Source: Methanogenium sp. S4BF (GTDB lineage Archaea > Halobacteriota > Methanomicrobia > Methanomicrobiales > Methanomicrobiaceae). Taken from it: a stretch of 64,000 nt of DNA. Each line of letters opens with the position of its first letter. Within the stretch, counting starts at the first letter, position 1. A model generated the notes under the pieces. It searched no databases, had not been told where the DNA came from, and saw only the letters and a program-made list of their open reading frames with translations. The translations under genes and the position numbers were made by a program. This document shows, in pieces, positions 1 to 64,000 of the stretch. The stretch is from positions 1,733,940 to 1,797,939 of the forward strand of contig NZ_CP091277.1 of the NCBI RefSeq assembly GCF_029633965.1, read 5' to 3'.

Positions 1-108
1 GATTTCGCCTACCATATCATACAAACGCTGGATGTATTCCCGCCGGAGTTTCTGGAGGTATGGTATGGTGCGGTGAAGAGCGGATACCTGAATGTGGATC
101 AGTTTTAA
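1..108 (+). CDS. C-terminal fragment of an unidentified protein (cut by window edge)
   Basis: The first 35 codons of the window form an open frame from the very first base to a TAA stop at 106-108, with no start codon inside the window. The peptide has an aromatic-rich tail (LEVWYGAVKSGYL). Nothing in it identifies a family. It is read as coding because the frame is open to the edge and is followed by a non-coding gap before the convergent AlkD-like gene. It could be chance, since 108 bases is short. Confidence 0.45.
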   Translation, partial: DFAYHIIQTLDVFPPEFLEVWYGAVKSGYLNVDQF

Positions 109-194
109 AAGGAGAAGGCAGCCGGGGAGGAGTGAGGAGGGAAATTTGAGAGGGAAAGAGGGCCCTTCCCATGGGCATACGGAACAGATAAAAC

Positions 195-908
195 CTACCA
201 GTCCTTCTTCATCGCCTCTGCCTTCAGTTCCTTTGGCATCAGTTCAATCGCGTACCGGAGTGCGGTCCGGGGCATACTCCTCTTATGCTCCATGACAAAG
301 GCAAAGATCTCCTCCGTATGCTGTCTGCTCGCCTCTTTTAAGAGCCACCCGTAGCCTTTCTGCACCATATCATCGGTGTCGGTCAAAAGGAGGCTGGCTA
401 TCGCCATTGCCTCTTCGGGAAACGTTCCGTGTTTGGCAGGGACGATTAATGATACTGCCGCAGCCCGCCGCAGCCAGCGGTTCTCTGACTGCGTCCACTC
501 TTTTAGTGCTGCGATGCACTCCGGGTACTGCTCCATGAAATCCCCCACCGTGTGGTTGCAGAAGGTATCACAGGCTGCCCAGTTGGTGATGGAGGTGTCA
601 ATCCAGCGCCGGAAGATGGCGATATCGTCACGGTCATACCTGCCTGACAGGGCATAGGTCCAGTCTGAGGCGATAGCGGACTCCTCGATGTAGCCGGATT
701 TGAACAGCACTTCACAGAGAGCATATATCTCCGGTTTTGGCAGGTTTATTACCTCTTTCCGGTATTTTTTGGCAATCGCTTTTGCGGTTTTGGTCTTCAT
801 GCCGTAGCACCGGACGCCTTCTTTAAAGAACCGCTGTGAACGCTGCTGCAGTTCAGGGTCGGCGTTTTGTTCAAGTTCGGCCCGTATCCGGACAATGAGG
901 GGGTCCAT
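195..908 (-). CDS. AlkD-like DNA alkylation repair enzyme
   Basis: A 237-residue protein of the DNA alkylation repair (AlkD/AlkC) family. These are all-helical HEAT-like proteins that recognise and excise alkylated bases such as N3- and N7-alkylpurines by base-excision repair. The sequence has the family layout of short helical repeats. It also has the motif NWAACD at residues 109-114, which lines up with the catalytic Trp and Asp of AlkD (about W109 and D113 in the Bacillus enzyme). Length is normal for the family. No Shine-Dalgarno sequence precedes the ATG at 908, so a leaderless transcript is likely. It is a stand-alone gene, and the assignment rests on the motif and the overall helical repeat pattern. 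Confidence 0.85.
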   Translation of the reverse strand: MDPLIVRIRAELEQNADPELQQRSQRFFKEGVRCYGMKTKTAKAIAKKYRKEVINLPKPEIYALCEVLFKSGYIEESAIASDWTYALSGRYDRDDIAIFRRWIDTSITNWAACDTFCNHTVGDFMEQYPECIAALKEWTQSENRWLRRAAAVSLIVPAKHGTFPEEAMAIASLLLTDTDDMVQKGYGWLLKEASRQHTEEIFAFVMEHKRSMPRTALRYAIELMPKELKAEAMKKDW

Positions 909-1236
909 GATGAGAGGTTTGCAGGACGAGAGTTAAATGCATTTGGGGTGCGGAGGGAAAAGGCGGGTCAGGGATTTGTGGCGGTGCTGCTTCCGGACGG
1001 ATGCGGCCCCATCCCCTTTCCGCCTGTATTGAATCCAGCGCGGAAATCGCCACATCCGTTTCCAGAATACCTGCGAAACACCCAGGATTTCAAAGCAGTC
1101 ACCATGTATGAGAACAAATCCCCGAATCAAAGACAACCGTTCCGGATGAAATATCACTGCCGGAAAAAAAGAATACCAATATTAATGCAGGATTCCAAAA
1201 AGGCAGATATTGAACAGGTAAAGAGGCGAAACGACG
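909..1236. other. Intergenic region between divergent genes
   Basis: This 328-base gap separates the AlkD-like gene from the divergent hydrolase gene. I see no coding frame with family character, no tRNA T-loop and no hairpin. It presumably holds both promoters. An AT-rich stretch near 1180-1192 could be the TATA region for the downstream hydrolase. Confidence 0.4.
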
Positions 1237-2190
1237 ATGAAACGGATTGAACCAGGCGTGACAGAGGGTGCGGAGGATAGCGCAAAAGAGATCATGGAGG
1301 GTGTGTTTATCTCTCCCAGGATCATCACAACAAAATACGGGGACGTTGAGATCGACATCACCGACAGTGACGGGCCGGTCGTGATGGGCAGCCACGGCGG
1401 TCTTGGCGGCATCGACCAGTGCCGTGCGGCTATTGATTTTGCGGGGAATGACTTCCGGCTGCTCTCACTGTCCCGTCCCGGATATCTCGGAACGCCACTC
1501 GGGAGCGGGGAGTCTCTTGACGAACAGGCAGATCTCTTCGCCGCTGTCCTTGACGAACTGGGCATTGAGAAGGTGGCGGTCTTTTCCATCTCAGCAGGCG
1601 GCCCCTTTGCCTACACGTTTGCCATCCGCCACCCGGACCGCATCTGGGCGCTTATCACCGCAGACTCCGTGAGCGGGTATTACGATATGCCGGAGAAGGC
1701 CGGCGCACTCACGCAGATGTTCTTTTTGTCAGACACCGGCCAGGCACTGCTCCAGAAGCTGACGCAGGCAAAACCGGATGCATTCATCAAGGAGATCTTC
1801 AAGAGCGAAGCATACTACACGAAGCGGCAGATGCAGGAGCATCTTGACTTTGTCCTGAACGACCCATATGCACACATGTTCGTCACCGCCTTTATGAATA
1901 CGATGTACCCGTATAAGCCGCGGAAAGCGGGAACGGAAAACGACATGGTGATCACCCGCACGCTCACCCACCTGCCGGTCGAGAAGATCACCTGCCCGAC
2001 ACTGGTCATTCACGGCACCCATGATGCCGATGTGAAGTTCTATGACGGGGTGTATGCGTATGAGCACATTCCAAATGCGGAGCGGATCTGGATTGAAGAG
2101 GGCTCACATCTCTGCTTCTGGATCAACCAGAAGTCAAAAGAGGCGCAGGGATACGCACTGGACTTTCTGAAGCGCCATATGCCGAAGTGA
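1237..2190 (+). CDS. Alpha/beta-fold hydrolase (paralog 1)
   Basis: A 317-residue alpha/beta hydrolase. The oxyanion-side motif HGGLGG lies near residue 53, and the nucleophile elbow reads FSISAGG with Ser119, so the usual first Gly of GxSxG is Ser. An acid is supplied by HGTHDAD near residue 262 and the base by EGSHLCFW near residue 290. The substrate is unknown, and relatives include esterases, lipases and C-C hydrolases. It is clearly a paralog of the gene at 4198-5166, sharing the SRPGYLGTPL segment, the RHPDRI segment after the elbow and the HGTHD block. No signal peptide is visible, so it is probably cytoplasmic. A purine-rich GAGGCG lies before the ATG. A T-rich terminator follows. Confidence 0.85.
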   Translation: MKRIEPGVTEGAEDSAKEIMEGVFISPRIITTKYGDVEIDITDSDGPVVMGSHGGLGGIDQCRAAIDFAGNDFRLLSLSRPGYLGTPLGSGESLDEQADLFAAVLDELGIEKVAVFSISAGGPFAYTFAIRHPDRIWALITADSVSGYYDMPEKAGALTQMFFLSDTGQALLQKLTQAKPDAFIKEIFKSEAYYTKRQMQEHLDFVLNDPYAHMFVTAFMNTMYPYKPRKAGTENDMVITRTLTHLPVEKITCPTLVIHGTHDADVKFYDGVYAYEHIPNAERIWIEEGSHLCFWINQKSKEAQGYALDFLKRHMPK

Positions 2191-2220
2191 ATTTTTTCTT
2201 TTTTATCCCGCCATTTTTTT
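2191..2220 (+). terminator. T-rich terminator
   Basis: Two runs of six to eight T residues follow directly on the hydrolase stop codon. This is the usual archaeal intrinsic termination signal. Confidence 0.55.
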
Positions 2221-2403
2221 TACGAACGGATTGCCATAACAGCGATATCGGTCGACATTTTTGGCGTTCAGGACACATATAGCCGGCCCATACCCCGATT
2301 CTACCCGAATCATCCAAAAAAATGTCAGATTATGCTGATTCGTAATATTTCAGGGAAGAGAGCGCAAAATCACTCAATGCACAGCACTTGCGCCCGACAC
2401 AGG

Positions 2404-2411
2404 CATATATA
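2404..2411 (+). promoter_or_regulatory. TATA box for the PEF-CTERM-like gene
   Basis: CATATATA stands about 50 bases ahead of the chosen start. It predicts a transcript start near 2430-2435 and a short leader that contains GGTGAT at 2440-2445. Confidence 0.5.
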
Positions 2412-2458
2412 CAGATGAGACGGAAAAGGGGCATAAAAAGGTGATGCATTTGAATCTC

Positions 2459-3049
2459 ATGATGAAAAAAATGCTTATTGCATTCATAATCTGTATTCTC
2501 TCAGCCCTTCTCGTTATGCCGGGGTGTGCCAGTGAATTCGTTGAGCCGGAATTGTATGACTGGAACATCAAATGCTGTGATCTGGGATTCGATGGGAGTT
2601 CCTTTAAGATAGAGGCGCCACCGGACTTCCCCTGGCCGGGTACTCACTCCGTCGGCGGCATCGGCTCCATTACGATTGAGATGGTGAATGAGACCCATTT
2701 TAACTTCACAGCAACGGGGATTCTCATCAATGCGGTCATTGTAAAGGGCATGGATTCGTATGTCTATAACTACTCGGGCCCCTCATACGGCAGCCCGGTA
2801 ACAGCAGACACCATTCTCAACCCGCCGCTCAATTCGTGCAATGGCAAATTCCCCGCCATCAGTCACATTGAGTTCTGCTATGTGGAAGACGGAGTTGAAC
2901 CAACCCCGACACCAACGGAAACACCCACGGAAACTCCAACGACACCTCCCACATCCGTTCCGGAATTCCCCCTCTTTGCAACACCGGTAATCGTGGTTTT
3001 CAGCCTGATTATGGGTGCAGTGGTTTTGTCACTGACGAAACGCCGGTGA
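2459..3049 (+). CDS. Secreted surface protein with PEF-CTERM-like sorting signal
   Basis: About 196 residues: an N-terminal signal peptide (MMKKMLIAF then a hydrophobic core), a 110-residue extracellular domain, a Thr/Pro-rich linker of TPTETP-type repeats, and a C-terminal tripartite signal. The signal begins with VPEFPLF, continues with a transmembrane helix and ends in KRR. This matches PEF-CTERM proteins, which are thought to be processed and anchored by an archaeosortase. The ectodomain has an ISHIEFCY motif, three N-linked sequons and several Cys that may form disulfides; I cannot name its fold. Starts at 2441 (GTG) or 2444 are possible. 2459 gives the cleaner signal peptide and sits behind GGTGAT. 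A weak lipobox-like VMPGC also exists. Confidence 0.75.
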   Translation: MMKKMLIAFIICILSALLVMPGCASEFVEPELYDWNIKCCDLGFDGSSFKIEAPPDFPWPGTHSVGGIGSITIEMVNETHFNFTATGILINAVIVKGMDSYVYNYSGPSYGSPVTADTILNPPLNSCNGKFPAISHIEFCYVEDGVEPTPTPTETPTETPTTPPTSVPEFPLFATPVIVVFSLIMGAVVLSLTKRR

Positions 3050-3206
3050 TATCTGTTTTCCCTATTTTTTTCAGGATTATAGCCTCAGTCTGCCCGTTTG
3101 CGTTCCGTCATCTGCAGGAAGTATCTTCGGGAGCGAAATTGCGTATAGTAACTGGAAAAAGGGAAATCGCGATTATTTCCCGGGAAAACGGCATGGACCA
3201 TGAATA

Positions 3207-3848
3207 TCAGCCATTGAAGTGGTGAAATTCATACGTGTTCCGTATGAACTCCTGTTTCCGGTGCGTGCTGCCTTTCACCGGCGGCTTCAGGTAGCCGACA
3301 TCCGGTGTCTGCCGGGCCGGGCAGAACGGGCAGAGCGCTGCATCGACATCATTCGCCTTTGTCCGGACCGGGCAGTAATAGACCCCGTCGATGAACTGCA
3401 CGGTGTCACCGCCCGGAAACGGCATGCCGACGGGGTGAGGAGGGATGTTCTGGACGAACATACAGAAGCCGGCCAGAAGGAATTTCAGGAACCTGAGCCG
3501 ATCCTTATCGTCATCACCGCCGGAACAGTGCGCCGCCACCATCGTCCAGTATTCTCCGTTATTTTCAGGCAGACCCCCCTTCATTGCTGCAAATGACCCC
3601 TGCTGGTTCATGAGCCTGATATTCTCCCATGTGGCATGCAGGTGGCCGGTGATGAGCTTCTCAAGCTTTTTCCGATAGAAAGGGTCAATATTCCTGATTT
3701 TCCCTGAGAAATTCCATTGCATCTGTTTCAGATCACGCGGGGAGTAGCGCAGCACGATTGCGGCAATCTCCTTCCCGAGATCCCCGCGGGTCTGCTGCGA
3801 TGCAAGCCTGCTGCAGTCGTCTTTCACGTTCTCTTCTCCCATACTCAT
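3207..3848 (-). CDS. UPF0305/DUF2115 family protein
   Basis: A 213-residue protein of the DUF2115 (UPF0305) family, which is known mainly from methanogens and has no established function. Typical features are the charged helical N-terminal half and the block around GDTVQFIDGVYYCPVR. The C-terminal cysteines in CPVR and CPFCPAR could bind a metal or an Fe-S cluster. It lies between two paralogous hydrolases but on the other strand, so co-transcription is not implied. No ribosome binding site is obvious. Family assignment is from recalled sequence character, not a search. Confidence 0.75.
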   Translation of the reverse strand: MSMGEENVKDDCSRLASQQTRGDLGKEIAAIVLRYSPRDLKQMQWNFSGKIRNIDPFYRKKLEKLITGHLHATWENIRLMNQQGSFAAMKGGLPENNGEYWTMVAAHCSGGDDDKDRLRFLKFLLAGFCMFVQNIPPHPVGMPFPGGDTVQFIDGVYYCPVRTKANDVDAALCPFCPARQTPDVGYLKPPVKGSTHRKQEFIRNTYEFHHFNG

Positions 3849-4197
3849 CTCATATTCTCCGGTCCGGGTCTGATGGTCTCATTGTTCTGGTATTCCTGCC
3901 GCTTCAGGTCTTTTCCGTAGCTGCTTGCGTCTCCGGCCTGACCGGCTGCACGTGGGTTTCATTCGTGTGCCATCGGGTGCTTCACTGCCGGTTATTCGTC
4001 AAGGTGAATCAGCAGGCAGTGTATTTATCAATTGTTACCGGTGCATAACCGTTCCCGGAACGGATCTGCTGACGCCACATATGGAGCCTGTTTCCGGATT
4101 GACGATCAAATGCAGCTTTTTCAGTCATACGGTACAACCAGTCACTCCCCACGTAAAAATGGGAATCGTTATCCATTCCGGTTGCAATGGTCTTTTT
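3849..4197. other. Intergenic region between divergent genes
   Basis: This gap holds the promoters of the DUF2115 gene and of the second hydrolase. The hydrolase frame is open back to 3925, but the encoded stretch there (many Arg, Cys, His and Val-rich runs) does not look like protein and has no counterpart in the paralog. I therefore treat it as non-coding. No RNA gene is seen. Confidence 0.4.
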
Positions 4198-5166
4198 ATG
4201 CCGCAGGAGCCCGCCGAAAATACCTTTGGAGCAGACTATACCCACTGGCTGAAGGAAGAGTTCGCCCGCGAGGATGAACTGGCCGCGATGAGAAAGACCG
4301 CTGAAACCGCAAAGGGCATCGTGGAGTATGCCAGTCTCGGGGAGGGGCCGGCCGTGCTGGGCCTTCACGGGATGCCCGGCGGGTATGATCAGGGGCTCTT
4401 CGGCTACGACTGGATTGCTGATGCCGGGTTTACCCTGCTTGCACCGAGCCGTCCCGGCTATCTCGGCACTCCCCTTTCGACCGGAAAGACATACCCGGAG
4501 ATGGCGGACGCCCTCGCCGCTCTTTTGGATACGCTGGATATCGGGAAGGTGGCGGTCGTGACGATGTCAGGCGGGGGCCCGCCGGGGTACGAGTTTGCCA
4601 TCCGGCACCCGGACCGGATATCGGCACTGGTCGCCATCGACTCCATCGTCCTGCCATGCCGGATGCCGGCCGACTTCAACGCCGTCTCCGAAGCGCTGTA
4701 TCTCAGCGCCCCGGGCCAGTCGCTCTTCAGCTTCTTCTCGAAGCACTTCCCGAAGCAGACGATGCATGAACTGATAAAATCGAACTCCGTCCTGACGTCC
4801 GAAGAGATCGATGAGCAGGTCGAAACAGCGATGCAGGACCCTGCCCAGATGGCGATGCTTTTGCGGATTATCCGTTCGATGTCTGACTATGCGAAGCGCA
4901 AAGACGGTGTTCAAAACGATATCGACCAGTTCACCCGTCTCTCCCCCATGCCCATCGAAACGATCCAATGCCCGTCTTTGATCGTCCACGGGACGCACGA
5001 CAACCTGCTCTTCTATCAGGCGGTCCATGCACGGGACACGATCCCCGGTGCAGAGCATATCTGGGTGCCCGGCGGGTCGCATTTCGGTGCGTGGATCTCG
5101 CCCCGTGCACACAACGTGCAGGAAGAGATTGTCCGGTTTTTGCAGAGGCATTGCACGGAGTATTGA
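4198..5166 (+). CDS. Alpha/beta-fold hydrolase (paralog 2)
   Basis: With the start at 4198 this is a 322-residue alpha/beta hydrolase, close in length to its 317-residue paralog at 1237-2190. The oxyanion motif HGMPGG is followed by the nucleophile elbow TMSGGG with Ser near residue 124. The acid lies in HGTHDN near residue 268 and the base in GGSHFGAW near residue 296. The shared SRPGYLGTPL and RHPDRI segments show a duplication. The substrate is unknown and it is probably cytoplasmic. The frame is open upstream to 3925, and an ATG at 4159 is the main alternative. Neither start has a convincing Shine-Dalgarno sequence, so the 5-prime end is uncertain. Confidence 0.83.
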   Translation: MPQEPAENTFGADYTHWLKEEFAREDELAAMRKTAETAKGIVEYASLGEGPAVLGLHGMPGGYDQGLFGYDWIADAGFTLLAPSRPGYLGTPLSTGKTYPEMADALAALLDTLDIGKVAVVTMSGGGPPGYEFAIRHPDRISALVAIDSIVLPCRMPADFNAVSEALYLSAPGQSLFSFFSKHFPKQTMHELIKSNSVLTSEEIDEQVETAMQDPAQMAMLLRIIRSMSDYAKRKDGVQNDIDQFTRLSPMPIETIQCPSLIVHGTHDNLLFYQAVHARDTIPGAEHIWVPGGSHFGAWISPRAHNVQEEIVRFLQRHCTEY

Positions 5167-5906
5167 AAATCCGGAAAGAACGGACCATACTGCTGCGGAT
5201 TTTGGGACGCACAGAATTCAGCGAGCGGGACCGGGAAAAATCCCAACGTCGAAACTGGCGTCAGGGCCAGGAACGACGCATGTGCACCAGCACCACGGCC
5301 ATTCACTTCCGTACCGGTCATGTTCCACCCACATACCACCCGTCATGCTGGTCATGCCCCTCTATCCCATGTGACACCGGAAGTCAGCCGCAAAGGCTAT
5401 TATTTCGAGTGGAATCCTGTTTTTCCGGAGATTTGAATAGTATTTTTACTCAAATAATCCGCATAGCACTATTTTTGTCACGGGAAACAGGTACATTTTT
5501 ACCAATACATGACTTTAGCAAATATGTGGTGCATAACAGGAATTTCGTCCCGTATTTGCCGTCGGTTCCTTGATCCCGTTTTCCGGTCATCTCCAGTGGA
5601 ATCCATGGTTGGCTTCAGAATTTGACCACCGGATGTGCTGTTTCCCTTCTCCTGCAGATATGGATCATGATTCCATCGAATAACCGCATCGCCATGCCCG
5701 GTCTTCATCAGTTTTGACTATTTTTATCCAGTTTCCACTTGATTTTCACCGGATTTTCACAGGCAATACACAGCACAAATACCCGAATAATCAAGTGAAC
5801 AGTTTGTATGCGAAAGCGGGTTCTTTCTTTACCCGGCCCGCGATCACCCATCCAGGCACACATACCCCTGAGTATACGAATCGGAATGAATCCCTTTTAG
5901 AATAGG
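5167..5906. other. Long intergenic region without a credible gene
   Basis: About 740 bases between convergent genes. Short open frames exist on both strands but have no protein-like composition, ribosome site or recognisable family. No tRNA is seen. The only structured element is a phased repeat at 5732-5760, listed separately. The stretch could be a gene graveyard or an unrecognised RNA locus. Confidence 0.4.
5732..5760 (+). repeat. Three phased TTTYCAC-type repeats
   Basis: TTTCCAC at 5732 is followed by TTTTCAC at 5743 and 5754, an exact 11-base period. The first two units with their spacer match the array at 9952-9970 at about 19 of 22 positions, which suggests a shared origin or a common DNA-binding protein. 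Confidence 0.45.
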
Positions 5907-6686
5907 TCAGAACCGCGGGCATCCCGTCACACACTCACTGCACGGCATCGTCGCAAACCGTGCGATGCACGGGGCGAGGGGAGCCGCACATCTGAGGATA
6001 ATCGGCCGTCCCAACAGCCACTTCACAACCGGCACAAGCACGGGAGGCACCCACGGGCGGATGGTCAGGCACCGGAACGCATCCACTCTCCCGTCCGGCC
6101 CGAATGCGTCTCCGGGGCAGTTTTTGATGCAGAGCCCGCAGCCGGTGCAGAGCGGGGGAACGGGAGATGCGGGTGATTCCGGCTCTGATGCTCCGGCCGG
6201 GACGGAGCAATACTTCGGTCCGTTTTCAGGAATTCCCCTGCCAGTCACCACCCCGCTTAAAAAAACCCGCGGGCCGTAGTGCGGGGTGATGAGAAGGGCG
6301 CTTTTGCCGATCTCCCCCAGACCTGCGGCGGCGGCAGTCTGCTTTAACCGGATGAGTCCCCGGACCGCTCCGTCGGTGATCGTTACGGGCAGATAGAGCG
6401 GAACCGGCTTTGCAGGGATGCCTGCTTCCGTTAACAGGCGGGACAGGCTGACTGCAGTCCGGTCAAGTGCCTCGGCAATCTTCAGCATCTCCCGGGTCTT
6501 TTCCTTCGGCGGCATCCGGTAGACGGGAGCAGGAATTTCCTGTGCAAAAACAATAACCGAGCCTGCTCCGGGGAAAAATTCACGGATATAATCCCGGTCG
6601 GGAGCGGGAATATCTGCAAGAGCAACCTCGGCGAAAACCTCTATCCCCTCACGGTGGAAAAATGCATCAATGTCCGGACGGGTCAT
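5907..6686 (-). CDS. QueG-like 4Fe-4S protein
   Basis: A 259-residue protein resembling epoxyqueuosine reductase (QueG) and related corrinoid-dependent reductases, but shorter than QueG (about 350). The N-terminal part includes an alpha/beta segment with GLGEIGKSALLI and HYGPRVFLSGV. The C-terminal part is a ferredoxin-like domain whose first cluster motif is CTGCGLCIKNCP. A second set reads CAAPLAPC and CSECVTGCP. In archaea, which make archaeosine rather than queuosine, such proteins have no proven role. A reductase acting on another modified nucleoside or a cobalamin-linked electron carrier are possibilities. It stands alone upstream of the XRE operon on the same strand. Confidence 0.7.
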   Translation of the reverse strand: MTRPDIDAFFHREGIEVFAEVALADIPAPDRDYIREFFPGAGSVIVFAQEIPAPVYRMPPKEKTREMLKIAEALDRTAVSLSRLLTEAGIPAKPVPLYLPVTITDGAVRGLIRLKQTAAAAGLGEIGKSALLITPHYGPRVFLSGVVTGRGIPENGPKYCSVPAGASEPESPASPVPPLCTGCGLCIKNCPGDAFGPDGRVDAFRCLTIRPWVPPVLVPVVKWLLGRPIILRCAAPLAPCIARFATMPCSECVTGCPRF

Positions 6687-6740
6687 GTATAGATTCTTTT
6701 TCAGCTGATTCAGGTATAAAGGAATGGGAAAGGGAGAAAA

Positions 6741-6947
6741 TCAGGGCGTATCTTCTTCACCGAATACAAAGACCTGCTCAATGGCACACTCAAATATGAA
6801 TGCCATTTTATAGGCAAGGAGGACCGAGGGGTTGTACTGCCCTTTTTCAAGGGAAATGATGGTGCGGGAGGACACATTCACGAGCTCTGCAAGCTGCTGC
6901 TGGGTCAGTCCCCGCTCATTCCTCAGCTCCCGGATGCGATTATCCAT
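6741..6947 (-). CDS. XRE-family helix-turn-helix regulator
   Basis: A 68-residue protein made almost entirely of one HTH_XRE domain. RELRNERGLTQQQLAEL and VSSRTIISLEKGQ form the two DNA-contacting helices, and a short tail ends in FVFGEED. Such mini-regulators commonly sit next to a small four-helix membrane protein, as here: the ATG at 6947 follows the TGA of the membrane gene with no gap, so the two are translationally coupled. The paired palindromic repeats 11 bases ahead of the operon are the likely target, which makes autorepression the simplest model. The signal it senses is unknown. Confidence 0.85.
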   Translation of the reverse strand: MDNRIRELRNERGLTQQQLAELVNVSSRTIISLEKGQYNPSVLLAYKMAFIFECAIEQVFVFGEEDTP

Positions 6948-7370
6948 TCACATCCTCTTCTCGTAATATACCAGGGAACCTGCCGTCAGTGAAAACTCCA
7001 TGATGATCAGGAATACGAATGAGAGAGTGATATAGAGTTCCAGATTCATCAGTGCTGAAGCAAGTGCGAGGAAACACAGGACATAGTTTGTGATACGGGC
7101 GGTATTCCACCCTGCTCTTTCCCGAACACGAATATTTCGCTCATCATTCTCTTCCCGGAGGGAGGCCTTCTGAATATCAGGTGTTTCAACAGCACGGGCA
7201 ACATATTTTCCGGCAAGATTCCCGATTCCCAGAACGGCCAGAGCCGCACCAAACCCAATACAGATGCCATTAATCTGATTGCTGTCTGTTATGCCGGTTT
7301 GGGAAAAAACCATCAGGGCAATTCCAAGAATCATCATACCCCACATGAGAGGGAGAGATTTCGTATTCAT
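6948..7370 (-). CDS. Four-helix membrane protein coupled to XRE regulator (DUF2178-like)
   Basis: A 140-residue integral membrane protein with about four hydrophobic helices. A cytoplasmic loop carries the pattern EENDERNIRVRERAG, typical of small membrane proteins paired with XRE regulators (DUF2178-like). It is the first gene of a two-gene operon with the regulator. Its biochemical role is unknown. One possibility is that it senses membrane stress or sequesters the regulator, but nothing in the sequence proves that. The promoter region contains two direct repeats at 7381-7412 that overlap where RNA polymerase should bind. Confidence 0.75.
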   Translation of the reverse strand: MNTKSLPLMWGMMILGIALMVFSQTGITDSNQINGICIGFGAALAVLGIGNLAGKYVARAVETPDIQKASLREENDERNIRVRERAGWNTARITNYVLCFLALASALMNLELYITLSFVFLIIMEFSLTAGSLVYYEKRM

Positions 7371-7380
7371 CGTATTCTGA

Positions 7381-7412
7381 TATGAAGTTTATTTCATATG
7401 AAGTTTGCTTCA
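7381..7412 (-). promoter_or_regulatory. Tandem palindromic operator of the membrane protein/XRE operon
   Basis: Two contiguous 16-base direct repeats (TATGAAGTTTATTTCA and TATGAAGTTTGCTTCA) differ at two positions. Each is itself an inverted repeat of TGAAG/CTTCA type. They begin 11 bases upstream of the first gene's ATG on the minus strand, the expected place for an autoregulatory site of the XRE protein. Confidence 0.7.
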
Positions 7413-7502
7413 CATAGGGGGACAGAAACGGGAATACGATTCTGACCGGCAATGACAGGAACAGCACGATTCTGCAAAAAAAGATGATAGGATCAGGATT
7501 TA

Positions 7503-8282
7503 TCAGGCTTCTGCAACAGAAACCGTCCAGTTTCCGTCGCACATGATATTGAAGAGATAATTGCTGCTCTCGTTTATCTGCACCGTAACCACACCATCAT
7601 ATGCGCCCCGGTGGAAAGCAAGCGGCATCTGGCTGTCCTTCTTCAGAACGTCATTTCCGTAGAAATCCATCAGGTGGACGGCGATAACGTCGTTATTCTC
7701 TGCTTTGATCGAGAAATTGTACTCTCCCTCATTGATCTGGAAGAAAGGCGTTGCCTTGTTCGCGGCTCCGGTAAATGTCTGCGGCACGATGCCGTTTATC
7801 TGCTGCGGGAAGGAGAAGTCAAGGGTCCAGTTTCCGGTGGTCGTGACCTGAACGTCAGCGGTTGCATCTTCCTGAACCATAAATGCCTGGGTCCAGTAGT
7901 ATACGCCGTCCTTCATGGACTGTTCGGCAACGGTTGCATTGTAGGCATTCGGGATCATGATGGCGTCCGTTTCGGTCATGAGAGAGACGGTGCTCTTTTC
8001 AGGGGTATCCTGTGTGAACGTCAGGAGATGGACACCCTTTGCAAGCGCCACGGTGGTATTCACATCGCCGTTCCCGGAGAGGGGCAGGGCATTCTCTGCC
8101 GGTGTCCGGGAAGGTGCTGCGTCGGTTGGTGCAGGTGTCACGTCGGCGGTGGCCTCCGGGGTCGGGGTAACGGTTTCGGGGCCGGTTGTATCGGTATTCC
8201 CGGTACACCCTGCCGAAATCACTGCTGCCGCCACAAGAAGAACGAGGAGGGCAGCGGAGATGATGCTGAAATTTTTTCTCAT
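7503..8282 (-). CDS. Secreted lipoprotein with Thr/Pro linker
   Basis: A 259-residue exported lipoprotein. The signal peptide ends in the lipobox ISAGC. It is followed by a Thr/Pro/Ala-rich linker at about residues 28-65 and then a beta-rich domain to the C-terminus, with N-glycosylation sequons. The domain appears to contain two related halves, each with a block ending in NWTLDF or NWTVSV, which suggests an internal duplication of a jelly-roll or Ig-like fold. Proteins of this kind are common on methanogen surfaces and have no assigned function. It is monocistronic, and the ATG at 8282 directly precedes the Lys/Arg-containing n-region. Confidence 0.75.
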   Translation of the reverse strand: MRKNFSIISAALLVLLVAAAVISAGCTGNTDTTGPETVTPTPEATADVTPAPTDAAPSRTPAENALPLSGNGDVNTTVALAKGVHLLTFTQDTPEKSTVSLMTETDAIMIPNAYNATVAEQSMKDGVYYWTQAFMVQEDATADVQVTTTGNWTLDFSFPQQINGIVPQTFTGAANKATPFFQINEGEYNFSIKAENNDVIAVHLMDFYGNDVLKKDSQMPLAFHRGAYDGVVTVQINESSNYLFNIMCDGNWTVSVAEA

Positions 8283-8402
8283 CCGGAACTGTTTGCTAAA
8301 AACCTATTTGTATTTTTATTCTGGAAGCGGGGCACGGGCGAAGACATCTCTTTGAAAGCACAACCAGAAAACCTATTTCATGCACAGGTATAACCTCTCC
8401 AT

Positions 8403-8819
8403 ATGTCAGCATCCGATGATCTCGAAAACGCGAAGGAGTTCTTCGCCGCCGATTCCTTCGCACGGGAGAACGGAATGGAACTCGTAGCGGCCTCACCCGG
8501 CCGGGCCACTGTTTCAATGAAGGTCACCGATCACCACCGAAACAGCCACGGGACGGTGCACGGCGGGGCACTGTTTACCCTCGCAGACATCGCATTCGCA
8601 CTTGCCTCAAACTCCCACGGGATACCGGCGGCGGCCATCAACGCCTCCATCTCCTATCTCACTGCCGCACGGGACGGCACCCTCACGGCGGAGGCGGAGG
8701 AATTTACCGCGAACCCGAAGCTCGCCTCCTACACGGTGGTCATCACGGACGACAAAGACAGAAAAATAGCCATCTTCCAGGGGATGGTCTACCGGAAGAC
8801 ACCGAGACGGGAGAGATGA
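8403..8819 (+). CDS. PaaI-family hotdog-fold thioesterase
   Basis: A 138-residue hotdog-fold protein of the PaaI/YdiI thioesterase group, which hydrolyses acyl-CoA thioesters. The hallmark block HGTVHGGALFTLAD lies near residues 48-61; the Asp that ends it is the usual catalytic residue. ASISYL and the final FQGMVYR strand complete the fold. Length is typical. No partner genes reveal the acyl substrate, and the gene appears monocistronic. Confidence 0.85.
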   Translation: MSASDDLENAKEFFAADSFARENGMELVAASPGRATVSMKVTDHHRNSHGTVHGGALFTLADIAFALASNSHGIPAAAINASISYLTAARDGTLTAEAEEFTANPKLASYTVVITDDKDRKIAIFQGMVYRKTPRRER

Positions 8820-9014
8820 GAGGTGAACGAACATACAGGAATTCAGATGCTAAAACTTCCTGTACACACTCCCCTGTGCCCAGCCTCAATGACATGAATA
8901 ACCATCACGTCATCCGGAATTGACATGAAACGGAGTGATTTGAAATATTCAGCACAGGAAAATCGGCAAGAGCGTTCGCATAATATTAACAATTGCAATG
9001 GTTACAACATTACC

Positions 9015-9209
9015 ATGCGTCTGTCAAAACGAATACCCGTCACCGAAGAGGTCTGGAAGGAACTTGCTGAGATGAGGGGAGCGGGCCAGACATACAATGA
9101 TCTTCTTACTGAGATGATCGAACTACGCAAGAAACGCCTGCTTGTGGAAGATGTAGCCATTTCTCTGCAGGAAGATGACTTCTTACCTCTGTCGGAGACT
9201 CGATTGTGA
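9015..9209 (+). CDS. Small antitoxin-like protein (orphaned)
   Basis: About 64 residues beginning MRLSKRIPVTEEVW, with the helix pattern GQTYNDLLTEMIE. This layout is typical of small archaeal antitoxin-like proteins that pair with RelE/VapC-type toxins. The frame is open upstream to an ATG at 8925. The ATG at 9015 fits the family N-terminus and lies about 30 bases after the AT-rich CATAATATTAA near 8979, consistent with leaderless expression. Its stop codon overlaps the GTG of a toxin-like reading frame that is now interrupted, so this antitoxin seems to have lost its toxin. Confidence 0.6.
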   Translation: MRLSKRIPVTEEVWKELAEMRGAGQTYNDLLTEMIELRKKRLLVEDVAISLQEDDFLPLSETRL

Positions 9210-9346
9210 GTTTCCGGATCTTTGTCAAATAAAAGTCAATAGATGCCATCAACGAGCTGCCGGAAATTCCAGATAGAAATCAGGATAAGAAGAGCTATGA
9301 ACCAAACAGACCAGACTTCACTTTGATGATACCACACCTTACATAA
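9206..9346 (+). pseudogene. Remnant of a RelE/ParE-like toxin gene
   Basis: Reading from the GTG at 9206, which overlaps the antitoxin stop, gives VSFRIFVK, then a TAA at 9230-9232. In the same frame it continues as KSIDAINELPEIPDRN and further to a stop at 9344. This is the N-terminal strand and helix pattern of RelE/ParE toxins (beta strand ending in Lys, then a helix ending in LP). The rest of the toxin, including the catalytic C-terminal strands, is missing. The gene is therefore dead by a nonsense mutation plus truncation. Identification is by pattern and position after an antitoxin. Confidence 0.6.
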
Positions 9347-9390
9347 AATTAAATAAGATTGTTTAAGATTACATAATCAGGAGAAATACC

Positions 9391-9618
9391 ATGGGTGTCA
9401 AAAGCTTCAGCATATCAGATGATGTCTATGAGAAGTATTCCGCAGAATGCAAGCGTCTCGGCCTCAACATGAGCAAACAGATTGAGAATTTTATGACGTT
9501 CCAGCTGGAAGAAGAATTTGCTGTAAGAGAAGAATATCTTGATAAGCTGGCAAAAATCCGAAAAGAGCGGTTCACACCCGTTTCTGATTTCGAAAAACAC
9601 TTTGAAGAAAGCGTTTGA
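9391..9618 (+). CDS. RelB-like antitoxin
   Basis: A 75-residue protein starting MGVKSFSISDDVYEKY. It has the short strand plus two-helix arrangement of ribbon-helix-helix antitoxins and a charged helical tail that would wrap the toxin. AGGAG stands eight bases before the ATG, and AT-rich promoter sequence (AATTAAATAAG) lies at 9347-9360. The toxin gene follows 21 bases downstream. It should neutralise that toxin and, like other RelB proteins, repress its own promoter. Confidence 0.72.
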   Translation: MGVKSFSISDDVYEKYSAECKRLGLNMSKQIENFMTFQLEEEFAVREEYLDKLAKIRKERFTPVSDFEKHFEESV

Positions 9619-9639
9619 TACCTTTTTGGGAGGAGTTGC

Positions 9640-9903
9640 TTGTATAGCCTGTTTATATCAGAAACACTTGAAGCGAAACTTACCAGGCTCGGAAAGACGG
9701 ATCGGAATACGTTCACCATTATTTCAAAGAAAGTGCGCGAGATTCAGATCAATCCGTACCGTTTCAAGCCACTCCGTCATGATCTGAAGGGATTGCGGAG
9801 AGTTCATATAAACAAATCATTTGTTCTGATCTATGAGATAATTGAATCTGAAAAGGCTGTCCGACTTCTGGATTTTGACCACCACGATACAATTTACGGG
9901 TAG
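9640..9903 (+). CDS. RelE/YafQ-type toxin
   Basis: An 87-residue RelE-superfamily toxin. Members cleave ribosome-bound mRNA or otherwise block translation. The expected layout is present: an initial strand YSLFISETL, two helices, then RPLRHDLKG-like strands (FKPLRHDLKGLRRVHIN), VLIYEI and a final strand with DHHDTIYG. The basic and His residues in the last strands are candidates for RNA contact. The start is TTG at 9640, chosen because GGGAGGAG stands directly upstream with normal spacing. It is the second gene of a toxin-antitoxin operon and looks intact. Confidence 0.75.
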   Translation: MYSLFISETLEAKLTRLGKTDRNTFTIISKKVREIQINPYRFKPLRHDLKGLRRVHINKSFVLIYEIIESEKAVRLLDFDHHDTIYG

Positions 9904-9940
9904 GTGTCTCAATGCCCGTTTCGTTCCCCATTCCCACCCT

Positions 9941-9995
9941 TTTCCACCTGCTTTCCACTTCATTTTCCACCAGTATTGAGCCATTTCATTTCCAC
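9941..9995 (+). repeat. Four phased TTTCCAC repeats
   Basis: TTTCCAC occurs at 9941, 9952, 9964 and 9989. The spacings of 11, 12 and 25 bases place all copies on roughly the same helical face. They lie between the toxin gene and a fragment of the primase gene, and the array resembles the one at 5732-5760. Confidence 0.5.
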
Positions 9996-10000
9996 TTCCC

Positions 10001-10050
10001 GCCGGAGGGCAGCCGCGTGTTCACCATCGGTTGCAGAGACACCGCCCGGC
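10001..10050 (-). pseudogene. Ghost fragment of the primase gene
   Basis: Read on the minus strand this stretch encodes GVSATDGEHAAALRR. The intact primase-helicase protein downstream has GVSATDAEHAAALRR at about residues 160-174. At the DNA level 10003-10045 aligns with 13087-13129 at roughly 80 percent. No flanking primase sequence remains, so this is a short relic of a second copy. Confidence 0.6.
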
Positions 10051-10403
10051 CGGTCCAGGTAGCAGAATCCATCGGCTGGCCCCCGGGGAGCCCGTTCCAG
10101 CGCGAGGTGGGCATGTGGGACGTTGCGATGGGCATCGTCGGCCTTCTCTGCCTGAAGTTCCGAAGCGAGGGCTACTGGACCGCGACCATCATCGGCACCG
10201 GCATCTTTCTCATCGGTGCGGGCCTCGGGCACGTCTACGAGATGGTCGCAAACGGCACCTTCGCCCCGAACAACGCGGGAGCGATGATGCATATCGATCT
10301 GTTTTATCCGCTGGTGCTCGCGGGGCTTCTTGTCATGCTTCATAAGAAAAGAAAGGCAGGAGAGGATGGAGGCCAGCCACCCGAAGACCGGGGAATTCTG
10401 TGA
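10038..10403 (+). pseudogene. Truncated DUF6790-like membrane protein gene
   Basis: From about 10059 the plus strand encodes VAESIGW, GSPFQREVGMW, FLIGAGLGHVYEM and APNNAGAMMHIDLF, ending in a Lys/Arg-rich tail. This is the C-terminal three-helix part of small membrane proteins of DUF6790 type, whose N-terminal helices should precede the SIGW motif. Here they are replaced by primase-derived sequence. The frame stays open upstream to 9912 but encodes no membrane segment there. I therefore read it as a 5-prime-truncated gene, probably not expressed as a functional protein. Confidence 0.55.
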
Positions 10404-10477
10404 CCTCAAACCTCCCGATACAAGCGATGATCCCATCTATGTCAAGTGCACTTTACACTCTCCGGGATATTTCGCTG

Positions 10478-10499
10478 TATGTCAAGCAGACCTGACATA
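10478..10499. promoter_or_regulatory. Inverted repeat TATGTCA-N8-TGACATA
   Basis: A perfect 7-base inverted repeat with an 8-base spacer lies 22 bases beyond the stop of the primase gene. A half copy (TATGTCAAG) stands at 10438-10446. It may be a hairpin terminator of the primase transcript or a protein-binding site. Confidence 0.4.
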
Positions 10500-10520
10500 A
10501 ACCGGTGAAAAAATCATTTC

Positions 10521-13500
10521 TTATTGCACCCCCTCTCCCCTGTTCCACTCCCGGACAACCCGTGCATAGCACGTTTCACAGATACTCGCCCGCTGTGCTT
10601 TTGACTGGTAGACTGCAGGTCCTTCGCCGCAGATGGTGCATCGCCCGAGAGAGACAGACGAACGGCGGAAGTCCCGGTAGTCAAGGATGCCGGGGAGGGG
10701 GAGGGTGCTGCCCACGGTTTTTGGTCCCTGTCTTCCACACGTTTCCCCGGTATTCCACTTTGTCTTCCACTCGTTTTGAGACGTATCCTGTGATGAACCT
10801 GAATTTCGTGGACGAACAGGCGTAGAAACAGTTTGAGTACCACATTCTCCCGGATCAGAGATACCCCCATCCCCCTCCATACGGCAGACCGGACTGTCGA
10901 ATGATACCGGAAATGAGTGGAAGACTCCTGTACTATCTGTACATATATCTCTATTCATCTCCTCTTTATCGAAACAATTGTCAATATGCGCATTATTTAG
11001 CGTTCCACTTTTTGGCGGATTTGGGTGGAACACGGGTGGAAGAGTGGAACTCTTCGGGTCACTGCCGCCTCCCGTATGCCTGTTGTCATCTGCACTGTCA
11101 TCCCCATCATCGGGTTTTAGCCAGACATCTGACCGGGCCGCCCACGTCTGATACATGACAGGGTCAAAGGAGAAGAAATGTTTGTGCCGACGGATATCAA
11201 TTCCATAGAGGTCTTCAGCCACCGACGCGGAAATGAGGCTTATTGCGGGGCACTTGTCAAGGATACCGGCATAGGTTGCCTTTGTGTTGGTGTATCCATG
11301 GAGCAGGCGGTATGCCTGTTTATATGAGAAGCCAAGGGCGTCCTGAAGTGTCCGGATTGTGAAGACCTCCAGATCCATCGCTGCGATAGAGGAAAGTGCG
11401 GCCGCTTCGTTTTTGGTCAGCTTCGTCTCCTGTCCGCCGACGCTCCCATTGATTAAGCCATAGAGCTGCTCGGCATAGCGAAAGTCCTCTTCCGTCGCGA
11501 TGAGTGTCCCGTCCCCGTCCGTCTCCCGCTGGAGGAAGTGCATCAGGGTGTGGCACTTGATGAGGTCAAAGAGCATCGCCGGGTTGCGCCGGTTGTGTGT
11601 CGCAGAGAAACAGATCCGTTTTGCATAGGGGATTTTTACCCGGCGCACCGCACCCTTGAGGACCTCCCAGATTGCCCGGCAGACCGGGATGTCACGGTCG
11701 TCATCAAAAGAGGGGGACACGCCTGTTTCAGACTCCTTCAGGTGTTCAAGAACCGCGAGGTCCTGTGTGGCTGAATCATCAATCCAGACGGTGAGCATCC
11801 GGTTCATCACCTGGTCGTCGCCTATTGCCTCCACCTTGGCGAGCCACCAGACACAGCGTTCAGGGATGGTGCAGACCTTCAGGCTGCGTTCACGGGAGAG
11901 GGTCCGGTGAACGATGGGCTGCCGGAAGTTGGCCGTCGCAGACTTCAGGAGTTCCTGCATGTCGTCTGAGAGGGTGACATCATCGAAGAGGAGGACGGTC
12001 CCCGCCCGGAGGTCATCGTAATAGAAGAGTGCCTTGTCAGATACCGTGCCTGTCAGGCGGTATTCCTCCGGGAGCAGCCGGACCATCGTGTTGCAGGCGT
12101 GGGTCTTTCCCTTGCCGGAGTTCCCGGAGATGGCGACGTGCAGGCCGGAGGTGTTCTCGACGGACTGGGAGGCAACGGACATGATGAGGCATTCGGCCAC
12201 CGTCCGGTCGCCGACGTGTTCGCGGTGGAAGACGTCGAGGAGGAAGGCAAGGGGATCGCCTGTCGTGAGGATTTCGAGGGCCCGTTTCCGGTGTGCCTGT
12301 CCCTCTTCCGGCGTCTCCGCGAGAGTTGAGACCGGCGGGGTGGCTCCCGGCAGTGCGGGGGAGGGGCCAGCCGGCATACCGCCCTCCCCGGCGGCGACCT
12401 CTGTCTTTGCCTGCGGCCGTCCGGTGGTCTGCTTCCCGCCCGCTCTCTCCGTTTCTCTTTCTCCCTCATACATCGCCCGGAGTTCCGGCCACCGCTGCGT
12501 CCCGCCGCCGCAAAAGTCGTGATGGCACCCGGCGAAGACCGCACCGTTCGGAAACTGGATGGCAAACGCCCCGTCGGTGTGTGCCGACGAGAACGGGCAC
12601 TGGGCGAGCGAGAAGAGCGTGCCCCCGTGCCACGGTTTTTCGGCGGCGACGGGAATGCCGTGGTATTCAAGCCACCACCGGAGGTCAAACGAGCCACGCC
12701 TGCGGCCCCGGTCCTCAGCGGGGGGTGCCGTGGGCAGGAGGCCAGCAAGGCGGCGAAGGTCGCCCTCCGGTACAACCTCAAGGTGCTTCGGAACAGACAA
12801 AATGCGGGCCTGCCGGTGAGGCCGCTCCGGCGTGCTGTCCCCTTTGCAGGCGGTGGTGCCATAGAGCTTCCATATTCTCCCGGCGTTGAAGTTCGCCGTG
12901 TCGCAGCGGACGGCATCGTCCGAGAAGAACCCGTCGAGGACACCGAGACAGCCTTTGACAAGCCGGGTGGCGTCATCGTCGTTCGGAAGATCGATGGCAT
13001 ACAGGAGGTGAGCCCCGTTCCCGGAGTCGGCCCGCACGGGGTCCGGGAACCCGTGTTTCGTGAGCCAGGCGGCAATCTCTTCCGCACGCCTGAGGGCCGC
13101 CGCATGTTCCGCATCCGTCGCAGAGACGCCCGAGGGACGGACCGGGTCGAGGTCGACAGGGAGCCACCGGCGGCGGCAGATGTCCGCATCAGCAGTCGTC
13201 GCATCACTCCGGGAGAGCCGGTGCTTCACCCGGTTCGCCCGCCGGGAGAGGAGGGCCGGGTCCACCGCGTTCAGGGTGACATACACCCCGGTCACATCAG
13301 TGAATGCATCGAGCACCCGTGCACGGTCGGCAAGGGCGGCGAAGTCCGTGAAGTAGCCGCTCTTCACCCCGCCGTCCCCCAGGGCACGGAGTTCGACGAC
13401 GGAGCCTTCGGGGAAGAGGAGGGAGAGGGTGTGGGGGATGGAAGTGTGCAGGTTGGAAGTGGCCGGGTCGGGCCCGGCGGCGGTTCCGGTTTCGGTTTCA

Positions 13501-13616
13501 GTTCCATCAGACACAATGGTGGCGCAGGGTCGTGTGGTGGGGCTGCCGGTTTCGGGTTCCGGCCCGGATTCCGGTTCTGATTTTTTTGAATTAATTTCGT
13601 TTTCAGTTTCGTTCAT
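10521..13616 (-). CDS. Primase-helicase replication protein of mobile-element type
   Basis: A 1031-residue protein that joins an archaeo-eukaryotic primase-like domain to a P-loop ATPase. The primase part carries the acidic motif VDLDP near residue 154 and SGNGAHLLY near 199, followed by the GRIWKLYGT block. A Cys/His segment (CPFSSAH, CHHDFCGGG) suggests a zinc site. The ATPase has Walker A SGNSGKGKT near 499 and Walker B VLLFDDV near 541. A low-complexity linker follows, then a C-terminal zinc ribbon (CTICG, CETCYARVV). Such proteins replicate plasmids, viruses or integrated elements. The start is ATG at 13616, nine bases after GAGGAG; upstream in-frame ATGs lack this. No integrase or capsid gene is nearby, so it looks like a stranded element core. 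Confidence 0.75.
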   Translation of the reverse strand: MNETENEINSKKSEPESGPEPETGSPTTRPCATIVSDGTETETGTAAGPDPATSNLHTSIPHTLSLLFPEGSVVELRALGDGGVKSGYFTDFAALADRARVLDAFTDVTGVYVTLNAVDPALLSRRANRVKHRLSRSDATTADADICRRRWLPVDLDPVRPSGVSATDAEHAAALRRAEEIAAWLTKHGFPDPVRADSGNGAHLLYAIDLPNDDDATRLVKGCLGVLDGFFSDDAVRCDTANFNAGRIWKLYGTTACKGDSTPERPHRQARILSVPKHLEVVPEGDLRRLAGLLPTAPPAEDRGRRRGSFDLRWWLEYHGIPVAAEKPWHGGTLFSLAQCPFSSAHTDGAFAIQFPNGAVFAGCHHDFCGGGTQRWPELRAMYEGERETERAGGKQTTGRPQAKTEVAAGEGGMPAGPSPALPGATPPVSTLAETPEEGQAHRKRALEILTTGDPLAFLLDVFHREHVGDRTVAECLIMSVASQSVENTSGLHVAISGNSGKGKTHACNTMVRLLPEEYRLTGTVSDKALFYYDDLRAGTVLLFDDVTLSDDMQELLKSATANFRQPIVHRTLSRERSLKVCTIPERCVWWLAKVEAIGDDQVMNRMLTVWIDDSATQDLAVLEHLKESETGVSPSFDDDRDIPVCRAIWEVLKGAVRRVKIPYAKRICFSATHNRRNPAMLFDLIKCHTLMHFLQRETDGDGTLIATEEDFRYAEQLYGLINGSVGGQETKLTKNEAAALSSIAAMDLEVFTIRTLQDALGFSYKQAYRLLHGYTNTKATYAGILDKCPAISLISASVAEDLYGIDIRRHKHFFSFDPVMYQTWAARSDVWLKPDDGDDSADDNRHTGGGSDPKSSTLPPVFHPNPPKSGTLNNAHIDNCFDKEEMNRDICTDSTGVFHSFPVSFDSPVCRMEGDGGISDPGECGTQTVSTPVRPRNSGSSQDTSQNEWKTKWNTGETCGRQGPKTVGSTLPLPGILDYRDFRRSSVSLGRCTICGEGPAVYQSKAQRASICETCYARVVREWNRGEGVQ

Positions 13617-13946
13617 GGTTTTCATCTCCTCTGTTCGAGACAGAGAGTGTCCACTATTCGCAGTGTGAGTGTGATAGCAGCGGGGCATCAGGGAGAAGTC
13701 TGTGATGGTATTGTAACCTGCGTGCATGTTTGCTTGCACGCCCTTCTGTCAGCCGGTTCCCCGGTGGCGGCTGGCATATGAACGTATTACTTCGGGTAAT
13801 ATAAGTCTGACTTAACCGGGGATGGGAAGTTCCAATTCTTTCGATAAAAGAGTGAGTAAGAGTTATTAACTCCGCGAATTCTTCAGGTGAACCTTGATAT
13901 ACCCTCCCGATATATTCGGTCACAAACACACGGGAGGTGAAAATCA
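13617..13946. promoter_or_regulatory. Divergent promoter region with palindrome TAAGTCTGACTTA
   Basis: This 330-base gap separates the primase gene from the small NPNN gene. It contains a near-perfect 13-base palindrome at 13802-13814 and AT-rich promoter-like stretches. GATATATT near 13909 fits a TATA box for the small gene, and the palindrome is a plausible operator. Open frames on the minus strand here have no protein character. Confidence 0.4.
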
Positions 13947-14108
13947 ATGGGAAAAGGCAGAGGCGGCGGACGCAGCCCAAATGATGACCGTTCCGATTCA
14001 ATGAATCCGAACAACCCTGCATACGATGCTGCAAGGGATAATCGTTCAGACCAATTGAACCCCAACAATGAACGATACCAAGGGGATAAGGAAGAAGAGG
14101 AGGATTGA
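13947..14108 (+). CDS. Small NPNN-repeat protein
   Basis: A 53-residue hydrophilic protein with a Gly/Arg/Lys-rich start (MGKGRGGGRSPNDD) and two copies of a DNRSD/DDRSD-plus-NPNN unit (SDSMNPNNPAYDAA and SDQLNPNNERYQG). It ends in an acidic tail. GGGAGGTG at 13933-13940 is a strong ribosome site, which makes the start firm. I recall similar tiny proteins with paired MNPNNPAY motifs in many prokaryotes, of unknown function and probably disordered. It sits at the GC-rich to AT-rich boundary of the island. Confidence 0.75.
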   Translation: MGKGRGGGRSPNDDRSDSMNPNNPAYDAARDNRSDQLNPNNERYQGDKEEEED

Positions 14109-14201
14109 GATTCTAACTCTCATACACCAATTATTTTGAATTAATAACGAATAAAAATAATATTATAGTATTGTACCCTCATCCAAAATCAGGGATCAAT
14201 T

Positions 14202-15974
14202 ATGGGACTTTTCGATTTTCTAAAAAAGGATCAGGTGAAGGAGAAAACTGTTCAGACTATTTCCAAAACAGAAGAGAATCAAATATTAGGAACTTCTCAA
14301 GGTCTTGTTCCCATTGTTGAAAACATACGAATACCAGAAAATATCCAGCAACTCCTCTGGTTTGCCGATGGAAAATTAAAAAATTACAATCAAAAGAGTA
14401 AGCAGAGCACTTTTTACGAAAATGAATTGTTCAGGATTACATTTTCATTTTATGAGGTTCCGGAACCCAGTTTGATTTCCACCAAATTACCCGTTGATTT
14501 GAGAACAAATCCTAAGAAGGTCGAAGAACTTGGGTATTACCCATCCTATGAAGGACTCAATCCTCAACAGAGATTTGTTTACTTAAATTGGCTCAAAGAT
14601 ATCACAAAACCTGTTGATATCGGATACGTCTTCGTTTTTTACTATGGATTGGAACGTCATCTGATATCAGGAAAATATGCAGACGCGACAGACACAATCC
14701 TGAATCTGCGTCAATACCACAAAAATAACTCATTCCATTCCTATTCCGCAAATGCGCTCATAATATCTGCTATTTTACACAAGGATAAAGAAACTCTATC
14801 CAGAGTGTTGGAAGATATCAACGATACAAGTTACTGTAGCAGTCTTGTTCTACTTGGTAAGTATCTGATGCAGATGGATTTGACAATTGACGAGATCATT
14901 TCTATTAGCTCAACTGTCGGTTTCACAAATAAGAGATATATCAAAGAATACCCCGATCTCTTCAAAAAATCACTTGAATCAATTCTTATGGACAAATTTG
15001 GAAAAAATTCCTATCCAATTTACGAATTAAATATGCAATTCCCTTCAAATCCCATCATGTCATTTGCAAATATTTCATTGGACAGAGATGTGCGTTCACC
15101 TGTCCTCCCTGACCTGATGCAAAGTCCTGAATTCTCTTCCTCAATAAAATCCATTTTAACCACAGCACATAACGATGTGAAACAATACCTTGCAGAAATG
15201 AGGAAGAAAGGGACAGCTCCTAAATCCAAATCTGATGAAATTGTGGATGACGGCCCCAAACCGGAATGTCCATATTGTCACAAATTATTAGACAAAATGC
15301 CCAAGAGCAAAAGTAAATGTCCACATTGCGAGGAAGAAATCACTGTAAGAACCGACCCGGTTGAGAAAAAGAAGATACTATTAAGAATGGATCAAATCGA
15401 TGAGTTTGAAGAGAAAGTGCGTGAGGTTCGGACGCATAAAACGATTGAGAGAATATTGGGTTCCAATTTCACAAAGAACAGAAAATATCTCCACATAGAA
15501 AAGGACCTAAAAAAGAAATTGAATATTGAGCCTTCTGAGAAAGAGGTCGCCTTATTGATGGTTGAGGATAGTGGGGAAGAATATTACAATAACCTCAATA
15601 TGGGATTATTCCGGAATACAATCCTGTATAAAGCTGATATATTAAAAGCATCAGGGGACATGCAAAATGCTCTGACTCTTTACCTTGAATTGCTATATTT
15701 TGATTTGAACGGCCCAAACAACTCTCCAATAGGAAAACACGATCCCGAATTATTGAAAAGATACCCGCCATTTAATCCAAAAGATTCTGGATCTGCATTT
15801 ATTGCTCCCGGCATTATCAATTATATCAAAACAATCAATAAGGACCTAAACCTCTCAAAAGAAGAAATCAAACAGATATTTTTCGAACACAATATAGGAG
15901 TGGAAAATGCCAGAAAATTACCATTGCGGGTTCAGGATGCGTGGGATAAATTAGAACCAGAAATAATCCTTTGA
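14202..15974 (+). CDS. TerB-N domain protein with zinc ribbon
   Basis: A 590-residue cytoplasmic protein. Residues about 45-230 match the TerB N-terminal domain found beside TerB-like and stress or phage-response proteins. Diagnostic blocks are PENIQQLLWFADG, ELGYYPSYEGLNPQQR and GYVFVFYYGLERHL. A zinc ribbon follows near residues 354-378 (CPYC and CPHC), then a Lys/Glu-rich helical part and a helical C-terminus with tetratricopeptide-like flavour. No catalytic motif is visible. It is AT-rich compared with the genes outside the island. AGGGATC stands before the ATG. The next gene downstream encodes a TIR-STAND ATPase, 185 bases away, so a shared role is plausible but separate promoters are possible. 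Confidence 0.75.
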   Translation: MGLFDFLKKDQVKEKTVQTISKTEENQILGTSQGLVPIVENIRIPENIQQLLWFADGKLKNYNQKSKQSTFYENELFRITFSFYEVPEPSLISTKLPVDLRTNPKKVEELGYYPSYEGLNPQQRFVYLNWLKDITKPVDIGYVFVFYYGLERHLISGKYADATDTILNLRQYHKNNSFHSYSANALIISAILHKDKETLSRVLEDINDTSYCSSLVLLGKYLMQMDLTIDEIISISSTVGFTNKRYIKEYPDLFKKSLESILMDKFGKNSYPIYELNMQFPSNPIMSFANISLDRDVRSPVLPDLMQSPEFSSSIKSILTTAHNDVKQYLAEMRKKGTAPKSKSDEIVDDGPKPECPYCHKLLDKMPKSKSKCPHCEEEITVRTDPVEKKKILLRMDQIDEFEEKVREVRTHKTIERILGSNFTKNRKYLHIEKDLKKKLNIEPSEKEVALLMVEDSGEEYYNNLNMGLFRNTILYKADILKASGDMQNALTLYLELLYFDLNGPNNSPIGKHDPELLKRYPPFNPKDSGSAFIAPGIINYIKTINKDLNLSKEEIKQIFFEHNIGVENARKLPLRVQDAWDKLEPEIIL

Positions 15975-16159
15975 AATAAATTCAATTTTTAATATTGCTA
16001 CCCAGAGATCCTTCAATCACTAATTCTTACAGAAATATACGCTTTAACAAACCAAACAATGACGTTTCGAAATTCACTTATATTTCAATTGAATAAATCA
16101 ATGCATCCACTTCTATAAGATAGCTAATTATAGAATGAAAGAATTGAAGAGGGGATAAT

Positions 16160-18709
16160 TTGGATCAAAACATGAAATTAAGGGTCTTTATTAGCTATTC
16201 ACATCAGGATAATTTAGACGATAATCAAAATATTGAAGCGTTTAAAAGGCATCTTGCTCCTTTAAAAAATAAAGGTCTAATCGAAGAATGGTATGACCGC
16301 GAAATTATACCCGGAGATGATTTTAACGAGAAAATTGAGTGCAATTTAGAGTGTGCAAATATTATTTGTCTATTTATATCGGCATATTTTCTCGATTCAC
16401 CTGCGTGTATGGCTGAAAAAAAGAAAGCATTGGAATTAAGTAAAAAGAAGGGTGTTAAGGTAATTCCGATTATTTTGTCTCCATGTGGATGGAAGGATGA
16501 TTCTGATATCTCAATGTTACTGGCTCTGCCCACCGATGGAAAACCAGTTTCTACATATAATGATAAAAATGAAGCATGGCAAGAAGTTTATGAGGGTTTG
16601 AAAAAATTAATTGAAATTGAACAAAAAATAATACAATTATCAATTAGTGAGCAATTTAAATCCTTCTTGTTTGATGCTGAAATGTTAACAAAAGCACACT
16701 CAAAAAAAGAGAGTGTGTCGATAAAAGACATCTATATAGATACCGAGTTGGAAAAATTTGATAGTTCTAAAAAAAATACAACCACGATAAATTCTGCTGA
16801 ATTATTAGACAATCTCTTTACAGAAGGGAAAATCATCATTGCTGGAGAAGATCAATCTGGTAAAACAACTCTTTGCAAGAGGATGTTTTGCGATTTGCGA
16901 AGATCAAATTTCATACCAGTATATGTATCAAATACAGAGACCGTTCATCCAGGCAAGATAAAAAATATTATTAAAAAATCACTTCATGAACAATATAACA
17001 ATTTTGACGACACGCTGATAGATTTTGAACGAATTATCCCTATTGTCGATGATTTCCATCATGCCAAAGGTAGAGAAGATCACATAAAATTTCTGCTCAA
17101 TCATTCTTATTGCATAATTATTGTTGACGATATTTTTCGTTTGAATTTAAAGGACGAAACGTCCACTTCATCATTCATAACATTTAAAATGAAAGAACTT
17201 AAGCCCTCAATAAGAGTCGAATTAGTTAAAAAATGGCTATCTTTAAGCGATAAATATAATGAAACAGACTATAAGGATATTGATAGAAAAGTTGAATTGA
17301 TAAACATTACTTTGGGAAGAAATATTGGTAAGGGGTTGGTTCCATCATATCCTTTTTTCATATTATCTACTTTGGTTACATATGAAACATTTTCCATATC
17401 ACTCGATCAGGATATCACTTCTCAGGGATATTGCTATCAGGCATTTATATTCTATTACTTAAGAAAAAAAGGTGTGAAGAATGATGAGATTGACATTTAC
17501 TCAAACTTTTTAGGAGAAATCGCTTCTTATTTGTATAATGCAAAACTAAATGAATTGAATCATCATGACTTTTCCACTTTTATGAATGAATATTCAGAAA
17601 AATATCACCTTCCAATTGACCCCGATATCCTTCTTACCAATTTAAACGACATCGTTTCAAGAGATAGTTTGAATAATTATTCATTTAAATATCCCTGTTT
17701 TTATTATTATTTTGTTGCCAAATCTCTCTCTGAACATATAGACACACCCGATGGAATGGAAAAGATTGAAAAAATAATAGATAATCTTCAGACAGATGAA
17801 AATGCATATATCACAGTTTTTTTGATTCATCATTCAAAAAATATCCGCATTTTTGAAGAAATCGAAAAGATTTCATCATCTCTATTTGACAAATTCAAAC
17901 CAGCAACGTTGACAAAAGATGAAATGAATTTTTTTGATGGAGAAATGCACAACATCGTAAAAGCAGCATTGCCACATGCCAATGTAACACCTGAAATGGA
18001 AAGAAATCGTATATTAAAAATGGAAGACGAGATAGAACAATCTCGCGATACCAATTCAAGGGAAGAGCATATTAGTGAAGAAGATATGTTCGTTAACGAT
18101 TTCAGAAAGGCAATAAAAACTGTTGAAGTCATGGGATGTATTATTCGAAACCGTGCCGGTTCATTAGAAAAAGTCAAGCTTCAGAACATTTTTTTGGATG
18201 GAATGAATGTTCATTTACGTATATTATCATTTTTCATTGACATGATAAAAAGTGAAATTGTACGAGAAGAAATAGTCGAGCACATATCTAAAAGATTGAG
18301 TCATCTAGATGAGGGGAAAGATCCCAATCAAAGATTAAACGAAGAAAACAGAAAGAAATTTGCAGAAAGAATATTCTGGAATTACAACTTCTTCATGGTT
18401 CATGGTATTATAAACAAGATAGTCCATTCATTGGGTTCTGAAAAATTAATTGAAATATCCAATTACGTTTGTGATCAGGTTGAAAGTCCAGCAACCGTCC
18501 TAGTTAAGCATGGCATATTAATGAATTATGAAAAAAACCTGCAGATTGACCCCCTCAATCGAAGAATAAATAAGCATGATTTTTCTGACATTGCAAAGAG
18601 ATCTGCAAAAATGATGGTAGTAAATTATTGCTCATTAAATGTGGTGACTTATCGAGACAAACAGCGAATAGAAAATATATTAGAAATTCCTCAATCCAAA
18701 CTGAACTGA
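16160..18709 (+). CDS. TIR-STAND NTPase, predicted defence effector
   Basis: An 849-residue protein. Residues about 5-150 form a TIR domain: VFISYSHQD, the EWYDREIIPG loop and ACMAEKK, whose Glu is in the position of the NADase catalytic Glu. A STAND-type P-loop NTPase follows, with Walker A AGEDQSGKTT near residue 228 and a Walker B-like IIPIVDDF near 293. The long helical C-terminal region ends with a conserved-looking block (KTVEVMGCIIRNRAGS). TIR-STAND proteins in prokaryotes typically sense phage components and then deplete NAD, so an abortive-infection role is inferred. The TTG at 16160 is preferred because GAGGGG stands just upstream; ATG at 16172 is the alternative. Composition is strongly AT-rich, suggesting transfer. 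Confidence 0.8.
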   Translation: MDQNMKLRVFISYSHQDNLDDNQNIEAFKRHLAPLKNKGLIEEWYDREIIPGDDFNEKIECNLECANIICLFISAYFLDSPACMAEKKKALELSKKKGVKVIPIILSPCGWKDDSDISMLLALPTDGKPVSTYNDKNEAWQEVYEGLKKLIEIEQKIIQLSISEQFKSFLFDAEMLTKAHSKKESVSIKDIYIDTELEKFDSSKKNTTTINSAELLDNLFTEGKIIIAGEDQSGKTTLCKRMFCDLRRSNFIPVYVSNTETVHPGKIKNIIKKSLHEQYNNFDDTLIDFERIIPIVDDFHHAKGREDHIKFLLNHSYCIIIVDDIFRLNLKDETSTSSFITFKMKELKPSIRVELVKKWLSLSDKYNETDYKDIDRKVELINITLGRNIGKGLVPSYPFFILSTLVTYETFSISLDQDITSQGYCYQAFIFYYLRKKGVKNDEIDIYSNFLGEIASYLYNAKLNELNHHDFSTFMNEYSEKYHLPIDPDILLTNLNDIVSRDSLNNYSFKYPCFYYYFVAKSLSEHIDTPDGMEKIEKIIDNLQTDENAYITVFLIHHSKNIRIFEEIEKISSSLFDKFKPATLTKDEMNFFDGEMHNIVKAALPHANVTPEMERNRILKMEDEIEQSRDTNSREEHISEEDMFVNDFRKAIKTVEVMGCIIRNRAGSLEKVKLQNIFLDGMNVHLRILSFFIDMIKSEIVREEIVEHISKRLSHLDEGKDPNQRLNEENRKKFAERIFWNYNFFMVHGIINKIVHSLGSEKLIEISNYVCDQVESPATVLVKHGILMNYEKNLQIDPLNRRINKHDFSDIAKRSAKMMVVNYCSLNVVTYRDKQRIENILEIPQSKLN

Positions 18710-18843
18710 ATATTTGATTATACCCATCCAAAATCTACCATTTAGACATCCTCTGAATGAAAATTTTACAATTCCTTATAATCCTGAATAAATACTTGCT
18801 TATGCTGAATATTTTCTGAATGAAAACATGAATTTTTTAGGAG

Positions 18844-18853
18844 TTATATATAT
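18844..18853 (+). promoter_or_regulatory. TATA box for the YdjM-like gene
   Basis: TTATATATAT lies 38 bases before the ATG at 18891. It predicts a short leader carrying the AAGGGGG ribosome site at 18879-18886. Confidence 0.55.
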
Positions 18854-18890
18854 CGTGGATAATGCATAATTGAAGAATAAAGGGGGAAAA

Positions 18891-19559
18891 ATGAGAGGCC
18901 AACAACACATCCAGATCAGTCTCTCAACAGGTCTCGTCCTTGTGGCACCGTTCCTGTTACTGAATCCAACAGCCTCTGTCCTGTTTCTCGTGGGGGTCTT
19001 CCTTGGCTCGCTTCTGCCGGATTCCGATGCATCCGATCGGACCGCAAAACACGGAGACTCGGTTTTATTTGCCTTTGACAAGATCAATGAAATTTTCATC
19101 TATCCCCTTCTCTTACGGATATTTCACGAAAACAAAAGGCACCGGGGCATATTGCATACCGTTGCTGGAGTAGCCGTATTTTCACTAATCCTCACCGCGA
19201 TAACGGGAATCGCATTTTTTATTCTTAATATTCAGTTTAATTTCTGGTTCATTGGCATCGGCTTATTTATCGGCGGCATTCTGCATCTGATGGAAGACTG
19301 CTGTACACGCTCCGGTGTGATTCCGATGTATCCGAAATATCATACAGCATTCAAGGGAGAGATTTCAACATTCAACCGAAAAGAAAAGAGACCTGACCAG
19401 TTTGCCTCATATTTGGCAGTGCTGTTTGTGGGATTGGTGACTGTCCAGTTGTTCTATGATGTTGCTCTCCCGAGCATGACCGTCTTGGCACTCATTGCAA
19501 TAATACTTTCCTGGCTTGGATTTTTTGGTATCTGCAGAGTGAAGAAAATCACCAAATAG
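18891..19559 (+). CDS. YdjM/DUF457-type membrane metal-dependent hydrolase
   Basis: A 222-residue membrane protein of the YdjM (DUF457) family, described as membrane-bound predicted metal-dependent hydrolases. The metal-ligand motifs are recognisable: LLPDSDASD near residue 40, HRGILHT near 85 and HLMEDCCTRSG near 135, spread between four to five transmembrane helices. The substrate is unknown. The start at 18891 is chosen for the AAGGGGG directly upstream and the conserved MRGQQHI N-terminus; an in-frame ATG at 18870 lacks these. Its base composition is intermediate, closer to the host than its neighbours, so it may predate the island insertions. Confidence 0.78.
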   Translation: MRGQQHIQISLSTGLVLVAPFLLLNPTASVLFLVGVFLGSLLPDSDASDRTAKHGDSVLFAFDKINEIFIYPLLLRIFHENKRHRGILHTVAGVAVFSLILTAITGIAFFILNIQFNFWFIGIGLFIGGILHLMEDCCTRSGVIPMYPKYHTAFKGEISTFNRKEKRPDQFASYLAVLFVGLVTVQLFYDVALPSMTVLALIAIILSWLGFFGICRVKKITK

Positions 19560-19625
19560 CCCCCATATCTGCCATTTCAGAACATCAGAACGCCTGAAAC
19601 AGACGGGATAAAACTCATACTCATT

Positions 19626-19778
19626 TCATAGGGAATCAGCCTCACTTTTCGACAAACACAATGCTTCCCTGATGAGTTCACGACCAGCTTCAGTATCACT
19701 TGGATTCTCCATATATTCATGGAATGCACGGGCATCATCTCCTTCCAAGAAGAGGCCAAATTCAATTTTTGTTGCCAT
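19626..19778 (-). CDS. Tiny conserved-looking protein, unknown function
   Basis: A 50-residue acidic protein starting MATKIEFGLFLEGDDARAFHEYM. It ends in a helix rich in Glu, Ala and Ser. The composition and the amphipathic helix pattern look genuinely coding, and I have an impression of similar short methanogen proteins, without a name. An upstream ATG at 19811 adds eleven residues of poor quality. It is divergent from the kinase gene with 67 bases between them. It could be a small antitoxin-like or regulatory protein, but the sequence does not decide. Confidence 0.5.
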   Translation of the reverse strand: MATKIEFGLFLEGDDARAFHEYMENPSDTEAGRELIREALCLSKSEADSL

Positions 19779-19845
19779 TATTATCCCAACACGGCAGAAT
19801 GTATAGTTCATTCAATCGTGTTATTAGAGTTTAATAGAACAATAA

Positions 19846-21183
19846 AAAATATTACTCGTAAATTATTTCATTTCAAACGAAAGAGATCAATACACGCAAA
19901 AATATCGAATTGAAAAAAAAATTGGCGAAGGGGCTTATGCCTATGTTTACGAAGCAAAAAGATTAGCTGATGGCCTGCCTTTTGCGATAAAACAACTTTC
20001 AATAATTGATGATGACTCAGTTCATAGATTTAAAAGAGAAGTAGCTATCCAATCAAGTCTCAAACATGACAATATAGTCAAAATTATTGATCACTCAGTG
20101 GATAATGATCCATTTCAATTTGTAATGCCCCTTGCAGAATGCAACTTGAAAGCATTTTTGGAAAGATATGGGTCATCTGAAAGCAATATTTGGATTTTTT
20201 TTCAAATTGCTGAGGGTCTGAAATATGCTCACAACATGGGAATAATCCATCGCGATTTAAAACCGGAAAACATTCTTTATATTTACGATCATTTGAGAGA
20301 CAAGTATCAATTCGCGATATGTGATTTTGGATTAGGTCGCAATATAACAACAGAATCACAGAATATTACGGTAAAAGGCGATCTTATAGGTACATATGAA
20401 TACATGTCACCAGAACAATATCAAAATCCCCAATCTGTAAACCATTTATCGGACATTTATTCCCTAGGAAAATTGTTATACGAAATTCTGACAGGTGAAA
20501 TACCATATCCGGATATTAATTATGACAAAATTCCCCCAAAATTTAGATACATTATCCAAAAAGCTTGTAACAGTAATCCAAAAGATAGATACCAAAGCGT
20601 TGAAGAAATAATTTCTGATGTTGAGCTTGTAACAAGCAATACTAAAGAATTCCAGAAAGTCGAACTTTTAGCAATAGAGGATATTGAAGATCTAATTGCA
20701 AATAATGATAATAGCAGAGAAAATATTGAAAGACTAATTACTCTTATTACAGAAAATCAAGGTAATATGAAGTTACTTTTCCAAACCTTTCCCAATATAC
20801 CAAACCAGAAATTAACCCTTATAATAAATAACCACAAGGAGGCTTTTCTTGGGATTTTAAAGATATATGACAAGGCGGTTAGTGGTTCCCAGAATTTTGA
20901 GTATTGCGACACCGTTGCTAATTTTTATAATAAGATATATCACATGACACAGTCTTTTGACATTAGGCAAATTATTTTGAGAAGATTGCCTTCATTAGCC
21001 TACGAAAATAACCGATTTTATGTGGGAAAAGTTTTTGCACAAATAGTCCAGCAAACTACCGATATATCAGAAATACTTCTTATTAAGGAAGTCTTAGAAT
21101 CAAATCGACACTTAGCTAACTGGATTAAAGGCTATTTTGACATGAGTAAAATCCCGAAAATAATTAGAGATATTTACTCATAA
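19846..21183 (+). CDS. Ser/Thr protein kinase with unusual or missing start codon
   Basis: A eukaryotic-type protein kinase. The glycine loop IGEGAYAYVYEA begins at 19921 and the ATP-binding lysine (AIK) is at 19990. The catalytic loop HRDLKPEN is at 20248, DFG at 20323 and the SPEQY/SDIYSLG blocks follow. All catalytic residues are present. The C-terminal 200 residues are helical and unassigned. The frame is open from just after a TAA at 19843, but has no ATG, GTG or TTG before the GTG at 20098, which lies after the N-lobe. The protein must begin at a non-standard codon, be restored by a one-base change in the nine-A run at 19913-19921, or be a pseudogene. Very AT-rich; probably horizontally acquired. 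Confidence 0.7.
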   Translation, partial: KILLVNYFISNERDQYTQKYRIEKKIGEGAYAYVYEAKRLADGLPFAIKQLSIIDDDSVHRFKREVAIQSSLKHDNIVKIIDHSVDNDPFQFVMPLAECNLKAFLERYGSSESNIWIFFQIAEGLKYAHNMGIIHRDLKPENILYIYDHLRDKYQFAICDFGLGRNITTESQNITVKGDLIGTYEYMSPEQYQNPQSVNHLSDIYSLGKLLYEILTGEIPYPDINYDKIPPKFRYIIQKACNSNPKDRYQSVEEIISDVELVTSNTKEFQKVELLAIEDIEDLIANNDNSRENIERLITLITENQGNMKLLFQTFPNIPNQKLTLIINNHKEAFLGILKIYDKAVSGSQNFEYCDTVANFYNKIYHMTQSFDIRQIILRRLPSLAYENNRFYVGKVFAQIVQQTTDISEILLIKEVLESNRHLANWIKGYFDMSKIPKIIRDIYS

Positions 21184-21287
21184 TGAATTTATTGAACAAT
21201 AATTATTATACAGTCATTACCAATTCCAAATTTTTGACCATATCCCATGATTGATAAAATGCAACCTTCAGTTTCGTCGCAGGGTGA

Positions 21288-21311
21288 AAGTAATACAATA
21301 AAAAAAAGAAA
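21288..21311 (-). terminator. T-run terminator of the ATP synthase operon
   Basis: On the minus strand a run of eight T residues inside a T-rich stretch follows the stop of atpD directly, as expected for the end of the nine-gene transcript. Confidence 0.6.
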
Positions 21312-21312
21312 A

Positions 21313-21942
21313 TCAGGCCTTACTCTTCGCCTTAATCTTCTTAAGGCGAACGAGTTCGTCCCGTTCCATTTCGTCAAGCCGCATTTTAATGAATGCTGAG
21401 GCCTCCTTGAGCTCCGGGATAACCTTGAACTCAAGTGCGTTGACACGGCGTTTCGTGCTCTCGATCTCGTTTAAGAGACGCTTCATCGTCGTCTCGATCT
21501 CAGCGGCCCGGATGATCTCATCGACCAGTTCCTCAAAGGCGCTCGCGGTCTCATCAATGACCGCAGAGGTGCCGAGCACGCCATAGCCGCGCTCGGCAAG
21601 GTTCTTTTTGACCTTGGTCGCTTCGATCTCAGGGACGACAACGCCCATGATGTTCTTCTGCTTTAAGGTGAGCTGGGGTTTCTCGCGGACAGACATTGCC
21701 GCCGCTTTGACCCCGATTGCCCCCTCCACGGTGTTTGCAAGGGCGATCATCTGCCGGGCATGGTCGTACTTTTCGCCGACTGCGTCCCGGCTGCCCTTCG
21801 CCTCCTCCAAAACCTTGAAGAACTCAAGGATCAGCCCGTCGCGCTTCATTTTAAGAATGTTGTAGCCACGCTCCGAGAGCTTGACCTTCTTCTTCAGGTT
21901 GATAAGCTCGGAACGGGTTGGCTTCACATCTTTCAGCGCCAT
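21313..21942 (-). CDS. atpD: A-type ATP synthase subunit D (central stalk)
   Basis: A 209-residue subunit D, the coiled-coil central rotor shaft that turns inside the A3B3 head and passes torque to the membrane ring. The family start (KPTRSEL, LKKKVKLSERGYNILKMKRDGLI) is present, followed by two long helices and the conserved NALE segment near residue 170 preceded by RRV. It is the last gene of the operon, six bases after atpB, and is followed by a T-run terminator. No subunit G gene follows, unlike some Methanosarcina operons. Confidence 0.95.
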   Translation of the reverse strand: MALKDVKPTRSELINLKKKVKLSERGYNILKMKRDGLILEFFKVLEEAKGSRDAVGEKYDHARQMIALANTVEGAIGVKAAAMSVREKPQLTLKQKNIMGVVVPEIEATKVKKNLAERGYGVLGTSAVIDETASAFEELVDEIIRAAEIETTMKRLLNEIESTKRRVNALEFKVIPELKEASAFIKMRLDEMERDELVRLKKIKAKSKA

Positions 21943-21948
21943 GGGAGA

Positions 21949-23331
21949 TTATGCCCCCTGCTTGCGGTACTTCGGGTGGTATTTCTGTATCAGACCACGG
22001 TCGATACGGACCAGAAGCTCTTCGGGGAGTGTCGCGAGAAGTTCCCAGCCGAGGTCGAGGGAGTCCTCAATCGTCCGGTTCTCGTCGTGTCCCTGGCGGA
22101 CAAACTTGCCCTCAAAGAGATCAGCGAACTCCAAAAGCCGCTGGTCACGCTCGGAAAGTGCGTCCTTACCGACAATTGCGACAAGTCCACGCAGATCGTT
22201 TCCTTCCGCATAGCCTGCATACATCTGGTCAGAGACCTTCTTGTGGTCGTCACGGGTCTTGCCCTCGCCGATACCGGCGTTCATCAGTCGTGAAAGGGAC
22301 GGAAGAACGTTGATGGGCGGGTAGATACCCTTGCGGTGCAGTTCACGGTTAACCACAATCTGGCCTTCGGTAATGTAACCGGACAGGTCAGGAATCGGGT
22401 GTGTGATATCGTCACCGGGCATCGTCAGGATGGACAGCTGGGTCACGGATCCCTTCTCGCCTTTGATCAGACCGGCACGCTCGTAGAGCGATGCAAGGTC
22501 AGTGTACATGTATCCCGGATATCCACGACGGCCGGGCACTTCCTCACGGGCCGCTCCGATCTGACGGAGAGCCTCACAATAATTGGTCATATCGGTGAGG
22601 ATAACAAGCACATGGTAGCCCAGCTCGAATGCCAGGTACTCTGCGGTTGTCAGTGCCAGACGCGGGGTGATGATACGCTCGACTGCCGGGTCATCTGCAA
22701 GGTTCAGGAACACCACAGCGTGTTCGAGAGCACCGGTGCGCTCGAAGTCGGCCATGAACTGGTTCTCTTCTTCCTTGGTGATACCCATTGCAGCGAAGAC
22801 CACCGCAAACTCCTCAGTGGAGCCGGGCACACGTGCCTGACGGGCGATCTGGAGCGCAATCTCGTTGTGGGGCAGACCGGATCCCGAGAAGATCGGGAGT
22901 TTCTGGCCACGCACAAGCGTGTTTGTCGCGTCAATCGTTGAGATACCGGTCTGGATGAAATCCGCCGGTGACTGGCGTGCGTACGGGTTAATTGCCGCAC
23001 CGCCGATGTCGAGGCGCTTCTCCGGAATAATCTCCGGGCCGCCGTCCTTTGGCTTGCCTGCACCGGACAGGATACGTCCGAGCATATCACGGCCCACAGG
23101 CATCTTGATGGTCTCGCCGGTGAAGCGGACACCAGAGTCCCTGCCGATACCGGCAGTTGACTCGAAGACCTGAACAACCACGAAATCGTCAGACGTATCG
23201 AGCACCTGACCACGCTTCACCGTACCATCTGACAGGACGATGTTCACGAGCTCTTCGTACCCGACCGGCTCGGTCTTTTCGACAAAGACGAGCGGGCCTG
23301 CGATCTTGTTGATCGTGCGGTATTCTTTCAT
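21949..23331 (-). CDS. atpB: A-type ATP synthase subunit B
   Basis: A 460-residue regulatory, non-catalytic B subunit of the A3B3 head. It has the N-terminal beta-barrel ([15 protein letters not shown]), the nucleotide-fold core with [21 protein letters not shown] in place of a true P-loop, and [11 protein letters not shown] and GSVTQL segments typical of B subunits. The ATG overlaps the TGA of atpA by four bases, so translation is coupled and keeps A and B equimolar. Length is standard. Confidence 0.97.
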
Positions 23332-25085
23332 CTCTGGTATGCCTCCTTGAGTTTGCCGACTTCGGTTTCCATTGCCTTGTTGATGCGGGCAATCTCGTCC
23401 TTGTACTCCTTCATGAACTTCACCTGCGGAAGGTCGTTCTTCGCAGCGATCGTGATGACCTTTGCGGGCGGCACGCCAATTCTCTGGGCGCCGTATGCAA
23501 GATCTGCGTAGATCTTAATGGACTTCATGATGTCGTACTGCTTCTCTGTCGAACAGTAGGTGTCAACAGGGTCGAACGCATTCTGCTGAAGGAAGATCTC
23601 ACGAAGCATACGGGCTACTTCAATGGTGACCTGCTCTTCATCAGGCAGTGCGTCTGAACCGACGAGCTGCACAATCTCCTGCAGTTCTGCTTCCTTCTGG
23701 AGGACTTCCATCGCCCAGACACGCAGACCGTTCCATTCCGGTGACACATTCACGTCATACCATCCGGACAGGGTGTCCAGGTAGAGTGAGTATGAGTTCA
23801 GCCAGTTAATGGCAGGGAAGTGACGGCGCTGGGACAGCTTTGCGTCCAGTGCCCAGAAACACTTCACAATACGCAGGGTGTTCTGTGTGACCGGTTCTGA
23901 GAAGTCACCGCCGGGCGGTGAAACCGCACCGATAACCGTAACTGAGCCTGAATCATGGTTCAGGGTCTCGACACGGCCGGCACGCTCATAGAACTCGGAG
24001 AGACGGGCGGCAAGGTATGCCGGATATCCCTCTTCACCAGGCATCTCTTCAAGACGTGAGGAAATCTCACGCATTGCTTCTGCCCAGCGGGAGGTCGAGT
24101 CTGCCATCAGGGAGACATCGAAGCCCATGTCACGGAAGTACTCTGCTATTGTGATACCGGTGTAAACACTGGCCTCACGGGCAGCGACCGGCATGTTGGA
24201 GGTGTTTGCGATAAGCACGGTCCGCTCCATCAGGGGCTTTCCGGACTTCGGGTCCTCGAGTTCAGGGAACTCGGTCAGGACTTCCGTCATCTCATTGCCA
24301 CGCTCACCGCAGCCGATGTAGACGACAATCTGTGCATCAGACCACTTTGCAAGTGCCTGCTGGGTAACTGTCTTTCCTGATCCAAACGGACCCGGAATGG
24401 CAGCGGTACCGCCCTTTGCAATGGGGAAGAGACCGTCGAGGATACGCTGACCGGTGACCAGCGGAATGTCCGGGTTCTTCTTTTCCGTCACCGGACGCGG
24501 GACACGCACAGGCCAGACCTGCATCATCTTAATCGCTTCGCCATTGTCGAGGGTACAGACCACTTCGTCAATGGTGTATTCACCGGACTTAATCTCAGTG
24601 ACCACGCCGCCCTTGAAATTGGGGGGCACCATGATCTTCGTGAGAATGTTCGTCTCCTGCACTTCACCGATGACAGCGCCGGGGCCGACGGAGTCGCCCT
24701 TCTTGACGGTCGGGACAAAGTCCCAGAGCTTCTCATGTGAGAGACCAGGTGCACTGACACCACGCTCAATGAAGTTGCCCATCTTGTCAACAAGAACCTC
24801 CAGCGGCCGCTGGATACCATCATAAATACTTGTCAGGAGGCCCGGTCCGAGCTCAACAGCAAGAGAGAGGCCGGTGTTGGCAACGGGTTCACCTGGTCTG
24901 ATACCAGAGGTGTTCTCGTAGACCTGGATGATGGTTTTATCTCCCTCAATCCTGATGACCTCGCCCATAAGCTCCTCATCTCCGACCTGCACCACATCAT
25001 ACATGTGTGCCTCAAGACCGACTGCGGTAACAACCGGACCGGAGATGCGCTTAAGTATTCCTTTCGAATTTCCTTTCACTTCCAC
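23328..25085 (-). CDS. atpA: A-type ATP synthase catalytic subunit A
   Basis: A 585-residue catalytic A subunit. Features seen are the beta-barrel start ([12 protein letters not shown]), the long non-homologous insertion before the nucleotide domain, the P-loop GPFGSGKTV, the catalytic [11 protein letters not shown] and the [21 protein letters not shown] segment. No intein is present, although this subunit carries one in some archaea. The start is GTG at 25085, overlapping the last codons of atpF by ten bases. Together with B it makes or hydrolyses ATP on the cytoplasmic side of the membrane. Confidence 0.97.
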
Positions 25086-25378
25086 AAATCAACACCCACT
25101 GCTCTCTTAATTTTCTCACGCATTGATAACCCGCCAACCTCTCCGCCGATTGAAACGACGGTCGGCCGGACAGACTCGCCAAGCTCTGCCTGCAGACGCT
25201 CGGGGAGACGGCCCATGTCGCTGCCGCGAATGACCAGTATTGCCACCGTCTCATCCGCCATCAGCCTGGTCACGGCATCCGTGAGTGAAGCGTCATCCTC
25301 GGCGGCCACGGTCTTTTCGACACCCGCAAGCCTGAACCCGAGAATAAAGTCGCTGTTTCCGACTACTGCTATCTCCAT
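25076..25378 (-). CDS. atpF: A-type ATP synthase subunit F
   Basis: A 100-residue subunit F of the central stalk, which binds subunits D and B and adjusts coupling. The Rossmann-like fold is clear: the opening strand [18 protein letters not shown], then [11 protein letters not shown] and the end helix. Length is typical for the family. It lies six bases after atpC and overlaps atpA. ATG start with normal spacing inside the operon. Confidence 0.94.
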
Positions 25379-25384
25379 TGCTAA

Positions 25385-26443
25385 TCACACCACCAGGAAC
25401 TCGGCAATCTTCTCTCCGGGAAGCCCGGATTCCTTGCCACGGGCAATCGCCCGGAGGTTTGCCACCTCGTACCGCTTGCGCTTCAGGTAGACAAGTGTCG
25501 GGCAGATGGAGAACGGATATCTCTTGGATATGCGGTCCATCTGGTCGAGCATCACCCTCGTGAGTGCATTCTCCATCTCATGCAGCGGCATGCTCTTGTC
25601 AGCCGCATCCATCAGCTCACCGATGGGGCCTGCAGGATACCGCTTCTTGATCCCTTCAAGAATCTCCTCTATGCTCTCTGATGAGGCCAGGCGCACCAGT
25701 TCATCCAGAGAGAAACTGCCGCCTTCGACCATCAGATTACGGACATCCTCCCGGACACCGCCCTTGTAGAGGCGGATCACGGTCCTGATGTTCATGAGGT
25801 CGATCTCAAGCCTCAGGTAGTCGCGGAACGGCTTGCCGCCCCGGACACCGCTTGCGGTCTGCTTGAACACATAGCGGTAGTATGCCTTGAAGAGCTCATT
25901 TTCAAGATCGCCGAATGTGCCCTTCTCCATTGCAGCAGGAAATTCCCGCTCGAGCACCGGATAGAGGGACCATGAAGAGAGCCCCTCCACGATACGCTCG
26001 GGAGAATCTTCTGCGAGGAGGCGGTCAAGGAAGACACGGTCAAGGCTGCCTGCCGGGATAAGGACCTCTTTAATCTTCCCGGCACGGACCTTCTGGGTCT
26101 TGCCGCGAAGAATCGTGAGGACATTATAGATATCCCAGTGCTGCTGGTAGCTTGCCGTGAATTTCCTGACCACACCGGGCATGATACCGAGGACATTCTG
26201 GAACTCTTTTGCGAGATTCCAGGAGAGAGCGACCTCAATGAGGTCAAGACCCGAGAACGATGAGGCAAGCTCATCGATCTCTGCCTTATACTCCGTCTCC
26301 TCGATAGCCCGGGTAATTTCGGGCAGGCTCATATTGAGCATCCGCATATATTCGTCGTGACCGATCAGTTTGGACTTCCGAACACGCATGCGGGTGCTCG
26401 AGTAGATGTAGGGAGCAGGGCCAGTTGTGCTAACTGAACTCAT
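25385..26443 (-). CDS. atpC: A-type ATP synthase subunit C (V-type d-like)
   Basis: A 352-residue subunit C, the funnel-shaped adaptor that sits on the proteolipid ring and holds the central stalk. The all-helical sequence has three related pieces and the usual IYSSTRMRVRKSKL start region and NLRAIARGKESGLP end region. I start it at the ATG at 26443 because GGGGG stands about eight bases upstream. A TTG at 26458 is in frame but would place that purine run inside the gene. Confidence 0.94.
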   Translation of the reverse strand: MSSVSTTGPAPYIYSSTRMRVRKSKLIGHDEYMRMLNMSLPEITRAIEETEYKAEIDELASSFSGLDLIEVALSWNLAKEFQNVLGIMPGVVRKFTASYQQHWDIYNVLTILRGKTQKVRAGKIKEVLIPAGSLDRVFLDRLLAEDSPERIVEGLSSWSLYPVLEREFPAAMEKGTFGDLENELFKAYYRYVFKQTASGVRGGKPFRDYLRLEIDLMNIRTVIRLYKGGVREDVRNLMVEGGSFSLDELVRLASSESIEEILEGIKKRYPAGPIGELMDAADKSMPLHEMENALTRVMLDQMDRISKRYPFSICPTLVYLKRKRYEVANLRAIARGKESGLPGEKIAEFLVV

Positions 26444-26460
26444 GTATATATCCCCCAAAC

Positions 26461-27039
26461 CTACCCGAACAGGATATCAGATGCATCCTTTAAACCGGAT
26501 TCCCATACCTCAGAGACGTAGGTGGAGTAGCTGTAATCAAGCTGCAGCGCTCCGTCAGCACTCTCTGCGATGATACCGCCGGTGATGTCTTTTGTTCCTG
26601 CCAGTGAGAATCCGGACAGGGTCTTCAGGCTCGAAAGCGCATCCTCGACTGCACGGACGTCCCGTTCGTTGCAGTAGAAGACACCTTCACCAAGCTCTTT
26701 TGCCGCTGTCTTGCAGAGTTCACGGATGGCCTTTTTGTGGAATTCGTCCGGCAGTGCCGCAATATCTGCGACAACGCGGTTGTAAACCTCATCGAGAACA
26801 TCCTTCTGTGCATTGAGAATGCCACGCTTGACGGTCAGATTGGCGGCGGCAACCTCCTGGGCGATGATATAGCCCTCCTGGCGGTTTGCCTCCTCCTCTG
26901 CTGCCATCTTGATTGCGATGACCTTCTCCTGCGCCTCTGCAAGAATTGCGTCAACCTCTTTCTTGGCTTCGCTCTTTATCGCCTCAGACTCCCTGATGCC
27001 CTTGTCCCTGATCTCACCGACTACAGCATCCAATGCCAT
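26461..27039 (-). CDS. atpE: A-type ATP synthase subunit E (peripheral stalk)
   Basis: A 192-residue subunit E. The N-terminal half is a charged coiled coil (EAIKSEAKKEVDAILAEAQEKV) that pairs with subunit H to form the peripheral stalk. The C-terminal half is an alpha/beta domain that grips subunits A and B and holds the stator still. It sits ten bases after atpK and just before atpC in the operon. Length is normal. Confidence 0.94.
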   Translation of the reverse strand: MALDAVVGEIRDKGIRESEAIKSEAKKEVDAILAEAQEKVIAIKMAAEEEANRQEGYIIAQEVAAANLTVKRGILNAQKDVLDEVYNRVVADIAALPDEFHKKAIRELCKTAAKELGEGVFYCNERDVRAVEDALSSLKTLSGFSLAGTKDITGGIIAESADGALQLDYSYSTYVSEVWESGLKDASDILFG

Positions 27040-27049
27040 TCGTCAGTCC

Positions 27050-27307
27050 TCAGAATAAGAGCAGGAGTGCGATAACAAGTCCAAAGATAACGACTGTCTC
27101 CGGGATAACCGTGAAGAGCAGTGCAAGACCGAACATCTCTTTGTTCTCTGCGGTTGCACCGACTGCTGCGCCACCAATACCGAGCTGTGCGAGACCGGTA
27201 CCCATACCGGCGAGACCAACTGCGAGACCTGCACCAATTGCTTTGAATCCGACTGCTGTTGCAGCTGCTGCTTCAACTACTTCTACTGTCATAGTTTCTA
27301 CTGCCAT
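27050..27307 (-). CDS. atpK: A-type ATP synthase proteolipid subunit K (c)
   Basis: An 85-residue proteolipid that makes the ion-translocating ring. After a short N-terminal stretch it forms one two-helix hairpin, a single copy rather than the duplicated or triplicated versions found in some archaea. The ion-binding carboxylate is the Glu in VIPETV in helix 2. A Gln in helix 1 (GLAQLG) and a Thr next to the Glu match the arrangement seen in Na+-binding c subunits, so Na+ use is possible, but this is inference from pattern only. Confidence 0.95.
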   Translation of the reverse strand: MAVETMTVEVVEAAAATAVGFKAIGAGLAVGLAGMGTGLAQLGIGGAAVGATAENKEMFGLALLFTVIPETVVIFGLVIALLLLF

Positions 27308-27310
27308 ATT

Positions 27311-29287
27311 TTAATCCTCCGTAAATTTGCGTAATTTGCCAAATGGTTCGTATTTTTTTCCTCCACCCTTGTAGAACTTGGTGAAGAATTCAACATAGTG
27401 TAAACGAATTGAGTGTAAACCGCCACCCATAATACCCAGTGCGGTATTGAGAATGTGGCCAATAAGGAATATCACAATTCCAATCAAGATGATAATGACT
27501 CCGACGACACTCGGATTTGCCAGCTGCGGGTCGATGATAAGCTCGATTGCGATGTAGTTTGTAACCATTGCAATCGCAACAGACGACAGACCAACTGCTG
27601 CAAGACGGGTGTAGGACAGCACGTGGCTGATAACCGTCGGAAGTTCCATAAGTTCAAGCACTGAATCCTGTCCGATACCGATAATTCCCACAACGAGAAG
27701 AACAGCGCCGGCGATACCAAACCCGTTGATTCCTGCAAAGACTGCAGGGTATCCGGCGAGCACCGGCATCAGCGGCATCTCAAACAGAGACCACAGCATC
27801 AGAAGTATTCCCCACATGACAAGAATCCAGCCAAGCTGGCCGAAGATAACTTTACTCCGGTGTTTGCCGGGGTGAATCATATTTGCTGCATTGTACATAT
27901 GGAGCATTCTGCCTAACGTGATGTGAAGAATACCGATCCAGGCGGTAAGAACGAGCATCAAAACTGCATCGGGCCCATGGCCGCTTGCATGACTGCCGAT
28001 ATTCAGGTGACGATTAATTCCGATAGGCGACCACGGAAGGGCAAACCCAAGGAACTCACTGTATATCAGACCAAAGATGATACTCGAAATACTTGCGTTT
28101 CTAAACACATCAAGAAGCTTCTTTCCGGCATCATCCTTCAGGAATTTCCTGAGATAATACCCGAGAGCCAGGAGAATAATACCGTATCCGACATCACCAA
28201 GGATGAAACCAAAGAATATCGGGAAGACGATAGAGACCATAATGGTCGGATCAAATTCTTTGTACTGCGGACGCGAATAGATGTCCATCAGCATTTCGGT
28301 CGGCTTCGAGAAATCAGGGTTATGATACTCGACCGGGACTGCATCCTCAACAGGGTCAAATCCGACCTCTGAGATGAAGATTTTGCCGCCGGTTGCCGAC
28401 TGCAGATCTGACGTGAGCGCCGCTACCATGTCGGCAGGGACCCACCCTTCTGCTACAAACGTCTCTTCTGTGGTGGCGAACCGAAGCGGTGCTTCCGCAC
28501 GCTCCACTTCTGCCGTGAGCAGCTCGTCGCATGCCACCAGAAACGCTGCGTTTTTCTCTTTCTGAGCGGTTATACGCCCGAAAGCCGCCTCAAGTTCCTT
28601 TTCAAGGCGGGTAATCTCATGAGTATACCATACGGTCCGCTCCCCTGCAGTCCCATCCTCATCCGGAACCGGAATCGGCTGGAACCCTGCGTCGAAGAGT
28701 TCCTTTTCGGCCTCTTCTGCCGCGTCACGGGGAACGACGGCAATCAGCAGATTGCTCTTATCATATGCAGCGGAGAACATCTCATTCGGAACGCCGAGGC
28801 TCACGGATGCAGGAGCAAGCCCTGCAAAGACTACAAAATTCTCAAAACCCTTCAGGTCGGCAAGATTTGCCGGAAACACGGTAAAGGGTTTCAGTTCTGC
28901 AATCCGTGTCTCGTAGTCACGAATTTTGGTTTCGAGCATAACCTTCTCCTCAGAGAGTGCGGACGCTTCCTCTTCAATGGTCTGCAGCTCACGCTCAATG
29001 CGCTGCCTGACCTGGGCTGTCGGCACCTTCTTCCCGTCTGCATCCACGGTCTTTGCTGAGACACCATAGGTGTTCTCGATTGACCGGATACGGACGAGAT
29101 CTGATGAAGATTCACTCGCTCCGGGCAGAGGCATGCCTATCTTACATCCCTCAAGTCCCTGTGCATCTGATTCTACAAAATCTTCGATATGGAAGAGATT
29201 GTGGCGGTACAACTCACGTACGACGGCTTCAAGCTGGTCCTTTGATGCTGCAATAAGCAGCTTGCTCATGGTCTGTGGTTCAAACAT
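27311..29287 (-). CDS. atpI: A-type ATP synthase subunit I (a)
   Basis: A 658-residue subunit I (V-type a). The N-terminal 330 residues are a cytoplasmic stalk-binding domain with coiled coils. The C-terminal half has seven to eight transmembrane helices forming the ion half-channels, with the DVGYGIILLALGYYLRK and SYTRLAAVGLSSVAIA blocks; the latter holds the essential Arg. The ATG at 29287 has AAGGTG seven bases upstream and overlaps atpH by eight bases; an ATG at 29269 is a weaker alternative. Confidence 0.96.
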   Translation of the reverse strand: MFEPQTMSKLLIAASKDQLEAVVRELYRHNLFHIEDFVESDAQGLEGCKIGMPLPGASESSSDLVRIRSIENTYGVSAKTVDADGKKVPTAQVRQRIERELQTIEEEASALSEEKVMLETKIRDYETRIAELKPFTVFPANLADLKGFENFVVFAGLAPASVSLGVPNEMFSAAYDKSNLLIAVVPRDAAEEAEKELFDAGFQPIPVPDEDGTAGERTVWYTHEITRLEKELEAAFGRITAQKEKNAAFLVACDELLTAEVERAEAPLRFATTEETFVAEGWVPADMVAALTSDLQSATGGKIFISEVGFDPVEDAVPVEYHNPDFSKPTEMLMDIYSRPQYKEFDPTIMVSIVFPIFFGFILGDVGYGIILLALGYYLRKFLKDDAGKKLLDVFRNASISSIIFGLIYSEFLGFALPWSPIGINRHLNIGSHASGHGPDAVLMLVLTAWIGILHITLGRMLHMYNAANMIHPGKHRSKVIFGQLGWILVMWGILLMLWSLFEMPLMPVLAGYPAVFAGINGFGIAGAVLLVVGIIGIGQDSVLELMELPTVISHVLSYTRLAAVGLSSVAIAMVTNYIAIELIIDPQLANPSVVGVIIILIGIVIFLIGHILNTALGIMGGGLHSIRLHYVEFFTKFYKGGGKKYEPFGKLRKFTED

Positions 29288-29603
29288 TGAGCTTCACCTT
29301 GAAATGGTTCACGAGCTGGTCAACCGCTTCTTCAAGGTTCTTTTTCGAATCTGCCCGCACCGAAGCTGCCTGCTTCTCACCGTCTGCGATGATAACAGCG
29401 CTCTTTTTCTTTGCTTCGGCCTGCGCATCAGAAATCCGCTTGGCTTTGTACTCTTCAGCACCTTCAGTCTCTTTGGCAATCAGATTCTCTGCCTCTGTGC
29501 GCGCATCAGCCAGCATTTTGACCTTCTGCTCGCGAGCAGCCCGAATCATGGATTTGCTTTCTTCTTCTGTCTTTTTGATGCTCTGTAAGACCTCAGTCTT
29601 CAT
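29280..29603 (-). CDS. atpH: A-type ATP synthase subunit H (peripheral stalk)
   Basis: A 107-residue, almost wholly helical coiled-coil protein rich in Lys, Glu and Ala (KKTEEESKSMIRAAREQ). It matches subunit H, which dimerises with subunit E in the peripheral stalk. It is the first gene of the operon, as in other methanogens, and is preceded by AGGAGG with five-base spacing. The 200 bases upstream must carry the operon promoter; an AT-rich stretch near 29640-29665 is the likely TATA region. Confidence 0.9.
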   Translation of the reverse strand: MKTEVLQSIKKTEEESKSMIRAAREQKVKMLADARTEAENLIAKETEGAEEYKAKRISDAQAEAKKKSAVIIADGEKQAASVRADSKKNLEEAVDQLVNHFKVKLNV

Positions 29604-29840
29604 CCATCCCTCCTCTCACGGCAATACAATAACTCATGAAAAGGAAATGTATTAATGGTTGTTATTTTCGGCGCAGAACAGGGCCGGACGGCGTTTCCGG
29701 TTAGTCAGTAAGGCGATGTCTTTTCGGAAAACAAAAAGAGAATCAGGAAATTTTCTCCGGATTTTTTTGACAGGTGCCTGGTACCGGAAAGAGAGGCACT
29801 TCCTGTCTCTGCCACATTCAGGCGGGAACACCCCCGAATG

Positions 29841-30332
29841 TCAGTCATGATACCAGATATTCACCGTGGCAGTCACCGGCCGGTTTTCCTCATTTAACAG
29901 GGCAATGGTGAGATCATCGTCACCCACCCGGGTGTACGTCCCGGACGTCACATCATCATACCGGGCAACCGGATAATAATCCCCGGCGTTCGTCATCATC
30001 TTGTTTTTGAAGTTCACCAGCTCATCAGGCATCAGAAAGAGCAGGGTAAGGGGGCCCGTTGCCTTCACCTCAACACGCAGGTTCCGGAAATACTCCCCGT
30101 TTTTGTTCGGTTTATACGACTGAAACTCCCCCAGCCTTCCGATAGACACACTGCCTTCCCGCCAGATATTCCACCCCTCATCCACATCTGCGATATCAGG
30201 GGCAGGCGTCGGTTCAGCGGTCATAACCACCAGCGTGATCTCGGTCCCCTCCCCGGAATCCGTACAGCCGCATATCAGGCAGCAGACACACAGGACAGCG
30301 GCAGCACAGACAGCCGCAATGCTCACATTCAT
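29841..30332 (-). CDS. Small secreted lipoprotein, unknown function
   Basis: A 163-residue lipoprotein. The signal peptide is Cys-rich and ends with the lipobox-like LICGC, followed by a short linker with PTPAP and a beta-rich domain of about 110 residues with WNIWREG near its start and VNIWYHD at the very end. No catalytic motif is seen. It is monocistronic. T-rich sequence on the minus strand near 29726-29738 could end the transcript. Family unknown to me. Confidence 0.7.
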   Translation of the reverse strand: MNVSIAAVCAAAVLCVCCLICGCTDSGEGTEITLVVMTAEPTPAPDIADVDEGWNIWREGSVSIGRLGEFQSYKPNKNGEYFRNLRVEVKATGPLTLLFLMPDELVNFKNKMMTNAGDYYPVARYDDVTSGTYTRVGDDDLTIALLNEENRPVTATVNIWYHD

Positions 30333-30421
30333 CAGTTCACCTCTTCTGTCAACTGCGTTGATGCCGGAGTGGTTTAATCGTTAGCTTCAGTGCAACACAC
30401 CCCGGCCCGCCGGATTCCCGC

Positions 30422-30432
30422 ATAAAAAAAGC
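30422..30432 (-). terminator. T-run terminator
   Basis: Seven T residues on the minus strand, 22 bases after the stop of the gene at 30455-30928, probably end the zinc-ribbon/unknown-protein transcript. Confidence 0.5.
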
Positions 30433-30454
30433 CCGTCAGAGCCCTCTCTTCTGC

Positions 30455-30928
30455 TCACGGTGCAGGCATTGGCCCCGGCGGGTAGAGAAAGAACTCCATG
30501 CAGGCCGGATCGAACCCCGAGAGGCGGACATACTTCCCTTCAGCCGCCATCCCCAGACCGGCGAGTTCCCCTGACGAGCATATCACATCCTGTTCCGGAT
30601 GGGTGCCCCGGACAATATCGGTACGCGGCATGATACGGGAAGCGACCGAGAGCACCATCCGCAGACGTGCCGAACCCGGATGCCCTTTCGGGAGCACCAC
30701 CAGCGGCTGCCGGTAGGTACGCACCAGTTCACAGAGCATCCGGGCCTGTTCGGGATCGCCCCCCTCCGGTGCCGACACCACAATCAGATCCCCGCGGTGC
30801 ACACCCTGGAACACCTCTCCGTCAGTTGTCTCGAGAGGCAGGGCAAAGGTATCCGGAGACCGTGCGATCAGAAAAAAAGAGGCACCTCCCCGGATGAGAA
30901 GATACCCGCAGGAGAGGGGAACGTTCAT
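30455..30928 (-). CDS. Unknown protein coupled to a zinc-ribbon gene
   Basis: A 157-residue protein I do not recognise. It alternates strands and helices in a Rossmann-like way (GDLIVVSAPEGG, RQPLVVLPKGHPGS). It has a Gly-rich start and a C-terminus ending in PPGPMPAP. There is no signal peptide or membrane helix, so it is cytoplasmic. Its ATG overlaps the stop of the upstream zinc-ribbon gene (ATGA), so the two are translated together, which suggests a joint function. The pilin/ArlJ/ArlI operon lies immediately upstream on the same strand and might be linked. Confidence 0.65.
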   Translation of the reverse strand: MNVPLSCGYLLIRGGASFFLIARSPDTFALPLETTDGEVFQGVHRGDLIVVSAPEGGDPEQARMLCELVRTYRQPLVVLPKGHPGSARLRMVLSVASRIMPRTDIVRGTHPEQDVICSSGELAGLGMAAEGKYVRLSGFDPACMEFFLYPPGPMPAP

Positions 30929-31056
30929 ACTTCCGTCACATTCTCTGACTGGCAGGACGGGCAGACCGGGTGGCGGCCGACCGCCTCAAATACTGCCCCG
31001 CAGTCATTGCAGCGATATTTTTTTCCTTTGAGTCCCTCATTGAATTCTACGTCCAT
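30925..31056 (-). CDS. Small zinc-ribbon protein
   Basis: A 43-residue protein with two CxxC knuckles, CNDC and CPSC, separated by 15 residues, the layout of a rubredoxin-like or RPC12-like zinc ribbon. It begins MDVEFNEGLKGKKYRC and ends SENVTEV. Its TGA overlaps the ATG of the following gene by four bases. It could be a redox carrier or a nucleic-acid-binding partner; the sequence alone does not say. It is too short for ordinary gene-length cut-offs, but the Cys spacing and the coupling make it convincing. Confidence 0.75.
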   Translation of the reverse strand: MDVEFNEGLKGKKYRCNDCGAVFEAVGRHPVCPSCQSENVTEV

Positions 31057-31145
31057 GGGACCGCCTGTTGAACACATCTGGTATCACCAGATTCTCTTAC
31101 GGCATCAGCAGATATAAGTCTGATGATTCCGCCCGTTTACAGCGT

Positions 31146-31733
31146 TCAGTGAAGGATCATCAGCGGATCGGTCTTGGACGGGGCGACACCGGCAAACCGC
31201 CAGACGCCACCGTCAGGGAGGGTGACCGTGAGCACAAACTCCCCTTTCACCGGCACTTCCCCGCCCACCGGCAGGGAAACCTCCACCGTGAACCGTTCGT
31301 TGTCCTCCAGAATGAGATCGGTCTCCGCCGCCGCAGGCATCCGGCGAATAATGGCCCAGGTGCCTGCAGCAGGTGAGGCGGCTGCAAGCGGGTCTGCGGC
31401 CGGAATCACCCGGATAGTGTCCGGTGTCGCCACCGATACCTGCACCCCTGAGAAGTCAATTAACCCGCTCCCTGCAGGGATGGCAAAAGTCACCCGGAAC
31501 GCACCCAGACTCTCTCCCCGCTCCACACCGTGAATGTCACCCACCGTGACAACCGTCGTTCCCACCTGCCCAAGACCCTCCTCTGCCACCGACCGTGTCT
31601 TTTCCGCCGAGAAATACCCGAGGTTCAGGAAGGCCATGGCAAGGACTGATGCAGCCACAATGGCCGTTATCAGGATGATGGCCGCCTCAATGCCCATCAT
31701 CCCGTCTTCATCCGTCCCTCTGCACCGTTTCAT
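31146..31733 (-). CDS. Archaellin/type IV pilin-like protein
   Basis: A 195-residue protein with a class III signal peptide: a short charged leader (MKRCRGTDEDGMMG) followed by a hydrophobic helix beginning IEAAIILITAIV. This is the form cleaved by the prepilin peptidase (FlaK/PibD type), probably after MMG. The remainder is a beta-rich archaellin-like domain. The length and DEDG leader fit archaellins, but a pilin of another surface filament is equally possible, because only arlI and arlJ homologs accompany it. It lies eleven bases after the arlJ-like gene on the same strand and is the last gene of that operon. Confidence 0.78.
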   Translation of the reverse strand: MKRCRGTDEDGMMGIEAAIILITAIVAASVLAMAFLNLGYFSAEKTRSVAEEGLGQVGTTVVTVGDIHGVERGESLGAFRVTFAIPAGSGLIDFSGVQVSVATPDTIRVIPAADPLAAASPAAGTWAIIRRMPAAAETDLILEDNERFTVEVSLPVGGEVPVKGEFVLTVTLPDGGVWRFAGVAPSKTDPLMILH

Positions 31734-31744
31734 TGTTTTGCCTG

Positions 31745-33682
31745 TCAGAACGCCAGATTAAATATGACGAGTGAGATGATGAGCATGATCACCGTATGCT
31801 TCACCCCTGCCTTCACCGAACCCTCACCCATCTGCCCTGCAATCAGACCGGAGAAGAAGGCACTGATCAGACAGGCGTGGAAGAGCAGACGTGAGATGAC
31901 AATCAGGGTGTCACCCTGAGCGATAGACATCATGGATGCGGGGACATTCTCCAGACTCCCGCCTGTCCCCATGTCCCGCAGAATGGAGAGGAAATTCCAG
32001 TCAAGGACGACGACAACGAAGAGAAAAACTCCAAAGGCGAGGTAGATGACGATGATGTAGATGATCATGTCAGCAAGGCGCTCCCGCTTCAGCGTCTCAG
32101 ACATCCTCGCGTCGTTTGCGGCAATCGAGAGAATCTCTGCAATATCCCCCGTCATCTCACTTGCCTTGGTAATGAGTGTCACATTCCGGGCGATAGCCGC
32201 CGTCTGCACCCGGTGTTCAAACCGGACGAGGGCATCGGAGAAAAGGCCACCCCAGTCAAGATCCCGTTTAATCCGGTGGATTTCATAGGATATCAGTCCC
32301 AGATTGGTCTTTTCCAGCACCGCAATGGCCCGTGCCGGTGTCAGCCCCACCCGGTTGATGCCGGAGAGACGGGAAAGAAATTCCGGAATGCTCTCTTCAA
32401 TGCCGCGGACCTTTCGCCTCCATAGTTCATAGAGAACGGCATAGGGCACCAGCACAATAAGAAGGGCGATGATCAGGTGATCGTCGACCACATTCAGGTA
32501 GAGTTCAAAGTCCTGATACTGCGGCACCACCAGGTACACGAGGGTGAGATAGCAGAGCATCAGGGGAACCGTGACAATAAATGTCCGGTTCAAATCGACC
32601 ATAAACCAGGCGAGGGGATGGCGGACAAATTCCCGGAATGTCCTCCACCGGTCATTGCGGTAGAGGATGGAGAAGAGACCCTCCTCGCCCTCCTGCTGTA
32701 CCACACGCACGTCCCGGAATTCACGGAGTTCGACCCGCCGGGTCACCCGCCGCACTTCATCGACGTGCAGGGAGATCATATCCACAAAGATGATGAAGAT
32801 CAGAGACCCGATGGGAATCAGCCCGTAAATAACCGCAGCCATCTGGACGACAGAGGTCTGCCCCATCAGCCCTACCACCACCATGATGATGATGAGAAAG
32901 AGCGGACCCGCCACAAAGAGGGTCACATAGGACTCTGCCACGAGCTGAAGCGTAGAGAGAAACTGCTTCTGCTGGAACCGGGCATCATCCTGGTACACGC
33001 GTACACGGGACCCGAGGAAATGCCCCACATTTCCGCCGGACTCGATAATAGAGATAAAGTCCTCGAGAAAGTCCTTCAGTTTATCCGAGGGGGTCGTAAG
33101 AGAGAGCGTACGGATTGCGGTGACCACATCAACCCCGAAGTACTCGGTGTCCCGCACCACCTGCCGGCACTCATACGCCACTTCCCCATAGATATCAGCA
33201 TTCTCAGAGAGGGATTTGAATATCGGGAAGATTTCCGCCCCGCCCCGGCGCATCGCATACATATAGCTGACCGCATTGTGCAGCGTCAGATTAATCCGGA
33301 CAGCCCGGTTCTCCTTCATCATCCCCGGGTAGCGGAGCAGAAGCTGGTAGATGATACACGCGGCCGCGAGGAAAAAGAGCACGGCCACGAGGCTGCGCTG
33401 CACCATCTCCGGCAGGGTGGGCTGGATGAGGGTGACATCAGGTATCGTCGTCCCGAATACATTGACGATACTGGTGTGGACTTCAGGGAAGAAGAGCATC
33501 ATCGCAATCAGATAGCCGATGATGCCGAGAACGGCCCCAAAGGTGAGGGAAATAAGCACGCAGTACGTGAGATACTGCTCTATTGTCAGCCCGCTCCGTG
33601 CGGAGAGGAGGTCCTGGCGGACAGACCGATACTTTGCCGGGCGCCGCCCGATGGCCCATTTTGCATACCTGTCTATTATCAT
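31745..33682 (-). CDS. arlJ: ArlJ/TadC-like membrane assembly protein
   Basis: A 645-residue polytopic membrane protein with two type II secretion system F domains, the platform that anchors the assembly ATPase for archaella and type IV pili. Helical F-domain blocks are visible around ENADIYGEVAYECRQVVRDTEYFG and again near LISYEIHRIKRDLDWGG. Hydrophobic clusters of about three helices follow each of them. Length is in the range of archaeal FlaJ/ArlJ proteins. Its ATG overlaps the stop of the arlI-like gene by four bases. Whether the filament is an archaellum or another pilus is open. Confidence 0.88.
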   Translation of the reverse strand: MIIDRYAKWAIGRRPAKYRSVRQDLLSARSGLTIEQYLTYCVLISLTFGAVLGIIGYLIAMMLFFPEVHTSIVNVFGTTIPDVTLIQPTLPEMVQRSLVAVLFFLAAACIIYQLLLRYPGMMKENRAVRINLTLHNAVSYMYAMRRGGAEIFPIFKSLSENADIYGEVAYECRQVVRDTEYFGVDVVTAIRTLSLTTPSDKLKDFLEDFISIIESGGNVGHFLGSRVRVYQDDARFQQKQFLSTLQLVAESYVTLFVAGPLFLIIIMVVVGLMGQTSVVQMAAVIYGLIPIGSLIFIIFVDMISLHVDEVRRVTRRVELREFRDVRVVQQEGEEGLFSILYRNDRWRTFREFVRHPLAWFMVDLNRTFIVTVPLMLCYLTLVYLVVPQYQDFELYLNVVDDHLIIALLIVLVPYAVLYELWRRKVRGIEESIPEFLSRLSGINRVGLTPARAIAVLEKTNLGLISYEIHRIKRDLDWGGLFSDALVRFEHRVQTAAIARNVTLITKASEMTGDIAEILSIAANDARMSETLKRERLADMIIYIIVIYLAFGVFLFVVVVLDWNFLSILRDMGTGGSLENVPASMMSIAQGDTLIVISRLLFHACLISAFFSGLIAGQMGEGSVKAGVKHTVIMLIISLVIFNLAF

Positions 33683-35628
33683 ATCAGAGCCTGTGTCAGG
33701 TCATCTATCGAGGCCATCACCGCGTCAGCATCAATATCATAGGCCCTGAGGATGCGTGAAACGACAATATAGTCCGTCAACTGCTGGTCTTTCATGGCAT
33801 TCAGGACCGCAATGCGGCGGTTTACCTCTCGCATGAGGGCGTCATACGTCCAGCCCCGCTGTTCCATAATAGCTCCATAGACCACCGAACGGCCGCTGAA
33901 GGTGAATTCATCCTTCACCGGGTCATACGAAAAGACCGTGTTTACCCGGAGGTTGCCGGTGCCCGGGTCGATGCCGGCAATTTCGACGATCTCGGTTGCC
34001 CTCCGGACCCGCTCCCGCCCGATGTAGGTAAGGGCCTGGATACTCACGATATCAAGCGCCTGCACCATATTCCGCGGTACATTCAGGGGCTGATTTTCCA
34101 GCCGGTGAATGGCGGAGTCCACATCATTCGCATGCATCGTCGAGAAGGTGGTATGCCCGGTATTCATCGCCTGGAAGAGCGTCTGCGCCTCATTGCCACG
34201 GACCTCTCCCACGATGATATACTCCGGCCGCTGGCGCATCGCCGCCTTCAGCAGGTCAAACATATCGATCTTGGACGATGATGAGTCGGTAATCGCATCC
34301 CGGGTGACCGATGCAATCCAGTTCTCGTGGTAGAGCGTAATCTCACGGGTATCTTCGATGGAGACGACCTTTGAGAGCTGCGGGAGAAAGAGGGAGACCG
34401 CATTCAGGGAGGTCGTCTTTCCGGATGCCGTCCCGCCCACAAAGAGGAGGTTTTTGTTATTCTCGATGCCGATCCAGAAGTAGGCAAGAGCGGCTGCCGG
34501 GAACGTGCCCCGCATCATCAGTTCAATCGGGGAGAAGGGCTGTTCACGGAATTTACGTATGGTAAACGACGTTCCGCGGGTCGTTACCTCACTGCCGTAG
34601 GTGAGCTGCAGGCGTGACCCGTCCGGGAGCGTGGCATCTAAGACCGGATTTGAGATCGAGACGTGCTTTCCCGACCGCTGGGAGAGGCGGATGGCAAGCG
34701 AGTTGAGGGAGTCTTCATCGAAGGTGACATTCGTCCGGACATTCCGGTAGGTCCGGTGGTAGAGGAATACCGGGATCCCGATGCCGTCACAGGAGATATC
34801 CTCAAGGTTCGGGTCAATCATCAGCGGTTCGAGGCGGGCCCAGCCGAGGAAGTTGCGGTTCATGTAGTACATGACCCGGTAATAGGACGGCAGGGTGAGG
34901 GTGACACCATAGTCGTCCAGCAGACCGATGGTCTTTGAACGGAGCACCACTTCACGGTCCTGCATCACCTCATCATCGGTGAGAATCAGCACATCACGCA
35001 GATCGGCGTGCAGGCGTTCTACGACTTCATACTCAAATTCAGTCAGTTCCGGTTCATAGAGATGATATTCATGCTGATGGGTCACGTTGTTTTTGAGGAT
35101 CATCACCTCAGAACAGCCGGGCGTAATCCAGTAGCGCTCCACGAGGGTATGGCCCTCCATAACCTCCGCTGTCACGAGTGACCCGTGCGTCGCCATATCA
35201 TAGGGGGCAGCCGTCTTCTCCCCCCGGTGCAGCAGACCGGCGAGAAGTCCGGTCCGCTTCTTTCTCTTCTGTGGTTCTGCCGCCGCAGCGGCGGACGGTT
35301 TCGCATCCGCATCTGGCGTGGCTGCCGCCAGTGCACCTGCCACCCCCGTCTCAGACGTGCCCTCATCCTCAGGGATTTCAGGACCCTCAGGAAATGCGGA
35401 TTCAGATGGATTCACCGTCTCCGAAAGGTCCGGGATTACGGGCAGCTCCTTTTCCTCCGCTGTCTCAGGCGGTCCCCGGCCCTCACCGGCACCATCACCC
35501 TCCTCCGGCTGCCGGGAACGCCCCTCTTCCGGAGCCTCCGGCGCCACGGGATTTTGTTCCCCATCTGCAGCTTCTGCCAGTATCGTATCCTCTTCAGCCA
35601 TATCGTATTCATCCCCCCGGCCAGTCAC
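33679..35628 (-). CDS. arlI: ArlI-like secretion ATPase with acidic N-terminal extension
   Basis: A 649-residue type II/IV secretion ATPase. The core has the PSYYRVMYYMNRNF lead-in, Walker A GGTASGKTTS near residue 401 and Walker B-region IIVGEVRGNEAQ near 472. The Asp/His boxes (SIEDTREITLYHEN and TGHTTFSTMHAND) are also present. It powers filament assembly, and in archaella also rotation. The first 125 residues are an unusual Glu/Pro/Ala-rich, probably disordered extension not needed for the fold. It is the first gene of the I-J-pilin operon. A KaiC-like gene is transcribed divergently from 35754. Confidence 0.88.
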   Translation of the reverse strand: MTGRGDEYDMAEEDTILAEAADGEQNPVAPEAPEEGRSRQPEEGDGAGEGRGPPETAEEKELPVIPDLSETVNPSESAFPEGPEIPEDEGTSETGVAGALAAATPDADAKPSAAAAAEPQKRKKRTGLLAGLLHRGEKTAAPYDMATHGSLVTAEVMEGHTLVERYWITPGCSEVMILKNNVTHQHEYHLYEPELTEFEYEVVERLHADLRDVLILTDDEVMQDREVVLRSKTIGLLDDYGVTLTLPSYYRVMYYMNRNFLGWARLEPLMIDPNLEDISCDGIGIPVFLYHRTYRNVRTNVTFDEDSLNSLAIRLSQRSGKHVSISNPVLDATLPDGSRLQLTYGSEVTTRGTSFTIRKFREQPFSPIELMMRGTFPAAALAYFWIGIENNKNLLFVGGTASGKTTSLNAVSLFLPQLSKVVSIEDTREITLYHENWIASVTRDAITDSSSSKIDMFDLLKAAMRQRPEYIIVGEVRGNEAQTLFQAMNTGHTTFSTMHANDVDSAIHRLENQPLNVPRNMVQALDIVSIQALTYIGRERVRRATEIVEIAGIDPGTGNLRVNTVFSYDPVKDEFTFSGRSVVYGAIMEQRGWTYDALMREVNRRIAVLNAMKDQQLTDYIVVSRILRAYDIDADAVMASIDDLTQALI

Positions 35629-35753
35629 GCCGGAAATAAAGGACAGGTGCTCCTATCAAGACAATTGACCTGCCGTGTTATAAAAATGTCCCAGCGCGAA
35701 CATAACGGGCATTTAAAGAATAATATTAAAGCGTCTCGCGATAGAGCTGATGT

Positions 35754-36590
35754 ATGCAGGATTCTCGCATGAAGCACATGCCAACAGGCATACCTTCCTT
35801 CGACCCGGTCCTCAACGGGGGTGTTCCACTCGGTTCGGTGATCCTTCTTTCCGGAGGGGCCGGCGGCGGCAATGTGGAGTTTGCCTACAGTTCAGTCCTC
35901 TCCCATGCCCGGGCAAAAAAAGGAGGTCAGCAGACCGGATCTGAAAATCTTTGCTTCCCGGAGGAAATAGTCTACTTCACCTTCACCAAACTGGCGTCCT
36001 CCATCCGCCGCGAGATTGAACTCTCCTTCCGGGCCGACAGCGAGACCTTTGACGGGACCGTCCGGTTCATCGACCTCTCCAAGATCTACTTTGACGCCTC
36101 GGTCGTCCCGCGGGAGTGGTACAGCAAGACCGACATTGTAGAGACCCTGCGGACCCGGCGCTATGACCCTGAGAGCCTTATCAGTGAACTCACCAAGCAG
36201 CTGGGAACGATTGCCGCAGGCAGCCTGATTGTCTTCGATTCCCTTACCGACATCGCGACGCAGGCCTTTAATGAGACAGAATGGCATCAGTTCATCAGTT
36301 TCCTGCGGGGACTCCAGCGGGTCTCAAAGCACTGGAAGACGACATATTATCTGCTCATCTCAGACGCCATATTTGAACCGCGACGGATGGCGGAGATCAA
36401 AGACTGCTGTGACGCATCGATATCCTTTGAGTGGGAGGAGACCGGCGGCAGACGTCGTCAGCGGGTCATGTTTATAGAGAAGTTCCGCATAGTAATGCCT
36501 GCCCTTGAAGAGCAGGACTTCGTGAAGTTTGCCGTCAGAATCACCGGAGACGGAGGGTTTGAAGTCAGCAATATCAGGATGGTGGTATAG
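35754..36590 (+). CDS. KaiC-like ATPase with degenerate P-loop
   Basis: A 278-residue RecA-superfamily protein of the KaiC/Rad55-like group. The start (MPTGIPSFDPVLNGGVPLGSVIL) and the Walker B-like SLIVFDSLTD are normal. The P-loop, however, reads GGAGGGNVEF where GxxGxGKT is expected: the Lys is missing, so ATP binding or hydrolysis is doubtful. ArlH, the archaellum regulator, belongs to the same superfamily, and this gene sits back to back with arlI. A regulatory partner of the filament operon or of the next KaiC-like protein is a reasonable guess. No Shine-Dalgarno sequence; leaderless start likely after TAATATTA near 35721. Confidence 0.78.
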   Translation: MQDSRMKHMPTGIPSFDPVLNGGVPLGSVILLSGGAGGGNVEFAYSSVLSHARAKKGGQQTGSENLCFPEEIVYFTFTKLASSIRREIELSFRADSETFDGTVRFIDLSKIYFDASVVPREWYSKTDIVETLRTRRYDPESLISELTKQLGTIAAGSLIVFDSLTDIATQAFNETEWHQFISFLRGLQRVSKHWKTTYYLLISDAIFEPRRMAEIKDCCDASISFEWEETGGRRRQRVMFIEKFRIVMPALEEQDFVKFAVRITGDGGFEVSNIRMVV

Positions 36591-36594
36591 GAGA

Positions 36595-37287
36595 ATGGAA
36601 CGGATACAGTTTGGCATTACCGGCCTGGACGAGATGTTTGGCGGGGGGCTGATTAAAAACAGCATCTGTGCGTTAATCGGCACATACGGGACCGGGAAGA
36701 CAACGTTTGCCCTCCAGTTCATCTATGAGGGGCTGCGGCAGGGGGAGAAGGTCATCTACTTTAGTCTGGAGGAGCGTGAGGACCGTATCTACGATGTGAT
36801 GGCAGACCGGCGGTTTCGGATTGACAAATACCGTGATGAATCGCTCTTTGTGATAAAACTTGACCCGAACGATTTCAATCTCTCCATCAACTCCATCAAA
36901 AAGGACCTGCCTGAACTGATCACAAAGATCGGCGCCACCCGGATCGTCATCGACCCCATATCACTCTTTGAAGGGCTCTTCGACGATCCATCCGAGCGGC
37001 GCAGAGAGATGTTTAATTTCACCGAAATGCTCCGTGATCTGGATGCCAATTTCCTTCTCACCAGTGAGACCAGCACCACGGACACCTACGCAAGCAAATA
37101 CGGCCTTATTGAATATCTCACCGACACCGTGGTCGTCCTCCGCTATATCCGCCCGAAGGATCTTACCGAGGTGCACACCTCAATTGAAGTGGTCAAGATG
37201 CGGCGGAGCAACCACTCCCGCGAAATCAAACCCTATGAAATTCTGCAGGATCGTGTAAACGTCTACAACGAAGCAAGCGTCTTTTAA
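36595..37287 (+). CDS. KaiC-like ATPase with intact P-loop
   Basis: A 230-residue RecA-superfamily ATPase of KaiC/Rad55 type. It has FGITGLDEMFGGGLIKNS, Walker A GTYGTGKTTF, the acidic pair in YFSLEERED and Walker B TRIVIDPISL. The C-terminal part carries KMRRSNHSREIKPYEI, typical of the group. It starts four bases after the degenerate paralog, so the pair is an operon and may form a heteromer in which only this member works on ATP. The start at 36595 is set by the family N-terminus. A strong T-run terminator follows. Confidence 0.85.
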   Translation: MERIQFGITGLDEMFGGGLIKNSICALIGTYGTGKTTFALQFIYEGLRQGEKVIYFSLEEREDRIYDVMADRRFRIDKYRDESLFVIKLDPNDFNLSINSIKKDLPELITKIGATRIVIDPISLFEGLFDDPSERRREMFNFTEMLRDLDANFLLTSETSTTDTYASKYGLIEYLTDTVVVLRYIRPKDLTEVHTSIEVVKMRRSNHSREIKPYEILQDRVNVYNEASVF

Positions 37288-37292
37288 AAAAG

Positions 37293-37310
37293 GAATTTCT
37301 TTTTTTTTGG
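37293..37310 (+). terminator. T-run terminator
   Basis: A run of nine T residues begins about 15 bases after the stop of the second KaiC-like gene. Confidence 0.6.
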
Positions 37311-37356
37311 GGGAGGGGTATGCAGGCACTGGCCCGGCACCCCCCTCCGGTCCACC

Positions 37357-37611
37357 TTATACCGTAATGCCCACGGCATTGAGCAGCAGCAGGACGACAA
37401 ATCCCGGTATCCCGCCCAGTGCACATATCAGAATGGATGCGACGGTGATGGGGATATCCCCCATCCCGAAGATATTGAAGAAATTGAATACCAGCAGAAG
37501 AACGATACCCACCACTGAATTGATGATCAGTTTGGTGACATTCTTCAGGAAATACCAGAGTGCCACTGCTATCACAATGGCAATGCCCAGCGTGAGGATG
37601 GTTTCGATCAT
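37357..37611 (-). CDS. BofA-like small membrane protein
   Basis: An 84-residue protein with three hydrophobic segments and the pattern LIINSVVGIVLLLVFNFF followed by ITVASILICALGGIPG. This is the signature of the pro-sigma-K processing inhibitor BofA family. Archaea have no sigma factors, so the archaeal members must do something else. It lies two bases after tldE on the same strand and is probably the last gene of that transcript. Confidence 0.8.
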   Translation of the reverse strand: MIETILTLGIAIVIAVALWYFLKNVTKLIINSVVGIVLLLVFNFFNIFGMGDIPITVASILICALGGIPGFVVLLLLNAVGITV

Positions 37612-37613
37612 TG

Positions 37614-38915
37614 CTATTTACCAATGACATGAAGGTTCTTGAACCTTACTTCAGGCAGGGTCATCCTCCCGATCTCCCGCTTCTCTTCCCCGGCACCGGC
37701 GATATCGGCAAGCATCGCAAAGAGGTTGCCGGAGAGCATCGCAGATCGGATGGGTGCGCCATACTCTCCGTCCTCCACCCAGGCGGCATTGGAGAGTTCA
37801 ACCGAGAAGTCCCCGGTGATGGTGTTTGCCGTGTGGGCCCCGATCAGGCCGTGGGCAGATATCGCCTTCTCCTGCCGGACATCGTCGCGGCGTGCATCGA
37901 GTTTCAGGCAGTGGACACCAATTTCCGGGGCTCCGCCCGCACCGCTCCTGACCGCACTGCCGGTGGACGTCTGCCCGTAGCGGTATGCCGTCCGGAGGTC
38001 GTAGGCGAAGGACTGCACCGTGCCGTCCCCGATGAAATCAAGCCTGCGGGTGGCCACCCCGTCTGCATCCCAGCGGGTCGCCCCGTTCCCGACATACGGG
38101 TCGTCATACAGCACAAAGGAGGGGTCCATGCAGGGCTCACCCTTTTTGTCCGCCAGATAGGAACGTCCGGCATGGACATTTCTGCCCGAGAGTGCAGGCA
38201 TGAGGATGCCGCCAATAAGCTGTGAGAGGGCCGTCGGGGTGAGGATGATGTCAGCCGTACAGGAATCGACATCACCGGCGCCGGCCCAGTAGTCTGCCAG
38301 GAATACGGCTTCTTCTGCCACACGCTCAGTGTTCAGGTCCCCGAGGTGGGTGACATGGTCAAACTCATACCCGGTCGAGGTCCCGTTTATGACCTCAAGC
38401 GAGGCAGAGGCGGAAGTCGCTTCACGAGTATAGAAGATACCATGGGTATTTGCAATCAGGGCCGAGCCCCTCCCGAGGGAGACGCCGCCGCCGGCGATCT
38501 CCGCCTCGCCACCCTCCGCTGCACCGCACAGAGCGGTGATCAGGTCGGTGGCCGTGTCCGCGTCCGGCACCAGGGACGAATCAAAGACGTCTGTCTCGCG
38601 GGAGAACTGCACCGGTTCCGGGAGGCCGCCCCATGCCTGCGGGTCGGCGATGCGCCCGGACGCGAGGGCTGCTGCAAGACAGTCCTCCCAGCGGGCAGGG
38701 GACATCGTCATCGAGGCGCCGATATGCCCGTCGGTGATCGTCCGGATGCCCAGTGCCCAGCCGACCGCCTTCTCCGCCTCGCCCACCTGACTGCGGCGGA
38801 GTTCGAGGGAGACATGGTCTGAAACGCTGAGATAGACCTCGGCCTCATCTGCCTCACGTGCGGCCTTCGCAAGCACGGCCTCCACCAGATCGGCATAGTC
38901 GGTCACATTATGCAT
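37614..38915 (-). CDS. tldE: TldE/PmbA metalloprotease subunit
   Basis: A 433-residue TldE (PmbA) protein. TldD and TldE form a heterodimeric protease that trims modified peptides and unfolded proteins; TldE is the non-catalytic, substrate-shaping partner. The fold blocks VSLELRRSQVGEAEKAVGWALGIR, FDSSLVPD, GSALIANTHG and GDFSVELSNAAWVEDGE are typical. ATG at 38915 overlaps the end of tldD by eight bases; a GTG at 38924 is also in frame. It forms an operon with tldD and the BofA-like gene. Confidence 0.93.
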   Translation of the reverse strand: MHNVTDYADLVEAVLAKAAREADEAEVYLSVSDHVSLELRRSQVGEAEKAVGWALGIRTITDGHIGASMTMSPARWEDCLAAALASGRIADPQAWGGLPEPVQFSRETDVFDSSLVPDADTATDLITALCGAAEGGEAEIAGGGVSLGRGSALIANTHGIFYTREATSASASLEVINGTSTGYEFDHVTHLGDLNTERVAEEAVFLADYWAGAGDVDSCTADIILTPTALSQLIGGILMPALSGRNVHAGRSYLADKKGEPCMDPSFVLYDDPYVGNGATRWDADGVATRRLDFIGDGTVQSFAYDLRTAYRYGQTSTGSAVRSGAGGAPEIGVHCLKLDARRDDVRQEKAISAHGLIGAHTANTITGDFSVELSNAAWVEDGEYGAPIRSAMLSGNLFAMLADIAGAGEEKREIGRMTLPEVRFKNLHVIGK

Positions 38916-40242
38916 GGCGACCACCTACCACAGCCCTCTTCAGCAAAAGATGGGGCGACCCGTCGGTGACCGGCACACTCTGCCCGCCCTTGCCGCAGTA
39001 CCCCGGCGTCATCTTCCGGTCCGTCCCGCAGAGGGCGATATTGTGCATCGTCGAGAGAATGTCTCCCGAGAGGGAAACATCCCGCACCATGCCCCGCTGT
39101 TCACCGTCTTCGATCAGGTATCCGTATTCGGCATTGAACTGGAAGACGCCCCGGCCCGGGTCCACCTGCCCGCCGCGGGAGCCTTTCAGGAGAATGCCTG
39201 TTTTGCAGCCTTCCAGCAGTTCGTCCATCGTAGCATCCCCGTTCTCAATGAAGGTATTTGACATCCGGACGATGGGGGATGAACTCCCCTCGGCACGGGC
39301 ATGCCCGGCCTCACCGCTGCCCACGGCAGCGAGCGTCTCGCGGCTGTGCAGGTAATTTTTCAGCACCCCGTCCCGGATGATCTCGGTCCGCTTCACGGCA
39401 CATCCTTCTGCATCCACCGGCATAAACCCGAATTCGGGCAGGGTGGGGTCATCGACGACTGTTACCACCGGACTTGCGATCTGCTGCCCGGTCATGCCTT
39501 TGAGGACGGAGACGCCTTCCTTGACGAGATCACCCTCACTGGCATGGCCGATGGCCTCATGGGCAAAGACACCGGCGAGTTCCGGATCAAGGATCGCATG
39601 CATCGTGCCGCCCCGTGCCGGTGCAGCGTCCAGAAGCAGGAGGGCACGTTCTGCCGCTTCCCTGCCCTTCTGTTCTTTGTGGCGCATATTCAGCCCGGTG
39701 ATCGCATGCTCGCTCTCCCGTGCCATCTGCATCTCACCGCCCCTTCCGGCCACCGCAAGGATGGAGTAGCCGGAACGGAGCGACTCATAGTGGTATTCAT
39801 TGCCGGAGGAGTCCATGAACCGCACCGTCCCTTCAGACTCGATATAGCGGGCACGGGTGTTCACGATGCCCGGCAGACGGGTGGCGGATTCAATGGATGC
39901 CAGCAGTTCGGTCTTCTCTTCCAGCGACACCTCACGCGGGTCCTCTTTGATGGCGGGAACCGGCAGCACACCGGTCTGTACATCAGCAAGCTCCACCCGC
40001 TCCCCGGTCGCCTGCGAGAGGGCGAGGGCATCTGCCACCGCCCGTTTCAGGCCGCTGTCCCCGACCTCGGAGAAGTTGTCGATGATGACCATCCCCCAGC
40101 CGGCGGCACCGAGTGCACGGACAATCGCTGTATCGGCAAACGACTGTCCTGCGGCCTCAATGGTCCCGTTTTCAATATCGATATGGGTGGATGTCCCGAC
40201 CAGATGGCGGAGATCGTAATATCGTGGTTCTTCTGTTGCCAT
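38908..40242 (-). CDS. tldD: TldD zinc metalloprotease
   Basis: A 444-residue TldD, the catalytic partner of TldE. The zinc-binding motif HEAIGHASEGD is present: the HExxxH in VFAHEAIGHA supplies the metal ligands and catalytic Glu. A Cys in the C-terminal region is the further ligand in known structures. The GYSILAVAGRGGEMQ and GSRGGQVDPGRGVFQFNA blocks are also standard. It is the first gene of the tldD-tldE-bofA-like group. Lon protease is encoded just upstream on the same strand, 91 bases away. Confidence 0.95.
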   Translation of the reverse strand: MATEEPRYYDLRHLVGTSTHIDIENGTIEAAGQSFADTAIVRALGAAGWGMVIIDNFSEVGDSGLKRAVADALALSQATGERVELADVQTGVLPVPAIKEDPREVSLEEKTELLASIESATRLPGIVNTRARYIESEGTVRFMDSSGNEYHYESLRSGYSILAVAGRGGEMQMARESEHAITGLNMRHKEQKGREAAERALLLLDAAPARGGTMHAILDPELAGVFAHEAIGHASEGDLVKEGVSVLKGMTGQQIASPVVTVVDDPTLPEFGFMPVDAEGCAVKRTEIIRDGVLKNYLHSRETLAAVGSGEAGHARAEGSSSPIVRMSNTFIENGDATMDELLEGCKTGILLKGSRGGQVDPGRGVFQFNAEYGYLIEDGEQRGMVRDVSLSGDILSTMHNIALCGTDRKMTPGYCGKGGQSVPVTDGSPHLLLKRAVVGGRHA

Positions 40243-40274
40243 ACGCTAAACCTGCTGGAGCATGTACTCTGTGC

Positions 40275-40315
40275 ATTCAAAAAAAGATTTGGGAGAAAAA
40301 ACCGGGAAAAAAGGC
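40275..40315 (-). terminator. T-rich terminator of lonB
   Basis: Several runs of six to seven T residues on the minus strand lie between the lonB stop and tldD. They separate the two transcripts, or attenuate read-through into tldD. Confidence 0.5.
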
Positions 40316-40333
40316 GGAAACCACCTGCGGGGA

Positions 40334-42370
40334 TTATGCCCCGACAGGTTTTGCGTCCCGTGTCTCAGAGAAGACATGCAGCCGGCGGGCCGATATCTCT
40401 TTGATCTTTGTCATGAAGTCCTCTTTGCGCTCGAACACAAGGGCATGTTCGAGGACCTCCTCGATGGTCGTGACCGGGATGATTTTCACCATCTTTGCAT
40501 ACTGCTCCTCTATGACCACGTCATCGAGGTTTGACTGCGGAATGATGACCGTGCGGATGCCGGCCTTTGCCGCCGCCTCAATCTTGTAGGTCACCCCGCC
40601 TATTGGCAGCACCTGGCCGCGGACCGAGAGGGACCCGGTCATGGCGACATCCTGGCGGACCGGGATGTTTTCGATGGCGCTGATGACAGCCGTTGCCACG
40701 GTAACCGAGGCAGAGTCGCCCTCCACGCCACTGTAGGTGCCGAGGAACTGGACGTGGACATCCATGTTCCGGATGTCCTTTCCCGTGAAGTTCTTGATGA
40801 TGGCACTGACGTTCTTGATGGATTCCTGTGCAATCTCCTTCAAAAGACCGGTGGCAATCACCTGTCCGGTGGCACCCTGTGTCGGGGTCACTTCGGCGAC
40901 GATCGGGAGCACCGACCCGGAGTCACTGCCCATCACCGCAAGGCCGTTCACCCGGCCCACGAGGGAGCCTTCGACCACGGTAAGGTCATACTCACGGGAC
41001 CGCCGGATGTATTCATCCGAGACCTGATCCTCGATGGAGCGGGCCATGCTCTTTGCGTCCAGCACATGCTTCGCGGTGGCAATCTCTGCCCCTTCCTGCC
41101 GGGCAAGGTCACCTGCGACACGGATGAGACCGCCCATGTCACGCAGTTTGAGGGTGAGGTGCCCCTTCCGGTTGGACCGGCGGCGCCCCTCAAGCAGGAG
41201 CTCGTCAATCGCACCCTGGTCAAAGTGCGGGATCTTCCCATCGTTTTTGACTTCCTGTGCAATGAACCGGATGAACTTCTCACGGTTCTCCGGGGTGTCG
41301 GGCATCGTCTCCTGCATGTAGACCTCATATCCGTAGCCGCGGATACGGGACCGGAGTGCCGGGTGCATCCCCTGCACACCGTCCATGTTGCCTGCCGCGA
41401 CCATCACAAACCGGCACGGAACCGCCTCGGTGCGGACCATGGCGCCGCTTGAGCGCTCGCTCTGGCCGGTGATGGGGAACTCCCCCTCCTGCAGGGCGGT
41501 TAAGAGGCTCTGCTGGGAGTGGGGGGTGAGGGTGTTGATCTCATCGATGAAGAGCACACCCTTGTGCGCCTTGTGAATGGCACCTGCCTCGACACGGTCG
41601 TGGGCAGGCGTCTCCAGCCCGCCGGACTGGAACGGGTCATGGCGGACATCACCTAAGAGGGCGCCGGCGTGCGAGCCGGTGCCGTCGATGAAGGGTGCCG
41701 TGGAGTCGGGCTTGGTGGAGACGAGGAGTTTGGGGACCATTGCCTCCTCTTTGGGCCGTGAGTACTGCATCGCCATGAAGATGAAGGCGGCGGCGATGAT
41801 GCCGAACAGGAGCTGCCCGGAGATGAGGGCATAGCCCATGATGCCGAAGATGAGGAGCATGATGAGGGTGCTTCTCGTCTGCGTGCGTTTGCGGGCCTCC
41901 TGCTTGTGGGCGCCCACAATCTCCTTGCCTCTGCCGGACGGAACCGTACGGACCACCGGCTCATTCGGGTCCTCTGAGTTCGGGTAGATGAGAATGTCCT
42001 GCATCTCCTCTTTCGGGAGCAGCTCTGCCATTGCCTTGGCAAGCATCGATTTGCCGGTTCCGGGCGTTCCGATCATCAGGACATGCCTGCGCTGTATGGC
42101 TGCCTTGCGCATCACCTCAACGGCATGCTCCTGACCAATAACCTGATCAATCAGGCTGTCCGGTACCGGGATCTCCCCGGAGTTTGCCACTTCCGTGAGC
42201 GGAACAGAAACCCCTTCCGGGGACGCAGGTGCCTCTGACCCTGCGCTGCCCGCCTCTTCTGCCCCGGAATCAAAGACCTCCGGTGCCGGTGAAGCGGGGG
42301 ACGGGACGGTGTCCGGTGCAATGCCGGAGTCCTCTGGTATCGTATCTTTTGAAATATGTGAATCAGTCAT
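40334..42370 (-). CDS. lonB: Membrane-anchored Lon protease (LonB)
   Basis: A 678-residue archaeal LonB: an AAA+ ATPase joined to a Ser-Lys protease, anchored to the membrane by two helices inserted in the ATPase domain. Walker [11 protein letters not shown] lies near residue 103 and the two transmembrane helices at about 165-198 ([15 protein letters not shown] and the next). Walker B VLFIDEI is near 275. The catalytic Ser is in EGDSASV near 552 and the Lys in VTYKIEAA near 595. A Ser/Pro/Glu-rich disordered N-terminus precedes the ATPase. ATG at 42370 is preferred over the GTG at 42388, which would bury the GAGGT ribosome site. Confidence 0.95.
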
Positions 42371-42455
42371 ATAGTTTCCGGACCTCACTTTAGACCGGTA
42401 GTGCTTTAGTAATCTATTCTGATACTTTAAGTACTTTCTAATACAGGTAATCCGG

Positions 42456-43301
42456 ATGAAGGTAGTATGTACAGAAAAATCCCAGGTTCTGGGCTCAAAG
42501 GTTGCAAAGGCGCTCGATTTACCATTTGTTTATTCGCAGTTTAAAGCATTTCCGGATGGAGAACTGTACCTGAAAACAGGCAGTCTGGACGGAGAAACCC
42601 TGCTGGTATCAAGCACCGCTGACAACGAATCCCTTGTCCAGCTGTTGCTCATGATCGACGCATGCGACGCAAGTGACATCACCCTTGTTTTGCCCTACAT
42701 GGGATATGCCCGGCAGGATAAACGGTTCAATGACGGGGAGCCGGTGAGCGGCCGTGCGGTCGCCCGGGCACTCTCCGCAGGCGTCTCGCGGGTCATCACG
42801 GTGAACATCCATGAGTCAACCGTCCTCTCGCACTTCCGGGTGCCTGCGGCCGACATCACCCTGGCACCGGAGATGGCAGCGTGGATCCGGGGGCTCGGAT
42901 GTGACGAACCCCTCATCCTTGCACCGGATAAGGGGGCCGCCCGGTTTGCCGCAGATATTGCGAAAATCGGCGGATGGGAGACCGATCATCTCTCAAAGAC
43001 CCGCCTCTCAGGGGAAGAGGTCAGGATTGCGCCGTCGACGGTGGATGCCGGCGGCCGTGACATTGTCATAACAGACGACATCATCTCCACCGGCGGAACC
43101 CTTGCGACCGCAGCAGGGATGCTGAAAGAGGGAGGCGCCCGGTCGGTGCATGCCGCCTGTGTCCACGGCGTCTTTGCCTCCGGAGGGTTTGCCCGCCTCG
43201 CCTCAGCAGGCCTTGCATCGGTTGCAGCCTCCGACACCATCGAGTCGGCGGCATCCGCCTACTCCGCGGCAGAAATGATTGCTGCAGCAGTGCGGAAATA
43301 A
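42456..43301 (+). CDS. prs: Ribose-phosphate diphosphokinase (PRPP synthetase)
   Basis: A 281-residue archaeal-type PRPP synthetase, which makes 5-phosphoribosyl 1-diphosphate from ribose 5-phosphate and ATP. The product feeds nucleotide, histidine and methanopterin synthesis. Hallmarks are FPDGELYLK, the catalytic flexible loop after [13 protein letters not shown] and the PRPP-binding loop [12 protein letters not shown]. The class is the short archaeal form. It is divergent from lonB across 85 bases that hold TTTAAGTA-type promoter sequence, and its stop overlaps the ATG of nob1 by one base. Confidence 0.95.
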
Positions 43302-43786
43302 TGGAAGAGATTACCAAAAAACGGGTGGTGCTTGACGCATCCGTCTTTTTTGCAGATCTGCCGGTGGAAGGTGAATTCTACACCACCCCCGCTGTCCTCA
43401 CCGAGATAAAGACACAGTCAGCACGGATGCGCCTCGCCCTTCTGGAAGAGCAGGGTCTCCGTGTTCATGCACCCGGCCCTGCCGCACTGGCAAAGGTATC
43501 TGAGGCCGCCCGGCGAAGCGGTGATCTGAGCGTTCTCTCAGAAACCGATGCAGGCATCCTCGCCCTTGCAGCAGAACTCGGGGCGGCCGTCATGACCGAC
43601 GACTTTGCAGTGCAGAACACCGCACAGAGGCTGGAAATCCCCGTCATTCCCATCCTCCAGCGTCGGGCCGCGAAACGGAAGTGGAAATACCGATGCACCG
43701 GCTGCGGACGGTTCTGGTCCGGTCCCGGCGAATGCGAGGTCTGCGGAGCCGAGATCCGGAGGGCGCAGTCCGGAAAAAAGTATTAG
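43301..43786 (+). CDS. nob1: rRNA maturation endonuclease Nob1
   Basis: A 161-residue Nob1: an N-terminal PIN nuclease domain (VVLDASVFF with the first acidic ligand, ETDAGILALA and VMTDDFAVQN with the others) and a C-terminal zinc ribbon (CTGCGRFWSG, CEVCG). It cleaves the 3-prime end of precursor 16S rRNA during small-subunit maturation. Size and domain order are those of archaeal Nob1. TAATG overlap with prs implies coupled translation. Confidence 0.93.
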   Translation: MEEITKKRVVLDASVFFADLPVEGEFYTTPAVLTEIKTQSARMRLALLEEQGLRVHAPGPAALAKVSEAARRSGDLSVLSETDAGILALAAELGAAVMTDDFAVQNTAQRLEIPVIPILQRRAAKRKWKYRCTGCGRFWSGPGECEVCGAEIRRAQSGKKY

Positions 43787-43813
43787 CCTCTTCTCACCGA
43801 ATAGGTAATCACG

Positions 43814-44434
43814 ATGTCTTCTCTCGATGAACTTATAGGAAAGGCAAAACTGCTGCATTCCGAGGGCCACAGCCCCAGCCAGATCGCTGATGAACTCTCC
43901 CTCTCGATGGAGACCGTAACCTGGCTTCTGACCCAGCAGAAGGATACCGAGGCACCGAAGGATATCCACATCAACTGGACCGTCGTCGGCGGAAATGCGG
44001 ATATGCTGCGTGACGCGGCACTGCTCCTTCTCAAGCGGTATTACTACGGCGAGGCGGACGCACGGGACTGCAGCCTCACCGATATCCCGGCACCGGAGCT
44101 GGTTGTGGGAGTCGCCCACTCGGGCATTCCCCTTGCAACGATCATTGCGGCCGAGGAGGGGGCGCAGTTCACCATGTACCACCCGAAGAAGCATGCACAG
44201 GGCGAGAATCCGGTCGGATCCATCTCAGGAAACTTCGCACAGGTGCAGGGCAGGCACTGCCTGATCATTGACGACGTCATCACCTCCGGCAACACGATGA
44301 AGGACATCATCAGCCACCTCAGAAACCACGGGGCAGTCCCGGAAGCAGTCTGCGTCCTCTTCAATAAAAGAAATATCCGGGAAATTGACGGCGTCCCGGT
44401 ATTCAGCCTCTTCCAGGTCTCCCGGATAGACTAA
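43814..44434 (+). CDS. gfcR: GfcR-like PRTase-fold transcriptional regulator
   Basis: A 206-residue protein joining an N-terminal helix-turn-helix ([17 protein letters not shown]) to a phosphoribosyltransferase-like domain with [11 protein letters not shown] and the PRPP loop [13 protein letters not shown]. This is the archaeal PyrE-like family once called orotate phosphoribosyltransferase-like and shown in haloarchaea to act as the sugar-metabolism regulator GfcR. Here it probably senses PRPP or a related metabolite. Its place behind prs and nob1, 27 bases on, suggests one transcript and a link to PRPP level. Confidence 0.88.
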
Positions 44435-44449
44435 AAACCTGACCCGCAT

Positions 44450-45691
44450 TCAGGGCACAGGTATATTCGTCATCCCTTTCTTTTGTGGAATTTCAGATTC
44501 CGCTGGTGCGGGCCGCCCTGACAGGGGTGACCCTCCACCCGATATACCTCCCCCCGGAGATTTCTGCAGGATCACCTCCGGAGAGTGGAATCCAACAGCA
44601 CGACGGATTATTTCTGCAGCATACGGTTTCCCCGCAATAAACAGGCCGGTCTCATTGTTAATGAGGGCACGCTGATACTTCTCCGCCTCCGTGTAGTATG
44701 CAAATGCACGGTGCATGTGGTTCATCCGGTAGAACTCCGGCAGGTTATCCACAGGACCTCCAACCGTCAGATTCCGGCAGACAGGGCAGTCACAGAAATC
44801 AGAGAGCGGACGCCCCTCCCCATAGTACTCCTCCATTTTTTCAAAGGTGTAGGTGCTGTAGTCACAGGGTGCAAAGTAGCGGATAGTCTTCACCAGATTA
44901 GCCCTCTCCTCCCCTTCCATCCGGGAGAGAAGGTCAGCGAAATACTGCCGGACATGATCACTCAGGGCAATGGTATTGACGGTATCCACCCCAAACCAGT
45001 TGATAAGCATCCCCAGCGTACCCTGGTTCTTCACCTCATGATACTGGAGAGGGGCAGAGAATGCATGCACCCAGATGTCCCGCTTCTTCAGCCTCTTACG
45101 CACCTGATAGAGCAGGGGTTTGTCCAGACGGCGGCAGTCGATGCCTATGCCTCCCAGCTGCGGGAGATAGCGCTCCAGCATCGCGAGATCAGATGCTGTA
45201 CGGGCAATACCCATCAGCGGTGTTTCACTCCACGTATTCTGCTGCCACTCCAGTGCTGCCTGCACCGCCCGTTCATAGGCATGCGTATCGCAGAATGGAC
45301 GCGGAATCTCAATTACGTTCGCACCCGCCCGGTACTGGAGACGAAGCAGGTCGACAAATGATTCTTTCGGGAGCCCCGCAACGTCGGTAAAGAAGGTGTA
45401 ATGCAGCAGTTTGGCAGGGGACTCTATCCGGCGCATCCGCTCACAGACGGCATCCTCCATCGCCTCTTTTTTCTCCGGGTGCCGGCGCATTCGCTCAATA
45501 TCTGATCGATGCACCCAGAGATCATATTCACCCACACTGGTGCGGCACCGGGGATCAACCGGTGCATCCCCCATCGCATGACATCCAATATCTGACGCCA
45601 CATAGGCCGGCGTCATTACATGGCCCCCCCCAATGTCCAGCACCCCCTGCCGGCCATTGAAGTCATCCACTTCAACAACAAATGATGACAT
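44450..45691 (-). CDS. TGT-superfamily protein lacking the catalytic nucleophile (copy 1)
   Basis: A 413-residue relative of archaeal tRNA-guanine transglycosylase. The opening strand block GVLDIGGGHVMTPAYV, the FTDVAG segment in the place of the VDSGSF active-site loop and the zinc motif CDCPVC with a following NHMHRAF match the fold. In ArcTGT the nucleophile lies in GVDLFDSAS; here the stretch reads GVDTVNTIAL, so that Asp is Asn. The substrate-binding Gly loop is also changed. It therefore probably does not exchange bases by the classical route. A Pro/Gly-rich C-terminal tail of 30 residues is extra. A second, shorter copy lies upstream. Confidence 0.7.
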   Translation of the reverse strand: MSSFVVEVDDFNGRQGVLDIGGGHVMTPAYVASDIGCHAMGDAPVDPRCRTSVGEYDLWVHRSDIERMRRHPEKKEAMEDAVCERMRRIESPAKLLHYTFFTDVAGLPKESFVDLLRLQYRAGANVIEIPRPFCDTHAYERAVQAALEWQQNTWSETPLMGIARTASDLAMLERYLPQLGGIGIDCRRLDKPLLYQVRKRLKKRDIWVHAFSAPLQYHEVKNQGTLGMLINWFGVDTVNTIALSDHVRQYFADLLSRMEGEERANLVKTIRYFAPCDYSTYTFEKMEEYYGEGRPLSDFCDCPVCRNLTVGGPVDNLPEFYRMNHMHRAFAYYTEAEKYQRALINNETGLFIAGKPYAAEIIRRAVGFHSPEVILQKSPGGGISGGGSPLSGRPAPAESEIPQKKGMTNIPVP

Positions 45692-45716
45692 CTAATTCAA
45701 CAACATGTGATGACAT
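45671..45716 (-). repeat. Tandem duplication of the start region
   Basis: Two 21-base copies 25 bases apart (45671-45691 and 45696-45716) match at 19 positions, and each contains an ATG TCA TCA start-like sequence on the minus strand. The upstream copy opens a 14-codon frame, out of frame with the gene, that overlaps the true start. Confidence 0.55.
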
Positions 45717-46024
45717 GGAAACGAACATATATATAATTAATTGACCAAAAACACGCATTTTATCCACAAAATGCGATACAGATAAATATTATGTACAAAT
45801 CAGGACATTCAATTTGAAAACAAGACTGCACAGGAAAAAACCGATCCAATCCACCCCACGGATCGGCAAATATCAGGTACAAGGAGACACCGTCCGGTCA
45901 GATATGGGGGGCAACCTTCGCGACTGCGGCGAAAGACACCGCATCACCCATCTCTGCAGCAAAAGGGCAGTGCAGGGATCTATCACCACCATTGTACTGC
46001 AGAAGCTTCCGGCAGAACGGCCGG
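45692..46024. other. Gap between the two TGT-like genes
   Basis: This 333-base stretch contains the promoter of copy 1 (AT-rich TATA at 45727-45738 on the minus strand), the inverted repeat at 45754-45775 and the duplicated start region. If copy 2 once had a zinc domain, its remains should lie here, but I could not recognise a CxCxxC motif in any minus-strand frame. Confidence 0.45.
45754..45775. promoter_or_regulatory. Perfect inverted repeat CGCATTTT-N6-AAAATGCG
   Basis: An 8-base perfect inverted repeat with a 6-base spacer sits about 16 bases upstream of the TATA box of the TGT-like copy 1 gene. This is a typical place for an activator or repressor site. Confidence 0.5.
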
Positions 46025-46906
46025 TCATACTACTGCTGAGCGCTGGCGCCGCTCACCAGAGCGCCGTTCCGGTCCTCTCACGGAGGAGGCGCAGGAAGCA
46101 CCAGATAGACAGGGACGGATCTCATTCACAATTTCATGACCTTTCCCACCCCCGATGCCGGAAAGCGTGGTGGAGAAATGCTGCCTGACATGCTCGCTCA
46201 GGGTAAGGCTGCTGACAGTATCCACTCCAAACCAGTGGATGACCATCCCCGGCATCTCCCGACCATGCATCCCAGAGTATGAACAGGGAAACGAGAATGC
46301 ATGCACCCGGACATCCTGGTGCTTCAGCTTCCTGCGAACCAGATAGAGAAGTGGTTTGTCCAGACGGCGGCAGTCAAGGCCAATGCCACCCAGATGCGGC
46401 AGATACCGCTCCAGCATCATGAGATCATCAGCAGTTCGGGCAATACCCATCAGCGGGGCTCCACAGCCGGTATGCCGCTGCCACGCCAGTGCATCCAGAA
46501 CAGCCTGTTCATACATCCCTGTAGTACAGTATACCCGGGGAATCTCAACCACACCGGCACCCGCCCGGTGCTGGAGGAGGAGCAGAGCGGTTAAGCTCTC
46601 CTGACGCAGCCCCACAACATCGGTGAAGAAGTTGAAATGCAGCAGTCTGACGGGAGAGGGAAGCCGGTTCATCCGCTCACAGACAGCATTCTCCATTCTC
46701 TCTCTCTCATCCGGGTGCAGGCGGAGACGCTCGCCATCCATCCGCCCGAACCAGAGATCACAGACACCGGCATCCGGAACATTCGTCACCCCACGACAAA
46801 ACCCATCCGGCGGTATATAGGCAGGAGTCCTGACACTGGCGCCACCCACATCAAGCACACCCTGCCGGCCATGGGCATCATTCACCTCCACAACAAATGG
46901 TGACAT
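46025..46906 (-). CDS. TGT-superfamily protein, truncated and without nucleophile (copy 2)
   Basis: About 293 residues, clearly homologous to copy 1 along its first 265 residues. Shared blocks include GRQGVLDVGGA, FFTDV.GL, GIARTADDL, GGIGLDCRRLDKPLLY and FGVDTV. At the nucleophile position it has Ser (GVDTVSSL). After NEIRP the sequence diverges into an Arg/Ser-rich tail and stops, so the zinc-binding C-terminal part is absent. It may be a decaying duplicate or a trimmed partner that dimerises with copy 1. ATG at 46906 is preferred over 46927: it matches the N-terminus of copy 1 and lies about 30 bases after ATTATAATTAAT, fitting a leaderless transcript. Confidence 0.6.
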   Translation of the reverse strand: MSPFVVEVNDAHGRQGVLDVGGASVRTPAYIPPDGFCRGVTNVPDAGVCDLWFGRMDGERLRLHPDERERMENAVCERMNRLPSPVRLLHFNFFTDVVGLRQESLTALLLLQHRAGAGVVEIPRVYCTTGMYEQAVLDALAWQRHTGCGAPLMGIARTADDLMMLERYLPHLGGIGLDCRRLDKPLLYLVRRKLKHQDVRVHAFSFPCSYSGMHGREMPGMVIHWFGVDTVSSLTLSEHVRQHFSTTLSGIGGGKGHEIVNEIRPCLSGASCASSVRGPERRSGERRQRSAVV

Positions 46907-47154
46907 AGACAGATCATTTACGCACACATATTAATTATAATCGGCTGATTTTGTGATTGAATAAATGAATACATATTGACATTGCCGAAGAGCATTACTC
47001 TCGGAATCGTGTCTGCACACGGGAGCACAGCCGGTCGTCATTTAGCACGGCACAAACAGCACCCGTATATTTTTGGAAAAAAACAGTCGCATATCGTCAC
47101 CATACTTCATCCTGATCCCCCAAAGATGCATCTGCCCTGAGCTCAAACACAATG

Positions 47155-47163
47155 CATATATAG
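47155..47163 (+). promoter_or_regulatory. TATA box of the thermosome gene
   Basis: CATATATAG is placed 45 bases before the ATG, giving an expected transcript start near 47185 and a short leader with AAGGAG at 47192-47197. Confidence 0.65.
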
Positions 47164-47207
47164 AAGTTCAAATCCAATTTTATGACGCTTTAAGGAGTAT
47201 CTGCATT

Positions 47208-48797
47208 ATGTTAGCGGGACAGCCAATTATTATATTACGGGACAATGTAGACCGCATTGGCGGCAACGAAGCCCAGAGATCCAATATTATGGCGGCCAAA
47301 GCAATCGCTGAAGCCGTGCGCACCACCCTCGGCCCACGGGGAATGGACAAAATGATGGTCTCCTCATCCGGAGATGTGGTCATCACCAACGACGGTGCGA
47401 CCATTCTCCACGAGATGTCAGTGGAACACCCGACGGCAAAACTCGTCGTCGAGGTTGCTGAGACCCAGGACAATGAAGTCGGAGACGGCACCACCACCGC
47501 AACGATCTTCATCGGCAGTCTGATGGAGCAGGCGGAAGCCCTCCTCAACCGGAAAGTTCACCCGACAGTCATCGCAAACGGATACCGTCTTGGTATGCAG
47601 AAGGCGATGGAGGTCATCAATGAACAGGTCATCAAAGCCGACGGAGAGGACCGTGAAATGCTCATCAAGGTCGCAGCAACCGCTGTTACCGGAAAGTCCA
47701 TTGAAGGTGTCAAAGACAAGATCACCGGCATTGTCGTCGATGCCGTGCTTGCAGTCGCCCGGAAGGATGAAGACGGAAAGTACACCGTCGATGAGGATGA
47801 CGTCCAGATCAAGACGATGGTCGGAGACCACATGGAAGACGCGGAACTGCTCAGGGGATTCCTCCTCGACAAGACCCGTGTCCAGCACTCCATGCCAAAG
47901 CGGCTCGAGAATGCAAAGATTGCCATGCTCTCCCAGCCACTTGAGGTGACAAAGACCCAGGTGAAGTCCAAGATCAAGATCACCTCCGCAGAACAGATGG
48001 AGGCATTCAGCGTGCAGGAGAACGAGACACTCCGTGCTATCGCAGAAGAGATTGTAGCCTCCGGCGCAAACACCGTCTTCTGCCAGAAGGGCATCGCAGA
48101 CGCCGTCCAGTACTACCTCGCAAAGGAGAATATCATCGCCATTCAGGACGTCCCTGAATCCGACATGAAGAAACTCTCCCGTGCAGTCGGCGCAACCATC
48201 GTGAGCAAGCCTGAGGATCTCACAGAGGAGACCCTTGGCGAGGCAGGCCTCATCGAAGAGATGAAGGACATCACCATCACCAAGATCACCGACTGCAAGC
48301 ACCCTCACACCGTGAGCATCCTCTTAAAAGGCACCTCACAGGTCTTCATCGACGAGCTCGAACGCGGCGTCTACGACGCAGCCCGTGTCGTGATGGATGC
48401 ACTTGAAGACGGGGAGTACCTCGTCGGCGGTGCCGCCATCGATACCGAACTGATGATGAAGATCAGTGAGTTTGCGGCAACCCAGGAAGGCAGAACCCAG
48501 CTGGCAATCGAAGCATTCGCCCGGATGTTTGAGGTTATCCCCTACACCCTCGCGGAGAACTCAGGCTTTGACCAGATTGACAAGATGGTCGCCCTCAAGG
48601 CGGCACACGCAAACGGCGAAAACCACGCCGGCCTGAATGTCTTCACCGGCGAGATCATCGATATGTATGCAGAAGGCGTCATCGAGCCCGCCCGTGTCAA
48701 GCGGCAGGCAATTATGTCAGCGACCGAGACCGCTGCACTCATCATCCGTGTCGATGACATGATGATCTCAAAGAGTGCATCCCAGATGGGAATGTAA
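47208..48797 (+). CDS. thsA: Thermosome subunit (group II chaperonin)
   Basis: A 529-residue thermosome subunit, which assembles into a double-ring ATP-driven folding chamber. The equatorial ATP site shows [13 protein letters not shown] and the catalytic GDGTTT; the helical-protrusion and apical domains follow. Unlike many archaeal subunits, the C-terminus ends in SASQMGM without a Gly-Gly-Met repeat tail. The frame is open upstream to 47073, but the family start [10 protein letters not shown] and the AAGGAG ten bases before place the start at 47208. Clear TATA box upstream and a T-run terminator downstream: monocistronic. Confidence 0.96.
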
Positions 48798-48818
48798 GAT
48801 CCCCTAACCCATCGTACC

Positions 48819-48837
48819 CGTTTTTTTTATTTTTTCT
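48819..48837 (+). terminator. T-run terminator of the thermosome gene
   Basis: Eight T residues followed by a further T-rich run begin about 20 bases after the stop codon. Confidence 0.6.
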
Positions 48838-49087
48838 TCCGTACGTGCACCGTTTTCCCGGACGCCGCGATATATAATCTATATATTTTCCCGCGCACCT
48901 GATCGGAGAGTAAATATACCAAACCGCTCAGCACCCTTCCGCCAGGAAAGGAAAAGAAGAGCGTTTCCGACGCACAAACAGCATTTTAACTGTAATCAGA
49001 TGAATTTGAGGCAAATACGGCCTGTTTGGAACAATGATAATGATAAATAATGATTAATTCTCAATCTTCACCCATAGGTGTAATAGC
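48838..49087 (+). promoter_or_regulatory. Upstream region of the ech operon
   Basis: No gene is seen in this stretch. AT-rich sequence at about 49030-49055 (ATAATGATAAATAATG) fits the promoter, and ATATATAATCTATATA at 48868-48883 is a second TATA-like site. AGGTG at 49075-49079 lies ahead of the GTG start of echA. Confidence 0.45.
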
Positions 49088-50992
49088 GTGGAACTCTTGG
49101 TATTCCTGATTCTTTTCCCTGCACTGGCGGCATTACTATTCGGTGTTCTGCCGAACAGCCGCCTCAGGGATACAATAGTGGTACTGGTATCTGCGATTAT
49201 CATCGCAGCCAGCCTGTATCTCTTTGTACTGTTTGCAGGGGCCGGGACGGTGTATTTTGACATCGACGGCGGCATGATCTCCCAGATCATGACCGGACTC
49301 GAAGTCATTATATCCGCCGGTCTCCTGTATCTTGCCGCAAAATACCGGCAGTATCTCATTGCCGGGCTGGTCGTGGTCCAGCTGGGAGTGGTGCTCTATG
49401 CCGAGTCCCTTATGCACGGGACGGAAGCACTGAACAATCTGTTCATTGACCCGTTCTCCGTCATCATGGCGATGATCATAGGCATCATCGGCAGCCTGAT
49501 CTGTATCTATTCAGTCGGCTACATGCGTGACTACCACGCCCATCATGCGGAGATGCCGGACAAACGGCGCTGGTTCTTTGCCCTGCTCTTTGTCTTTCTG
49601 GCGGCAATGTTCGGTGTCGTATTCTCCAACAACCTCTTCTGGCTCTTCTTCTTCTGGGAAGTGACCACCCTCTGTTCCTTCCTTCTGATTGGATACAGCT
49701 GGGATGAGCAGGCGAGGAAGAATGCATTCTGGGCACTGCTCCTGAACCTTGTGGGCGGTCTTGGATTTGCATTCACCTTCGTCTGGGTCGGGCTGACCGA
49801 TCCCTCAGGGAGCCTGATTATGATGGACAGCCTGCTCGCAGCAGGCCCTGCTGTCGCCATGATACCTGCGGCCCTCATCGGGTTTGCCGGCCTCACCAAG
49901 GCGGCACAGATGCCGTTCTCCTCATGGCTGGTCGGTGCAATGATTGCACCCACCCCGGTATCGGCACTCCTGCACTCCAGTACGATGGTAAAGGCCGGTG
50001 TCTATGTCATCGTCCGGTTTGCCCCCGTCTATGACGCAAGCATGGTCGGCTATATCATCTCCCTTGTGGGCGGCGTGACGTTCCTCCTGGCATCGGGCAT
50101 CGCGATATCACAGTCCAATGCAAAGAAGGTCCTTGCCTATTCAACGATTGCAAACCTTGGCCTTGTCGTGGCCTGTGCCGGTATCGGCACCTATGCGGCA
50201 GTCTGGGCGGCAATCCTTCTGATTGTATTCCATGCAGTCGCAAAGTCGCTCCTCTTCCTCTCGGTGGGAACGGTGGAGCACAAGATCGGGAGCAGGGACA
50301 TCGAGGACATGAGCGGACTTATCAGCCGCATGCCGAGGATTGCGTTGATGATGGTCATCGGTATCGCCGGCATGTTCCTTGCCCCCTTCGGGATGCTCAT
50401 CTCGAAGTGGGCGGCCCTTCTGGCATTTCTCGACGCACAGTTTGGTTTCATCCTCATCCTCCTCCTGGCATTCGGCAGTGCGGTGACGGTCTTCTTCTGG
50501 ACCAAATGGCTGGGAAAACTGGTGGCGGTCGCATGGAAACCCGAACCTCTGGAAGTAAAGATATCCACCTATGAATTCAGTGCTCTCGTGCCCCTCACAG
50601 TGCTGATGGTCGCAGTCTGTATCGGCTTCCCCCTGCTCTCCTCAGAGCTGGTGGTGCCCTACGTCTTCGCCATCTACGGGATGGCCGCAACCCTCGGGCA
50701 GGCAAACGTCACCATCATGCTGATGATGATCTTCATGGTGCTCATAATGCCCCTTTCCCTGTTCCACTTCCGGAAAGACCGCAAGGTGCTGTCGCATTAT
50801 GTAGGCGGCAGGCCCTCCACCCCTGACATGCATTTCAAGGGCAGCATCGGTGTGCAGCGCCCGGTGGCGCTCGGCAACTACTATCTCGCGGACTACTTCG
50901 GTGAAAAACGCCTTTCACATATCGGCAACGGCCTGTGCATCGCATTCATTGCCATGATTGCGGTTACGCTTCTCATGGGGGCGGCGATATGA
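49088..50992 (+). CDS. echA: Ech hydrogenase subunit A (ion-translocating, NuoL-like)
   Basis: A 634-residue polytopic protein of the NuoL/MrpA family and the largest membrane subunit of Ech. About 15-16 helices are predicted, with the antiporter-like core blocks LFFFWEVTTLCSFLLIGYSW, GLTKAAQMPFSSWL, APTPVSALLHSSTMVKAGVY and FHAVAKSLLFLSVG. These hold the conserved Glu and Lys residues used for ion pumping. Ech oxidises or reduces ferredoxin with protons/H2 and couples this to H+ or Na+ transport. The start is GTG at 49088. Its stop overlaps the ATG of echB. Confidence 0.93.
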   Translation: MELLVFLILFPALAALLFGVLPNSRLRDTIVVLVSAIIIAASLYLFVLFAGAGTVYFDIDGGMISQIMTGLEVIISAGLLYLAAKYRQYLIAGLVVVQLGVVLYAESLMHGTEALNNLFIDPFSVIMAMIIGIIGSLICIYSVGYMRDYHAHHAEMPDKRRWFFALLFVFLAAMFGVVFSNNLFWLFFFWEVTTLCSFLLIGYSWDEQARKNAFWALLLNLVGGLGFAFTFVWVGLTDPSGSLIMMDSLLAAGPAVAMIPAALIGFAGLTKAAQMPFSSWLVGAMIAPTPVSALLHSSTMVKAGVYVIVRFAPVYDASMVGYIISLVGGVTFLLASGIAISQSNAKKVLAYSTIANLGLVVACAGIGTYAAVWAAILLIVFHAVAKSLLFLSVGTVEHKIGSRDIEDMSGLISRMPRIALMMVIGIAGMFLAPFGMLISKWAALLAFLDAQFGFILILLLAFGSAVTVFFWTKWLGKLVAVAWKPEPLEVKISTYEFSALVPLTVLMVAVCIGFPLLSSELVVPYVFAIYGMAATLGQANVTIMLMMIFMVLIMPLSLFHFRKDRKVLSHYVGGRPSTPDMHFKGSIGVQRPVALGNYYLADYFGEKRLSHIGNGLCIAFIAMIAVTLLMGAAI

Positions 50993-51840
50993 TCACTGAA
51001 ATAATCTTTGCCATCGGCTTTGTCATCTTTGCACCCTTCATCGGTGCACTCATCGGCGGTATCGACCGGAAGGTGACCGCACGGATGCAGGGGCGTGTCG
51101 GTCCGCCGGTGCTTCAGCCGCTCTATGACGTCTTCAAGCTCTTCGAAAAGGAGAAGGCAGTTGTCAGAAACGAGGTGAACTTCTACATCTTCTCGTACCT
51201 GGTGTTCGTCATATTCACCGGAGCACTCTTCTTCTCCGGCGGAGACATCCTGCTGGTCATCTTCGCACTGACACTCGCCCATGCCTTCCTGATCCTGGGG
51301 GCCTATGCAGCAGTCTCCCCATACAGCCATGTCGGAGCGGAACGTGAGCTCTTACAGCTGATGGCAGTCGAGCCAATGCTGATTCTTACGGCAACCGGAT
51401 TCTACATGGCCACCGGCTCATTTGCCGTCAAAGACATCGCGCTCTGGCCTGAGCCCATCGTCATGACCATCCCGCTCATCTTTGTGGGCATCGTCTATGT
51501 GCTCACCATCAAGCTGCGCAAGTCACCCTTTGACCTCGCAACCAGCCACCATGCCCACCAGGAGCTGGTGAAGGGGGTTACCACAGAGTTTGCCGGCCCC
51601 ACCCTCGGTATGGTCGAGATTGCGCACCTCTACGAGACGGTATTCTTCCTCGGCATCATCTGGCTCTTCTTTGCCTCCATGCCCTGGGTCGGTGTTCTTG
51701 CCGTCATCATTGTGTATTTCCTTGAGATACTCGTAGACAATACCACCACACGTGTCCGGTGGCAGGTGATGCTCAGGAGTGCATGGCTCGTGGCACTCGT
51801 TGCCGGTGCAATCAACCTGGGGGTTCTTGCCCTGCTCTAG
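50989..51840 (+). CDS. echB: Ech hydrogenase subunit B (NuoH-like)
   Basis: A 283-residue membrane protein homologous to NuoH/HycD, linking the hydrogenase module to the membrane arm. Motifs include RKVTARMQGRVGPPVLQPLYDVFKL near residue 27 and SPYSHVGAERELLQL near 102. HAHQELVKGVTTEF near 188, with its conserved acidic residues, completes the set. About eight transmembrane helices. The ATG overlaps the echA stop (ATGA). The start at 50989 matches the family N-terminus. Confidence 0.95.
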   Translation: MITEIIFAIGFVIFAPFIGALIGGIDRKVTARMQGRVGPPVLQPLYDVFKLFEKEKAVVRNEVNFYIFSYLVFVIFTGALFFSGGDILLVIFALTLAHAFLILGAYAAVSPYSHVGAERELLQLMAVEPMLILTATGFYMATGSFAVKDIALWPEPIVMTIPLIFVGIVYVLTIKLRKSPFDLATSHHAHQELVKGVTTEFAGPTLGMVEIAHLYETVFFLGIIWLFFASMPWVGVLAVIIVYFLEILVDNTTTRVRWQVMLRSAWLVALVAGAINLGVLALL

Positions 51841-51856
51841 GGAGGTGAGTGAAAAA

Positions 51857-52303
51857 ATGTCATATATTACAAAATCCCCGTGGGTAATCCATTACGACGG
51901 ATCCAGCTGCAATGGATGCGATATTGAAGTGCTTGCATGCCTCACCCCGCTCTATGATCTCGAGCGGTTCGGGATTGTCAACACCGGCAACCCAAAACAC
52001 GCCGATGTCTTCCTGATCACAGGGGCCATCAATGAGCAGAGCCTGGCAGTTGTCAAAAACACCTATGAACAGATGCCGGACCCGAAAGTCGTGGTCGCCA
52101 TCGGCATCTGCGCCACCTCCGGCGGCGTATTCCGGGAATGCTATAATGTCATGGGCGGGGTTGACCAAGTCATCCCGGTCGATGTCTATGTGCCCGGATG
52201 TGCGGCACGCCCGGAGTCCATTATTGACGGGGTTGTCCGTGCCCTCGGAATTCTCGAAGAGAAACGGACAAAGATGGCAGAGAAGGGGGGAACAAAGAAA
52301 TGA
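51857..52303 (+). CDS. echC: Ech hydrogenase small subunit C
   Basis: A 148-residue NuoB-like small subunit that holds one [4Fe-4S] cluster next to the active site. The Cys ligands are in SSCNGCDIE, GICATSGG and VPGCAARPE. GGAGGTGA at 51841-51848 is a strong ribosome site and fixes the start at 51857, 16 bases after echB. It passes electrons between the NiFe centre in EchE and the ferredoxin-like EchF. Confidence 0.96.
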   Translation: MSYITKSPWVIHYDGSSCNGCDIEVLACLTPLYDLERFGIVNTGNPKHADVFLITGAINEQSLAVVKNTYEQMPDPKVVVAIGICATSGGVFRECYNVMGGVDQVIPVDVYVPGCAARPESIIDGVVRALGILEEKRTKMAEKGGTKK

Positions 52304-52689
52304 TCGAACAGAAACACACCATTATTGAAATTCCGGTCACCGGCCTCCTGAAAAAGACGGAGGAGTACCACACAAAGGGGTATCGGCTGGTCCAGATCGG
52401 CTGCACCCCTCTCGGAGACCGGTATGAAATCAATTATACCTTTACCAACACTTCGTACGAATTCGAGAGCCTCCGGATAACGGTTCACGACGGTGATGAG
52501 ATACCCAGCATCTCCGGCATCTACTGGGGGGCATTCATCTATGAAAACGAGACTCATGACCTCTTTGGTTTGACCGTGACCGGCATGAACGTCGATTTCC
52601 AGGGACACCTCATCGAGACACGGATCCCGACACCCTTCAAAAACCCACCATCGGTAACGAAAGTTCCCAAAGGAGGGGATGCATCATGA
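52300..52689 (+). CDS. echD: Ech hydrogenase subunit D (NuoC-like)
   Basis: A 129-residue protein of the NuoC/30-kDa family. YEINYTFTNT, ISGIYWGAFIYENETHDLFGLTVTG and RIPTPFKNPPS are the usual core motifs; the ENETHDLFG stretch is the signature. It helps hold the large and small subunits together and has no cofactor. ATGA overlap with echC upstream and echE downstream. Confidence 0.94.
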   Translation: MIEQKHTIIEIPVTGLLKKTEEYHTKGYRLVQIGCTPLGDRYEINYTFTNTSYEFESLRITVHDGDEIPSISGIYWGAFIYENETHDLFGLTVTGMNVDFQGHLIETRIPTPFKNPPSVTKVPKGGDAS

Positions 52690-53765
52690 GCAACCGGATT
52701 GTTGTGCCATTCGGCCCCCAGCACCCGGTGCTGCCCGAGCCCATTCATCTCGACCTGGTGCTGGAGGACGAGCGGGTGGTGGAGGCAGTGCCCACTATCG
52801 GGTATGTCCACCGCGGCCTTGAGAAACTGGTTGAGAAGCGGGATTACAAGGATTATGTCCTCATCGCAGAGCGTATCTGCGGCATCTGCTCGTTTACCCA
52901 CTCGGTGACCTACTGCAATGCGATTGAACATATCATGGGCATTGAGGTCCCGGCCAGGGCACAGTTCATCAGGACCATCTGGATGGAATACTCAAGGATG
53001 CACTCCCACCTGCTCTGGCTCGGCCTGACGGCAGATGCGATGGGATTCGAGAACCTCTTCATGAACGCATGGCGCCTGAGAGAGGAGATCCTCGATGACA
53101 TGGAGGCCACCACCGGCGGCCGGGTCATTCAGGGCTCGTCCAAGGTTGGTGGTATCCGCCTCGACATCCCGGACGAGAAACTCGGCGAGATGGTGGACCA
53201 CCTGAAGAAAATCAGGCCTCTTCTGGAGGAGTCGAACCGTATCTTCACCCACGACCAGACCGTGCGCCACCGGATGCGGGGGCTCGGCGTGCTCACAAAG
53301 GAAGAGGCATGGGAGCTCGGTGCGGTCGGCCCGGTGGCCCGCGGCAGCGGCTGTGACATGGATGTCCGTTCAAGCGGCTACTCGGCATACGGGGAACTCG
53401 GATTTAAGCCCATAACGCTCCCCCACGGAGACTGTCTGGACCGCTGTCTCGTTCGCTCAGAAGAGGTGCTGGCATCCATTGACCTCGTCGAACGTGCGGT
53501 CGCAAAGATGCCGGACGGCCCCATTGAAGAGAAGGTGAAGGGCAACCCGAACGGGGAGTATTTCGCCTTCTCGGAACAGCCCCGTGGCGAGTGCATGCAC
53601 TACGTGAGGGCAAACGGCACAAAGAATCTCGTCCGCCACCGTGTGCGGACACCGACCCTGACAAACATCCCGCCCCTCGTGAAGATGCTCGCAGGCATCG
53701 AACTGGCGGATGTGCCGGTGGTGGTGCTGACGATTGACCCGTGTATCGGGTGTGCGGAGAGGTGA
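52686..53765 (+). CDS. echE: Ech hydrogenase large subunit E ([NiFe] site)
   Basis: A 359-residue catalytic subunit. Both CxxC pairs that hold the NiFe centre are present: RICGICSFTH near residue 63 and DPCIGCAER at the C-terminus. Like other Ech-type enzymes the protein ends a few residues after the second pair, and no long cleavable extension is seen. PFGPQHPVLPEP at the start and GGRVIQGSSKVGGIR near 140 are typical. Both sets of ligands are complete, so the enzyme is predicted active. ATGA overlap with echD. Confidence 0.96.
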   Translation: MSNRIVVPFGPQHPVLPEPIHLDLVLEDERVVEAVPTIGYVHRGLEKLVEKRDYKDYVLIAERICGICSFTHSVTYCNAIEHIMGIEVPARAQFIRTIWMEYSRMHSHLLWLGLTADAMGFENLFMNAWRLREEILDDMEATTGGRVIQGSSKVGGIRLDIPDEKLGEMVDHLKKIRPLLEESNRIFTHDQTVRHRMRGLGVLTKEEAWELGAVGPVARGSGCDMDVRSSGYSAYGELGFKPITLPHGDCLDRCLVRSEEVLASIDLVERAVAKMPDGPIEEKVKGNPNGEYFAFSEQPRGECMHYVRANGTKNLVRHRVRTPTLTNIPPLVKMLAGIELADVPVVVLTIDPCIGCAER

Positions 53766-53772
53766 GATAAGT

Positions 53773-54153
53773 ATGCCATTATTTACCATGGTTAAGCGGG
53801 CACTTGCAAATGTGACGGGGAAACCCGCCACCCTGATGTACCCGGCAACGCCCGCCAAACAGTATGAGGCATCCCGCGGACATGTGGTCATTGCAATCGA
53901 GGACTGCATCTACTGCGGCAACTGCCAGCGCCACTGCGTCTCACAGGCGATCACGGTCGACCGCGAGGCCCGAACCTGGGAGATCAACCGCCTCCGCTGC
54001 ATCATCTGCGGTGTCTGCGCAGAGGTCTGCCCGAAAGACTGCATCTTTATGGAACCCGACTACCACCCGTCGTCTGAAGGGCAGTCGGTAGAGTTTGTGC
54101 AGGGGCCGCCTGCACCACCCAAGGAAGAGAAGAAACCAAAAGCTGAGGAGTAA
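53773..54153 (+). CDS. echF: Ech hydrogenase ferredoxin-like subunit F
   Basis: A 126-residue polyferredoxin with two [4Fe-4S] motifs, CIYCGNCQRHC and CIICGVCAEVCP, that accept electrons from ferredoxin. The tail after residue 105 is Pro/Lys/Glu-rich and probably disordered. The start at 53773 gives MPLFTMVKRALANV, the common EchF N-terminus. It is the last gene of the operon, eight bases after echE, and a T-run terminator follows within 30 bases. Confidence 0.95.
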   Translation: MPLFTMVKRALANVTGKPATLMYPATPAKQYEASRGHVVIAIEDCIYCGNCQRHCVSQAITVDREARTWEINRLRCIICGVCAEVCPKDCIFMEPDYHPSSEGQSVEFVQGPPAPPKEEKKPKAEE

Positions 54154-54179
54154 TCCCCGGCACATCCTTTATTTGTCCG

Positions 54180-54196
54180 GGGACTTTTTTTTTGTG
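54180..54196 (+). terminator. T-run terminator of the ech operon
   Basis: A run of nine T residues about 30 bases after the echF stop. Confidence 0.6.
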
Positions 54197-54293
54197 TCGG
54201 CCCGGTGTTTTTGACCATTCTTTGCCTGTTTATTCTCGGTGTAATCGTTCCCTGCCACAATTGGAGATCTGATGACACCCGATTCTGCTCCAC

Positions 54294-54506
54294 CTACCCA
54301 CGTGAAGCAGTCTCTTCTATCGTTACCTCCCCTTCACCGACCGATGCATCCTCAGGAAGAGACCGGTTTCCGGCAAAGATGAGGACGGTGTCCGGAATGA
54401 GGCCGCAGCGCAGCAGGAGGTCTGCATAGGTCTCATTCTCTTCATAGATAATCTCTGAAACGGTCTGTGAACGGGAGAACCGGAATCGGACAACAGGCAT
54501 ACCCAT
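54294..54506 (-). CDS. MoaD/ThiS-like beta-grasp protein with Arg-Gly end
   Basis: A 70-residue ubiquitin-like beta-grasp protein. The order strand, strand, helix (YADLLLRCGL), TVLIFAGNRSLPEDASVGEGEVTI matches MoaD/ThiS/SAMP proteins, where LPED and a GDEV-like turn precede the last strand. Those proteins end in Gly-Gly, which is thiocarboxylated or joined to targets. This one ends in SRG. It may need trimming, use a single Gly, or be a non-carrier relative. It is monocistronic, convergent with the ech operon. No E1-like activating enzyme is in the window. Confidence 0.65.
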   Translation of the reverse strand: MGMPVVRFRFSRSQTVSEIIYEENETYADLLLRCGLIPDTVLIFAGNRSLPEDASVGEGEVTIEETASRG

Positions 54507-54554
54507 TATCTGGGAGTGCCGGGTTAAAAAAAGGACGGAACCAGACTCTGCCCG

Positions 54555-54998
54555 TCAGAAGGGGAGGGAGAGATATTCCATCTGCTCGATTCGCGTCGTC
54601 ACAACCGGGTCCATCCCTTTGGTGACAAGATCCGCGTATCCCACCGGCCCTGCCTCCAGCATGACCGTCACGGTTTCGGTCCGGATAGCACCGGGTTTAA
54701 TGGTGCCGAATTCCACACTCTCATGAGCCATCCGTGACATCTGGGTGGGATCAGGCGTCATCACGGTGATGCCTGCAATGATATCATTTGCAGACGCCGT
54801 TCCTGTATTTGTGACCGTAACGGTCATGCTGTACCAGATTGTTTCCGAGGCGGCATCCGTATTCGTGACGGTAATGTCAGTCGCCTCCACGAGAATCTCC
54901 GGCTGTGCTTCGGTGCATCCTGCGGCGAGGAGGACGCAGGCAAGGCAGGCAAAGAGACCGGCCAGGCGTATACCGGAAAAGAAAGGGGTTGATTTCAT
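54555..54998 (-). CDS. Secreted lipoprotein with CARDB/FxLYD-like domain
   Basis: A 147-residue lipoprotein: signal peptide with lipobox LAAGC, then a single beta-sandwich domain. The pattern VTVTNTGTASANDIIAGITV followed by GTIKPGAIRTETVTVML resembles CARDB or FxLYD-type cell-surface modules that carry extended conserved NTG turns. It is probably anchored to the outer face of the membrane, with an unknown ligand. It lies 48 bases after the MoaD-like gene on the same strand and could share its transcript. Confidence 0.68.
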   Translation of the reverse strand: MKSTPFFSGIRLAGLFACLACVLLAAGCTEAQPEILVEATDITVTNTDAASETIWYSMTVTVTNTGTASANDIIAGITVMTPDPTQMSRMAHESVEFGTIKPGAIRTETVTVMLEAGPVGYADLVTKGMDPVVTTRIEQMEYLSLPF

Positions 54999-55099
54999 TA
55001 CTCATTTCATTATCCCTCCGGGAAAATAATACCTGCCGGACACCCGATTATCCCATCGATACAGGCATTTATCACGATGCCGGGTAAAGATATGAGATT

Positions 55100-55714
55100 A
55101 TGACAGTGACACTTCCGCCGTTTGAAGAAGTGGCCATATTCCACGGCCATGTCTGCCCCGGACTCGCATTCGGGTACCGGGCAGCAGAGTATGCAAAAGA
55201 ATGCCTGAACACCGGCCGGTCTGCAGACGAGGAGATGGTTGCCATTGTAGAAAACGACGCCTGCATGATTGATGCCATCCAGTACATCACCGGCTGCACG
55301 ATGGGGAAAGGCAACCTCATCTTCCGCGACCACGGCAAACCGGTCTACACCTTCATCCTCCGGAACTGCGAAAAGGCAGTGCGGATTGCCCAGCGCAACT
55401 CGTTTTCCCTCGATGCCCTCTTTCCCGAGGCAGGGGATATCCATGCGAGGATGAATGCAGGCACGGCCACCGATGCAGACAGGGCACGGATGCAGGAGAT
55501 CCGGTCTGCGATGATCGGGAAGATTCTCACCGCACCGCTGGACGAGATCTATGAATGCAGGGAAGTCGAGCCCCACATCCCCGAACATGCCCGCATCTTC
55601 CGGTCGGTCCCCTGCGGTGTCTGCGGGGAACCGGTATCCGAGCAGCGGGCACGGGTGCAGGACGGAAAGATCGTCTGCATTCCCTGTTTCGACGAATACA
55701 CCCGCGGCTGGTAA
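55100..55714 (+). CDS. FmdE-family protein with C-terminal zinc ribbon
   Basis: A 204-residue protein of the FmdE (formylmethanofuran dehydrogenase subunit E-like) family. The hallmark HGHVCPGLAFGYRAA near residue 14 and the following DACMIDAIQYITGCTMGKGN hold the conserved His and Cys that bind a metal. The C-terminus is a zinc ribbon (CGVCGEPV, CIPCFDEY). FmdE-type proteins accompany molybdenum or tungsten formylmethanofuran dehydrogenase, but many stand alone, as here, and their exact role is not settled. TATA-like sequence lies in the gap upstream, and a T-run terminator follows. Confidence 0.85.
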   Translation: MTVTLPPFEEVAIFHGHVCPGLAFGYRAAEYAKECLNTGRSADEEMVAIVENDACMIDAIQYITGCTMGKGNLIFRDHGKPVYTFILRNCEKAVRIAQRNSFSLDALFPEAGDIHARMNAGTATDADRARMQEIRSAMIGKILTAPLDEIYECREVEPHIPEHARIFRSVPCGVCGEPVSEQRARVQDGKIVCIPCFDEYTRGW

Positions 55715-55728
55715 GCCAACAGATCAGA

Positions 55729-55742
55729 CCCTTTTTTTTAAT
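55729..55742 (+). terminator. T-run terminator
   Basis: Nine T residues begin 18 bases after the stop of the FmdE-family gene. Confidence 0.6.
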
Positions 55743-55768
55743 CCGCACCCACTGCACCTGCAAAAACC

Positions 55769-55786
55769 CATTCCGACAAATATATG
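55769..55786 (+). promoter_or_regulatory. Promoter of the first papain/beta-helix gene
   Basis: CATTCC at 55769 is followed 12 bases on by the TATA-like ATATATG. The same CATTCC-to-TATA spacing occurs ahead of the second paralog, and a GGTGA ribosome site follows at 55817-55821. Confidence 0.5.
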
Positions 55787-55825
55787 CATGCCTCGGCAAA
55801 AGGTTCACATATATACGGTGATATG

Positions 55826-58800
55826 ATGATCCCCCCATCCACCATGCGATCCACATGCATGCTTATCATTGCCCTCCTCCTCGTGCAGGGGGCAGCAGCG
55901 CTCACGTTTGAACAGGCACCCCTCAATCCGGCTTTTGTCGCCTACACGGAGGCGGCGGATGCAGGTGCGGCTGACCCCGCTGCGATGGCCTGCTACGGCA
56001 CTGCGAATGTGTCACCGGGTGCAGACCCGGCCCCGTTTGCCACCGGTCTCCTGCCGTCTCCCGCAGTTATTTTCTGGCCGGACAGCTATTCTGCGCCAAC
56101 AGTGACCGATGCTGCGATTCTTCCCGTCCGCTTTGACCTCCGCGACGAAGGCAGGGTCACCCCGGTCCGCGACCAGGGACAGTGCGGCAGCTGCTGGGCC
56201 TTTGCGACCTACGGTTCCCTTGAGTCGACCTATCTGACCGATACCGGCGAGGCAGAGGATTTCTCGGAAAACAATATGAAGAACCTCTGCTCGAACGAGT
56301 CCGGGGACGGATTTGACACAGGTCCCTGTGACGGAGGGTTTGCATTCATGTCAGACGCCTATCTCGTCCGCGGCAGCGGCCCGGTGCAGGAGGCGGATGA
56401 CCCGTATCTCCTCCCGGTGCCTTCCACCATCTCCCCCACCGATCTCTCTGCGGTCCTTGATGTCCGGGAGGTAACCTTCCTGCCCCAGCGGACGGGACCC
56501 CTTGATAACGACCTCTTCAAGGAGCAGCTGATGCAGGAAGGGGCGATCTGGGTCTCATTCCTCGTCAACTGGTCCTGCTTTGCGGACAACTACACCACCT
56601 ACTACTGGCCGGGTGATGCGTATGATGTAGACGGCGGCCACGCGGTCACCCTTGTGGGATGGGACGATGCCTTCCCGAAGGAGTCCTTTGCTGTCAAGCC
56701 ACCGGGTGACGGTGCCTTTATCCTGAAAAACAGCTGGGGCTCCGGTGTCGGGGAGGACGGATTCTTCTATATCTCCTACTATGACCCGATCATCGGCACC
56801 TTCGGTGACGAGGAGCAGGAATTTGTAATGGATTACAGGAATCTCTGGACCGCGGGAGCAGTCTACACCGGTGTTCCGGCAGAAGACGGCAGACGAATCT
56901 ACCAGTATGACCCCCTCGGATGGACAACAAGTGCCGGAACCGGCACCGGCGAGGCAGGGCCGCTCTACGCTGCCAATGTCTTCACGGCAGACGGATATGA
57001 GGCACTCACCGAGGTGAGTTTCTACACCCGCGAACCGGATACGGCATACACTGCCGCCATCTTTACGAACTTCACCACCCCGCCGGGAGATAGTGCACCG
57101 GTCGCATGGACGTCCGGCACCTGTGCCCTTCCGGGGTACCACACCATCACTCTCCCGGAACCCGCCGTCCTCACTCCCGGAGAGGTATTCTCGGTTGTCC
57201 TTGAGATCGATGCACCGACCGATACCTATCCGCTTGTTGTGGAAATGCCAATAGAAGGCTACTCCTCCGGCGCCACCGCCGGTCCGGGCGAGAGTTATGC
57301 CAGCGTTGACGGGAGTGAATGGGAAGATCTGACCGAATCGGTCACGAACGCAAACTTCTGTATCAAGGCGTTCACGCACTCCCTCACCGTCGTCCCGCGG
57401 GACTACCCGACCATTATGGAAGCGGTGACCGCCTCGGCGTCCGGTGACACGATCATTGTCCTGAATGAAGGAATGTATACGGAAGAACTGTTCATCAACA
57501 AATCCCTCACCCTGCTCGGTATGAACGGCGTTGTTGTCGCGACCCCGCCGAAGGGGACCGGGATTGCTATTGAGGCAGACAACGTCACCGTTTCCGGCTT
57601 CATGTTTGACGGCGACGACAACCCGAACGGACAGTATGGCATAAAAGTTGAGGGAGCAAACTGCACCATCTATGACTGCCGGGTCACCGGATATGAATAC
57701 GGCCTCTGGCTCCCCTCAGCAGAGGGCCTCACCCTCTCTGACATCGCCAGTTATGACAACGAGTTCAATCTCATGTACGAGAACCCGGAGGCAGACCCCG
57801 GCAACGCAATTGCTGATACCGTCACCGTGAACGGGCGTCCGGTCATCTACCGTGAGGGCATTTCGGGAGAGACTATCGATGCCTCCACAGACGCCGGTGC
57901 CGTCATCTGCGTGAACTGCACGGATATGACCATCAGGGACACCGCGACCGACGCCATCGCGTACGGCTACTACCTCTGCGGGTGTGAAGAGATAACACTC
58001 GAGAATGTCAGTGCAGACGCCGTGGGTATTGGTCTGGGACTGCTATATTCATCAAATGTCACAGTCCGGGACTCAACGTTTGGTCCGGATGCAGAGTATG
58101 GAATGGTACTGTTAGATGGCTCAGATATCATCGCTGATGGAAATGAAATTGCGTGCGATGAGGTCGGCACGGGCATAATGCTCATTTGGGGCGAGAATGC
58201 ATCCATACGCAATACGAGCATAACCGGTGGAATAAGTGGTGTGTTGACATACTTTGTATTCAACGGTTCGATTACCGGCTGTACCATCAGTGATACAGTC
58301 TCATCGGGAATCGATGCCTATTTCGGATTCGGACTCGCCGTCACCAACAATACTGTTCATGCGCCTGATGTCGGCATTGATACGGAATCCGTCTTTGACT
58401 GTCTCGTGTCCGGCAATACCCTGGACTGCAATGATACCGGGATAGGCATTGTTGCCTGGGCAGACGGCGCGGAGATTACTGCCAACACCGTGAATAACTG
58501 CTCGATACAGGCCATTATGCAACTGAATGACTCCGTGGTATATGGCAACCGCTTCTCCGGTGGAACATACCCGGTCATTGCAGCAACGGGCAGTGGGGGA
58601 GCGGTCCATGTCTACCGCAATGACTTTGTGCTGACGGAGATCGTTCCGGACGGAGACATGCTCAGCGCAACTGCTGCAGCAAAGATGCCCGCTACGGGAG
58701 CAATGGATGCGGCGGCCGCCTTCTGTGCCTCCGGATGCAGCATCGAAGACGTCCTGCCGGGTGAATGGCGCCCGGACGGACAGTTCAGCGCGATGGTTGC

Positions 58801-59731
58801 AGCGGCGGATGCGCCCTTTTCCGCACAGCAGGCAGATGCGGCGAATGTCACCTGGCACTCCCCAACACCCGTGACCTACTGGTACGGGGTGCAGAAGTGC
58901 AACGAAATCATGGGCAACTACTGGAGCACCTACACCGGCACCGACACCACCCATGACGGTATCGGAGATACACCGTTCGTCTACCGGAACGAGACAATGG
59001 ACTGGTATCCTCTGGTTGACACTTTCGCCTCCTACTCCCTGACAGAACCTCCACTGGCTGACGGTGACGACCCCGCAGGCGATCTCGCCGCCGCGGGCAC
59101 CCTCTCAACGGGTGAGACGGCAACCCTCCGCTTCACCGGCTCGCCCGTGCAGACGGTCACCCTCACCGCAACGGAGACCACCGGACAGGTTATCCTCACG
59201 GTCGACCGGGCACCCGCCGGCCCGGCCGGAATTACGGGCCCTGTCTATTCCTACCTCTCCGTTCAGCTCAGCGGAATGACGGATGGCGAGGTCGGCGGTG
59301 CGACCATCTCCTTCCGGGTGCCCACCGCATGGCTGAAGGCAGAGGGGCTCGAACCGGCGGATACATCCCTCTTCCGCTACCACGACGGCGCATGGCAGGA
59401 GCTTTCCACGACACTCCTCACAATCGACGGCGGCTGGGCCACCTACGAGGCAAAGACACCCGGATTCTCCACCTTTGCAATTGCAGAAGGGACCGGGGAC
59501 GCCATTGCGATTCCGGTGCCCGGTATCGTGAATCTCACCGTGACGGAGCCGGAGCCCACACCGGAAGCAACCGAGGCACCGGCTGAACCACCGGTGACGG
59601 TGGCCGTGCCGGGTGAAGAGACACAGGCGGCCACTGCCGCTGCCACCACCCCACAGGCGAGTCCGCCTGGAGTCATCACCCTCATTGGCGGTGCGGCAGG
59701 GGCCATGCTGCTCTTCAGGAAGCGGGAATAA
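55826..59731 (+). CDS. Secreted papain-like peptidase/beta-helix surface protein (copy 1)
   Basis: About 1301 residues. After the signal peptide comes a C1 (papain-like) peptidase domain with Gln in DQGQCGSCWAF, catalytic Cys123, His272 (GGHAVT) and Asn302 (KNSWG). A lectin-like domain (about 350-510) follows. Next is a NosD-type parallel beta-helix (about 520-1045) rich in N-glycosylation sites, then a PGF-pre-PGF-like domain (about 1085-1220; PTAWLKAEGL, TPGFSTFAI). A Pro/Thr linker and a C-terminal PPGVITLIGGAAGAMLLF helix with RKRE complete it. It is probably exported and anchored, and active as a protease. The start at 55826 gives the same four-base spacing to GGTGA as in copy 2; ATGs at 55823 and 55844 are alternatives. 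Confidence 0.85.
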   Translation: MIPPSTMRSTCMLIIALLLVQGAAALTFEQAPLNPAFVAYTEAADAGAADPAAMACYGTANVSPGADPAPFATGLLPSPAVIFWPDSYSAPTVTDAAILPVRFDLRDEGRVTPVRDQGQCGSCWAFATYGSLESTYLTDTGEAEDFSENNMKNLCSNESGDGFDTGPCDGGFAFMSDAYLVRGSGPVQEADDPYLLPVPSTISPTDLSAVLDVREVTFLPQRTGPLDNDLFKEQLMQEGAIWVSFLVNWSCFADNYTTYYWPGDAYDVDGGHAVTLVGWDDAFPKESFAVKPPGDGAFILKNSWGSGVGEDGFFYISYYDPIIGTFGDEEQEFVMDYRNLWTAGAVYTGVPAEDGRRIYQYDPLGWTTSAGTGTGEAGPLYAANVFTADGYEALTEVSFYTREPDTAYTAAIFTNFTTPPGDSAPVAWTSGTCALPGYHTITLPEPAVLTPGEVFSVVLEIDAPTDTYPLVVEMPIEGYSSGATAGPGESYASVDGSEWEDLTESVTNANFCIKAFTHSLTVVPRDYPTIMEAVTASASGDTIIVLNEGMYTEELFINKSLTLLGMNGVVVATPPKGTGIAIEADNVTVSGFMFDGDDNPNGQYGIKVEGANCTIYDCRVTGYEYGLWLPSAEGLTLSDIASYDNEFNLMYENPEADPGNAIADTVTVNGRPVIYREGISGETIDASTDAGAVICVNCTDMTIRDTATDAIAYGYYLCGCEEITLENVSADAVGIGLGLLYSSNVTVRDSTFGPDAEYGMVLLDGSDIIADGNEIACDEVGTGIMLIWGENASIRNTSITGGISGVLTYFVFNGSITGCTISDTVSSGIDAYFGFGLAVTNNTVHAPDVGIDTESVFDCLVSGNTLDCNDTGIGIVAWADGAEITANTVNNCSIQAIMQLNDSVVYGNRFSGGTYPVIAATGSGGAVHVYRNDFVLTEIVPDGDMLSATAAAKMPATGAMDAAAAFCASGCSIEDVLPGEWRPDGQFSAMVAAADAPFSAQQADAANVTWHSPTPVTYWYGVQKCNEIMGNYWSTYTGTDTTHDGIGDTPFVYRNETMDWYPLVDTFASYSLTEPPLADGDDPAGDLAAAGTLSTGETATLRFTGSPVQTVTLTATETTGQVILTVDRAPAGPAGITGPVYSYLSVQLSGMTDGEVGGATISFRVPTAWLKAEGLEPADTSLFRYHDGAWQELSTTLLTIDGGWATYEAKTPGFSTFAIAEGTGDAIAIPVPGIVNLTVTEPEPTPEATEAPAEPPVTVAVPGEETQAATAAATTPQASPPGVITLIGGAAGAMLLFRKRE

Positions 59732-59851
59732 CCGAACAGTACCGGAGGTCCCGGAATCACCCGGCATCCCGGAAATCTCTTTTTTGACAGGTATTCGCGG
59801 AAAAACGCATTTAAATGAAACGAATATTTTGATCGATACCCGATACACGTA

Positions 59852-59869
59852 CATTCCAGCACCTTTATA
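59852..59869 (+). promoter_or_regulatory. Promoter of the second papain/beta-helix gene
   Basis: CATTCC at 59852 and TTTATA at 59864 repeat the layout before copy 1. The 15-base block ACATTCCAGCACCTT is identical to one at 63941-63955. GGTGA at 59899-59903 is the ribosome site. Confidence 0.55.
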
Positions 59870-59907
59870 CCGGATTCTGATGACACGTCTCTGTTCACGG
59901 TGACATC

Positions 59908-62900
59908 ATGAATTCCCTATCACGAAACATATCAGCACTTTTTCTCATTGCCGCCCTCATTCTCATACCGGGGGCATCAGCACTTACAATCGAACAGGCA
60001 CCGCTCAATCCGGCATTTGTTGCATACACGGAAGGGCTCGATGCAGATGACATCGGCCAGTATTCCATCGCATGCTCCGGAGATTCCTGTTCTGCGGCAG
60101 GCACCGACAAAATGCCCTTTGCAGCCGGGGATATCCCCGCCCCTCTAATGATGGTCCGGACGGACACCTCTGCATCTGATATCTATCGGGCAACAACTGC
60201 TGACGAAGTGGCATTCCCCGCCCGGTTTGATCTTCGGGACGAAGGCAGAGTCACGCAGGTCCGTGATCAGGGAGATTGCGGCAGCTGCTGGGCATTTGCC
60301 GCGTATGGCTCGCTTGAATCGACCTATCTCACCGATACAGGGACAGCAGAAAACGTCTCTGAAAACCATATGAAAAACCTCTGTTCAAACCTCTACCCGG
60401 ACGGATATGACAGAGACCCCTGCAACGGAGGGAACGCCTTTATGTCTGCAGCCTACCTCACCCGCGGAAGCGGGCCGGTGCAGGAGGCAGACGACCCGTA
60501 TGCACTCCCGGTCCCGTCCACCATCTCACCCACCGATCTTCCGCCGGTGCTCGACACCCACGAAATAACCTTTCTGCCGACACGGACAGCTCCTCTCGAT
60601 AACGGCCTCTTAAAGCAGATGCTCATGGATGAAGGTGCCATCCGGATCCGATTCCTGGTAAACTGGTCCTGCTTTGCAGACAACTGGACCACATATTATC
60701 GCCCGGATGCGGGATACCCCTCGATAGGGGGCCATGCCGTCACGCTCATCGGGTGGGATGATGCCTTCCCGAAAGAGGAGTTTGCCATCACACCACCGGG
60801 TGACGGGGCCTTCATCCTCAAAAACAGCTGGGGCACCGGTGCAGGGGAGGAGGGATACTTCTATATCTCCTATTATGACCGCTCACTCGATACTGCCGAA
60901 CCTGTCGTATTCACCGGCGTGCCTGCTGACGACGAGAGACAGATATACCAGTATGACCCTCTCGGAGGAACCACAAACATCGGTACCGGCACGTCTACCA
61001 CCCTCTATGCGGGCAATGTCTTCACCGCAGACGGATACGAAGCGCTCACCGATGTGAGTTTCTACACCCGCGAGCCGGAGACAGACTACACGGTTGCCAT
61101 CTTCACCAACTTCACCACCCCGCCGGGTGACGCCGCACCGGTCACATGGACGTCCGGCACCGCTGACCTGCCCGGATACCACACCATCCCGCTCCCGGAT
61201 TCAGTCCCCCTGATGCCCGGAGAGGTTTTCTCGGTGGTCCTCGAAATATCCTCTCCGACCGACACCCACCCCCTTGTCGTGGAGATGCCCATTGAGGATT
61301 ACTCATCCAGTGCGACAGCAGAACCGGGTGAGAGTTATGTAAGCACGAACGGAGAAGAATGGGCAGACCTGACCGAAATATACCCGGACACCAATGTCTG
61401 CATCAAGGCGTTCACCAGTCCGCTAACCGTCGTGCCACGCGATTATACAACCATTCAGGCGGCAGTGGATGCCGCCGCATCCGGTGACATAATCATTGTC
61501 GAAAACGGCACCTACCCCGAAGAACTGGTGCTGGAACAGCCGGTCACCATCTTCGGTGTGGGGATGCCGGTTGTTGCCACCCCGGAGGACGGGATCGGCA
61601 TCGGGATTGATACAGACACCGCCACCATCACAGGGTTCGTATTCGATGGAAACGGAACTGCACTCGGCGGCATGGGAATTATGGGTGACAACTGTACCAT
61701 CCGCGATGTCGGGATCACCGGATACAAAGAGGGCCTTTATATCAGTGATATCACGGGACTCTCGCTTTCCACCACCGCGCTGCACGGTAATAAAAACAAT
61801 CTCGAATACGCAGGCCATGTGCAGAGCCCCGGCAATAGGATTGACGAATCCGTCACGGTGAACGGCCGGCCGGTCATTTACCGGGAGAGTGTGTCAGGAG
61901 AGACCATTGACGCCTCCTCGAATGCTGGAGCCGTCATCTGTGTGAACTGTACGGATATCACCATCCGTGACACCACGACTGAGGCAATGAACGACGGGAT
62001 CAATCTGCAGTACTGCCGGAATGTAATGGTGGAGAATATCACCGCAGATCAGGATTCTAGTGGAATACTGGTCGTTGCCGCAGAGAATGTCACGGTGCAG
62101 GACTCTTCATTTGGCCCGGATATGCGGTATGGCATGAGAATATCGGAAGTAAACGGGTTTTTGGCAGAGAAAAATGAGATCGCCTGCGTTGATGGTCCGG
62201 GGATATACCTCATAATGGCGGAGAACGCCGCCATACTGAACAACACCATCACCAGCGGCACGGATGGTATCGGTATAATAGGACTCATTCTTATCAACAG
62301 CTCTGTTGCCGGCAATACCATCAGTGATGACACAGGAATGGGTATTGGCATCCTGTTGGGAGAGAACGTGGACGTGGGCGACAACACGATTGACGCCTCA
62401 TCCTTCGGGATCATCATGGAAACGGCATGGAACATTCAGGTATCTGACAATACCATCCGCTGCAATGATACCGGCTTCGCTCTCGGAATCGTCGCAGATG
62501 GAGCCGATGTCGTCGGAAATACCGCAGAGAACTGCTCGGAACAGGCATTGATGATCCTGAACAACTCCGTGGTGCGGGAGAACCACTTCTCCGGTGCAGA
62601 TTATCCGATTATCGATGTCGTGGAGTCGGGCGCGGACGTCTATGTCTATCGTAATGACTTCGTGCTGACAGAGCCTGCGGCAGGGCCGGATGCGAATGTA
62701 TTCATCGCAGGCGCCACCGGGACAGCAGGCACTCTCCCGGAGATGCAGGCGGTGACCGGGGGGCATTTTGGCAGCAGTCTGTGGGATGGTCTCCTCCAAA
62801 ACGACGGGGATTCGGACAATCCGTTCCAGAGCACGCCGTCCGGGTACGATACGATCACCGCCACTGCCGACATCCCGGAACAGTATACAGCAAGTATGAA

Positions 62901-63798
62901 TGTGGGCTGGGATACAGCAGTGTGGAATTCACCGACCGGGGAGACCTACTGGTACCGCGGGCAGGGCTTCACAAATTTCATGGGCAACTACTGGAGCACC
63001 TACACCGGCACTGACACCAACCATGACGGCATAGGGACGCCGTTTGTCTATCAGAATTACACCATCGACAGCTATCCACTGATGAGAGAATTTGCCTGGT
63101 ACCTGGACGAAGACCCTTCATCCGATGATGAAGGCACTTCCTCTGACATGGCGACATCCCCTGCCCTGAGTGCCGGAGATGCGGCAACCCTCACCTTCAC
63201 CGGTTCTGCGGTGCAGACGGTGACGGTCACCGCAGCGGAAGGGACCGGGAGAATACTCCTCACCGTGGATCCGGCTCCTAACGGCCCGGACGGCCTCACC
63301 GGCCCGATCTACCAGTATCTCTCTGTCGGCCTCAGCGGCATGACGGACGATGAAATCAGTGAGGCTGAATTCTCCTTCCGGGTGCCCACCGCATGGCTGA
63401 GGGCAGAAGGGATTCTTCCCACAGAAATAACCCTCTGGCGCTTCCACGACGGGGCATGGCAGGAGCTCCCCACCACACTTGTCAGTGAAGGAGGCGGATG
63501 GATACACTTTACGGCTACAACACCCGGGTTCTCAACCTTTGCCATCGCCACAGGTGACGGACAGACGGTGCCAGTCACCACCGGACCGGCAGTACCGGTT
63601 GAAGATACCGGAACAGAGACTGCGGAAGAGAACATCTCCGGTGTCTCAGAACCATCGGTAACAGTTGTTATTCCTGAAGAAGAGCCGACGGCAGACCCGA
63701 CAGAAGAGGCCACGACCCCGCAGGAGACCCCGCTTGGGGTAATCCCCTTCATTGGCGGAGCAGCAGGTGCTGCACTTCTCTTCCGGAAACGACGATAA
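59908..63798 (+). CDS. Secreted papain-like peptidase/beta-helix surface protein (copy 2)
   Basis: A 1296-residue paralog of the preceding gene with the same architecture: signal peptide (ALFLIAALILIPGASA), C1 peptidase domain with Cys127 in DCGSCWAF, His276 and Asn306 (KNSWG), and a lectin-like domain. A beta-helix with NNTITSG-type turns, a PGF-pre-PGF-like domain (PTAWLRAEGI, TPGFSTFAI) and the C-terminal anchor PLGVIPFIGGAAGAALLF plus RKRR follow. All catalytic residues are kept. The two copies are very similar in the peptidase, the anchor and the MGNYWSTYTGTD block after the helix, but differ more in the helix itself, as expected for a ligand-binding surface. Confidence 0.87.
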   Translation: MNSLSRNISALFLIAALILIPGASALTIEQAPLNPAFVAYTEGLDADDIGQYSIACSGDSCSAAGTDKMPFAAGDIPAPLMMVRTDTSASDIYRATTADEVAFPARFDLRDEGRVTQVRDQGDCGSCWAFAAYGSLESTYLTDTGTAENVSENHMKNLCSNLYPDGYDRDPCNGGNAFMSAAYLTRGSGPVQEADDPYALPVPSTISPTDLPPVLDTHEITFLPTRTAPLDNGLLKQMLMDEGAIRIRFLVNWSCFADNWTTYYRPDAGYPSIGGHAVTLIGWDDAFPKEEFAITPPGDGAFILKNSWGTGAGEEGYFYISYYDRSLDTAEPVVFTGVPADDERQIYQYDPLGGTTNIGTGTSTTLYAGNVFTADGYEALTDVSFYTREPETDYTVAIFTNFTTPPGDAAPVTWTSGTADLPGYHTIPLPDSVPLMPGEVFSVVLEISSPTDTHPLVVEMPIEDYSSSATAEPGESYVSTNGEEWADLTEIYPDTNVCIKAFTSPLTVVPRDYTTIQAAVDAAASGDIIIVENGTYPEELVLEQPVTIFGVGMPVVATPEDGIGIGIDTDTATITGFVFDGNGTALGGMGIMGDNCTIRDVGITGYKEGLYISDITGLSLSTTALHGNKNNLEYAGHVQSPGNRIDESVTVNGRPVIYRESVSGETIDASSNAGAVICVNCTDITIRDTTTEAMNDGINLQYCRNVMVENITADQDSSGILVVAAENVTVQDSSFGPDMRYGMRISEVNGFLAEKNEIACVDGPGIYLIMAENAAILNNTITSGTDGIGIIGLILINSSVAGNTISDDTGMGIGILLGENVDVGDNTIDASSFGIIMETAWNIQVSDNTIRCNDTGFALGIVADGADVVGNTAENCSEQALMILNNSVVRENHFSGADYPIIDVVESGADVYVYRNDFVLTEPAAGPDANVFIAGATGTAGTLPEMQAVTGGHFGSSLWDGLLQNDGDSDNPFQSTPSGYDTITATADIPEQYTASMNVGWDTAVWNSPTGETYWYRGQGFTNFMGNYWSTYTGTDTNHDGIGTPFVYQNYTIDSYPLMREFAWYLDEDPSSDDEGTSSDMATSPALSAGDAATLTFTGSAVQTVTVTAAEGTGRILLTVDPAPNGPDGLTGPIYQYLSVGLSGMTDDEISEAEFSFRVPTAWLRAEGILPTEITLWRFHDGAWQELPTTLVSEGGGWIHFTATTPGFSTFAIATGDGQTVPVTTGPAVPVEDTGTETAEENISGVSEPSVTVVIPEEEPTADPTEEATTPQETPLGVIPFIGGAAGAALLFRKRR

Positions 63799-63941
63799 AC
63801 ACAGAAATAACTGAGAACCGCCAGCACCTGGTTCTCTTTCCATCATCCCAATATATTTCTCCAGCCTCTTTTACTACAGCTTCTTTCAGGGATACGAGTC
63901 CGTTGGATGCCTGTCTCCCTCCAGAACACTGGACAGTGGCA

Positions 63942-64000
63942 CATTCCAGCACCTTAATGGCTGATTCAGATGACTGATTCATATTACAGAGTATGGTGAT
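63942..64000 (+). promoter_or_regulatory. Promoter and leader of a third family member (gene beyond the window)
   Basis: CATTCCAGCACCTT at 63942 and ATTCAGATGAC at 63964 repeat the leader of copy 2, and GGTGA at 63995-63999 stands where its ribosome site would be. By analogy the ATG of a third copy should fall about four bases past the end of the window. Confidence 0.5.

Follow-up and report, generated by a model that had tools for sequence, protein, structure and literature searches.

Two paralogous genes between gfcR and the thermosome gene

The window analysed here is a stretch of 64,000 nucleotides from Methanogenium sp. S4BF (contig NZ_CP091277.1). It carries two genes on the minus strand whose products resemble TGT transglycosylases. 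Copy 1 (44450–45691) has an ATG start and encodes a full-length TGT-fold protein of 413 aa without the nucleophile Asp. Copy 2 (46025–46906) is a paralogue that ends after the barrel and has no zinc part; it comprises 293 aa from its ATG, or 300 aa from an alternative GTG start at 46927. The two proteins are 54–58% identical over the part that they share. On either side of the pair lies a gene on the plus strand, a gfcR/pyrE-like gene (43814–44434) next to copy 1 and a thermosome gene (starting at 47208) beyond copy 2.

M. marinum DSM 15558 and M. cariaci JCM 10550 are among the relatives of this genome within the genus. Orthologues of copy 1 occupy the same genomic place in three other Methanogenium genomes, and most of the other genera that were checked show the gene order nob1-gfcR-thermosome without a family gene. 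The genome that contains the window also has the normal genes for archaeosine, an intact tgtA adjacent to an intact arcS (G000:C1, 681971–685001).

A perfect 8-6-8 palindrome, CGCATTTT-6-AAAATGCG (45754–45775), is found ahead of copy 1, just upstream of a TATA-like stretch. It occurs once in the genome and was considered as a possible operator. An earlier note on this DNA had taken such promoter features as a sign of regulated copy 1 expression. The palindrome is absent from the six sister genomes, so we rejected it as a conserved operator, and the proposal of regulated expression was not borne out.

Descent from TGT and the replaced nucleophile

Library searches gave little indication of the origin of the two proteins. 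Copy 1 scored only 10.7 bits with the Pfam TGT model (PF01702), compared to a cut-off of 26.3, and copy 2 had no match to it. Neither protein matched anything in NCBIfam, PADLOC or PHROGs, and a PDB sequence search with both gave no usable match. A comparison of profiles was more informative. We aligned six Methanogenium sequences globally (hhalign) with a profile built from 35 diverse TGTs of the same archaeal phylum and obtained an end-to-end alignment with a score of 48.7 (95.6%). Forty column-shuffled control profiles scored 3.0 ± 2.1 (maximum 8.5), and the reversed profile 3.6. With more family members the value rose to 98.9%, and a ten-member family profile matched TGT with a local probability of 97.7%.

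Structure prediction gave a consistent picture. When TGT rows were included in the alignment, AlphaFold placed the family protein in an eight-stranded barrel with a zinc region (pLDDT 70.7, pTM 0.74), and all 50 PDB matches listed by Foldseek were TGTs (E ~1e-9 to 4e-8), one of them a chain of the mouse TGT heterodimer. A model built from the six Methanogenium sequences only folded poorly (pLDDT 46.6) and found no TGT in Foldseek. The fold is thus partly guided by the alignment, and it is supported but not independent. Judged by the profile score against shuffles and by the TGT-guided fold, copy 1 and copy 2 are distant TGT homologues, and the scaffold seen in the earlier note is confirmed for both. 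We also considered an origin from ArcS and rejected it, since the local match is limited to the first 35–40 residues and the global score to ArcS is 32 versus 49 to TGT.

The replacement of the nucleophile was examined in alignments with TGT, ArcS and DpdA-like proteins. The family motif GVDTV(N/S) and GxDxFD(S/C) can be aligned gap-free, so it is secure that the Asp has become Asn in copy 1 (codon 239 in GVDTVNT, 44975–44977, minus strand) and Ser in copy 2 (codon 232 in GVDTVSS, 46211–46213, minus strand). The match leaves no alternative in which another Asp would take the nucleophile position. The first Asp of the motif, D236 in copy 1, is kept in all aligned sequences. A family search, which the earlier note had proposed, found the Asn/Ser replacement in all 11 intact members, from several genera and two orders. 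The known TGT mechanism passes through a covalent ribosyl intermediate that neither Asn nor Ser can form, so that base exchange of the usual kind is not to be expected. The column is Asp in all aligned TGT and ArcS rows, and L131, an intact DpdA-like protein, has Asp there as well. In this respect the family is distinct from TgtA and DpdA-like enzymes, as had been claimed. In Z. mobilis TGT, the nucleophile is Asp280 (PMC6165067).

The other parts of the active site are changed to different degrees. The general acid/base Asp of the TGT DSG motif seems to be kept in most members as D103 of copy 1 (45383–45385, minus strand), judging from hhalign and MAFFT local-pair alignments. It matches in nine of the ten members tabulated and is Ser in one, but the motif reads TDV instead of DSG, and the alignment is method-dependent: one MAFFT alignment (A4) moves D103 by several columns, which makes this site less certain than that of the nucleophile. 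The substrate loops, whose glycines the earlier note had called altered, are changed: VQGG of TGT is replaced by GIART and IGAV by GIDCRR. For the base-recognition Asp (Asp156 in Z. mobilis), the alignment is ambiguous among E128, R131 and P132, and the base-pocket residues differ between subfamilies. The zinc site C300-x-C302-x2-C305 ... H327 of copy 1 (44711–44794, minus strand) comprises the same four residues as in TGT and ArcS and is kept in all full-length family members. Copy 2 and the matching M. marinum copy end before these ligands, in agreement with the earlier observation that copy 2 lacks the zinc part, and no credible remnant of it was found in a shifted frame downstream. Invariant residues are concentrated at the barrel strand ends (32/47 versus 38/159 elsewhere, p = 5e-8; 1 of 206 rotations reached as high a value), with strand segments hand-picked on the TGT alignment.

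Compared to TgtA (TIGR00432/PF01702), the family has retained the N-terminal FxVxxxDxxGRxGxLxxGxxxxxTPA motif, the (beta/alpha)8 order, HxFS/G, GxD and CxCxxC...H. It differs in the Asn/Ser nucleophile, the changed loops, an identity of 14–20%, the absence of C-terminal domains and library scores below the cut-offs. ArcS is likewise a TGT-derived paralogue in the same genome with a similar N-terminal motif and zinc site; however, it keeps the nucleophile Asp and has extra domains. The synthase C-terminal domains of ArcS (NF040592) are absent from the family proteins, which end after the zinc region. The family proteins gave no match to the DpdA models (NF041059, PADLOC) and do not display their Asp motifs.

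The DpdA-like L131 (1420–2541, G439) is a stand-alone TGT of 373 aa whose scores do not reach the equivalog cut-offs of TgtA and DpdA. Its C-terminal region is similar to that of the family and among intact TGTs it has the top score with the family profile (36.5 bits), but both Asp motifs are kept. It joins the tree between long branches, and we claim no nearest relative. L131 possibly represents another TGT subfamily; it comes from the archaeal family coded f9.

Distribution, selection and decay

Full-length genes occur in four of the seven Methanogenium genomes. A fifth, from a sister species (G006), harbors a pseudogene remnant of about 50 residues with a stop and a frameshift, and in the other two (G004, G005) there is no recognisable family gene. 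A restriction to Methanogenium was suggested at first, but it was overturned when 393 genomes of the phylum were scanned: three genomes, all of one other genus, proved to contain full-length relatives (E 1e-64 to 1e-71). This genus is probably Methanosarcina; a short stretch with an 86% match to a Methanosarcina vacuolata plasmid was found there beside a transposase gene. The family gene is present in 3 of its 31 genomes and absent in 28, with Ser, Ser and Asn at the nucleophile position. When the class was scanned with the enlarged profile, two remote members turned up, both with Ser, in two further Methanosarcinia families. The scans with the full profile covered part of Archaea only, at one genome per species. 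We treated weak matches at three loci (L040, L041 and L043) as chance, and a fourth (L042) proved to be ArcS and not a family member. No relatives of the family were found in viruses, phages or plasmids, and the same holds for the partner protein described below. The family forms one clade (support 100/100) apart from TgtA, ArcS and L131.

The earlier note had named an alternative to a retained function, namely that the pair consists of decaying duplicates restricted to this strain. The restriction did not hold up, as members occur in several genera and under purifying selection. Decay does take place in parts of the family: a third copy in M. marinum is reduced to an N-terminal remnant, and there is the decayed pseudogene of the sister species. 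Together with the two Methanogenium genomes that have no gene, these remnants are what one would expect from relaxed duplicates without function. However, the frames are open and full-length in four Methanogenium genomes and in three of another genus, and the same substitution is kept in distant clades. The orthologues of copy 1 are only 60–71% identical, compared to 90–95% for a neighbour such as gfcR, but their dN/dS of 0.24–0.35 (upper confidence limits 0.35–0.60) is well below 1 and shows that copy 1 is constrained. The two truncated copy 2 genes of the window and M. marinum also differ with a dN/dS of 0.32 (CI 0.22–0.45), and for the probable Methanosarcina members it is 0.15–0.20. Functionless decay is thus largely refuted for copy 1, and as an account of the genes we regard it as very improbable. 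The distribution of the family is patchy, and it is under purifying selection.

Copy 2 clusters with its M. marinum counterpart, which is truncated in the same way (support 84–92); this implies that the duplication predates the split of the two species. The sequence of M. cariaci JCM 10550 (L004/L015) has extra single Gly or Pro residues beside G or C runs in several genes, and its tgtA is split. This looks like assembly error, and the sequence was weighted lower.

Linked genes and a probable binding role

At all three probable Methanosarcina loci, a gene for a protein of about 110 aa lies tail-to-tail with the TGT-like gene, overlapping it by 4–10 bases (L132 8536–8877, L133 8632–8979, L134 2654–2986). 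The protein has no significant Pfam, NCBIfam or PHROG match. Among 24 searched genomes of this genus, the partner gene is present in exactly the three family carriers and in none of the 21 non-carriers; the chance of this co-occurrence is 1/2024 if the genomes are treated as independent. A comparison of the three loci showed similarity over the ~1.4 kb of the two genes only, the flanks being unrelated. One of the loci lies beside a MatE transporter gene, with a transposase nearby. The occurrence of the same cassette in different surroundings suggests a joint function of the two genes. A diverged paralogue of the partner, standing by itself, was found elsewhere (L146, G518:C5 17000–30501) amid genes for a tyrosine integrase, a replication protein, a glutaredoxin-like and an ATPase-like protein, surroundings that are probably an integrated mobile element. 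A search for the partner gene at the window pair and in all Methanogenium genomes gave no hit.

The linkage bears on the idea that the family protein is a non-catalytic partner of the host TgtA, aiding tRNA binding as a dimer through its zinc region. The closest functional precedent is QTRT2, in which the catalytic Asp is replaced and the zinc domain is kept and which is needed for activity; it has Glu and Cys at its two catalytic sites (PMC6165067). An intact tgtA next to arcS in the same genome is also in line with such a role. However, TgtA was found in 34 of 40 archaeal genomes sampled and the family in few, the family gene was never seen adjacent to tgtA, and in the probable Methanosarcina it is tied to another gene. 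In addition, tgtA evolves slowly (dN/dS 0.05–0.06) compared to the family. The genomic evidence speaks against a pairing with the host TGT, and we consider a QTRT2-like partner decidedly unlikely. The heterodimer of copy 1 and copy 2 suggested in the earlier note found no support, as single-copy species exist and copy 2 has no zinc region.

The two remote members have different neighbours. Both lie directly behind a gene for a Panacea-like protein, and these two proteins are 34.8% identical to each other. Their match to SocA_Panacea is confined to the C-terminal half and stays below the cut-off (E 0.004 and 0.055; 18.5 and 14.8 bits versus 25.7), and they match the PADLOC defence candidate PDC-M19A more clearly (E 5e-9 and 4e-10). 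Panacea domains are antitoxins that pair with dozens of toxins (PMC8832971); the word transglycosylase does not occur in that paper. No Panacea-like gene is present at the Methanogenium and probable Methanosarcina loci.

An antitoxin-like neighbour would fit a family with new chemistry, in which the second Asp hydrolyses an N-glycosidic bond, as a glycosidase or as a toxin damaging RNA or DNA, and the linked gene acts as antitoxin. D103 could still support some chemistry, as it seems to be retained in nearly all tabulated members and the pocket strands are strongly conserved. However, one member has Ser instead, the base-pocket residues vary between subfamilies, the Methanogenium genes have no partner, and a tail-to-tail order is unusual for toxin-antitoxin genes. 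We thus consider this reading unlikely.

For one remote member, and in one genome only, queC was found a short way upstream, on the same strand and with ends that overlap. The run (L145, 9089–11925, one strand, in a Methanosarcinia genome) consists of the TGT-like gene, a DUF4258/zinc-ribbon/Panacea-like fusion and queC. This recalls Cap10 of type IV CBASS, a TGT-family protein in a defence operon that, as outlined in PMC11996544, is remodelled to bind a deazaguanylated N-terminus and works with the QueC-like Cap9. By analogy, the family could be a component of a 7-deazaguanine-based modification of protein or nucleic acid that binds a deazaguanine-tagged partner. However, the family proteins match neither the TGT nor the DpdA models of PADLOC, and the queC product has canonical motifs (SSGLDS, Cx8CxxCxxC) and, to judge from these, may be an ordinary preQ0 synthase. 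No CD-NTase or partner with an N-terminal Gly was seen, and no CBASS genes (CD-NTase, Cap9) were recognised around the window pair or at the inspected loci of relatives. The family also lacks a match to Cap10 at the sequence level. A Cap10-like role is improbable in our view.

The best explanation, to which we give about even weight, is an undescribed methanogen-related TGT-fold family that has lost the nucleophile and base exchange, is under selection, and serves as binding subunit of a mobile, probably conflict-type module. The barrel would still bind a ligand without exchange, be it nucleic acid, a 7-deazaguanine base or the tail of a partner protein. The protein would be the recognition subunit of a small, horizontally moving module, with the ~110-aa protein as partner in the probable Methanosarcina and the Panacea-like protein in the remote members. 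In Methanogenium, the protein stands alone between gfcR and the thermosome gene, where a duplication left the barrel-only copy 2. Because the pair in the window has no partner gene, applying the module idea to it is extrapolation, and the window is not accounted for by a two-gene module; the two genes may have been acquired for a function of their own. That the family represents a class of TGT-fold effectors or sensors without nucleophile in new mobile two- or three-gene conflict modules (toxin-antitoxin or antiviral), possibly acting on tRNA or via 7-deazaguanine, is possible but rather doubtful. By analogy, the family most likely works like QTRT2 or Cap10 without being either. Taken as a whole, the reading of the earlier note is partly supported; the relatives in other methanogens and the genes linked to them had escaped it. 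The family protein has probably become a binding component of a module involved in conflict or regulation.

Eukaryotes are known to have inactive TGT relatives (QTRT2), and in a bacterial antiviral system a remodelled TGT has recently been described (Cap10). New here are the tail-to-tail cassette of the probable Methanosarcina and the Panacea-like and queC neighbours of the remote members. The consistent replacement of the nucleophile in an archaeal clade that is selected and linked to partners suggests that TGTs have been repurposed again. The cassette defines a testable gene pair, probably within Methanosarcina, for which genetic tools exist.
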